Virus record (IMG/VR): IMGVR_UViG_3300023180_000204
Span: 1 to 33,650 of that record
Source: a virus
Length of the DNA: 33,650 nt
Strand: one strand, 5' to 3'
The position numbers and the translations under genes were made by a program. Shown here piece after piece: positions 1 through 33,650 of the stretch; positions within the stretch are counted from its first letter, which is position 1; every line of letters begins with the position of its first letter. The notes under the pieces are model-generated. The model worked only from the letters and a program-made list of their open reading frames with translations. It ran no database searches and was not told the DNA's origin.

Positions 1-1
1 G

Positions 2-742
2 CTTCGGCTATACGATCACTGTATTGAAAGCGTTGCCAAGTACTGTAAAAAACATAAGATTGATCATATTGTTCAAAGACACCCAAGACTAATGATTAAG
101 CCTGACGTATTTTCTACAAATCGTAGTCAGGAATCTTATATGAAGTACGGTGGCTTCCTACCGATCTATGAAAAAGAAAACGCCTTTGAACATTTTGATG
201 AATATGATCAGATTGCAATCATTGATGCTGACATCTATGTACGTGACGATGCACCAAACATCTTTGATGAACTCACAGAAGAGTATGACTTTGGTGGGGT
301 GGTTGAGAGAGATATGCCACTTACCGAAGATTACAAACGTAAGATTCTAAACTATTCACGTATGCAATACGGATCGATCAGACTTGACTGGGATTGGCGT
401 AAAGATACTGGTGGTGAGTTTATGAATATGGGTATGATGGTTATGAATAAATCATTTGCTAAATACCTCAATGGTCAAACCCCAAAACAGTTTCTCATGC
501 GTGCAGAGTTCAAACCATTCATCGATGGTATGGGACCATGGAAATGGTCTACTGACCAGACGTTATTGAATTATTGGATTAAGAAAGAACAGATGAAGGT
601 CAAGAAACTCCATTGGAAATGGAATGGACTATATACTGCCAACACAAAGATTAACGAATGTCATTTTGTACACTTCTTCCTGAAAGATAAGCTACCACAG
701 AATGGCGAGAATGTAGAGGAGCTTATGAATGGAATTATTTAA
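2..742 (+). CDS. Glycosyltransferase, GT-A fold (5' end outside window)
   Basis: The reading frame is open to the left edge, so the gene starts before the window; the first in-frame ATG at 92 lies inside the protein. A hydrophobic strand followed by DADIYV (around positions 220-240) is the DxD metal/nucleotide-sugar motif of GT-A enzymes. Further on, GEFMNMGMMVMNK and WSTDQTLLNYW resemble the N-x-G and D-Q motifs of sugar transferases that use a retained GT8-like layout. It probably transfers a sugar from a nucleotide sugar to a surface glycan in the host cytoplasm. It opens the visible part of a long glycan operon and overlaps the next gene by 14 nt. Donor and acceptor cannot be told. The fold call is fairly firm, the family is not. 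Confidence 0.72.
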   Translation, partial: LRLYDHCIESVAKYCKKHKIDHIVQRHPRLMIKPDVFSTNRSQESYMKYGGFLPIYEKENAFEHFDEYDQIAIIDADIYVRDDAPNIFDELTEEYDFGGVVERDMPLTEDYKRKILNYSRMQYGSIRLDWDWRKDTGGEFMNMGMMVMNKSFAKYLNGQTPKQFLMRAEFKPFIDGMGPWKWSTDQTLLNYWIKKEQMKVKKLHWKWNGLYTANTKINECHFVHFFLKDKLPQNGENVEELMNGII

Positions 743-1334
743 GTATAGTAATTATGAGGAATATGTTAAATTCCAAACTGAAGGGAACAAACTAAAACTC
801 AATTCACACTCAGGCGTTGGACCAGAGGTAATTGGGGAGATCAAAAAACGTATTCCTTTTGTAAGCCATATTCTATGTCATGGTACACGTGCAGGATGGG
901 AACAAAAACATTTTAAGAATGCATACGGTGATAGCACATTTGTTCTTGGTACTGAAATCAGCGAAACAGCTACACAGTTTCCATATACGCTACAGTGGGA
1001 CTTTTCAAAGGTGAAAGATGAATGGGTAGGTAAGTTCGATATTGTATTCTCTAACTCATTCGATCACAGTATTACCCCCGAAGATACAATGAATACTTGG
1101 ATGGATCAGGTAGCACCTAACGGTAGTCTTATTATGGAACTACATCTTGCAAGGCCAGGATGGAAACCAACGAAAACAGATCCACTATCTTATGTTCGTG
1201 ACGATATTGTAGAGCTGGTAGATAAACTTGGTTACAAGATTATTGATGAATGGCCAAGTCCTGCATTTACTGATCATCGTGGCAGATTCGGGAAATATAA
1301 TCATGGAAGACCAACATTAAGGATTCAAAAATGA
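729..1334 (+). CDS. Class I SAM-dependent methyltransferase-like protein
   Basis: 201 aa. A Rossmann-type pattern is visible: LCHGTRAGWEQ near residue 49 in the place of motif I, VLGTEIS as the acidic end of strand 2, then FDIVFSNSFDHS as strand 4 and GSLIMELHL as strand 5. This matches small methyltransferases that use AdoMet, although the glycine-rich loop is unusual (HGTRAG). The start ATG overlaps the upstream glycosyltransferase by 14 nt, and the stop overlaps the next ATG, so it is translationally coupled inside the glycan operon. A role in methylating a sugar or a small acceptor is inference from context. It could also be a catalytically altered relative. Confidence 0.6.
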   Translation: MELFKYSNYEEYVKFQTEGNKLKLNSHSGVGPEVIGEIKKRIPFVSHILCHGTRAGWEQKHFKNAYGDSTFVLGTEISETATQFPYTLQWDFSKVKDEWVGKFDIVFSNSFDHSITPEDTMNTWMDQVAPNGSLIMELHLARPGWKPTKTDPLSYVRDDIVELVDKLGYKIIDEWPSPAFTDHRGRFGKYNHGRPTLRIQK

Positions 1335-2152
1335 AGAATTTGATTTACCAGTACTGGTTAGGAAAACCAGGTATTGCAGTTCAGGCTGGTATCGATAATA
1401 TGAAAGCATATGCAGAACGTATCGGTGCAGAATATCGTTTTGTAAAAAATCCTGGATGGGCAGCTAAGTATTGTGATATCCCTGCATATTATAATGCCTT
1501 TGAGCCTGTCTATAATCAAAAATTCTGGGAATATGATAACATCCTGTTTGTTGACACGGATGTTTTTGCTGTTGATGGATTAGAAGAAAGTATCTTTGAT
1601 CAGGACGTAGGTCATATTGGTATTTGTGACGAACCCCACAAAGAGATCTCACATCTAAAAACAAAAAGCCATATTAATACTGCTAACGATGAACGTTGGA
1701 ATAAGGTGATGGTAGAAAAATATGGTAAAGAAATGCCACGTAATGAAGCAGGTAATCTAAAGATCTTTAATAGTGGTGTGGTACTATACACGAACGAAGG
1801 ATTACGTCATGCACATGATAACTGGGAAGGATTCCAGGGATATATTAATAATGTACGTAATGCTGGACTGAATAAGTTTTATACAATTGATCAGAATTAT
1901 CTACATGCTATGTTAACTATTGCTGATATGAATTATACGGTTATGGATAATGGATGGAACAGTTACGTACATTATGATGGTGATTCAAAGACTACACCAC
2001 GTGCGGTAATAGATACTAGGACAGAAAATACAAAATTTGTTCATGTGCAGCTCAGAGGTGCAGATGATCAGGACGCATCTTGGCATGAAGTCGTAGTTAA
2101 TCGTCCTGTTGATGAATGGAAATTATTAGCACTGTTGATGAATGGAAATTAG
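1331..2152 (+). CDS. Glycosyltransferase, GT-A fold with DTD motif
   Basis: 273 aa. The N-terminus (YQYWLGKPG) and the strand NILFVDTDVFAVDG carry the DxD signature of GT-A transferases. FNSGVVLY and TIDQNYLHAML match the later N-x-G and D-Q acceptor/donor motifs. It starts in an ATGA overlap with the upstream methyltransferase. The last six codons (LLMNGN) derive from a 25-nt tandem duplication at 2107-2157 that shifts the frame; before duplication the protein most likely ended VDEWKLVA with a TAATG overlap to the next gene. The likely role is sugar transfer during glycan assembly. Substrate unknown. Confidence 0.7.
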   Translation: MKNLIYQYWLGKPGIAVQAGIDNMKAYAERIGAEYRFVKNPGWAAKYCDIPAYYNAFEPVYNQKFWEYDNILFVDTDVFAVDGLEESIFDQDVGHIGICDEPHKEISHLKTKSHINTANDERWNKVMVEKYGKEMPRNEAGNLKIFNSGVVLYTNEGLRHAHDNWEGFQGYINNVRNAGLNKFYTIDQNYLHAMLTIADMNYTVMDNGWNSYVHYDGDSKTTPRAVIDTRTENTKFVHVQLRGADDQDASWHEVVVNRPVDEWKLLALLMNGN

Positions 2153-2157
2153 TAGCA
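2107..2157 (+). repeat. 25-nt tandem duplication at a gene junction
   Basis: Two copies, 2107-2131 and 2133-2157, match at 24 of 25 bases with an offset of 26 nt. Because 26 is not a multiple of three, the second copy is read in another frame. The first copy encodes VDEWKLLA, and the second is read as LMNGN followed by a stop. Read in the frame of the first copy, the second copy would give VDEWKLVA and a TAA overlapping ATG at 2160. Confidence 0.9.
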
Positions 2158-2159
2158 TA

Positions 2160-2837
2160 ATGTTTGATGCTTATATTATAACCACGATCAATGCATTTGA
2201 TGATGATAAGGTTCGCGCGCTCACGAAGAGATGTGTTGATTCTTGTCGTGCTTATAATATTAAACCTATTTTATTTGATGCAGTTGTTCCTGCTACCTTG
2301 GAAAAATATTATCCAGGTTGGCCAGTACGTGAAGATTATCGTGAACGACTTCTCAATAATTACCGTAAGAAAGCTGGTAAAGAACCAACAAAAGAAATCG
2401 AGAACCGAATGATTGTTATGCAACAATGTATGACAATGAGTCATTATGAGGTTCGTAAAAAGATTATCCAAAATGGTTATCCAGCTATTATTCTAGAACA
2501 TGATGCTATTGTACAACGTCAGTTAGATGTTGGACAACCATATAACCAGTTTGCTGTCAATCTATGTAAACGTGAACAAGCTACACATGGTTATGCTATT
2601 GGCCCAGAACCAGCAAAGAAATATAATGATATCTATGAAGATCTTGGCTTTGCTGGTCATGATAATATGAATCGTTATATCAACGAAGAACAAATTATTA
2701 AAATTACACCATATAGAGATTCAAATCCTGTTGTAGTTGGTAACGCACTTCATGAAAGTCAATGGGATACACATAGAGGTGCAGTCAAGACCAAGCTTGA
2801 TTATGTACCAACTACAACGTCAGGAGTATACAAATGA
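2160..2837 (+). CDS. GT25-like glycosyltransferase
   Basis: 225 aa from the chosen start. The opening DAYIITTI, then RCVDSCRAYNI, MTMSHYEVRKKII and AIILEHDAIV follow the GT25 (LPS glycosyltransferase) pattern, with ExD in the place of the usual EDD acidic motif. An upstream ATG at 2142 is open, but it lies in the duplicated junction and has no ribosome site. ATG 2160 sits in the expected TAATG overlap of the ancestral junction and gives a family-like N-terminus, so it is preferred. It is one of three GT25-like paralogs in this operon (others at 4348 and 6069). It probably adds a hexose to a surface glycan. Confidence 0.68.
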   Translation: MFDAYIITTINAFDDDKVRALTKRCVDSCRAYNIKPILFDAVVPATLEKYYPGWPVREDYRERLLNNYRKKAGKEPTKEIENRMIVMQQCMTMSHYEVRKKIIQNGYPAIILEHDAIVQRQLDVGQPYNQFAVNLCKREQATHGYAIGPEPAKKYNDIYEDLGFAGHDNMNRYINEEQIIKITPYRDSNPVVVGNALHESQWDTHRGAVKTKLDYVPTTTSGVYK

Positions 2838-3763
2838 GGGTATTCATTACAGGTATTGCTGGATTTATTGGATTCCATACAGCTCTACATTATAAAAAGA
2901 AAGGCTGGGACGTTTGGGGTATTGATAACTTCAATGATTATTATGATCCTAAACTAAAAAGAAAAAGACAGGATCTTCTGGTCCAAGAAAAAATAAAAGT
3001 AATGGAAGGTGATATTCGGTCTAAAAGTTTTGGCGCATACGTTCCAAAAGAAATAGATCTTGTTATACATCTTGCAGCCATGGCTGGTGTACGTTATTCT
3101 ATGGATCACCCTGAAGAATATATTGATGTCAATATTGTTGGTACACAGAATGTTATTCGTTGGTGTGAAGAAAGAGATATAAAAGAAGTCATCTATGCAT
3201 CTACCTCTTGTACAATGCATGGTAATCCGTTACCATGGAACGAGGATGAAAAACTTGGTAATCACCTCAGCCCATATGGTTATACAAAGGCAACAAACGA
3301 ACAGCAGTTCCGTACATCGAAGATCAAGAATGCAGTCGGTCTTCGATTCTTTACTGTGTATGGTCCGTGGGGTAGACCAGACATGGCACTCTTTTCATTT
3401 ACAAAGAATATCCTAAATGGTAAACCAATTACAGTATTTAATAATGGTGATATGAAACGTGATTTTACTTACGTAGATGATATTGTACAAGGTATTTGGT
3501 TGGTGTCACAGAACATGACGAAACGTGATATCTACAATATTGGATATGGTAAACAAGTTGAGCTGATGCATTTTGTCCATCGAATTCAAGAGGAGCTTGG
3601 CATTAATGCAGAGATTGAATATGCACCAGCACATCCAGCTGATGCAAAAGAAACTTGGTCAGACACTCTCAAAATACAAAAGCTAGGATATAGCCCAACT
3701 ACACCTATAGATAAAGGTGTGTATGAATTTATAAGATGGTACAGGAGTTACTATAATGATTAA
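2834..3763 (+). CDS. NAD-dependent sugar epimerase, UDP-glucuronate 4-epimerase-like
   Basis: 309 aa, normal length for the extended short-chain dehydrogenase family. The NAD-binding TGIAGFIG (glycines 7, 10, 13), the D31-N32 at the end of strand 2, and catalytic Y148-x3-K152 (SPYGYTK) are all present. The segment DNFNDYYDPKLKRKR is typical of UDP-glucuronate 4-epimerases (CapI/WbnF type), as are RFFTVYGPWGRPDMA and RDFTYVDDIV. The expected reaction is conversion of UDP-glucuronate to UDP-galacturonate as a glycosyl donor. ATGA overlap at the start and an 8-nt overlap at the end place it firmly in the glycan operon. Specificity for glucuronate is inferred from the DYYD segment; another UDP-sugar is possible. 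Confidence 0.85.
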   Translation: MRVFITGIAGFIGFHTALHYKKKGWDVWGIDNFNDYYDPKLKRKRQDLLVQEKIKVMEGDIRSKSFGAYVPKEIDLVIHLAAMAGVRYSMDHPEEYIDVNIVGTQNVIRWCEERDIKEVIYASTSCTMHGNPLPWNEDEKLGNHLSPYGYTKATNEQQFRTSKIKNAVGLRFFTVYGPWGRPDMALFSFTKNILNGKPITVFNNGDMKRDFTYVDDIVQGIWLVSQNMTKRDIYNIGYGKQVELMHFVHRIQEELGINAEIEYAPAHPADAKETWSDTLKIQKLGYSPTTPIDKGVYEFIRWYRSYYND

Positions 3764-4346
3764 TGCTGAATTAGGTCATGTGAAAGACGTAAGCGAATTT
3801 CATCTTTCAATTGTTGAGCAGCAGGAAGAAGCACACGGCACAGACTACTGTGCAATGCACCTTGCAATTTCTAAGTTCTGGAGAGAAGGCAATTGCAAAA
3901 GATACATGGAGCTTGGTGTACACCAGGGCGGAACAGCAGCAAATGCTATGCTTCTCAAACCAACCCCACAGAAAATTACCCTCATTGATATTGATATGAG
4001 TAGATATAATAAGTATCTGAAGCCACTTGCAGAAGCACACGCAGAAGAAAATGGTATTCATCTTGATGTAAGAGAAACTGATTCTACTGGTCTTGGATCT
4101 ATTGATGGCTGTGATATGCTTGTTATTGATTCTGTACATAAGGCAGGATTTATGCAGCGTGAACTTACCATCCATGGACCAAATGTACGTAAGTACATTG
4201 TCGCACATGACACAAAGTTGCTCTTTAATAAACCAGACGATCAGTTACATCGTATGCTTGTTGGTTGGGGTAAAGAGAACGGCTGGAAGTTAGTAGAGCG
4301 CGGCGAAACTAGTGTAGGATATACAGTAATTCAAAAAGTGATTTAA
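3756..4346 (+). CDS. Class I methyltransferase, cephalosporin-hydroxylase/Methyltransf_24-like
   Basis: 196 aa. YMELGVHQGGTAANAM is a motif I of the type seen in CmcI-like and rhamnosyl O-methyltransferase families. KITLIDIDMS is the strand 2 acidic end, and DMLVIDSVHKAGFMQRELTIHGPNVRKYIVAHDT matches the D-S-x-H and late aspartate metal-site region of that group. This suggests a metal-assisted O-methyltransferase acting on a sugar or similar acceptor. The CDS overlaps the epimerase by 8 nt and is followed after 1 nt by the next gene. Catalysis is inferred; the metal ligands are only read by analogy. Confidence 0.66.
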   Translation: MINAELGHVKDVSEFHLSIVEQQEEAHGTDYCAMHLAISKFWREGNCKRYMELGVHQGGTAANAMLLKPTPQKITLIDIDMSRYNKYLKPLAEAHAEENGIHLDVRETDSTGLGSIDGCDMLVIDSVHKAGFMQRELTIHGPNVRKYIVAHDTKLLFNKPDDQLHRMLVGWGKENGWKLVERGETSVGYTVIQKVI

Positions 4347-4347
4347 T

Positions 4348-5193
4348 ATGTCGCTAGAAATTATTAATGAGATGTTTCCAGATGAAAGACCGACACTGGA
4401 TACAGTACTTGAAAGGACAAAGCATACTATGAAAGCATACATCATTGCTCTTATGAATGATCATGATTCGACTGTGGCAACACGTAGACTACTACTTAGT
4501 ATTATGTCAACTGAATCAAATATTGAGCCATATGTTTTTAACGCAGTAACACCACAGACATTACCATTTTACCAGAAAAGACTTTTTGGTAAGAGTGCTA
4601 TTCCTAATATCAAATACACGTATCCACATCAAGGTGAAAAACGGTACGATATGCGCACTGGACTAGAACTTTCTGGTTACGCTACAAAAGACATCAATAA
4701 ACGTATCTCTTGTTTCATGAGTCACTACAACCTCTGGAAGTTGTGTATTGAGTACGATGAACCTATTATTATTTTAGAACAAGATGCCCTGTTTACAAAA
4801 CAGTTTGATTATGGTATAATTAAGGATCGATTCACTGGAGATATCATGGGACTGAATCATCCATCTGGTGCCACACGCCTTTCTAATGTGTATGATAGTT
4901 TGCTCAGGAAGAACTGGGATGATCGATATGCCAAGAGAGGACGTGAGCCGAAGCACGACGTCTTCGAAACACCGTGGGTAGATAAAAATAAAATGGTACC
5001 ACAAGGCATTGCAGGTAATTCTGCATACGTGATTAAACCATCTGGTGCCGAGAAACTTATTGCACTTACAGCAGAAAATGGTATTTGGCCAAACGATGCT
5101 ATTATGTGTAAACAACTTATGCCAGGGAAACTGCAGCACATCTATCCTTATGTGACCAAAGTCCAAGGTGGCAGATCAACTACGAGTGAATAA
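4348..5193 (+). CDS. GT25-like glycosyltransferase
   Basis: 281 aa. Core motifs are KAYIIALMND (from residue 29), CFMSHYNLWKLC and PIIILEQDALF, the GT25 family pattern with ExD instead of EDD, then a C-terminal GNSAYVIKPSGAEKL that is also seen in that family. The N-terminal 28 residues before MKAYII are extra, and an internal start at ATG 4429 is possible, but ATG 4348 lies 1 nt from the upstream stop, which is usual in this operon. Likely a hexosyltransferase for a surface glycan; paralog of the genes at 2160 and 6069. Confidence 0.68.
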   Translation: MSLEIINEMFPDERPTLDTVLERTKHTMKAYIIALMNDHDSTVATRRLLLSIMSTESNIEPYVFNAVTPQTLPFYQKRLFGKSAIPNIKYTYPHQGEKRYDMRTGLELSGYATKDINKRISCFMSHYNLWKLCIEYDEPIIILEQDALFTKQFDYGIIKDRFTGDIMGLNHPSGATRLSNVYDSLLRKNWDDRYAKRGREPKHDVFETPWVDKNKMVPQGIAGNSAYVIKPSGAEKLIALTAENGIWPNDAIMCKQLMPGKLQHIYPYVTKVQGGRSTTSE

Positions 5194-5196
5194 TAG

Positions 5197-6072
5197 ATGA
5201 TTAAAGACATCAGTGCCCAACTGCTTCCTATGATGCCACCGTTTCGTCCCACAGTTGGTGCATCACCCCATATGGTGTTTGACCGTGTAAGAAACAAATT
5301 TTATCGTGATTTAATTAGAAAAGAAGTAAAAGGTAAAGTTTGTGCAGAGAGTGGTTTTGGCACAGGATTACTCGTTCTTTATGCACTACGGTACGGCGCG
5401 AAACATGTTTATGCGTATGAGATAGATCCTACGATGTTTGAAATAGGCAAAAAGATTCTGGAAGAGATGGGTGCTGATTTTTCAAGGGTTACTCTTATTC
5501 AAGGGGCTTACAAAGATGAACATGACGATGTTGAGATCCTAATTCAAGAGCGAGTTGATAGAGCCTTATGGGGTGAACAGATAATTAATACCTATCCCAC
5601 AAGGGCAAAAATTATTCCAGGATTACTCGGCTGTAAAATTAAATCCAGACCAGGTCATCTCATCCCAGAAAGAATAAAGAAACTTAAAAACCAATGGCTA
5701 AATAAAACAATAAGACGCAGGGATGTGCGTGGTAAGTTTAAACGTGTCATGCGGCAAATGATAAGATCTAATGAATACACTTCATACGACTCGCTTGTAC
5801 GTGCTGAACTATTTGATGAGCCAGTTTATGAGGATACGATTTTAGGGTCGTATTCAATCGATTTAAACAAAGGATGCCCGGATAATTTTATCACGGTACC
5901 GATTGTTATAGATAATCCTGATACTCTTATCTGGTGTGATTATTCTATGAATGATTGGTCAATCACTGAAAATCCCACGTGCTGGAAACCTGACAAAGTC
6001 GTAGTTAAACACAGACCCGGTAAAGTAACCTTTGTACAAGACACTCGTAATGGAGCATGGTGGTTAGAATGA
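5197..6072 (+). CDS. Methyltransferase resembling protein arginine methyltransferases
   Basis: 291 aa. CAESGFGTGLLVLYALRYGAKHVYAYEID (about residues 49-77, AdoMet site) has the layout of PRMT motif I and strand 2, including the rare GTG-LxxxAxxxGA-xxVxAxE spacing. ERVDRALWGEQIINT sits where PRMTs carry the double-E loop, and a beta-rich C-terminal half follows as in PRMT barrels. The target is unknown: it may modify a host or phage protein, or a glycan given the neighbours. It starts 3 nt after the upstream stop and overlaps the next gene by ATGA. The PRMT relation is by motif reading only. Confidence 0.58.
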   Translation: MIKDISAQLLPMMPPFRPTVGASPHMVFDRVRNKFYRDLIRKEVKGKVCAESGFGTGLLVLYALRYGAKHVYAYEIDPTMFEIGKKILEEMGADFSRVTLIQGAYKDEHDDVEILIQERVDRALWGEQIINTYPTRAKIIPGLLGCKIKSRPGHLIPERIKKLKNQWLNKTIRRRDVRGKFKRVMRQMIRSNEYTSYDSLVRAELFDEPVYEDTILGSYSIDLNKGCPDNFITVPIVIDNPDTLIWCDYSMNDWSITENPTCWKPDKVVVKHRPGKVTFVQDTRNGAWWLE

Positions 6073-6713
6073 AATCTTATGTAATTACAATTATGGATAA
6101 TGAGAAATCTGTACAGGTTGCTCAGAGGTGCATCAAGTCTGCTGCAAAGTATGGTATTGAAGTAGAACACTGGAAGGCAACGACACCAGCAGACGGACCA
6201 ATTGATTTACTACTTAAGGACGATGTGAAGATCGCAGGTCTACACGAACTATATTCACGTATTGCTAACTGCTCTGCAGCATTCCATTCACACTTTTCAC
6301 TCTGGAAAAACTGTATTGCTACTAATGAAGATCATCTTATTTTTGAACATGATGCATTTGTTACAGATCCTATTCCAGTGGATGTTAATTACAACAAACT
6401 TATTTCATTTGGTAAACCAAGCTACGGTAAGTGGAGACAACCTACGCAGATAGGTGTAAACCCACTGACATCCAAAGGTTATCTTCCTGGCGCACACTGT
6501 TATATGTTAAAGCCAGAAGCAGCAAAACTTTTGGTTAGCCAAGCTAAAATCATGGCACGACCAACGGACGTATATATTAATACACAAACATTCCCATGGG
6601 TTCAAGAATATTACCCGTGGCCAGTAGAAGCACGTGATAGCTTTACAACCATTCAAAAAGAAGCTGGATGTTTAGCTAAGCATAGTTATGGTGAGACTTA
6701 TGAAATCATCTAA
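6069..6713 (+). CDS. GT25-like glycosyltransferase
   Basis: 214 aa from ATG 6069, chosen over ATG 6057 because it forms the ATGA overlap with the upstream stop, lies a workable distance after GGAG (6052-6055) and begins with the family-like MKSYVITI. RCIKSAAKYGI, FHSHFSLWKNC and HLIFEHDAFV follow the GT25 pattern (ExD acidic motif). GAHCYMLKPEAAKLL matches the C-terminal donor-side motif. Third GT25-like paralog of the operon. Substrate unknown. Confidence 0.68.
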   Translation: MKSYVITIMDNEKSVQVAQRCIKSAAKYGIEVEHWKATTPADGPIDLLLKDDVKIAGLHELYSRIANCSAAFHSHFSLWKNCIATNEDHLIFEHDAFVTDPIPVDVNYNKLISFGKPSYGKWRQPTQIGVNPLTSKGYLPGAHCYMLKPEAAKLLVSQAKIMARPTDVYINTQTFPWVQEYYPWPVEARDSFTTIQKEAGCLAKHSYGETYEII

Positions 6714-7344
6714 AATCTTTATTACAGGGTGTGATTCAAATACTGAATGGATGCTTGACTGGTTCGTAATGAACTACTTAAAACATAATAGTAATCAACT
6801 CTATATTATGGACTTTGGTATGTCAGAACGTGCATTAGAAAAACATGCAGGATTTGTGTTACCATTACCACCAAGTAATCATGTTGGATGGTTTCATAAA
6901 CCACTTGCTATGTTATATGCAGCACGTTTAGCAAAGAAGGTATGTTGGTTAGATACAGATTGTCAAGTACTTGGTGATATTAGTGGTATTTTTAATTTAA
7001 TAGAAAAAAATAAATTAGCAATGGCAGAAGATCTTCCATGGTCAACAAGACGTGGTAGTAAATGGCATAATTCTGGTGTAGTAGCATTTGAAGGTGTACC
7101 AGCTATCCTTACTGAGTGGCATGCTGCAGTTGTTAAGTCACCTCAGGTTGGGGATCAAGAAGTTTTACATTCTTTATTAAATACCCCAATGAGACGCTTT
7201 GTACATATCGTAGACTTACCGAATAAGTATAACGTATTGAGAGTCCAATGGGATAAAGATGATAGTGTTCCAAAGGATGTTCTTATTAAACATTACACGG
7301 GTGCGAAAGGTAAACTACAGATTTGGGATCAGATGAATGGCTAA
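6700..7344 (+). CDS. Glycosyltransferase, GT-A fold with DTD motif
   Basis: 214 aa from ATG 6700, which has GGTGAG just upstream; ATG 6688 is too close to the same site. FITGCDSNTEWMLDWF is a first beta-alpha unit, VCWLDTDCQVLGD is the DxD strand, and KWHNSGVVAFEG plus VGDQEVLHSLL are the N-x-G and D-Q motifs. It overlaps both neighbours. Role in host-surface or phage-decorating glycan synthesis is inferred from the operon. Confidence 0.68.
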   Translation: MKSSKIFITGCDSNTEWMLDWFVMNYLKHNSNQLYIMDFGMSERALEKHAGFVLPLPPSNHVGWFHKPLAMLYAARLAKKVCWLDTDCQVLGDISGIFNLIEKNKLAMAEDLPWSTRRGSKWHNSGVVAFEGVPAILTEWHAAVVKSPQVGDQEVLHSLLNTPMRRFVHIVDLPNKYNVLRVQWDKDDSVPKDVLIKHYTGAKGKLQIWDQMNG

Positions 7345-7939
7345 GGTTGTACATGTAATTGGTAATGGTGATACAGCATCTCTCTACAAACCTGCAAAGG
7401 GACTAAAGGTAACATGTAACGTTCCACCGTTTGCAGTACCAGATGTTTGGGGTACGTGCATCGTAGATTTTAAGATGATGGTAGCAATGAATGAAGGATC
7501 TGTAATTCCTCCTGGACAATGGATTCTTGGTGCAAGACCACACAAATATATGGAACTGAATCCAAATCTACGTATTAAATGGATGAACAACATTAGAGAA
7601 TATTATACTGTACTTCCAAAATATGCTGGTAATTTTACTAATTTCAATTGTGGTCATATGGCAGTACATTATGCAGCAAATAGATTAAAAGGCGAAGAAA
7701 TCCACATGTATGGATTCGATTCAATCTTTGACTTTAATCTTAGAAGCTATACTGACATGGTATTGAATTCTGATAGAGGTAATACAAATAACCTTAGATT
7801 AGCAAACAACTGGAGACCAATCTGGGCAGAAATGTTTAAAGAGTTCAAGGATACAAAGTTTGTGTTACACCACAAGCATAATGAAAGTAAAATCCCACTG
7901 CCAGAGAATGTAGAAGTTCATGTATCATCAAAGAAGTAG
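7337..7939 (+). CDS. Putative glycosyltransferase of sialyltransferase-like (GT42/GT29) fold
   Basis: 200 aa. VVHVIGNGDTASLYKP at the N-terminus recalls the GNGPSL nucleotide-binding motif of GT42 sialyltransferases. It is followed by a CN pair (VTCNVPP) where those enzymes bind the donor. NCGHMAVHYAANRLKGEEIHMYGFDSIF resembles their conserved G-x-x-A...I-x-L-x-G-D-F segment. A histidine-rich tail (LHHKHNE) may supply the catalytic histidine. The donor could be a nucleotide sugar other than CMP-sialate. The alternative is a member of the related DUF115-type group. This is analogy from short motifs only. Confidence 0.45.
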   Translation: MAKVVHVIGNGDTASLYKPAKGLKVTCNVPPFAVPDVWGTCIVDFKMMVAMNEGSVIPPGQWILGARPHKYMELNPNLRIKWMNNIREYYTVLPKYAGNFTNFNCGHMAVHYAANRLKGEEIHMYGFDSIFDFNLRSYTDMVLNSDRGNTNNLRLANNWRPIWAEMFKEFKDTKFVLHHKHNESKIPLPENVEVHVSSKK

Positions 7940-8546
7940 TTACCTCTGGGAGAAGACCTATCTTTGGCCCGAGAAGGATGTACACCTTTGGAGATCTCTG
8001 AATAAAGAAAAGTCTGGACCAGCATTATTCCAAAAAGTAGTTGACCTGGCACCTGGTCATGATATAATCATACAAGCTGGTGGTGCTTGTGGTATCGTAC
8101 CTGATTTCTATTCAGAACATTTTAAATCTGTTTATACGTTTGAACCAGAACCAGAGAATTTCCACTGCTTACTAGCGAATGCTGGAAATCCAAACGTATA
8201 TAAAATGAATTATCTTATAGGTGAACTTCCTAAAAAAGCTGTTAAAATCAGAAATGATTATAAGAACTATGGTGCAACAAAGATTTCTAGAAATTCTACC
8301 ACGGGTACATCCTGGGCTGAAATGACAACTATAGATCATTTGAATTTAAAACCGAATGTTATTCATCTTGATATAGAAGGTTATGAGGTAGAAGCACTCA
8401 AGGGTGCAATGGAAACTATTAAAAGGTCTAGCCCACTTATTGTTGCCGAATATGATAAAAGTCCTGATCTTATACCTTTCCTAAACTCCATAGGATATGA
8501 AGAATTCCATGAAGAAGGATGGGATAAATTTTTTCAAAAAAAATGA
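7920..8546 (+). CDS. FkbM-family methyltransferase
   Basis: 208 aa. DIIIQAGGACGIVPDFYSEHF is motif I with a Q-A-G-G start, VYTFEPEPENFHCL is the classic FkbM strand 2 (F-E-P-x-P), and IHLDIEGYEVEALKGA is the diagnostic LDIEGxExxALxG motif. FkbM enzymes O-methylate sugars and polyketides. The N-terminal SYLWEKTYLWPEKD is kept from ATG 7920, which overlaps the upstream gene by 20 nt. Last gene of the first operon; a promoter follows within 25 nt. Confidence 0.82.
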   Translation: MYHQRSSYLWEKTYLWPEKDVHLWRSLNKEKSGPALFQKVVDLAPGHDIIIQAGGACGIVPDFYSEHFKSVYTFEPEPENFHCLLANAGNPNVYKMNYLIGELPKKAVKIRNDYKNYGATKISRNSTTGTSWAEMTTIDHLNLKPNVIHLDIEGYEVEALKGAMETIKRSSPLIVAEYDKSPDLIPFLNSIGYEEFHEEGWDKFFQKK

Positions 8547-8566
8547 AAAAAAAGTGATTTAGGGGG

Positions 8567-8595
8567 TTTACATTTGATCTGAAAAGTATTATATT
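8567..8595 (+). promoter_or_regulatory. Sigma-70-like promoter with GGGGG box
   Basis: TTTACA (8567-8572), a 17-bp spacer and TATATT (8590-8595). It is preceded by GGGGG at 8562-8566 and an A-rich tract, and followed by TTAGTA. It drives the small genes starting at 8628, which have GGAG 8-10 nt before the ATG. A near-copy occurs at 25452-25480. Confidence 0.75.
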
Positions 8596-8627
8596 AGTAG
8601 TATCAATAGGAAATAGGAGACTACATT

Positions 8628-8939
8628 ATGATTAAAGTTTATCAGATCCCATCCGAAGTTATGGAAAAGCATGATATCATCCCGTTTATGTACGGTATGG
8701 GTAACACGTTTAACCTTCAAGAGAATCTTGACAAATATGTACATGTTGCAGATCTAGACACTAACAGCTTAGATGAAGCTTTCGAGATTGGTAACATTGG
8801 TCCAGAATCCAAATATACCCGTTATGCTAGAATGCACTCACTATCAGTAGGTGATATCCTGGTAGAAGAAACTGGTCAAGCACATGTAATTGCTAAGTTT
8901 GGCTTCGATGAAATTGAATCAGATCTGGAGGCAGCATAA
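8628..8939 (+). CDS. Small phage protein, YodL-like pattern
   Basis: 103 aa. First gene after the 8567 promoter, with AGGAGACTAC before the ATG. The segment RYARMHSLSVGDILVE followed by a GFDEI strand resembles the HSLSVSDV...GF motif of YodL-like domains found in phage and plasmid proteins of unknown function. YQIPSEVM at the N-terminus is compatible. No enzyme motif is seen. The promoter position suggests early or middle expression and a role in host takeover, but this is inference. It ends in a TAATG overlap with the next gene. Confidence 0.6.
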   Translation: MIKVYQIPSEVMEKHDIIPFMYGMGNTFNLQENLDKYVHVADLDTNSLDEAFEIGNIGPESKYTRYARMHSLSVGDILVEETGQAHVIAKFGFDEIESDLEAA

Positions 8940-9160
8940 TGGCTATTATACCTATCGGTTCAGAAAAACTTCCTAAACATGGTTCACCACAAGATCGTGG
9001 TTCAGCAGATCGCTATTACGGCCGTCCATATGATCCTCATTTTTATCCAGAAGGAACCTATAAAGGAACATGTATTACAAAAGAATTCATGACCAATGAG
9101 CAGATTGAAGAGTATAAATACGGTTACGAAAATGAAGAGGACAGAAAGGATTGGGGATGA
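8939..9160 (+). CDS. Small conserved phage protein, unknown function
   Basis: 73 aa, hydrophilic. The pattern QDRGSADRYYGRPYDPHFYPEG is one I recall from short hypothetical proteins in many tailed phages, followed by an acidic tail ending in KDWG. No membrane segment or catalytic motif. TAATG overlap upstream and ATGA overlap downstream show tight coupling. Confidence 0.65.
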   Translation: MAIIPIGSEKLPKHGSPQDRGSADRYYGRPYDPHFYPEGTYKGTCITKEFMTNEQIEEYKYGYENEEDRKDWG

Positions 9161-9249
9161 GCGATTTGGTAACTTACGTTCTCTTGCGGACAGTTCAATA
9201 CGGTCTTCTTTTTATTTTAATTGCTGCTTTACTTACGGAGGTTTTATGA
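9157..9249 (+). CDS. 30-aa single-span membrane peptide
   Basis: ATG overlaps the upstream stop (ATGA) with GGGG just before it, and the stop overlaps the next gene's ATG. The product (MSDLVTYVLLRTVQYGLLFI then LIAALLTEVL) is one hydrophobic helix of about 20 residues. Coupling on both sides argues that it is translated. The function is unknown; a membrane-acting small peptide is the obvious reading. Confidence 0.55.
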   Translation: MSDLVTYVLLRTVQYGLLFILIAALLTEVL

Positions 9250-9629
9250 AATATATTCTCGCAACATCACTCGTTCTAGCAACATGTGCACCTGCATTTG
9301 CTGAAACAACCCAGGATCATTATAAGACTGTAGTGGTACAAAACCCATATACGGTTGAAGTATGTACAAATGGAAATGGGCAATCTGATCTATCAAACTT
9401 TTTAACTGGAGCACTTATTGGTGGTGCTATTGGTAACAATATCCCAGGTGAAAAGAATGGTGGTGCAGCTGGTGCCGTGATTGGTGGTATTCTTAACACT
9501 GAACGAAATAAAAGCCCGCGGTGTCGTACAGAAACCAGATATACAGAAGAGACTCAGACAGTCTATTCTCATTCTACTGTTACCTTTACACACGAGGGTC
9601 GTAGTTACACATTAAGATTTAACAAATAG
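9246..9629 (+). CDS. Exported glycine-zipper protein
   Basis: 127 aa from ATG 9246, which follows ACGGAGGTTTT; longer in-frame starts upstream would destroy the signal peptide. MKYILATSLVLATCAPAFA is a Sec signal with a signal peptidase I site after AFA. The mature part holds a glycine zipper (GALIGGAIGNNIPG and GGAAGAVIGGIL) of the kind found in 17-kDa surface antigen/OsmB-like envelope proteins, then a Thr/Tyr-rich tail. It probably goes to the host periplasm or outer membrane. Such proteins are rare in phages; a role in envelope change or superinfection exclusion is a guess. Confidence 0.72.
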   Translation: MKYILATSLVLATCAPAFAETTQDHYKTVVVQNPYTVEVCTNGNGQSDLSNFLTGALIGGAIGNNIPGEKNGGAAGAVIGGILNTERNKSPRCRTETRYTEETQTVYSHSTVTFTHEGRSYTLRFNK

Positions 9630-9635
9630 GAGTAT

Positions 9636-9815
9636 ATGATGTATGAACCTTATGAAGCTTATATGATGCGACGTATGCGTGAGGAAGATGAAAAAGAGCT
9701 TGCTCGTCAACAAGCAAATGATCCTGTGAAACAGGCCTTTGATAAACTAATGGCTACAATTGATCGCATCGAAGCAAAACTTGATCGTTATGTTGAACAA
9801 CAATGTTCAAAGTAA
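9636..9815 (+). CDS. Small hydrophilic coiled-coil protein
   Basis: 59 aa starting at ATGATG after AGGAGTAT. The sequence is Met-, Arg- and Glu-rich at the N-terminus (YMMRRMREEDEKEL) and predicted helical throughout (FDKLMATIDRIEAKLDRYVEQ with heptad-like spacing). Function unknown. Its last codons overlap the next short gene. Confidence 0.55.
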   Translation: MMYEPYEAYMMRRMREEDEKELARQQANDPVKQAFDKLMATIDRIEAKLDRYVEQQCSK

Positions 9816-9907
9816 TAGCTGCTATTTTAACAATAGCACTTCTTGCCTACAATGACTGGGAGTTGCTTGGTGTATTACATGGTTATGTTATGGAGTTAGT
9901 GAAATGA
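9803..9907 (+). CDS. 34-aa membrane peptide
   Basis: ATG lies inside the 3' end of the previous gene and the stop overlaps the next ATG (ATGA). The product begins MFKVIAAILTIALLAYNDW, a hydrophobic helix with a short polar tail. It could be a short signal-like or transmembrane peptide. The call rests on the coupled layout; there is no strong ribosome site. Confidence 0.4.
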   Translation: MFKVIAAILTIALLAYNDWELLGVLHGYVMELVK

Positions 9908-10059
9908 CATCAGAACAGTTTCAGTTATATGAACGTCGTATTGACAATTGCTTTCGTGCAGCAGAATCTGCGCAAGATCCAGATTTTAAAAAGTTTTGGT
10001 ATCAGACTGCAATGGCTCTGCTACGTAAAATGAATAGGTCACTTAGCTCAGCTGGATAG
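9904..10059 (+). CDS. Small protein whose end runs into tRNA-Arg
   Basis: 51 aa starting in an ATGA overlap. Helical and charged (YERRIDNCFRAAESAQDPDF, then KKFWYQTAMALLRKMN). The sensible protein ends at RKMN, but the stop codon lies 23 nt inside the tRNA-Arg gene, so the last residues (RSLSSAG) are encoded by the tRNA's acceptor and D-arm bases. Function unknown. Confidence 0.6.
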   Translation: MTSEQFQLYERRIDNCFRAAESAQDPDFKKFWYQTAMALLRKMNRSLSSAG

Positions 10060-10113
10060 AGCAACGGTCTTCTAAACCGTAGGTCGAGGGTTCGAATCCT
10101 TCAGTGACCACCA
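10037..10113 (+). tRNA. tRNA-Arg (anticodon TCT)
   Basis: Complete cloverleaf: acceptor GGTCACT pairs with AGTGACC, D arm GCTC...GAGC, anticodon stem ACGGT/ACCGT around CTTCTAA, T loop TTCGAAT, discriminator A and encoded CCA. It reads AGA codons, which are common in the AT-rich phage genes here. The 5' end overlaps the preceding ORF. Confidence 0.96.
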
Positions 10114-10116
10114 TTT

Positions 10117-10193
10117 CGGGGCGTAGCTTAGCCTGGTAAAGCGCCTGGTTTGGGACCAGGAGATCGGGGGTTCGAATCCCTCTGCCCCGACCA
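10117..10193 (+). tRNA. tRNA-Pro (anticodon TGG)
   Basis: Acceptor CGGGGCG pairs with TGCCCCG (one G-T), anticodon stem CCTGG/CCAGG around TTTGGGA, T loop TTCGAAT, discriminator A and encoded CCA. Only 3 nt separate it from tRNA-Arg, so both come from one transcript. It reads CCA, the most frequent proline codon in the neighbouring genes. Confidence 0.95.
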
Positions 10194-10206
10194 TCATAGG
10201 AAAGTC

Positions 10207-12084
10207 ATGGATAATATTTCAATATACGTTTGGGACACATCAAAGATCTTTGGTGTCGGAGAAACTCTTCGTCACCGCCTAAATGATATGACTTGGAAAC
10301 TATTACGTGGCTTTTATCCAAAACGACCCAAAGTAATAGAGGATTTAAACGACCTTTATAATATTAATGATAATCACACCCATACATTGGTAATAGCTTC
10401 TGGTTGCCTTATTATGGATCCAGTAAATTTCGGAATGGGTATTCAGAAACAAATCTTATCTGGATACAAGCTACACGGACAGTTACTGGGTTATAATGAT
10501 CACACTATTATTTCCTTACATGAACAAATGTTTCTTATTGATAATAACCTATTAAAGGAAATGAAAGAAAACGAATTTGTATTCAGTAACTCTGTCAATT
10601 TTTCTAGTAATACTTGGCCAGATATTATTCGATCTGAAGAAAATGTACATGATGATTATACACCAAAACAAATACATCCAGGCAACGGAACAACAAAAAC
10701 TGTAATTAAGTCGGTTAACAAATCTGTTAAAGGCGTATTGGAAGATCTAATTGAATACTGTATATTAAACGGGCACAGTATTAATAACCTAAATGAAAGA
10801 GTAAGGGATTCTAAATTATATTCTTATCATGTAAATGATCCTATACAATTCAGGGAAGCGTTCGGAAGACTAGATCCAACCTTGACTAATCAATATGGTC
10901 AAAAGAATTTTATTAAACATTTTTTAACTAACGGCAAATTCTTTGCATATAACACACAAGATAACCTATTACCACACCGTGGTAAAAAAGATTGTATCAT
11001 TACTGTAGGATCCGGTTGGTTCCCCTGGCTTATAATGGCGAGACTAGGTTCAGAAGAATGTAAGGTTCTAATAGTTGATATTCTACCAGAGAATGTCAAA
11101 TTTCAAGAATGGTTCTTACAAACATATGACCCAGTAAGATATAAAGACTACAAGTGGTCTGATATTATATCGGAATATGGATTTAAGGGTATACATAGGG
11201 GACTCAAGGATCTGTCAGATACGCGCTGGGAATTTCTAAAACAAGAGATTAACGAAAAGTGGGACAGGATTAAATCGTATGATATAAAAACAAAGATTGG
11301 TGATATTATACAATATGATTCTGAAATTTCAAATTATATAAAAAGCTCGCAGAACCCATTTGTTTGGTTTAGCAATTGTTTCTACTATAGCTCTACCTCA
11401 TATAAAACATATGATATGAAAGACTATCTACAACGTCTTATTCGGGACAATAGAAATGTAGCATGGGAAGGTGTATCAGATCTTAATCTTATATCATCCA
11501 GTCCTTATAAATGGAATAACACTTCTTTCTTTCAGAAGGCAGATATACCTCCGTTTGATGTAAATGAATTTATGGAAGAAATACAAAATTTAGAAAAAAA
11601 TAATCTTTTTGTAGAACATAGAACCAGTGACAGCCAGGGATGGGAAAGCTTCTGTATTCATGGTAGACGATACGATGCAACAGCTGACGTTGGTAATGTT
11701 GGTGGTCGAATGGTATGGACTCGAGAAGCAAAAATCCACTGTCCAAAAATAACTGAATATGTTCGATCATCTAATATCAAGAGTGAATATCACCGTGTGC
11801 GTATTATGAAGTTATTACCTGGTGGTTATATTAATATACATAATGATGACTTCGAAGGTATGAGATCCCCATGGGCTTTAAACATAGCAGTAAATAATCC
11901 TAAAGACTGTGAAATGCACTTTTGGGATCAAAGGTTTTCTTATTTGGGTAAAGTCAGATGGAGGCCTGGCGTAGCTTTCAAACTTAGAATACAATATAAT
12001 CACATTGTTCGTAATTTAAGTAATGAAACAAGATATCATATTATTGTACATGGCACTGGCGGGGATTTTCCTGACACACTTTAA
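10207..12084 (+). CDS. Three-part protein with C-terminal 2OG-Fe(II) oxygenase (Asp/Asn hydroxylase-like) domain
   Basis: 625 aa from ATG 10207 (AGGAAAGTC before it); the longer frame runs into tRNA-Pro and is rejected. Residues 1-150 form an alpha/beta domain without a clear family (LVIASGCLIMD, ISLHEQMFLID). Residues 262-300 look like a nucleotide- or AdoMet-binding Rossmann unit (CIITVGSGWFPWL, then KVLIVDILPEN). The C-terminus has H545-x-D547, H599 and R609 in the order of aspartyl/asparaginyl beta-hydroxylase-like oxygenases (IHNDD, then NHIVRNLSNETRYH). The third domain probably hydroxylates a protein or small substrate. The gene stands alone between the tRNAs and a terminator. The role of the fusion is unknown. 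Confidence 0.68.
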   Translation: MDNISIYVWDTSKIFGVGETLRHRLNDMTWKLLRGFYPKRPKVIEDLNDLYNINDNHTHTLVIASGCLIMDPVNFGMGIQKQILSGYKLHGQLLGYNDHTIISLHEQMFLIDNNLLKEMKENEFVFSNSVNFSSNTWPDIIRSEENVHDDYTPKQIHPGNGTTKTVIKSVNKSVKGVLEDLIEYCILNGHSINNLNERVRDSKLYSYHVNDPIQFREAFGRLDPTLTNQYGQKNFIKHFLTNGKFFAYNTQDNLLPHRGKKDCIITVGSGWFPWLIMARLGSEECKVLIVDILPENVKFQEWFLQTYDPVRYKDYKWSDIISEYGFKGIHRGLKDLSDTRWEFLKQEINEKWDRIKSYDIKTKIGDIIQYDSEISNYIKSSQNPFVWFSNCFYYSSTSYKTYDMKDYLQRLIRDNRNVAWEGVSDLNLISSSPYKWNNTSFFQKADIPPFDVNEFMEEIQNLEKNNLFVEHRTSDSQGWESFCIHGRRYDATADVGNVGGRMVWTREAKIHCPKITEYVRSSNIKSEYHRVRIMKLLPGGYINIHNDDFEGMRSPWALNIAVNNPKDCEMHFWDQRFSYLGKVRWRPGVAFKLRIQYNHIVRNLSNETRYHIIVHGTGGDFPDTL

Positions 12085-12087
12085 ACG

Positions 12088-12095
12088 CATAAATA
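12088..12095 (+). promoter_or_regulatory. Candidate late promoter CATAAATA
   Basis: CATAAATA differs from the T4-type late box TATAAATA only in the first base, and lies in an intergenic region within AAACGCATAAATAT, the same context as the box before gp32 at 28456. Transcription would begin near 12101. Confidence 0.5.
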
Positions 12096-12100
12096 TATCG

Positions 12101-12178
12101 CATCCAGCATTTATATGCTGGCTCTGCTTAATATAAACTAGGGCATCTTGATAGCATAACAAGCTCTGCCCTTCTTTT
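12101..12178 (+). ncRNA. Candidate short two-hairpin RNA, or leader with attenuator
   Basis: Starting at the expected start point of the late box, the region folds into a perfect 7-bp hairpin (CCAGCAT/ATGCTGG, 12104-12121) and then a rho-independent terminator (12141-12178). No ORF lies inside. It could be an independent roughly 78-nt RNA or a leader limiting read-through into the lysis genes. Inferred from structure only. Confidence 0.4.
12141..12178 (+). terminator. Rho-independent terminator before the lysis cassette
   Basis: GGGCA (12141-12145) pairs with TGCCC (12167-12171), and CTTG (12147-12150) with CAAG (12160-12163), with a small internal loop. TTCTTTT follows at once. It ends the transcript of the upstream gene or of the short RNA. 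Confidence 0.75.
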
Positions 12179-12194
12179 AACTTAAGAGGAACAT

Positions 12195-12707
12195 ATGGCT
12201 GTCAAAAACTGGGAAATAGCCCTGGATACAATTCTCCATCATGAAGGTGGTTATGTTAACCATCCGAAAGACCCAGGTGGTGAAACTAATCTAGGTGTAA
12301 CTAAACGGGTTTACGAAGAACATGGTGGGACAAAAGACATGCAAGATCTTACAGTCGAAGATGTATCACCAATCTATAAGAAAAGCTATTGGGATCGCGT
12401 TAAGGGAGACGATTTACCGTCTGGCCTTGATCTATGTGTGTTTGATTTCAGTGTCAATGCCGGTACTGGCCGTGGCGCTAAGTATCTACAACGCATGGTA
12501 GGTGCAACAGCTGATGGTGCAATCGGTCCAGCTACACTCAGAGCCGTTGGTAATTATGTAGAAGAAGTAGGTGTTGCTGCTGCTATTGATAATTATCAAG
12601 AAGCAAGGCAGGGATACTACGAAAAGCTCAAAACATTTGAAACTTTCGGCAGAGGGTGGACACGTCGTGTAAATGAAACGACAGAGGCCGCACATAAATT
12701 AGTATGA
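12195..12707 (+). CDS. Endolysin, glycoside hydrolase family 108
   Basis: 170 aa, the usual GH108 length. HHEGGYVNHPKDPGGETNLG carries the catalytic glutamate (E17) in the EGGYVN motif. The middle VFDFSVNAGTGRGAKYLQ and GADGxIGPxT-like ATADGAIGPATLRAV match the C-terminal peptidoglycan-binding domain seen in the family. It cleaves the glycan backbone of host peptidoglycan during lysis. There is no signal peptide, so it needs a holin. AGAGGAACAT precedes the ATG. The stop overlaps the next gene (ATGA), which starts a row of membrane proteins. Confidence 0.92.
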   Translation: MAVKNWEIALDTILHHEGGYVNHPKDPGGETNLGVTKRVYEEHGGTKDMQDLTVEDVSPIYKKSYWDRVKGDDLPSGLDLCVFDFSVNAGTGRGAKYLQRMVGATADGAIGPATLRAVGNYVEEVGVAAAIDNYQEARQGYYEKLKTFETFGRGWTRRVNETTEAAHKLV

Positions 12708-12991
12708 TAGAAAGAATGTTCGATGATACCTTGTGGATTTACACAGCAATTGCTGGATCTCTGCTCGGCGCTGCATTCTTAGCATACTTTAAAGATACGA
12801 GAGCTGGTCTATGGTGTTATGCTAAATTAGATCAGTTTTTGGACTACCTTGTCGAAAGATGGGGATTAACTTGGTTTGAACAACCAACTGACGCATGGAG
12901 AAAGAAGTATCCATACGTTACAAAAAAAATCGATGAATTAGAAAGTAGAATAAAGGAGTTAGAAAATGAATTGGGTAAGAAAAAGAATTGA
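12704..12991 (+). CDS. Membrane-anchored coiled-coil protein of the lysis cassette
   Basis: 95 aa. A hydrophobic helix at about residues 9-27 (LWIYTAIAGSLLGAAFLAYF) is followed by a charged region and a C-terminal heptad coil (KIDELESRIKELENELGKK). Its ATG overlaps the endolysin stop. The position suggests a holin, pinholin or spanin-like partner, but a single span plus coil is not diagnostic. Confidence 0.62.
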   Translation: MIERMFDDTLWIYTAIAGSLLGAAFLAYFKDTRAGLWCYAKLDQFLDYLVERWGLTWFEQPTDAWRKKYPYVTKKIDELESRIKELENELGKKKN

Positions 12992-13124
12992 AGAAAGAAC
13001 CTCTTGGGATGGTGCTGCACTTATTGCAGTCGGGGTGATTGTTCTTATTGCTGGACCATTTGCTAAACTGGCCGCTTATGCTGCCATCGCTTACGGCGCA
13101 TGGACTATCTGGAAGTCAGAATGA
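12966..13124 (+). CDS. 52-aa two-span membrane protein, holin candidate
   Basis: Starts inside the end of the previous gene and ends in an ATGA overlap. MNWVRKRIEERTSWDGAAL is amphipathic and basic; ALIAVGVIVLIAGPFAKLA and AAYAAIAYGAWTIWKSE are two hydrophobic stretches with a short turn. I recall similar small proteins beside lysis genes of T4-like cyanophages. Small size, two spans, charged ends and location make it the best holin candidate here, though unproven. Confidence 0.6.
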   Translation: MNWVRKRIEERTSWDGAALIAVGVIVLIAGPFAKLAAYAAIAYGAWTIWKSE

Positions 13125-13462
13125 ATATGAAATTTGGAATTGGTGTCGTAGTTGCCATTGTAATGCAGGTATCTGCATTTGTTTGGTGGACAGCTCAACA
13201 AGCACAAACAATAGAAACACTTAAAGCCGAAGTAAGTGAACTTACCAGCAAGATGGCTATAGAAGATGAAGTCAATATGGCTCGTGATATTTTTGATATA
13301 AAAGCTAGACTAGAAGAACACGAACAATGGATATCGGAAAATTATAACGAAATTGAAGATCTAATTGACTTTGCAACATTCACAGAAAACAGATGGGCAA
13401 AAGAATATGCAAATGATCCGTCATACGAAAGAAAATTTGGAACTAAGGAACCTGTAAAATGA
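13121..13462 (+). CDS. i-spanin-like membrane/coiled-coil protein
   Basis: 113 aa from ATG 13121 (GGAAG 5 nt upstream, ATGA overlap); the ATG at 13100 lies inside the previous gene. One N-terminal transmembrane helix (FGIGVVVAIVMQVSAFVWW) is followed by a long helical, acidic region with heptads (TIETLKAEVSELTSKMAIED). This is the topology of an inner-membrane spanin. No lipoprotein o-spanin gene is obvious nearby, so a unimolecular or unrelated role is possible. Confidence 0.52.
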   Translation: MNMKFGIGVVVAIVMQVSAFVWWTAQQAQTIETLKAEVSELTSKMAIEDEVNMARDIFDIKARLEEHEQWISENYNEIEDLIDFATFTENRWAKEYANDPSYERKFGTKEPVK

Positions 13463-13674
13463 GACAAGTTTTATTGAATGCCTTTAAGGCACACGCTGTT
13501 GGACACATCGAAAAACATTGTGCAAATATCGAGGTGTATCTCGCTAATCCAGCTGGGATTGGTGAGCACTCAGATATTATTGAGGCAATAGAAATTGAAA
13601 TGGAACAGATCGCTAAGTACGACGATCTACTTGAAATGGCTAATAAGTATTTCCCAGATGACAAAAAATCGTGA
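13459..13674 (+). CDS. Small conserved T4-like phage protein, unknown function
   Basis: 71 aa, soluble and helical. AHAVGHIEKHCANIEVYLAN and GIGEHSDIIEAIEIEMEQIA form a pattern I recall from short proteins of many marine T4-like phages. It has no known function. ATGA overlap at the start and a 17-nt overlap with the aminotransferase gene at the end. Confidence 0.68.
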   Translation: MRQVLLNAFKAHAVGHIEKHCANIEVYLANPAGIGEHSDIIEAIEIEMEQIAKYDDLLEMANKYFPDDKKS

Positions 13675-14782
13675 ACTTCGCGGATTTAATTATAAAAATA
13701 CACCTCTAAAAAAAATATCCCACGCTGACGGTTGGCGTATATATTTTGACGATGGAACAAATGAGCTAGATCTATCGATGGGTGGGTCTAGCTTTATTCT
13801 TGGTTATAACAATCCAGCTGTAATAAAGGGTGTTGAAGACGATCTTTTACAGTTCGGTCGATGCCAATCCAATCGTGGCCATTATACTGATAAGACAGCT
13901 GAAGCTGCAAAGATTCTAACAGAGACCGGTAAGTGGTCTTGGTTCAGCTGGGCAGTTACTGGTACTAGCGCTGTTGAAGCTGCTGTTGCTATGAATGATT
14001 CGTATTGGGGTAATACGACAAATAAGATTATTACATTTCCTATTACTTGGCATGGTACAAGTTATCTTACTAAAGCTCTTGGTGGTACTATCAAAGATAA
14101 TAGAGTAATATACTGTAAGGATCTAAAAGAGGTAGAATATCAAATACGACTAGCCAATAAGGTTGGTGCAGTACTGATAGATACTTGTTCTTGGTTCCAA
14201 GGCAATTTACTTAGAGAACGTCATTGGTGGGAAAAACTAAGATTGATATGTGACAAACACCATGTTCTTCTAATTGTTGATGATGTTGCTAATGGATGGG
14301 GTAAGTGTAAAGCTTTCTATTCATATGAAACATTTGGCCGCGGGGTAAAGCCTGACATCTCTGCAGTTGGTAAATCACTTGCTGCAGGATATACACCTAT
14401 TGGTGCTGCAGTATGTAATAATAAAGTAGGATCTGTTATTTCTGAACCTGGTAAATGGAATTTTAATCATACACATCAACCAAATATGGCTGGTATTACT
14501 ATGATGATTAATACTTACAATTATATCCAAGAACATAATCTGATGAAGCATGCCTCAGTAATTGAACGACGCTTACAGGATATGGCTTTTGATATGATAA
14601 AAAAGAAAAAGATTGTATCCTTTAAATCAGCAGGATTATTCCTAACACTTGAATATGGTGATGATCTAAATGTTACTGTTGGGTTAAGCTCTCAGGTAAA
14701 TAGGAATAAGTTAAGAATCTGTGCACCACTTATTGCCAACGATCAATATTTTGATGAACTAAGAGAAGTACTTTATGCTTAA
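13658..14782 (+). CDS. Class III (PLP-dependent) aminotransferase-like enzyme
   Basis: 374 aa from ATG 13658; the open frame upstream lies over the previous gene. The fold-type I motifs are present: phosphate-binding GTSAVEAA (residues 102-109), IVDDVANGWGK where D208 should hold the pyridine nitrogen, and VGKSLAAGYTPIGAAV with K239 as Schiff-base lysine. Class III members include glutamate-1-semialdehyde aminomutase-like and sugar/amine aminotransferases. A final HTHQPNMAGITMM segment fits the family. It is slightly short for the class. It may supply an amino sugar or amino acid for the modification block that follows; substrate unknown. Confidence 0.82.
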   Translation: MTKNRELRGFNYKNTPLKKISHADGWRIYFDDGTNELDLSMGGSSFILGYNNPAVIKGVEDDLLQFGRCQSNRGHYTDKTAEAAKILTETGKWSWFSWAVTGTSAVEAAVAMNDSYWGNTTNKIITFPITWHGTSYLTKALGGTIKDNRVIYCKDLKEVEYQIRLANKVGAVLIDTCSWFQGNLLRERHWWEKLRLICDKHHVLLIVDDVANGWGKCKAFYSYETFGRGVKPDISAVGKSLAAGYTPIGAAVCNNKVGSVISEPGKWNFNHTHQPNMAGITMMINTYNYIQEHNLMKHASVIERRLQDMAFDMIKKKKIVSFKSAGLFLTLEYGDDLNVTVGLSSQVNRNKLRICAPLIANDQYFDELREVLYA

Positions 14783-15449
14783 ACATAGTCTACCATCTAC
14801 TGATATTACCCCTCTTCGTCAGGAATGTTTTGCAGAGTTACCTATTAAGTTATCATCAGACTTTATAACTAATACCCTTAGTATGATACCGAAACTTGAT
14901 TGGTTTACTGCAAAGTTGAATCATAGAGAGTATGGTGAATCAGATGGAAGACCTGATCAAGTTAAAAAGGGTAATCCACTAGGTATTAGTAACGATATTG
15001 ATACGAAACTAATTACTAGACAACTTCGTAGCTCATTAAAAATACAGAACGGTTTAAGTATGATTGGGGATATCAGACACCCTAAATTTAAAGCTACTGA
15101 AGAAATATATCAAATCCTGAAACCGATCGAGGATCATCTAGGTGCTGTTCTAATGTTTTCTTTTGAAAGTGATGAAGGACTTATACCACATAAAGATGGT
15201 GGAGGTGGATGCAGAATATATATACCAATACATCCTATAGGTGAAGAATACAGTCGATTAGAGATGTATTATAACAATGACATTTATTATGTTTATCATT
15301 ATGAAGATCCCCCGAAAATGTATCTGTTTTCCCAAGAAGTACCACACGCTATTTTTAATCAAGGTTATCCAAAAAGATACAATCTTCAAATCCAATGTAA
15401 GCATGACTATAAAACGATGTTGAAGATACTTGATGAAAGTTTTAGTTAG
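14775..15449 (+). CDS. 2OG-Fe(II) oxygenase, Asp/Asn hydroxylase-like
   Basis: 224 aa. Metal ligands H139-x-D141 (IPHKDGGGG) and H191 (EVPHAIFNQG) plus R201 for 2-oxoglutarate follow the jelly-roll oxygenase order. IYIPIHPIG and MYYNNDIYY are the intervening strands. It overlaps the aminotransferase by 8 nt and the radical SAM gene by 17 nt. It probably hydroxylates a protein side chain or small molecule. Second of three such domains in the window. Confidence 0.72.
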   Translation: MLKHSLPSTDITPLRQECFAELPIKLSSDFITNTLSMIPKLDWFTAKLNHREYGESDGRPDQVKKGNPLGISNDIDTKLITRQLRSSLKIQNGLSMIGDIRHPKFKATEEIYQILKPIEDHLGAVLMFSFESDEGLIPHKDGGGGCRIYIPIHPIGEEYSRLEMYYNNDIYYVYHYEDPPKMYLFSQEVPHAIFNQGYPKRYNLQIQCKHDYKTMLKILDESFS

Positions 15450-17262
15450 TAATCCGTCATATGACAATAATACAGTTTGGCTTCCGTACCTCTGGGGCAG
15501 ATTACGGTTACAATGTACTGTGGATGTTGAATGGTTAGATCCTATATTCTTCGCGCACGACGCGCGTACGCTCGTGCGGTCGTACGATCGGGTGGACGTA
15601 CTTCTGTTATCATGTTACGTTTGGAACTGGAAAAAGAATCTAGAGATTGCTCATTTAATTAAAAAGAATAATCCTGCTTGTTATATCGTTGCTGGTGGTC
15701 CACAAGTTACTAATACCCCAGAGTGGGATATATGTGATAAGATATGGCAATGGGAAAGTGAAGATGCTATCGATGATATTCTTCTTAAAAGAACACCATC
15801 CAAAGATCGTGTGGACTTATCGAAACTTGATTCACCATACCACATTTATAAGAAAGATTACAAACGTTTTGCGGAACAGATCCGTAAAAAGAGCAGAAAA
15901 GATCCTGCAGCTATATGGGAAACGAATCGTGGTTGTCCTTATAAATGTACATTTTGTGACTGGGGTTCACTCACAAACAGTAAGATACGACGATTCAGAC
16001 AAGATATAATCATAAAAGATATTGAAGCTTTATCTGACATTCAGGTTGGTATTGTATTCAACGCTGATGCAAATTATGGTATATTTAAAGAAGATTTGTT
16101 ATATGCTGAACATATAGCAAAGATGAAACAAGAATCAGGTTATCCTAAAACGGTATTCTTCTCTTCTGCAAAAAATAAGAAGGATATTACAAATGCTGCA
16201 GCAAAGGTATTGTACGATAACCAAATGATTCCTACATTACAAATATCATATCAGCATACTGATCCAGATGTTCTTGCTGCTATTAAACGTGATAATATTT
16301 CTACACAAAAACTAAAAGATGAACTAGAAGAGGGATTCAGAAATAATATACCACTTGTTGGTGTAGTCATTATGGGTAATCCAGGTGACACTGTTGATAA
16401 GTGGAAGAAGGGTTTAGGTGACTTATTAGATATTGGCTTCCACGAAGATATTCGTTACCATGACTTTATGGTTCTACCAAATGCACCAGCAGCAGATCCT
16501 ACCTACATGGATATGTACGGTATTAAAACAATGACACGTAGTTACGATGGACGTTTTGATGCAGAGTTTATACGATCTACAAACACCTTCACCTCTGAGG
16601 ACTTTACTGAAATACAAACCTATACAAGTTATCTTGTATCATATCACGTACTTAATATAACTCGTTATCTTGCAATGTTCCTTAAATATTATAAAGGTAT
16701 CGATTATATCCAGTTCTATGATAAGATGCTAGAACAAGCAACAACGAAAAGATTAGTTTCTTTTGCCAAGCAGGATCTACAGGACTGGATAAATGGTAGG
16801 ATGCGTAAAGAAGTATATTATAAAGGTAGATACATTACACATGATTTCTATATTAAAACTATGGCATTACAAAATCTTGGTGGTATTGTTTTAGATTGTG
16901 AAGATAGTGTTGTAGAACTAACTGATATGGATAGAGAACAAGCTTCTGAATTAGTAAAAGCACAGTATCGTACAATCGTTGGATGGTGGCCACAACATCC
17001 TACTAAAATAAAATATAACTTTATTGAAGCCTTTGCTAACCTACAGGGGTTACCACCAAATACAGATCCTAAACCTTGGAAGATTAATATATCAAATCAT
17101 ATTGTTTCTACAAATCAATCTACTATTGGTGATCAGAAGAAAATAGATATCACACACATAAAAGATTTCGATAGTTGGTTCAATTCACCAATACATAAAG
17201 GTGAAAATGTTAGAAACGGAATGAACCACTACCAGGAGATATTTGATAATGTTCTATACTGA
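15433..17262 (+). CDS. Radical SAM enzyme with B12-binding-like N-terminal domain
   Basis: 609 aa from ATG 15433. C168-x3-C172-x2-C175 (NRGCPYKCTFCDWGS) is the 4Fe-4S/AdoMet motif. Residues 1-110 form a Rossmann-like domain (VDVLLLSCYVWNWKK, IVAGGPQVT) as in B12-binding radical SAM proteins, but the DxHxxG cobalamin motif is absent. The rest continues the TIM barrel (VVIMGNPGDTVDKW) and a long helical C-terminus (about residues 380-609). It may methylate or rearrange a substrate. Part of the aminotransferase/oxygenase/sulfotransferase block. Contains a GC-rich stem-loop at 15554-15578. Confidence 0.85.
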   Translation: MKVLVSNPSYDNNTVWLPYLWGRLRLQCTVDVEWLDPIFFAHDARTLVRSYDRVDVLLLSCYVWNWKKNLEIAHLIKKNNPACYIVAGGPQVTNTPEWDICDKIWQWESEDAIDDILLKRTPSKDRVDLSKLDSPYHIYKKDYKRFAEQIRKKSRKDPAAIWETNRGCPYKCTFCDWGSLTNSKIRRFRQDIIIKDIEALSDIQVGIVFNADANYGIFKEDLLYAEHIAKMKQESGYPKTVFFSSAKNKKDITNAAAKVLYDNQMIPTLQISYQHTDPDVLAAIKRDNISTQKLKDELEEGFRNNIPLVGVVIMGNPGDTVDKWKKGLGDLLDIGFHEDIRYHDFMVLPNAPAADPTYMDMYGIKTMTRSYDGRFDAEFIRSTNTFTSEDFTEIQTYTSYLVSYHVLNITRYLAMFLKYYKGIDYIQFYDKMLEQATTKRLVSFAKQDLQDWINGRMRKEVYYKGRYITHDFYIKTMALQNLGGIVLDCEDSVVELTDMDREQASELVKAQYRTIVGWWPQHPTKIKYNFIEAFANLQGLPPNTDPKPWKINISNHIVSTNQSTIGDQKKIDITHIKDFDSWFNSPIHKGENVRNGMNHYQEIFDNVLY

Positions 17263-17797
17263 TGATTGGGTATTCTTTCATGTTCCAAAGACCTCAGGAA
17301 CGAATATTCTTGAAAGATGTAAAGATGCAAAGGTAGGATGGAAATATCCTATTGAAAGACATAATCCAGTATGGTACTGGGAAGAGAAGTATGATATATC
17401 AGATAAGAAATGGTATTCAGTAGTTCGTCATCCGTACACACGTGCTGTCAGCTTATGGTCTTATGTTACCCAACAGAAAATTACATTTGAAAAGTTTCTA
17501 GATGAATGTGTTGATGTATATAAGTGGCTTGACAAAGTTCCAAGTGATGCAGAAACACTTTGGGATCTAAGAAGTACACAATGTCATTTGCTCGACGAAC
17601 GGGTAAAAGTATTTAAAATGGAGACAGAGTTACCATTACTTGAAGAAGAACTCGGATTTCAGTTCATGAACAGTAAGTCCAAAGTTGGGGTTTACGGTGA
17701 CTGGAAACAATGGTATAATGAAGACATAGCTAAGAAAGTTTACGAACTTTTTTATGATGACTTTGAGGCGTTTGGATACTCAAGCACTTATAAATAG
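17249..17797 (+). CDS. Sulfotransferase (PAPS-dependent)
   Basis: 182 aa from ATG 17249, with AGGAG (17233-17237) upstream; the TTG two codons earlier is less likely. FHVPKTSGTNI (residues 10-20) is the 5'-phosphosulfate loop, and VVRHPYTRAVSLW is the 3'-phosphate-binding motif. Compact, similar to Sulfotransfer_2/HS2ST-type enzymes. It would move sulfate from PAPS to a hydroxyl or amine, probably on a glycan. It overlaps the radical SAM gene by 14 nt. Very little room is left for substrate-binding domains, so the acceptor is probably small or bound by partners. Confidence 0.82.
   Translation: MFYTDDWVFFHVPKTSGTNILERCKDAKVGWKYPIERHNPVWYWEEKYDISDKKWYSVVRHPYTRAVSLWSYVTQQKITFEKFLDECVDVYKWLDKVPSDAETLWDLRSTQCHLLDERVKVFKMETELPLLEEELGFQFMNSKSKVGVYGDWKQWYNEDIAKKVYELFYDDFEAFGYSSTYK
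17789..17796 (+). promoter_or_regulatory. T4-type late promoter TATAAATA
   Basis: Perfect TATAAATA overlapping the 3' end of the sulfotransferase gene and 20 nt before ATG 17817. The following GTGAGGAGGACC gives a strong ribosome site. Late transcription would be driven by a gp55-like sigma with gp33, which is encoded at 28215. Confidence 0.78.
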
Positions 17798-17816
17798 AGT
17801 GTGAGGAGGACCAAAT

Positions 17817-18161
17817 ATGGCCGAAGAAGAAAAAAAAGTAAAAACTATTGACGCCGATGCTATTGATGGTGCAGATGCAAACGGTGATGGACATATCTCT
17901 AAAGAAGAAATGGAGATGCATTTGGAATTCAAACGTAAGGCACTAGAAGATCAGGACGCACAGAGAGATGCTATCCGTAAGATGGCTTGGTTCTCTCTTA
18001 TTGGTTTGTTGGTTTATCCAATTGGTATTGCACTTACATCTGCATTTGGAATGGATAAAGCAGCAAATCTTATTGCTGATATTGCGCCTACGTATTTTGC
18101 ATCAATTGCAGTATTGGTTTCAGCCTTCTTTGGAGCGGATGCTATCGCCAAAAAGAAGTAA
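17817..18161 (+). CDS. EF-hand protein with two membrane spans
   Basis: 114 aa. D20-A-N22-G-D24-G-H-I27-S-K-E-E31 is a full 12-residue EF-hand loop with all expected ligand positions, followed by an exiting helix. Residues about 55-77 and 84-109 are two hydrophobic helices, then a basic KKK end. This suggests a calcium-sensing or calcium-stabilised membrane protein. It has its own perfect late promoter and a strong ribosome site, so it should be abundant late in infection. I recall similar proteins in T4-like cyanophages. A holin-like or virion-linked role is possible. Confidence 0.72.
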   Translation: MAEEEKKVKTIDADAIDGADANGDGHISKEEMEMHLEFKRKALEDQDAQRDAIRKMAWFSLIGLLVYPIGIALTSAFGMDKAANLIADIAPTYFASIAVLVSAFFGADAIAKKK

Positions 18162-18176
18162 TATTATAGGATTAGT

Positions 18177-18839
18177 ATGGATTATTTGATTTATCATGGA
18201 ACTCATTATCTAGTTTATAGTTTTATCTGGTGGTGTTTCCTAGCTGCGACAGTAGTTTCGGCTGGGTACCACCGGTATTTTTCACACAGAGCTTTTAATG
18301 CCGGAATCTGGTACGAATATTTTGTCTTGGTTCTTGGACCATTGTCAGGTGCAGGGCACTGCCTCGGATGGGTTGGGGCTCATCGTATGCACCATAAGCA
18401 TTCCGATACAGTCCTTGATCCACACTCTCCAAAATATATCGGTATTCTAAAAACACTAACATCTACCTGGAAGGTAGAAAGAATACCACGACAATATATT
18501 AAAGATCTACTCAGAAATAAACGAGTGATGTGGTTCTATAAACATCATACAGATATACGTATCCTTACTCTTGCGACAAGCTGGGTATTCATTGGTATGA
18601 ACAATTGGCTCTGGTTTATTGTTATGCCGATGGTATGGGGATATATTGGATTTGGTCTTTTAAATACTCTGTGTCATAGAAACGGTAAAGTTCGTAATAG
18701 CGTTTTTGTAAATATCTTTACAATGGGTGAAGGTTGGCATGTTAACCACCACAAAGATTCTTCTGATTGGCGTATTGGGAAGAAGTGGTGGCAGTGGGAT
18801 CCAGCAGCATGGTTTATTCGATTAATCAAAAAGTCTTAA
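18177..18839 (+). CDS. Acyl-lipid / acyl-CoA fatty-acid desaturase
   Basis: 220 aa, short for the family. All three histidine boxes are present: H32-RYFS-H37, H69-RM-HH (72-73) and H188-VN-HH (191-192), which bind the di-iron centre. Hydrophobic segments at about 10-30, 47-66 and 133-157 give the membrane topology. The pattern is that of delta-9 type desaturases. It would introduce a double bond in host membrane acyl chains, changing fluidity or providing a modified lipid. It is known as an auxiliary gene in some marine phages. It follows the EF-hand gene by 15 nt and overlaps the next gene. Confidence 0.9.
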   Translation: MDYLIYHGTHYLVYSFIWWCFLAATVVSAGYHRYFSHRAFNAGIWYEYFVLVLGPLSGAGHCLGWVGAHRMHHKHSDTVLDPHSPKYIGILKTLTSTWKVERIPRQYIKDLLRNKRVMWFYKHHTDIRILTLATSWVFIGMNNWLWFIVMPMVWGYIGFGLLNTLCHRNGKVRNSVFVNIFTMGEGWHVNHHKDSSDWRIGKKWWQWDPAAWFIRLIKKS

Positions 18840-19390
18840 CACTTTCAGAATATGGTTCTGATAATTTTATAAGTGATCTAGTATGGCTTACAAGAGAAGC
18901 GTATCAGTGGGATCGGAAGAATGCACATTGGTTCCAGCAACTACAGACCTCTTACAAGAAATATCCTGAATGGTTCTTTCTGTTCGATGATGATGTACCA
19001 GTCGCCTTTTCAACCATACAGAAGTACTATGAAGGTTGTTACCGTGTCCTAACACGCACATACATATACAGAGATTATAGAAGGTTTACTAACCCAAAAA
19101 TTGATACGTTCAAAAGCCCCACTATGACTCTATTACCGTATCAACTAGACTATATAGGAAAATGGAACACAGCATTCGTATCAATGCAAGCTGGTCGTAG
19201 AAATGCTATAGAAAGATTTGCTACTAAGCTTTCATACAACACAGGCTTTGCTTGGAAGATAGATACTGATATGATTCAAACTTGTGGTAATCCAAAAGAC
19301 CCAGATTGCTGGCAACACGTAACCTTTGCAGGTGATAAACCACATCTACCTAGGATGTTAGAGAATGACTACAGAAAAATGTTTAATTGA
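18809..19390 (+). CDS. GNAT-like protein, unknown substrate
   Basis: 193 aa from ATG 18809, inside the desaturase 3' end; the ATG at 18767 would give a longer, unlikely N-terminus. WFFLFDDDVPVAFSTIQKYY followed by RVLTRTYIYRDYRR resembles strands 2-4 of a GNAT acyltransferase with a partial acetyl-CoA loop. RNAIERFATKL and TGFAWKIDTDMIQTC continue alternately helical and strand-like. The family is not recognised with confidence. It could acylate the product of the neighbouring enzymes. Confidence 0.45.
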   Translation: MVYSINQKVLTLSEYGSDNFISDLVWLTREAYQWDRKNAHWFQQLQTSYKKYPEWFFLFDDDVPVAFSTIQKYYEGCYRVLTRTYIYRDYRRFTNPKIDTFKSPTMTLLPYQLDYIGKWNTAFVSMQAGRRNAIERFATKLSYNTGFAWKIDTDMIQTCGNPKDPDCWQHVTFAGDKPHLPRMLENDYRKMFN

Positions 19391-19997
19391 ACAGACCAAA
19401 CGCACACGTGTGAGAGGTGAAGGCCCACGCAGGCACGAACTACCAGTATTCAAAAAGGTGGGCGACCTATCTCCACTTGCACTCGAAGAACTAAAACAAA
19501 TACTTTATGATAACCAACAGAATGATATTGGTGGTGACAATTACGGTATCAGCCAGAACTGTAATTATGAAGAAGTGTTCAATGTAAAAGATCAGTATAG
19601 ACAAGTTCTACTACAGCAAAAGGTAGAAGGTGATGAATCACAAGTAGATGAGCATGCCTATGTCGAATGGGTAGATCCACCACTCTTTACACTAATGGAT
19701 CTTGAAAAGTACTTTAAGCATGTGTACCGTTTCAGACTTGCAGAGATGCAGCCAGGACATGAATTAAACTGGCATATTGATGCTGATACAAGTGTTATCT
19801 GTAGGGCACAGATTTGTTTAGAAGGGATGGATTCGTCACTTCAATTTAAAACAAAAGATGGGGAATACAAGCTAACTATGTTTCCTGGTGAGATCTGGTT
19901 TATTAATACAGGTTGGCCTCACCGCGCCGTTGCAGGTGACACCCCAAAACGTTCAGCTATCTTTGGCTTTGATTATAAGGACTGGATTAATGTTTGA
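19365..19997 (+). CDS. 2OG-Fe(II) oxygenase, aspartyl/asparaginyl hydroxylase-like
   Basis: 210 aa. H137-x-D139 (NWHIDADTS), H186 (GWPHRAVAGD) and R196 (PKRSAIFGFD) are the metal and 2-oxoglutarate ligands in the order of aspartyl/asparaginyl beta-hydroxylases. MFPGEIWFINTGWPH is a typical late strand of this group. The ATG lies 26 nt inside the previous gene, with a weak ribosome site, so coupling is likely. It probably hydroxylates a protein residue or an amino acid on a modified glycan or lipid. Third oxygenase of the window. Confidence 0.76.
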   Translation: MTTEKCLIEQTKRTRVRGEGPRRHELPVFKKVGDLSPLALEELKQILYDNQQNDIGGDNYGISQNCNYEEVFNVKDQYRQVLLQQKVEGDESQVDEHAYVEWVDPPLFTLMDLEKYFKHVYRFRLAEMQPGHELNWHIDADTSVICRAQICLEGMDSSLQFKTKDGEYKLTMFPGEIWFINTGWPHRAVAGDTPKRSAIFGFDYKDWINV

Positions 19998-20577
19998 GGA
20001 TATATTAGGTAAAGTAGCGCACGCAGCATGGGCAAGAGACAACGCAAAGTTTCTAGAATCATTTCGTCCAAATCATATTAAATCAAAAAAGTTCTTAGTA
20101 GAAAATATCTTAAAAGTAAAAGACTCTTTTGACAACGTTGCCGTTCTCGGTAGCTGGAATGGTATTCTACTCTATGAATTAATGAAGGATCATGTAGGTC
20201 ATTGGCACTTCTATGATTTAAGTGTAAGAGCACACCACGACAGAGACAGATATTTTGAACTGAATGAAATCCCTGTTAACTATATAAGTCTGGAAGGTGA
20301 TGTAACCGAGCTATTTGAATCGGGCTCGCTCGCCCGAGAGTACGACTTAATTATTAATCCATCTTGTGAACATATGGAAGATATTAGAGCTGAATCTGGT
20401 CCATTGTATGCTTTAACATCAAATAACTATACAGAAGTCAAAGAACATATAAATACTATTGAACACGAAGAAGATCTTGCTATTAAAAATAATATTAACG
20501 ATATTCGATTCAAGGGCAAGATCCAGATAGAGAAACCAGTACCCTATGAAAGGTACTGTGTAATAGGATACGCATAA
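19990..20577 (+). CDS. Methyltransferase-like Rossmann protein
   Basis: 195 aa from ATG 19990, which overlaps the upstream stop. VAVLGSWNGILLYELMKD is a motif I variant (GxWNG), WHFYDLSVRAHHDR is the strand 2 region, and EYDLIINPSCEHMEDI is strand 4. The pattern recalls class I AdoMet enzymes but with unusual loops, so activity is not certain. A 6-bp GC-rich inverted repeat lies within the gene (20320-20337). Substrate unknown. Confidence 0.5.
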   Translation: MFEDILGKVAHAAWARDNAKFLESFRPNHIKSKKFLVENILKVKDSFDNVAVLGSWNGILLYELMKDHVGHWHFYDLSVRAHHDRDRYFELNEIPVNYISLEGDVTELFESGSLAREYDLIINPSCEHMEDIRAESGPLYALTSNNYTEVKEHINTIEHEEDLAIKNNINDIRFKGKIQIEKPVPYERYCVIGYA

Positions 20578-20840
20578 TGTCGGATATTTTTGATTTCGGT
20601 TTTACTGCCGTAGACGAGGACGAGTTACAAGCTGTACAAGACGCACAGAAAACTGTGGGTGATGTAGAAGTAACAGCCAAGACTAACCAAGAGAAACTGG
20701 ATCGACTGTATAATGCGATCACGCCACTTCTTAATAATCTTAAAAAGAACCCAGAGAAGGAATACATTTTGTGGCCAAACCGACTGAATAAAGTCGAGGA
20801 GTTTGAGTCACATCTCCTCGCTATCTATCAAGGAGAATAA
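20577..20840 (+). CDS. Small conserved T4-like marine phage protein, unknown function
   Basis: 87 aa in a TAATG overlap with the previous gene. Acidic N-terminus (DIFDFGFTAVDEDELQAVQ) then a helical region (TNQEKLDRLYNAITPLLNNL) and KNPEKEYILWPNRLNKVEEF. I recall this pattern from many T4-like cyanophages, where it is conserved but uncharacterised. No enzyme motif. A structural or regulatory adaptor is possible. Confidence 0.7.
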   Translation: MSDIFDFGFTAVDEDELQAVQDAQKTVGDVEVTAKTNQEKLDRLYNAITPLLNNLKKNPEKEYILWPNRLNKVEEFESHLLAIYQGE

Positions 20841-20841
20841 A

Positions 20842-21162
20842 ATGCGTCTTCTTTTCACACTGGTATTGTTGCCCTTTGCAGCAAGTGCACAGACTATGGA
20901 GGATTATGCCAAGGTAAAAATGTTACCTGCGATTTGTGGTCCAGCGGAATATATGTTCAAAAGAACAGAGGAGATGGGGTTTGGCACTGATCCTATTTTC
21001 ACAGGTATTTCAGATATAGATAATGGTATTGCTACTCAAGTTGTTGTTGATGAAACAACCGGTAAATTTTCAGTACTTAATTGGTACGCAAAGGTTAATG
21101 TAGTTTGTGTCTTTAATAATGGCAGTAACTACATTTCTAAGACAGTTCCAAAAAATTACTAA
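20842..21162 (+). CDS. Exported protein, unknown function
   Basis: 106 aa from ATG 20842, with AGGAGAATAAA upstream; the ATG at 20803 is inside the preceding gene. MRLLFTLVLLPFAASAQT is a Sec signal peptide with an ASA cleavage site. The mature part has two or three cysteines (PAICGPAEYMF, NVVCVFNNG) that could form a disulfide in the periplasm. It overlaps the convergent minus-strand gene by 4 nt, and no terminator is visible between them. Confidence 0.65.
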   Translation: MRLLFTLVLLPFAASAQTMEDYAKVKMLPAICGPAEYMFKRTEEMGFGTDPIFTGISDIDNGIATQVVVDETTGKFSVLNWYAKVNVVCVFNNGSNYISKTVPKNY

Positions 21163-21758
21163 TTAGCAAGTGGGTTATCCAAAGCTCTCTGTAGTTTCTT
21201 ACCAAGACGATCTTCTAGATCTTTCAGATCACGTTCAACCTTTGCTTCAAGGTCATCCATACGGCTTTGGTTGCTATCTTGTAGACGATTTGCTTTTTCA
21301 TCATAGTCATTCTGTAGACCATCTCTTTTATTCTCGAATCGTTCTTCTGCATTTTGAATAATCTCACGAACTTCACCTTCTACATCACGAACTTTATCAT
21401 CCATTCTATCTACTGTTTTTTCAATTGAAAGAATGTCATCACGTAGATCACCTTTAATATCTCTAGCATATCCAATTGCTTCATCTAATTGTGTTTCAAT
21501 AATCTGCATACGCTGATCGTACGACGCCATCAGTTCCTGATATTCTTCCTGCTGATCAACAAATTCAATTGCCTGTTCTACTTTCTGATACATGAGAAAG
21601 CCACCATAGAGAGCACCAAGTACAGAACCAAGTAGAGCGAGGAGTGCTGTCACACTCATGAAGCTAACTTTGATACCAAGGATACGGAACTCTTTATTCT
21701 TAAGGTTCTCGATACCTTCTTCCATATTTTCTAATTCTTGACCTAGATCCTTATCCAT
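21159..21758 (-). CDS. Membrane protein with long coiled coil
   Basis: 199 aa. One hydrophobic segment at about residues 32-56 (VSFMSVTALLALLGSVLGAL, then YGGFL), followed by about 140 residues of charged heptad coiled coil (EIIQNAEERFENKRDGLQND). The topology suggests an inner-membrane anchor with a long helical rod in the periplasm or cytoplasm. It shares 1 nt with the next gene upstream and is the last gene of the minus-strand exported-protein operon. Function unknown. Confidence 0.6.
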   Translation of the reverse strand: MDKDLGQELENMEEGIENLKNKEFRILGIKVSFMSVTALLALLGSVLGALYGGFLMYQKVEQAIEFVDQQEEYQELMASYDQRMQIIETQLDEAIGYARDIKGDLRDDILSIEKTVDRMDDKVRDVEGEVREIIQNAEERFENKRDGLQNDYDEKANRLQDSNQSRMDDLEAKVERDLKDLEDRLGKKLQRALDNPLAN

Positions 21759-22159
21759 TAATCGGTCTCCTGCTGCAGCTTACGTAGCTGCTCAAGCTCT
21801 TGTTCCAGCCGCATAATTTCTAGACGTTTCTTTTTGAGCTCTAACTGATATAAGGTATTACAATTAACTCTTTCTTTTGGTCCATCTAGCGGAATCGTAA
21901 TCCTTGCAAAGACCCCAATATCCTTTGAGCTATCACCATTATTAGAAAATGGACTTTGTGCATTATCAATAATACCAGTTACACCAAATTCCAAATTAGT
22001 TGAACCCCCGATAGAGTTCTTACAGTCCATATCACCAGCCTTAAAACTATCTTGCCCGTATGTCGAACCTGTGCTTGGTAGTTGTAAATTAAGCGAACTT
22101 GACTCTGCAAAAGCACCAGATGATACAAATAACAACGGTATGACAATCAGTTTTTTCAT
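21758..22159 (-). CDS. Exported protein with C-terminal coiled coil
   Basis: 133 aa. MKKLIVIPLLFVSSGAFAE is a clear Sec signal peptide. The mature part has two cysteines (MDCKNSIGG and VNCNTLYQL), a beta-rich segment (NLEFGVTGIIDN, IGVFARITIPLDG) and a helical KKRLEIMRLEQELEQLRKL tail. The strands and tail suggest an envelope protein that oligomerises. I recall related proteins in T4-like cyanophages of unknown function. It sits 2 nt downstream of the chaperone-like gene. Confidence 0.62.
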   Translation of the reverse strand: MKKLIVIPLLFVSSGAFAESSSLNLQLPSTGSTYGQDSFKAGDMDCKNSIGGSTNLEFGVTGIIDNAQSPFSNNGDSSKDIGVFARITIPLDGPKERVNCNTLYQLELKKKRLEIMRLEQELEQLRKLQQETD

Positions 22160-22161
22160 AT

Positions 22162-22542
22162 TTAATCCTTAAACTTCGAACATATCATAGAAGAGATAAC
22201 CGTTGTAGGTTGTTCTTCACCTCTTAATCTAGACTTAGAGCATATGTATTTAGCAGAATCTCGATGATTTTCTGCGATATAAATCTTAAATTTGACACGC
22301 TGGAGATATGATAGTCTTACAATCTTATATTGCGAAACGAATGGTATTGGACGCCAATTCTTATCAAAAACAGCTATTTCATAATACTCAACATCTTGTC
22401 TATAATTAAACATTTCCATTTCTGTTTCAACTATACCAGTATATGCTGATATTCTTAGCTTTGGATATGTTGGTACCATTTCATGACTATAAGCCATACT
22501 TGATACCAATATAAACAAAGAGGCGAGTATTAGTTTTTTCAT
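22162..22542 (-). CDS. Exported protein resembling the N-terminal domain of pilus chaperones
   Basis: 126 aa. Signal peptide MKKLILASLFILVSSMAYS. The mature part (KLRISAYTGIVETEMEMFN, then YYEIAVFDKNWRPIP and KFKIYIAENHRDSAKYIC) follows the beta-strand pattern of a PapD-like first domain: an early strand, the alternating edge strand and the R-x-S-x-Y end. Only one domain is present, unlike the two-domain classical chaperones. It stands next to a fimbrial-like subunit gene, which supports a partner role. The relation is by pattern, not by proven homology. Confidence 0.5.
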   Translation of the reverse strand: MKKLILASLFILVSSMAYSHEMVPTYPKLRISAYTGIVETEMEMFNYRQDVEYYEIAVFDKNWRPIPFVSQYKIVRLSYLQRVKFKIYIAENHRDSAKYICSKSRLRGEEQPTTVISSMICSKFKD

Positions 22543-22545
22543 ATC

Positions 22546-23049
22546 TTACTTCGCAATACAAAGAGCTTCTACAGTGGCAGTATAAGATCCACTTGGGAAA
22601 GCTTTGTTACCACCATTTGTTGCAGTTGAGCTAGACTTAAACCAGGTTGAACCTGTTGCAGTCAGATCGTACTGTGTGGTTGTTCCAAACGTTACTTTAT
22701 TTGTTTCATATGAACCCATACCAGTTGCATCAGACACCGAACTAACTTCAGTTGATCCAGTAAAGGTAACTGTATCATTCAGCGATGGACTGGATGAGAA
22801 TTCTGTTGGTGTGGTAATCTGTGCATAGTATGCATTGGCAAGCGTTACATCATAACGGACAATAGGTTGTACCCCACCGTCTGTCGATGCAGTTGACAAT
22901 GTATACGCATTAGGGTTTCCATATACACCGGGCGTATCAGTTGTGATAACACAACGTGACTGGACATTACCGGTAATAGGAACTTCTGCAGCGTATGCAG
23001 AGAAACAACCTAAACTCATAATTCCAACTAAAATTGATCTTTTGAACAT
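22546..23049 (-). CDS. Exported fimbrial/spore-coat-U-like protein
   Basis: 167 aa, with AGGAGAACAAT before the ATG. Signal peptide MFKRSILVGIMSLGCFSAYA, then VPITGNVQSRCVITTDTPG with an early cysteine and a terminal cysteine (SYTATVEALCIAK). The Thr/Ser-rich, strand-rich body (RYDVTLANAYYAQITTP, TVTFTGSTEVSSV) and the disulfide pair resemble CsuA/B and spore-coat-U pilin-like domains. It probably folds in the periplasm with the chaperone-like neighbour and may be displayed on the host surface or added to the virion. A usher gene is not present in the window. Confidence 0.58.
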   Translation of the reverse strand: MFKRSILVGIMSLGCFSAYAAEVPITGNVQSRCVITTDTPGVYGNPNAYTLSTASTDGGVQPIVRYDVTLANAYYAQITTPTEFSSSPSLNDTVTFTGSTEVSSVSDATGMGSYETNKVTFGTTTQYDLTATGSTWFKSSSTATNGGNKAFPSGSYTATVEALCIAK

Positions 23050-23058
23050 ATTGTTCTC

Positions 23059-23949
23059 CTACTTGTTATACTGCATACCTACCATTTCTTCATGCAGTAA
23101 TTGTTGAGCTAGGCCGTTCCGGAGGCCTTGTTTATTATCATCTATCTTTCTATCAACCAAAACTTGGGTTTCCTTATAAACACCGCCAGGTATATTTGCG
23201 GCATAATAATTATTCATCTGAATAGCGTTATTAATTGAAGCAAGGATTTGTGCTTGCGCGAAAGCATTAGCAAACATTTCTGAATTGTCAACTGCTGCAA
23301 GTGCTGCCTCTAATCTCATCTCTTCTTTTTCTTCGCTTTCTTCTTCTACCTCTGCCTGCTCTTCTTCTTCATATATGTCATTATCTGTTTCAGTCATTGC
23401 TATTTGAACTGATTCATCATCCAGCGCATTATATAAACTAGTAACATCTACTTCAGGAATATCCGGTATAACTGGTTCATATCCTGGACAACTAGGATTA
23501 AACTGTGGGTCATAACATGGATCTACTTTATAACTATAAACAACAGTTGGATCTTCAACCGAACCGGGTCCTTCTACTTCAATTGATCCATCACCCCAAG
23601 CTTGTCTTGGTATATTTGGAATTACTGGAACTACCTTTCTAATTTCTGTACCACCAAGTGACCCTGGTTGCCATTCATCTGTTTCACGAAAGACATATCC
23701 CGTTCCATTAGCATTTTCATTTTGTACGTGTACATTCACTGAATCATCAACATTCTTTTGAATTGTATAATTATAAATCACACCATTAATATCTAATCCA
23801 GGTGGGGATGGCAAGACATTATCCATGCTCCAGGTATTACCGCCTGAAGCAGCATTTCCTGTCGTTCCATAATAAGGTGTAGTATCAGAGTAGGAATAAG
23901 AGGGCAGCGAGAACGCCAAGCCCACCAGTGGCAAGAGACTTTTTCTCAA
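23059..23949 (-). CDS. Exported acidic protein, TTG start within upstream gene
   Basis: 296 aa. The start codon is TTG at 23949-23947, with a good GAAGGA ribosome site 8 nt upstream; translation from it gives the signal peptide MRKSLLPLVGLAFSLPSYSYS. The mature part has a beta-rich N-terminal half (GYVFRETDEWQPG, YSYKVDPCYDPQ with a cysteine pair), a very acidic stretch near residues 190-210 (YEEEEQAEVEEESEEKEE) and a helical C-terminus. The first 65 nt overlap the 3' end of the upstream gene in another frame. Unknown function; a cell-envelope or virion-decorating protein is plausible. Confidence 0.65.
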   Translation of the reverse strand: MRKSLLPLVGLAFSLPSYSYSDTTPYYGTTGNAASGGNTWSMDNVLPSPPGLDINGVIYNYTIQKNVDDSVNVHVQNENANGTGYVFRETDEWQPGSLGGTEIRKVVPVIPNIPRQAWGDGSIEVEGPGSVEDPTVVYSYKVDPCYDPQFNPSCPGYEPVIPDIPEVDVTSLYNALDDESVQIAMTETDNDIYEEEEQAEVEEESEEKEEMRLEAALAAVDNSEMFANAFAQAQILASINNAIQMNNYYAANIPGGVYKETQVLVDRKIDDNKQGLRNGLAQQLLHEEMVGMQYNK

Positions 23950-24427
23950 TTTGCTTTTCCTTCCCAGCTTTTTCTAGACGAAGTTCTTCTTCATGACTCT
24001 CCCATCCAACTTTTGCTTCGGCACCAATCTTACCATCGTACGGACAAGGTGTACCAGCCATCATCATAGCATCAAATACGTTTTCATCCTGACACATAAC
24101 AGATACTGCTGCAACTTTCATTCCCATATCATATAGTGTTTTAGCATTCTTTAGTCTTAGACAATTTTCTTCAGTGAATGTAGTACCAGCAGAGATACCT
24201 AAGATCTGTGTTTGTACTGCACCAGCAACACCAATCGTACATAGATCACTATTACTGTTAGCACCTAATTGTGGTGCTATGGCAGAAGGTGGCGGGGACT
24301 TTACAGTCGTTTCCATAGTACCATTCGTAGTAATTGTACTATCAGACGTCGATTCAGTTACAATCGGCTCAGCTGATGCGATGCTAATTGTAAACATCAT
24401 CGAAAAGAAAATTATCCATCTAAACAT
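23885..24427 (-). CDS. Exported protein with C-terminal membrane anchor
   Basis: 180 aa. Signal peptide MFRWIIFFSMMFTISIASA, then a Ser/Thr-rich linker and a conserved-looking core (DLCTIGVAGAVQTQILGI, MGMKVAAVSVMCQDENVF, GTPCPYDGKIGAEAKVGW) with four cysteines. A charged helix and a hydrophobic C-terminal segment (ATGGLGVLAALLFLL) follow. I recall this core from T4-like cyanophages. It is the first gene behind the late promoter at 24449-24456 with AGGTAGGAATCTCAT before the ATG. It is probably periplasmic and membrane-anchored. The tail shares DNA with the next signal peptide. Confidence 0.68.
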   Translation of the reverse strand: MFRWIIFFSMMFTISIASAEPIVTESTSDSTITTNGTMETTVKSPPPSAIAPQLGANSNSDLCTIGVAGAVQTQILGISAGTTFTEENCLRLKNAKTLYDMGMKVAAVSVMCQDENVFDAMMMAGTPCPYDGKIGAEAKVGWESHEEELRLEKAGKEKQIEKKSLATGGLGVLAALLFLL

Positions 24428-24448
24428 ATGAGATTCCTACCTCTTTTT

Positions 24449-24456
24449 TATTTATG
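24449..24456 (-). promoter_or_regulatory. Candidate late promoter CATAAATA (minus strand)
   Basis: On the minus strand the box reads CATAAATA and lies 22 nt before the ATG of the exported-protein operon (24427). It follows a paired repeat element. Confidence 0.62.
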
Positions 24457-24469
24457 TGTTTCAGGCCCT

Positions 24470-24529
24470 AGTGTCAATTTCTTGACACTGGAATAATATG
24501 TCACTGCGAAGTGTCATTTTTCAGACACT
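24470..24529. repeat. Two inverted repeats sharing AGTGTC/GACACT half-sites
   Basis: AGTGTCA (24470-24476) with TGACACT (24483-24489) is a perfect 7-bp inverted repeat with a 6-nt spacer. AGTGTC (24510-24515) with GACACT (24524-24529) is a second one with an 8-nt spacer. Starts are 40 nt apart. The second lies in the 3' end of the 24501-24659 gene, the first between that gene and a late promoter. No T-tract, so not standard terminators; an operator or RNA-processing signal is possible. Confidence 0.7.
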
Positions 24530-24659
24530 CTTTGGCGTACTGTATGTGGCCTCTAATTTTATGAATTCTTTCGTCAAGACTTAATTCTTGATCTGTATAA
24601 GGTATACCAAGCTTTTCGCGGAGTTGTGCTATTTTTAATTTTAAAGCTATATCATTCAT
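24501..24659 (-). CDS. Small helical protein, unknown function
   Basis: 52 aa from ATG 24659, which overlaps the previous stop (ATGAATGA) after AGGTG; the ATG at 24692 would lie inside the previous gene. Sequence MNDIALKLKIAQLREKLGIP then a Glu-rich helix and KECLKNDTSQ. Soluble and helical. The last codons carry one AGTGTC/GACACT inverted repeat. Confidence 0.5.
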   Translation of the reverse strand: MNDIALKLKIAQLREKLGIPYTDQELSLDERIHKIRGHIQYAKECLKNDTSQ

Positions 24660-24888
24660 ACACCTGTATTCCCATTTTATCGGGATTTGCATAAACCGGT
24701 TTGCAATATGCAGTTACTCTATCCCTTGGATCAATCCAATCTATATCCCTAAAATTACCATATCTTCTCGAAAGCTTTTCTGCAAAGTAGTTACATCGAT
24801 CTATACTATAAAAATACATATTGTCTGATATCAATCTTCTGTCCTCTCCTACGCCTAGAAACATAACAAGGACAAAAACATGTATCAT
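24652..24888 (-). CDS. Small conserved protein with N-terminal hydrophobic helix
   Basis: 78 aa. MIHVFVLVMFLGVGEDRRL could be a short anchor or signal. The rest (MYFYSIDRCNYFAEKLSRR, then WIDPRDRVTAYCKPVYANP) has a two-cysteine pattern I recall from small T4-like cyanophage proteins. ATGA overlaps on both sides. Function unknown. Confidence 0.62.
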   Translation of the reverse strand: MIHVFVLVMFLGVGEDRRLISDNMYFYSIDRCNYFAEKLSRRYGNFRDIDWIDPRDRVTAYCKPVYANPDKMGIQVYE

Positions 24889-25349
24889 TTAACTAACCAT
24901 ATGAACCCAACCAACCCAGAACTTAAAATCAAAATGGATAAAATTATAACCATCCATTCAACGAATTTTCGTCTTTTCTCGGCTTGAAGATATAAAGTCT
25001 CTTTTCTTTCTTTCCTTATTTGTCCTTCCATCCGAATGAGTTCATCCCAAGCACTCATACCCATTGTCCAGGTAATGTATTGCCGAAGCTCTTCCCTCAT
25101 ATTCTCTGCTTTCTTTTTAGCAGCAAAGATCTCCATAGCTTCTTGTTCTACAGACTTACCAGCAAACAGTTTCTTAAACATAGGCGGATTCTTAGCGACT
25201 CTTTCGGCTTCGGATAGGTCTGACATAGCACCCATCCATCTGCCCAAGTCGCCCGCCATCTGTTCCACGTCACGACCTACCTCGAAGCCCTTCTTAATAA
25301 CATTAAATGCTGCACTAGCGGTCGCTAATGCGGTCATCGGATCTATCAT
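24885..25349 (-). CDS. Conserved T4-like marine phage membrane protein, unknown function
   Basis: 154 aa. The start is ATG 25349 (GAGAGGTAGGAAA before it) rather than ATG 25370, since a late promoter box spans 25370-25377. Regions: helical N-terminus (MTALATASAAFNVIKKGFEV), a middle NPPMFKKLFAGKSVEQEAM, a long helix and a C-terminal membrane span (MVIILSILILSSGLVGFIWL). I recall this architecture in many T4-like cyanophages. First gene of this minus-strand group. Could be a virion or membrane component; unknown. Confidence 0.72.
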   Translation of the reverse strand: MIDPMTALATASAAFNVIKKGFEVGRDVEQMAGDLGRWMGAMSDLSEAERVAKNPPMFKKLFAGKSVEQEAMEIFAAKKKAENMREELRQYITWTMGMSAWDELIRMEGQIRKERKETLYLQAEKRRKFVEWMVIILSILILSSGLVGFIWLVK

Positions 25350-25369
25350 TTTCCTACCTCTCTCAGCCA

Positions 25370-25377
25370 TATTTATG
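25370..25377 (-). promoter_or_regulatory. Candidate late promoter CATAAATA (minus strand)
   Basis: CATAAATA on the minus strand ends 20 nt before ATG 25349, so transcription begins just downstream of the earlier in-frame ATG 25370. This decides the start of the gene. Confidence 0.62.
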
Positions 25378-25451
25378 AAAAAAAATCAAAAAAAATCATA
25401 AGTCATTGTTTTCATTAGAAACTTTTTTCAGAAAAAATGGGGGACGGGGGA

Positions 25452-25480
25452 TTTACTTTTTAGATGAAAACACTTATATT
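25452..25480 (+). promoter_or_regulatory. Sigma-70-like promoter with GGGGG box
   Basis: TTTACT (25452-25457), 17-bp spacer, TATATT (25475-25480), followed by AGTA. GGGGG(A) precedes the -35 and an A-rich tract lies further up. It is nearly the same as the promoter at 8567. It drives the gene at 25514. Confidence 0.75.
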
Positions 25481-25513
25481 AGTAAGGTAAACAAAGAAAC
25501 AGGAGATTCTAAA

Positions 25514-25756
25514 ATGGCTATCGACTTCATCGCAGCAGATAATGGTTCAATTGAAATGTTCGCAAACAATGAATTGGTTGCAACAGCTTCAACAGCTAAA
25601 GATATTAGCTGGACACTTAAAGAGTATGGCTTCGAAGGTTCAGTCGCTACCTCTTCTTCAATCGACTTTGCTGATGAATATGGCTTCGAAAATTGGAACG
25701 ATGCTATTACCCTTTGGGAAGAAGGTGTTAAACATTTCTTTATGACACAGGTGTGA
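25514..25756 (+). CDS. Small acidic protein, unknown function
   Basis: 80 aa from ATG 25514 after AGGAGATTCTAAA; upstream in-frame starts lie across the promoter and are rejected. Acidic, few basic residues (MAIDFIAADNGSIEMFANNE, then DISWTLKEYGFEG and EYGFENWNDAI). No known motif. First gene of the second plus-strand block; promoter type suggests early or middle expression. Confidence 0.65.
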   Translation: MAIDFIAADNGSIEMFANNELVATASTAKDISWTLKEYGFEGSVATSSSIDFADEYGFENWNDAITLWEEGVKHFFMTQV

Positions 25757-25768
25757 CACTATGGGACA

Positions 25769-25797
25769 TTTACATATAAAACAAAATGCAGTACAAT
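25769..25797 (+). promoter_or_regulatory. Sigma-70-like promoter
   Basis: TTTACA (25769-25774), 17-bp spacer, TACAAT (25792-25797). GGGA occurs just before the -35. It lies between the 25514 gene and ATG 25828, which is preceded by AGGAGACT. Confidence 0.65.
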
Positions 25798-25827
25798 ACT
25801 CGTATAACAATTAGGAGACTTTATATC

Positions 25828-26100
25828 ATGACTTTAACTGAACAACAAATGGCAGATCGTTTGGCTCTTATCAAACAGATCGCAGCTCGCAAACAGCGTA
25901 TTGCAAAGATCGTTGCTAAAGGCAAAAACGTTCAGCGTTACGCGGACGAAGAATACACGGCTCCTAAACGTGTCAACCTCACCGAAAAATATGACGGTGG
26001 TGATTCTGAAATCCATTACACTGACGCCTCCAAATACGCCAAAGAATACTACGGCGAAGTTGCTTACCAGACCACGAGGTTCGACAATGACTGGGACTAA
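25828..26100 (+). CDS. Small basic/hydrophilic protein, unknown function
   Basis: 90 aa from ATG 25828 (AGGAG upstream); ATG 25786 lies within the promoter. An N-terminal helix (LTEQQMADRLALIKQIAARK) rich in Lys/Arg is followed by a tyrosine- and aspartate-rich tail (YTDASKYAKEYYGEVAYQ). No known domain. It could bind nucleic acid, from its basic helix. It overlaps the next gene by 14 nt. Confidence 0.62.
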   Translation: MTLTEQQMADRLALIKQIAARKQRIAKIVAKGKNVQRYADEEYTAPKRVNLTEKYDGGDSEIHYTDASKYAKEYYGEVAYQTTRFDNDWD

Positions 26101-26248
26101 ACATCAGCCTAACAGTGTTGATCTATACAAGATTTTTGTTCTTAAAGATGAAGTTCATAGAATGGAATGTCTTGATCTGGTAACAGAAAATCAAGAGGTG
26201 TATGTGTGGCTAAAACAGCGTATACGTTTCCTAGAGGAGGGTAAGTAA
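26087..26248 (+). CDS. Small protein, unknown function
   Basis: 53 aa from ATG 26087 with CGAGG 7 nt upstream; the longer frame from 25901 overlaps the upstream gene in another frame. Helical (SVDLYKIFVLKDEVHRMECL, then NQEVYVWLKQRIRFLEEGK). It ends in a TAATG overlap with the next gene. No family recognised. Confidence 0.58.
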   Translation: MTGTKHQPNSVDLYKIFVLKDEVHRMECLDLVTENQEVYVWLKQRIRFLEEGK

Positions 26249-26415
26249 TGTATCATTCAATGGAACAACTTGTTGCCAAGATCCAGGTCATGCTGGATAA
26301 AGCAGTACTGCTCGAGAAAGAGCATTTAAATAAAACCAAAGACGAGGTGAATGTTCGCCTTGATGATATTCGTGCCCTCGCGGGCGACATTTATAATGAT
26401 AGAGGAGATCGCTAA
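26248..26415 (+). CDS. Small helical protein, unknown function
   Basis: 55 aa, starts in TAATG after GGAGGGTAAG and ends in TAATG. MEQLVAKIQVMLDKAVLLEK followed by KTKDEVNVRLDDIRALAGD suggests two amphipathic helices that may pair. A GC-rich hairpin (GCCC/GGGC, 26374-26385) lies within the coding region. Confidence 0.58.
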   Translation: MYHSMEQLVAKIQVMLDKAVLLEKEHLNKTKDEVNVRLDDIRALAGDIYNDRGDR

Positions 26416-26660
26416 TGATTATGACACGTAATGAAATGCTAAAAGAACTGCACGAAGGTATTTGTGTAGTCGTATTTGAAAAAGTTGATGGTACTGAACG
26501 TACTATGAAATGCACCTTGTTGGAGGAACGTATCCCTACCGCGAAACGACCAAAGGATAAATCTGCTGCTGAATTCAGTGAAGAAGTTATTCGTGTATAT
26601 GATGTTGAAAAAGACGGATGGCGTTCATTCAAAATTAGTTCAGTAAAAAGTTTCTTCTAG
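26415..26660 (+). CDS. SH3-barrel-like small T4-type protein (DUF2693-like)
   Basis: 81 aa, starts in a TAATG overlap after AGAGGAGATC. TRNEMLKELHEGICVVVFEK, VDGTERTMKCTLLEE, IRVYDVEKDGWRSFKISSV is the pattern of a small beta-barrel family common in T4-like phages and labelled SH3-fold or DUF2693. Role unknown; related proteins are thought to bind nucleic acid or proteins. Followed by a promoter region. Confidence 0.75.
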   Translation: MIMTRNEMLKELHEGICVVVFEKVDGTERTMKCTLLEERIPTAKRPKDKSAAEFSEEVIRVYDVEKDGWRSFKISSVKSFF

Positions 26661-26665
26661 GGGGA

Positions 26666-26697
26666 TTTACGCATCGCCATAAATAGTGTAGTATAAT
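26666..26697 (+). promoter_or_regulatory. Promoter region with GGGG box, late box and TATAAT
   Basis: GGGGATTTACG (from 26661), CATAAATA at 26678-26685 and TATAAT at 26692-26697. TTTACG to TATAAT spans 20 bp; TAGTAT at 26689 gives 17 bp. The set may serve both host-type and late transcription, as seems to be the case before gp32. It precedes ATG 26714. Confidence 0.5.
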
Positions 26698-26713
26698 CTA
26701 GAAAGGTTAACAC

Positions 26714-26947
26714 ATGTACATCGAACCAATTTATCTATTGACTGCTGGATTATGTTTTTGTGCTTTTATGATGGGTCGCAGCTGGAGTCAGTGGACATCG
26801 TCACAGGCAATTGTGGCTACAATAGAACATCTTATCGATGAAGGTTATTTACGTGCATATGTGAATGCCGACGGTGAAACTGAACTGATTAGAATTCGTG
26901 ATGAAAGGAACTCAAATGGCTGGAGCCGTACGTCGTCAGACGAATAA
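26714..26947 (+). CDS. Small membrane protein, unknown function
   Basis: 77 aa. MYIEPIYLLTAGLCFCAFMM is one N-terminal hydrophobic helix. The rest is soluble, with AIVATIEHLIDEGYLRAYV and DGETELIRIRDE, a pattern of a helix and two strands. I recall similar anchored proteins in marine T4-like phages. It overlaps the next gene by 32 nt. Confidence 0.6.
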   Translation: MYIEPIYLLTAGLCFCAFMMGRSWSQWTSSQAIVATIEHLIDEGYLRAYVNADGETELIRIRDERNSNGWSRTSSDE

Positions 26948-28052
26948 GCGTCGCAAGAAAAAGGTACCACTACCACGCAAACCAAGAACCGGTATTGGTG
27001 CAGCACCTGATCATGATTGGGAAGCCTTTGCATCCTATTTCCGTATGGATATGGATCGTAAGGATCTTGCTGGTGTACTTCGGAACTACATCCGAACTGA
27101 ATTCAAAGGTGAAGAGCAGAAACTGCTACTGTCAGCTCCAGACTTTATGTACACCACGAAGTATGGTCCAGCAGCATCTATTGCTTGGGCTGGTTTAAAT
27201 AAAGAGTTCCCATCTAAGTGGAACCACAAACGTTGCGTCGATCGATACATCGAAGATGTTCGTGAGTGGGCTATGCGTAAGCTATCAGAGCGAGATGATA
27301 GTGATGCAAAGGTGGTCAAGAAACCTACTGTGTCACCTATGGAACGAGTCAAGCACATCACTGGTGAATTCATTGCTGGTATAGAAGAAGTAGTTGATGA
27401 CTGGGAGAATGCTGGTGAGTTCAATATATACAAAGAGATGCAGTTAGCAGATCTTAACATGTTTTCTGCTCGTGCGGTCTTCGATTATTATGAACCACAA
27501 CTAAAAGAGATCCAGGAACTAGTCAATGATAAGACAGAGGATCTTGTTGAAGCCTATAGTCATATGTCAGTACCAAAACGTAAGAAGTACCTTGCGTTCC
27601 TGACTACACTCACTGACGATGCTAAGAAGTACGTGCTCAGCAAGAAAGCCACACGTAAGGTATCAGTCAAGCGACCAAAGACTGCTGATCGTCAGGTAGC
27701 AAAGGTAAGCTATCTCAAAGAGTCACCAGAGTTCAAGCTTACATCAATCAACCCTATTCAATTGGTTGGTGCTCGAAGATTGTATACGTTCCACGTCAAA
27801 GAACGTATTATCACAGAGTTTGTTACACAAGCTGCAGCAGGCTTTGAGATCTCTGGTACTACTATCAAGAACTTCGATACTGTGAACTCTCGATCGATTA
27901 GGTTACGTAAACCAGAAGAGATGCTTAATGTGTTTCTGATTAAGACCCCGAAACAAATCGATAAGTATTGGAGTGAATTGACGACCAAGACTGTAAAGCC
28001 TACTGGTCGAATAAACAAAGATATGATTTTGTTAAGGGTTATGGATCAATGA
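26916..28052 (+). CDS. Conserved phage protein of 378 aa, unknown function
   Basis: The start is ATG 26916 (AAAGGAA 5-6 nt upstream); ATG 26901 and GTG 26898 lack a site. The N-terminus is strongly basic (RRQTNKRRKKKVPLPRKPR), suggesting nucleic-acid binding. The middle is helical (AVFDYYEPQLKEIQELVNDK) and the last third is Lys/Arg-rich with strands (RRLYTFHVKERIITEFVTQA). It lies just before gp33 and gp32, where T4-type phages carry replication and late-transcription genes, so a DNA-related role is possible. Not recognised further. ATGA overlap with the next gene. Confidence 0.68.
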   Translation: MAGAVRRQTNKRRKKKVPLPRKPRTGIGAAPDHDWEAFASYFRMDMDRKDLAGVLRNYIRTEFKGEEQKLLLSAPDFMYTTKYGPAASIAWAGLNKEFPSKWNHKRCVDRYIEDVREWAMRKLSERDDSDAKVVKKPTVSPMERVKHITGEFIAGIEEVVDDWENAGEFNIYKEMQLADLNMFSARAVFDYYEPQLKEIQELVNDKTEDLVEAYSHMSVPKRKKYLAFLTTLTDDAKKYVLSKKATRKVSVKRPKTADRQVAKVSYLKESPEFKLTSINPIQLVGARRLYTFHVKERIITEFVTQAAAGFEISGTTIKNFDTVNSRSIRLRKPEEMLNVFLIKTPKQIDKYWSELTTKTVKPTGRINKDMILLRVMDQ

Positions 28053-28225
28053 AAGTAACAATGATTGATCCACCGAGTGGATGGAAATATGGATTTCCAA
28101 AAGTCCTACCAGATAATGTTGAAGATACTGTTAAGTGGTTAGTCGAACAAGGTTATCCACAACAAGAAATTGATAACTGTGGTAAACACTTTCACTGCAG
28201 ATATTGGGAGTCAGATGATGAGTGA
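28049..28225 (+). CDS. Small conserved protein, unknown function
   Basis: 58 aa beginning in an ATGA overlap and ending 11 nt inside gp33. The sequence MKVTMIDPPSGWKYGFPK, WLVEQGYPQQEID and CGKHFHCRYWE is a pattern I recall in T4-like cyanophages. The C-terminal C-x3-H-x-H-C (CGKHFHC) could bind a metal, but this is a guess. Confidence 0.65.
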   Translation: MKVTMIDPPSGWKYGFPKVLPDNVEDTVKWLVEQGYPQQEIDNCGKHFHCRYWESDDE

Positions 28226-28442
28226 TTTTTTAAACAGAGCAGAGTTTACTAAGTTAGTTGAGAAAGCAGTACGTGATTTCAACATGACTTATATGGACGC
28301 AATGATTGATATTTGTGATAAGAATAATATCGATCCAGAAGATGTAAAGAAATTCGTTGGTGCTCAACTACAATCGAAACTTGAAGTTGAGGCAATGGAA
28401 CTAAATCTCTTACCGAAAAAAGCAATGTTAGATTTCGGTTAG
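28215..28442 (+). CDS. 33: gp33-like late-transcription coactivator
   Basis: 75 aa from ATG 28215 (GGGAG upstream); a second ATG follows at 28218. FLNRAEFTKLVEKAVRDFNM, TYMDAMIDICDKNNIDPEDV and EVEAMELNLLPKKAMLDFG match the short gp33 of T4-like cyanophages. T4 gp33 joins RNA polymerase with the gp55 sigma and the sliding clamp for late transcription. The last residues should hold the clamp-binding motif (LDFG). It is followed by the gp32 promoter, and by late boxes across the window that it would serve. It is shorter than T4 gp33 (112 aa). Confidence 0.85.
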   Translation: MMSDFLNRAEFTKLVEKAVRDFNMTYMDAMIDICDKNNIDPEDVKKFVGAQLQSKLEVEAMELNLLPKKAMLDFG

Positions 28443-28445
28443 GGG

Positions 28446-28474
28446 TATACAAACGCATAAATATGTGTTATAAT
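28446..28474 (+). promoter_or_regulatory. gp32 promoter with nested late box
   Basis: TATACA (28446-28451), 17-bp spacer and TATAAT (28469-28474) form a sigma-70-like promoter. CATAAATA (28456-28463) lies inside the spacer as a late-type box. GGGG precedes the -35. The overlap would give both early/middle and late synthesis of gp32, whose ATG is at 28512 after CGAGGT. Confidence 0.68.
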
Positions 28475-28511
28475 AATTCAGTAATATTTCAGACATACGA
28501 GGTAAAATACA

Positions 28512-29429
28512 ATGTCATTCGCAGCACTAAAACAAAACTCCACATCAATCGACAAACTGGTTAACGCAGCACAGTCTGTTGGTGGTGGTGAAAAGAACTC
28601 CTACAAAGATGAACGTATGTGGAAACCTACCGTCGATAAGATGGGTAATGGTTATGCCGTTATTCGATTATTGCCGGCAGCAGAAGGTCAGGATCTTCCA
28701 TGGGTTCGTTACTGGGATCATGGGTTCAAAGGTCCAACTGGTAAATGGTACATCGAACGTTCTCTTACGTCGATTGGTCAAGATGATCCAGTTGGTGAAC
28801 TGAACTCTAAACTCTGGAATTCAGGTATTGATGCAGATAAGGAAACAGCACGTGTACAAAAACGTCGACTTCATTATGTATCAAACGTACTAGTAGTTTC
28901 AGATCCAGCCAATCCTGAAAATGAAGGTAAAGTCTTCATGTATCAGTATGGTAAAAAGATCTTCGACAAGATCATGGATGCTATGCAACCACAATATGCA
29001 GATGAAACGCCTATGAATCCATTCGATTTCTGGGCAGGTGCAAGCTTCAAGATTAAGATTCGTAAGGTAGATGGTTGGGTAAACTACGATAAGTCGGAGT
29101 TTGATTCCCCAACGGCACTATCTCAGGATGATACGTATCTTGAAGGTGTTTACAATTCGATGCATGATCTTGCAGATGAGTTCACTAACCCATCCAAGTA
29201 CAAGTCTTATGCAGAACTAAAAACAAAGCTTGAGAACGTACTTGGTACCGTATCACCAATGAGTGTACGTGATGAAATCTCACTTGGTAATGAAGCACCA
29301 GCTCCAGCACCACGTGAAATGCCAGCTCAGAGTATTACAGAGCTTGATGATAACATCCCAGACTTCGATGCAAAGAAGGATGACGATGATACCATGAGTT
29401 ACTTTGCTAAGTTGGCAAATGAAGGATAA
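28512..29429 (+). CDS. 32: gp32-like single-stranded DNA-binding protein, zinc ligands lost
   Basis: 305 aa, close to T4 gp32 (301 aa). The N-terminal basic cooperativity region (MSFAALKQNSTSIDKLVNAA), the core (WVRYWDHGFKGPTGKWYIER, LNSKLWNSG, RRLHYVSNVLVVSDP) and the acidic tail (ITELDDNIPDFDAKKDDDD) are the three domains of gp32. It coats single-stranded DNA in replication, repair and recombination and binds other replication proteins through the tail. There is no cysteine in the whole protein, so the H-C-C-C zinc site of T4 gp32 is absent; only H70 remains. It follows gp33, as in T4. Confidence 0.93.
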   Translation: MSFAALKQNSTSIDKLVNAAQSVGGGEKNSYKDERMWKPTVDKMGNGYAVIRLLPAAEGQDLPWVRYWDHGFKGPTGKWYIERSLTSIGQDDPVGELNSKLWNSGIDADKETARVQKRRLHYVSNVLVVSDPANPENEGKVFMYQYGKKIFDKIMDAMQPQYADETPMNPFDFWAGASFKIKIRKVDGWVNYDKSEFDSPTALSQDDTYLEGVYNSMHDLADEFTNPSKYKSYAELKTKLENVLGTVSPMSVRDEISLGNEAPAPAPREMPAQSITELDDNIPDFDAKKDDDDTMSYFAKLANEG

Positions 29430-29466
29430 TATATAAGATATGAGATATGATCTAATGCAAAAGATG

Positions 29467-29578
29467 CTGAATTAGGTACGCCAGTCGCCTACGGCTTGTC
29501 GTCGTATGGATCCTAATTGCAGAGTAAGACTCGAATAAAAGGCTGGCACAACACAAAGGAGAGATTACTTCGGTAATC
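29467..29578 (+). ncRNA. Candidate structured RNA region downstream of gp32
   Basis: CTGAATTAGG (29467-29476) pairs with CCTAATT-G-CAG (29512-29522) with a single bulged G. TACG (29477-29480) pairs with CGTA (29503-29506). A hairpin GATTAC-TTCG-GTAATC (29563-29578) follows, then the terminator at 29586. No ORF with a good start lies in the interval. It may be a processed 3' UTR structure or a short RNA. Inferred from pairing only. Confidence 0.45.
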
Positions 29579-29585
29579 GGGGATT

Positions 29586-29612
29586 GGGAGACTTCGGTCT
29601 CCCTTTTCTTTT
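29586..29612 (+). terminator. Strong rho-independent terminator with UUCG loop
   Basis: Perfect 7-bp stem GGGAGAC/GTCTCCC (29586-29592, 29597-29603), UUCG tetraloop and TTTTCTTTT. It ends the gp32 transcript just before the convergent tape-measure gene, whose stop lies at the end of the T-tract. Confidence 0.9.
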
Positions 29613-31656
29613 ACAGTGGTGATGCATATCCCGCAGGATTATATCTGGAAATTCCGCCGTTTAACCCATCAATAGCTGGGGTAGATTTATCGATAACTAG
29701 TCCCATATTCTGATTGGTAACAACATTTGAATTCTGTGAAGCGTCAATGTTAACAGGTGCGCCAGAGCCAGTACCATTAATTGATCCAGCAGCTAATTCA
29801 TTAATTTCTGCCATTGCTTCTGCCGTTGGGATCATAGTTTTATTCATACCTCTGGATTGAAGATATCTTCCACCTGCCTGCATTAGAGTTGTTTGATATT
29901 GTGCTATTTGTGCAGGTGCAAGATTGTTCCCCATCGAAGGTGCAATCTTTGACATGTATCTTCGTTTCGCGGCATTAATGGCTTCGTCGTATTCAGTTTT
30001 TATATTCCCATAATATTGTTTTAAAAACATACCAAACTCGCTATCATTCATATTCAACAAGCTTAAGAATTGTGCGAGAGATTCTTGACCCGCACTATCT
30101 ATTTCAAGTATCCCAGTCTCTGGATTCATTTTACCGAAGACTGCCATAAGACCGATCTCAAACTGTTCAGGGTATTTAGTGGCGTTTTCACGTAGTGCTT
30201 TCCTCAAATCCATCATCTGTTTTAATGCTGATCCGCCAGAACCTCTCAGATATCCTAAGAATTTCATGATCATATTAGCTTCTTCACCACCTTGATGCTC
30301 GGCCGTGAATAGAACAGCACCAGAAGGGGTATTTATTCTGCCACCAGTTTCAGACGGGGTTAAAATAATACTACCAGCTATACCAACAGTACCACCTAAG
30401 AATCTTGCAAGACCTGTTAATCGAGCAGCTGTACCTGTAGCACCCACCGATCGCGATACTGCTGCACCACCTCTGGCAGCTTCTTCAGCTAGCCCAACTG
30501 GGTCCATGAAGTTCATACCCCGCATGAATTTAGAAAACACACTTGTTTTTGGAGCGGTAACATCAGCCATTTTTACATCAGGTTGTACACCAAGTCTTTT
30601 TGCTTGCTTTAGATTCCTCATATCCTCTGGAGAAGCTTCACCTAAAATTCTATCTGGTACACCAACAAAAGTTAGCTTCCCACCGTTAGGTGTTTGCATC
30701 TCTAGGATCATTCTACCACTACCGTCAAGAGCAGGTCCTTTGACTTCAACAATTGAAATATTACCATTACCAGCTCTATAAATAAGTTTTTGACCTTTAG
30801 TAAAGCCACCATGTAATTCTTTTTGAAATTGCATAGCTGAAGCCATTCTTCTGAATTTCCCAACCTCGGCTTGACCAGCGGCAGCGGCTCTTTCTGCTTC
30901 TTGTAATCTAAGCTCTTTACTCACATTCATAATTTTTTGTCTTTGGGCAAATCTGCTTGATTCAGCTTTTGAGAGATCTGATCGTAACGCTTTTAGTGTG
31001 TCGGCCTGGTTTGCTGCTTTCATTTGTTCTGTTACTAAATCCGTACGTGCGGCTTTAACAGTATCTAATTGTGATTGAAGGGTACTGATTCTTCCTTCAA
31101 GTTGTTTAATACGATCACCGTTTACAGCACGTTCAGATTTCAGTTCTTTCTGAACAGATCTTATTTCACTTTGTAATCTTTTTGTTTCTGTATCAAAGGC
31201 CTTCTTTTGGTCTTGTAAACTTTTAGCGTCAGTTTTTGCTTGTTTTTCAAGATCTTTTATTCTATTCTTTAGATCTTTATTATCACTCCGTAAGTTTGAA
31301 GTATCTTTAGTCAAAGCATCAAGAACCCGTTTGGTTATACGGATTGCTCCAATACCTAGCGCGGCAAGAACACTACCTACTACGCCTCCTATAATTTTCT
31401 CTAACAAATTACCGCCAGTAGCACCAGCTATAGCAGCACCAGCTGCACCACCTGCTAATATTCCTAAGCCGCCAATTTTACTTCTACGCTCTCTTCTATC
31501 CTCAAGGTCATCAAGTCTCTTTCTTTCATTCACACCCAAGAATTTTTGGATGCCTCTATTAATATCATTTAAAGACTTTGACTGATCCTCAAGTTCACTA
31601 ATTATATTGTCATCATTCTTTTTGATCAGTTCTGATACGGATTTGAGTGTAGTCAT
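29611..31656 (-). CDS. Tape-measure-like tail protein (gp29-type)
   Basis: 681 aa. The N-terminal region has hydrophobic Gly/Ala stretches (GGLGILAGGAAGAAIAGATG, VVGSVLAALGIGAI). A charged coiled coil over about residues 115-245 follows (LKNRIKDLEKQAKTD), then a beta-rich middle and a helical C-terminus. Size, coil, hydrophobic segments and position directly after the frameshift region match tail length rulers such as T4 gp29 (590 aa), which fix tube length inside the tail. It lies 11 nt after the frameshift ORF stop, with AGAGAAC before its ATG. Tape measures vary strongly, so identity is by context. Confidence 0.66.
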   Translation of the reverse strand: MTTLKSVSELIKKNDDNIISELEDQSKSLNDINRGIQKFLGVNERKRLDDLEDRRERRSKIGGLGILAGGAAGAAIAGATGGNLLEKIIGGVVGSVLAALGIGAIRITKRVLDALTKDTSNLRSDNKDLKNRIKDLEKQAKTDAKSLQDQKKAFDTETKRLQSEIRSVQKELKSERAVNGDRIKQLEGRISTLQSQLDTVKAARTDLVTEQMKAANQADTLKALRSDLSKAESSRFAQRQKIMNVSKELRLQEAERAAAAGQAEVGKFRRMASAMQFQKELHGGFTKGQKLIYRAGNGNISIVEVKGPALDGSGRMILEMQTPNGGKLTFVGVPDRILGEASPEDMRNLKQAKRLGVQPDVKMADVTAPKTSVFSKFMRGMNFMDPVGLAEEAARGGAAVSRSVGATGTAARLTGLARFLGGTVGIAGSIILTPSETGGRINTPSGAVLFTAEHQGGEEANMIMKFLGYLRGSGGSALKQMMDLRKALRENATKYPEQFEIGLMAVFGKMNPETGILEIDSAGQESLAQFLSLLNMNDSEFGMFLKQYYGNIKTEYDEAINAAKRRYMSKIAPSMGNNLAPAQIAQYQTTLMQAGGRYLQSRGMNKTMIPTAEAMAEINELAAGSINGTGSGAPVNIDASQNSNVVTNQNMGLVIDKSTPAIDGLNGGISRYNPAGYASPL

Positions 31657-31667
31657 TTATGTTCTCT

Positions 31668-31847
31668 TTACATATTCTGTTTCTGTTGTTCTAACGTTTT
31701 CAAATGATTCATCAATAAGGTAACGTAGACTTCCCTTTCCCAAGGCATCATATTATAAAGATCAGTTAATGAATAATTATGGTGTTCCATTAATAAAAAA
31801 TTAACCTCATAATGGTTTACAAGTGTCTCATGGGAAAGGGCTACTAA
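31668..31847 (-). CDS. Frameshift-encoded C-terminal extension of gp26-like protein (gp51/tail-chaperone-like)
   Basis: 59 in-frame codons then TAA, in the -1 frame relative to the gp26-like gene and open across its stop. The product (LVALSHETLVNHYEVNFLLM, EHHNYSLTDLYNMMPWEREV, then YVTLLMNHLKTLE) is helical. It resembles the small tail-assembly proteins placed before tape measures, with a PWER motif I recall in T4-like phages. An ATG at 31790 could give a 40-aa product alone, but its ribosome site is poor (GAGG too far), and coding-like residues extend upstream of it. Fusion would be 298 aa. It probably acts with gp26 on the tape measure during tail assembly. Confidence 0.72.
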   Translation of the reverse strand, partial: LVALSHETLVNHYEVNFLLMEHHNYSLTDLYNMMPWEREVYVTLLMNHLKTLEQQKQNM

Positions 31848-32563
31848 AAAAAATCAGCGATTCCTCTTAGCTCCATTTTATTTTCTTTTTTACACGATTC
31901 ACATTCCCATGTAACATCAAGTTTTACTTCTGGTGTATTCAAAGCAAATTCTTTTAACAAATTAAACTGCTCTGTAGTCATATTATTAACAAAATCCACT
32001 AATTCTTCAAATGGTTCTGCTGAAACATCAATTCTTTCTTCTTCCGTAAGAACTGCTTTGATTGACATCAAAGTTGTTAAATAAACCACTTCAGCATCTG
32101 TTTTCGTATCTTTTACCTTGTTATTTTTTATAATATTATCGTATGTAATATAACCCATTTCAATTGAAACATCATCATTAATTTTTATAATATTATCTTT
32201 TTGTTCCCCCATATCCATTTCAGCTTGGTCAATATGAATATCAACTTCTGTTTGATGGAAACATTCATCATGACTACAGGCTAAAGCAAGCGTAGATTTT
32301 TCTCCTACTGATTTTGCCCGAATATTACAAAAAAGATATTCTACGTCAAAGACTGTTAAATCCTTTCCATCTATTTCATCTTCCAAACATGACCTAACTA
32401 AATCTAAAATAGATTGATTGATTAGATCAGGATCATTTTGTTCAGAGGCAACCAGAAGAATTTTTTCTTCTTTTACCAAATATGGTCTAAACCTTGTTTG
32501 TATCCCACTAGACGGGATAGTAATTGGATACATAGACACTTCACTTAATTTTGGGAATCCCAT
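31844..32563 (-). CDS. 26: gp26-like baseplate hub / tail-chaperone protein
   Basis: 239 aa in the zero frame. ITIPSSGIQTRFRPYLVKEE, DLINQSILDLVRSCLED and DVEYLFCNIRAKSVGEK form the conserved N-terminal half of the T4 gp26 family. Cysteine pairs (ACSHDEC, WECESCKKEN) suggest a zinc-binding C-terminal domain. T4 gp26 (208 aa) is needed for baseplate hub formation; its relatives act with gp51 and the tape measure. The last two codons and the stop form a slippery heptamer, so part of the product is likely extended to 298 aa. It starts 25 nt after the gp48/gp54-like gene stop. Confidence 0.83.
   Translation of the reverse strand: MGFPKLSEVSMYPITIPSSGIQTRFRPYLVKEEKILLVASEQNDPDLINQSILDLVRSCLEDEIDGKDLTVFDVEYLFCNIRAKSVGEKSTLALACSHDECFHQTEVDIHIDQAEMDMGEQKDNIIKINDDVSIEMGYITYDNIIKNNKVKDTKTDAEVVYLTTLMSIKAVLTEEERIDVSAEPFEELVDFVNNMTTEQFNLLKEFALNTPEVKLDVTWECESCKKENKMELRGIADFF
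31847..31853 (-). promoter_or_regulatory. Slippery heptamer T TTT TTT at the gp26 stop
   Basis: On the minus strand the gp26-like frame ends GAT TTT TTT TAG. The T-run (31853-31846) gives heptamer T TTT TTT, on which a -1 shift continues into the 59-codon frame. Six nt on, TGGGAAAGGG on the plus strand (31831-31840) can pair in the mRNA with a complement at 31733-31742. Confidence 0.78.
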
Positions 32564-32587
32564 TTCATTTTTCCTTATGATTTAATA

Positions 32588-33304
32588 TTATATAATTCTA
32601 CCTAAAAACCCACCAACTTGACTTGTTACAAAATCACCAAGGGCAGATCCTTCTTGTTTTCCAGTATTTCGCCAATCACGATACGATAACTGTATATTGA
32701 GTTGTAAAATACTATCTTGTTGATCATCACCTAATTCAATAGCACTCATTGTAGTAGGAAATGCCTCTTGTAATTCGCATTCGTAAATAATATCGCCTCC
32801 ACTAATAAAATCTAAATCAATTTCACCTTGCGCTAAATTAATTGGTCCAAGAGAAGGTAATCTTCCCTGAATTTCTGACGGTATTTTGAATCCTAAATCT
32901 ATATTAGCTAACGGAAATCCTACACCTTTTTTTAATTGTGCGATTTGAACAGTCTGACCATACCCACCTTGACCCTTTAGATAACCAGGTTCTAATGTAT
33001 TAGGATCAAGACAAAGTGACTGCCAATTCTCAAAATATCTCCTTACACCATAATCATTAAGTAAAAGGAATGATAGATTTACATCATCAAAAGCATGACC
33101 GTATGCAACCTTTTGGAATGTGTTACCAATACGTCTCTCAACTGTCATGATCTGTCTTCCAGGAACATTTACTGCTCTGCATAACAAATTAATTTCCCGT
33201 GAACTAATATTGTTAATTGATGGTAATGTAACCTTATAAATGTTACCTCTTGCAACACCTCTTTTAGAACTAATTGTTGATTTTAGCTGATCTATATTAC
33301 TCAT
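32588..33304 (-). CDS. Baseplate tail-tube protein, gp48/gp54-like
   Basis: 238 aa. NLLCRAVNVPGRQIMTVERR, VAYGHAFDDVNLSFLLLNDY, GVRRYFENWQ, CELQEAFPTTMSAIEL and LNIQLSYRDWRN form the tail-tube-like domain shared by T4 gp19, gp48 and gp54. T4 gp48 and gp54 form the ring joining baseplate and tail tube and start tube polymerisation. The CDS is shorter than T4 gp48 (364 aa) and gp54 (320 aa), so the exact counterpart is uncertain. It overlaps the upstream gene by ATGA and lies next to gp26 and the tape measure, as expected for tail-centre genes. Confidence 0.78.
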   Translation of the reverse strand: MSNIDQLKSTISSKRGVARGNIYKVTLPSINNISSREINLLCRAVNVPGRQIMTVERRIGNTFQKVAYGHAFDDVNLSFLLLNDYGVRRYFENWQSLCLDPNTLEPGYLKGQGGYGQTVQIAQLKKGVGFPLANIDLGFKIPSEIQGRLPSLGPINLAQGEIDLDFISGGDIIYECELQEAFPTTMSAIELGDDQQDSILQLNIQLSYRDWRNTGKQEGSALGDFVTSQVGGFLGRII

Positions 33305-33650
33305 CTTTGTCTCGCGATTCTTGCTGATTCTCTGTAGACATTTGATTTAGAAGATTTTGCAAAATCAGCAGTCGGTAAAAAGGTTGCGATTTCCCACTCG
33401 GGCGCTTCCACGCGAGCGAAGCGGGAACGGACGTGCTCGCTTAGATAATGTTTGAAACAAGGTTTAAACAATCTATATTTCCCAGCACGTTTTAGTAAAT
33501 CATATGACGCTCTGAATCTTGTCGTCTCATCATATCGATTATTATTTGTAATATCCATTAGAGCATCCAGAAACTTAGCCCGATTGACTGGTGACAAGTA
33601 ATGTAGATTCATTCCGTAGAACCCACCTTCTGCTGGTCCTACAATAATAG
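33301..33650 (-). CDS. Partial conserved phage protein, start outside window
   Basis: The frame is open to the right edge: 12 further codons (IIVGPAEGGFYG) precede the ATG at 33612, so the gene begins beyond the window. The visible part (GGFYGMNLHYLSPVNRAKFL) matches a pattern I recall in the tail region of T4-like phages, with no named function. The C-terminus is basic (SNVYRESARIARQR). ATGA overlap with the tail-tube gene. A GC-rich inverted repeat lies near 33396-33440. Confidence 0.65.
   Translation of the reverse strand, partial: IIVGPAEGGFYGMNLHYLSPVNRAKFLDALMDITNNNRYDETTRFRASYDLLKRAGKYRLFKPCFKHYLSEHVRSRFARVEAPEWEIATFLPTADFAKSSKSNVYRESARIARQR

Follow-up and report, generated by a model that had tools for sequence, protein, structure and literature searches.

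Probable -1 programmed frameshifting between gp26-like and gp51-like coding regions in a T4-like marine myophage

In the 33,650-base IMG/VR virus record IMGVR_UViG_3300023180_000204, analysed over its whole length (the window), the gene of a gp26-like protein ends on a run of T residues and a short open frame follows in the -1 register, just ahead of a long ORF. The locus raises the question of whether this short frame encodes a free protein or the C-terminal end of a longer form of the gp26-like one. We consider it very probable that this locus of a T4-like marine myophage undergoes -1 programmed frameshifting, yielding a short and a long tail assembly chaperone (TAC); this reading is built on frames, homologies, slip-site conservation, absence of start codons and locus order, which are established in the sequence itself. 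If so, gp26 and gp51, which have long been viewed as two distinct T4 proteins of the baseplate hub whose function was unclear, would be the short and long forms of one TAC.

T4 genes 26 and 51 are reportedly named in the abstract of Vladimirov, Gautam and Davidson. In the passages of PMC10885494 and PMC12846349 drawn on here, this work (Virology 2022, 566:9-15) is credited for the TAC genes of T4-like phages; the same passages describe poly-T -1 frameshift signals in TAC-N genes of T4-like phages (PMC12846349), and some T4-like phages that, in place of frameshifting, have two genes, one short and one a longer fusion (PMC10885494). T4 was still listed as the exception in 2016 (PMC5009743). Going by these passages, the idea of a frameshifted TAC is already published for T4-like phages and the record is a further, uncharacterised marine example; it fits the frameshift arrangement of TAC-N and TAC-NC, T4 fits the two-gene arrangement, and the mechanism is no different. 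What the present analysis may add is a broad range of lineages, the observation that Ackermannviridae have lost the heptamer, and an SD-like element and a downstream stem as candidate stimulators. In this independent and broad data set, most sampled T4-like lineages appear to use a -1 frameshift, and T4 and its near relatives two genes.

Two reading frames at a run of T residues

On the minus strand, the gene order runs from the end of a gp2-like DNA end protector through the tail tube gene (32588..33304; phrog_45 'tail tube', E 1.5e-33) and the gp26-like gene (31844..32563) to the -1-frame extension (31668..31847) and a 681-codon ORF (29611..31656). The gp26-like ORF, which would encode the short TAC-N (239 aa, C-terminus ...RGIADFF*), terminates GCT GAT TTT TTT TAG. 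Its T8 run (31853..31846) holds the slippery heptamer T_TTT_TTT (31853..31847), with the 0-frame stop TAG (31846..31844) directly after it. Past a -1 slip the frame reads TTA GTA GCC CTT TCC CAT... from 31847 to 31671, that is 59 codons, up to a stop at 31670..31668. This extension (TAC-C, the gp51-like C-terminal domain) has the peptide LVALSHETLVNHYEVNF...PWEREVY...KQNM, and 11 nt separate its stop from the ATG of the next ORF (31656). The predicted fusion, TAC-NC, is 239 + 59 = 298 aa long. Upstream, the preceding -1-frame stop, TGA, directly abuts the T run, and no ATG, GTG or TTG occurs in the -1 frame of the record from this stop until the ATG at 31790; translation from that codon would lack the first third of the extension, a conserved stretch.

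An open -1 frame of at least 59 codons is common after ORFs in the record (14/55 ORF ends) and is thus not counted as evidence. Among ends of ORFs of at least 100 aa in the record, only that of the gp26-like ORF carries an in-phase T_TTT_TT heptamer in its last codons. The same T8 run and the same frames are present in two further IMG/VR contigs (L001 and L002), so that an assembly error is unlikely.

Two overlapping frames lie between the tail tube gene and the ORF at the tape-measure position, as in the G/GT-type arrangement, which completes the order tube, TAC, tape-measure-position ORF. The 681-aa ORF itself has helical and coiled-coil matches only, and its identity is taken from its position and length. 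Among relatives, a tube homologue is present in 146 loci, and an ORF follows the extension, mostly close behind, in nearly all representatives (ORFs were counted from 200 aa, or from 80 aa if cut by a contig end). The first-pass annotation had proposed a slip on the T run that bypasses the stop, a 59-codon extension lacking a well-placed start and ending 11 nt before the next ATG, a 298-aa fusion, and a position ahead of a tape-measure-type ORF; every coordinate and length proved right, and its reading of the locus as a lambda G/GT-like chaperone layout is supported by the frames, the conservation and the locus order.

We infer that most ribosomes would terminate at TAG and release the short gp26-like TAC-N, and that a minority would slip by -1 with two tRNA-Phe on T_TTT_TTT, bypass the stop and add 59 residues to give TAC-NC, which matches gp51 in its C-terminal part. 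If the model of lambda gpG/gpGT holds here, the short form may coat the tape-measure protein, the long form may recruit tail-tube subunits and so link the tape measure to the tube, and both would leave before the tail is completed. The lambda slip site is G_GGA_AAG, that of the record T_TTT_TTT. The likeness drawn here is one of layout: in lambda, too, a short chaperone and its -1-frameshifted long form are encoded after the major tail protein and ahead of the tape measure (PMC5009743). In the TAC loci of Vandenendeviridae and Andersonviridae, a TAC-N is likewise followed by a -1 extension ahead of the tape measure, with a slip site that is rich in T; the motif there is GTTTTT, and this comparison too is drawn from layout (PMC12846349).

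Elsewhere in the window, a 384-aa ORF on the plus strand (26898-28052) matches phrog_11903 (function unknown, E 1e-66) and adjoins genes for a gp33-like late transcription regulator (28170-28442) and a gp32-like single-strand DNA-binding protein (28512-29429).

Identity of the two parts and the T4 arrangement

The gp26-like protein matches PF12322 over residues 12-239 (E 1.4e-46, 159 bits for a gathering score of 24.5) and phrog_150 'baseplate hub' over profile positions 7-232 of 282 (E 1.8e-50), and on these matches it is a full-length relative of T4 gp26. The extension matches phrog_634 'baseplate hub assembly catalyst', the gp51 family (E 1.4e-22), as well as the last 46 columns of phrog_150 (positions 236-281, E 7.7e-6). 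Since both halves match different columns of phrog_150, the public family already includes one-protein members. Searched with tblastn, the extension has matches in 555 phage records, mostly of cyanophages, the others being Vibrio, Aeromonas, Sinorhizobium, Pseudomonas, Pelagibacter and Methylophilales phages; a laxer cut-off adds E. coli T4-like phages, in which the C-terminus of gp51 is matched. It is 62% identical to its counterpart in cyanophage P-RSM6. By these comparisons, the extension is a homologue of the C-terminal part of T4 gp51 and is under constraint at the protein level, which supports the earlier proposal of a gp26/gp51 frameshift pair.

Genes 26 and 51 lie side by side in T4, 44RR and PspYZU05 and are transcribed divergently. 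T4 gp51 matches PF12322 with its residues 1-201 (E 3.9e-52) and spans columns 13 to 280 of phrog_150, i.e. the gp26 domain and the extension; T4 gp26 ends at column 235. As the library profiles PF12322 and phrog_150 possibly include T4 proteins, profiles built solely from 80 frameshift-type loci, without T4-type sequences, provide a cleaner test. With the gp26 profile of this kind, T4 gp26 is found at E 1.7e-13 and several gp51 N-terminal parts weakly (best 4.6e-5); with the extension profile, the C-termini of gp51 are found at E 1.2e-9 to about 1e-3 in most T4-type genomes and at 0.06 in one. Judged by these profiles, T4 gp51 is the long form written in a single frame, and gp26 corresponds to the short form. 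The gp26 product thus resembles the short form and the gp51 product the long one, their genes being separate and divergent in T4, so that no frameshift is needed there. T4 gp51 is required for assembly yet absent from the particle, and gp26 and gp51 are classed as hub-assembly chaperones (PMC3004832), which fits a TAC role.

The AlphaFold2 model of the record's gp26-like protein has a pLDDT of 91.4, and that of the in-frame gp51 of a T4-type phage locus (L099) a pLDDT of 95.5; in the latter, three helices of the extension come after the helix that matches the slip-site end of gp26. In a Foldseek search against the PDB, neither the gp26 model nor the gp51-type model has a significant solved relative, and the gp51-type model has no TAC match. 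The HK97 tail assembly chaperone (PDB 2OB9) is among the highest-probability weak hits of the gp26 model, below significance (probability 0.60-0.63, E 0.49-1.2), and this predicted likeness is suggestive.

In one T4-type locus (L102:2483-3255, IMGVR_UViG_2974754850), the gp51 homologue is split across two frames within the gp26-like domain; either a sequencing error or a genuine frameshift could account for this.

Conservation of the slip site among relatives

In a first scan, the extension was found in the -1 frame right behind gp26 in 80/80 loci, and over all fetched loci in 177/177 where it was detected. Eight further loci have no stop within the contig or an extension below the threshold; three of them (L189, L193 and L195) show the -1 frame by eye, L195 keeping T_TTT_TTC and the two others having CTT TTT and CTT TTC. 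Conservation was then counted in 87 representatives, chosen to share at most 85% identity over 270 nt without gaps, which is a crude filter. An in-phase T_TTT_TTN heptamer is present in 83 of them (44 T_TTT_TTT, 37 T_TTT_TTC and 2 T_TTT_TTG) and absent in four, all Ackermannviridae. The slippery run and the -1 frame are both kept in the lineage of the record.

The conserved element is more regular than the residues it encodes, which vary at the slip site (D, S, N, G or T before; F or L after). A T invariably precedes the TTT codon, although only 67% of the D, N and S codons in other parts of these genes end in T; likewise, the first Phe is encoded by TTT without exception, although TTT makes up 66% of Phe codons elsewhere. 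Under naive independence, these regularities have probabilities near 10^-16 and 10^-18, values that are overstated as the relatives share ancestry. Judged by its evolutionary conservation, the arrangement lies far beyond chance.

Among distant T4-like lineages, the slip site is kept in Straboviridae (KVP40-type, PX29, LPCS28), Kyanoviridae and Pootjesviridae, as well as in pf16, Cr30, BUCT608 and Acidovorax and Desulfovibrio phages. Scans with single queries brought only 2 loci with the Vibrio protein, 1 with the Acidovorax protein and 10 with the T4 protein. In eleven loci (L125, L140, L152, L155, L163-L168 and L197), the 0-frame stop lies 10 codons past the heptamer, so that about 8 codons would be double-coding, for gp26 and for the start of the extension.

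Five Ackermannviridae loci (L185, L186, L187, L189 and L192) keep the -1 extension and have lost T_TTT_TTN. Junctions in this family read ATT TTC ATT TAA, CTT TTT CAA TAA or GTT TTT CGC TAA, with a TAATG overlap in one locus, and these phages may use another slip site or a restart. The ORF that follows their extension is annotated as a gp5-like hub/lysozyme or a lysozyme and not as a tape measure. Synechococcus phage S-PM2 has at the tape-measure position a long ORF (L085:3173-6174) whose N-terminus matches ADP-ribosyltransferases (PF01129, E 9e-6) and whose C-terminus bears a phage tail lysozyme domain (PF18013).

Candidate stimulators and alternative readings

Across relatives, complementarity to the anti-SD sequence peaks about 11-18 nt upstream of the heptamer, with a mean duplex value of -5.1 versus 0.08 elsewhere, and in the record this peak corresponds to the SD-like element AAGAGGA (31862..31868, minus strand), 8 nt upstream of the heptamer, a candidate stimulator. 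Conserved [EKR]-G residues account for much of the peak; the excess over a synonymous-codon null is small (z -0.56, SE 0.12) and differs in sign from that of control [EKR]-G sites (+0.32, SE 0.11). Downstream, the next 150 nt form structures more stable than those of synonymous recodings: the mean z is -2.32 (SE 0.16, n=82), and control segments of gp26 give -0.87 (SE 0.17) in the same folding test. The best stem with a 5' arm starting 3-22 nt past the heptamer is likewise stronger than expected (z 1.75 versus 0.18). A downstream RNA structure is thus likely.

In the record, a candidate stem is formed by a perfect 10-bp long-range pairing of CCCTTTCCCA (31840..31831, LSH codons), which starts 6 nt past the heptamer, with TGGGAAAGGG (31742..31733, PWERE codons). 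Among the 71 representatives that share this register, no other tested position pairs better than LSH/PWER, in part owing to peptide conservation. In an arm-swap test real pairs score 15.4 versus 13.9 (sd 0.34), and one pair of third codon positions in the stem covaries (Fisher P 0.003), both values ignoring shared ancestry. As the stem is partly forced by the conserved peptides and these tests ignore ancestry, downstream structure is graded as likely only, and the exact LSH/PWER stem is a proposal. The same 5' arm has different partners in other lineages. We regard it as an evenly balanced possibility that frameshifting in T4-like phages is stimulated by an upstream SD-like element and a downstream stem 5-8 nt past the slip site, the 3' partner being lineage-specific (PWERE codons in the record's lineage, QRH codons or a nearby hairpin elsewhere), such that the structure is kept and its pieces are exchanged. 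The SD-like element and the downstream stem provide a testable set of stimulators.

Could the extension instead be made as a separate small gp51-like protein, by a restart (translational coupling) after the gp26 stop? Most GenBank records do annotate a free 'baseplate hub assembly catalyst', a TAATG stands at the junction in Vibrio QD01, and an ATG lies near the junction in 13/87 representatives, all outside the record's lineage; in such distant relatives a restart could contribute. However, no ATG, GTG or TTG lies between the preceding -1 stop and the conserved part in 55/87 representatives, the record included, several annotated starts cut into the conserved motif, and a restart leaves the conserved in-phase heptamer unexplained. 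Moreover, T4-type gp51 fuses the extension to a gp26-like domain, which makes the joined protein the functional form there. We consider a separate protein very unlikely, and for the record's lineage an independent gp51 start is rejected, as the -1 frame offers no usable start codon.

The fusion might also arise by normal translation if the polymerase added or deleted a base on the T8 run, which in the record is long enough for some slippage of this kind. However, in 39/87 representatives the heptamer reads T_TTT_TTC or T_TTT_TTG, and the six T's that remain are too few for efficient polymerase slippage; the conserved unit is a codon-phased heptamer and not a run length, and the downstream folding and the SD-like element fit ribosomal slippage instead. 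With the T run interrupted in relatives, transcriptional slippage is rejected as extremely improbable. Finally, homopolymers are error-prone and an in-frame version exists as T4-type gp51, so the T8 run could be a sequencing or assembly error within a single in-frame gene, or the extension could be a decayed remnant. Contigs L001 and L002, however, have the identical sequence, and the frames are related in the same way in 177 loci, often with a C or G interrupting the run, which refutes an error for the family; the protein-level constraint and the identity to P-RSM6 speak against decay. To either we assign a probability close to nil. Ribosomal -1 frameshifting at the heptamer is the reading we retain.

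On this frameshift reading, many cyanophage, pelagiphage and vibriophage records misannotate the extension: they give it an artificial start and call it a free 'baseplate hub assembly catalyst'. At L086:3753-3890, L197:2262-2396 and L198:1555-1698, for example, the annotated start trims the conserved N-terminal motif of the extension, and these free-extension annotations look like annotation errors.
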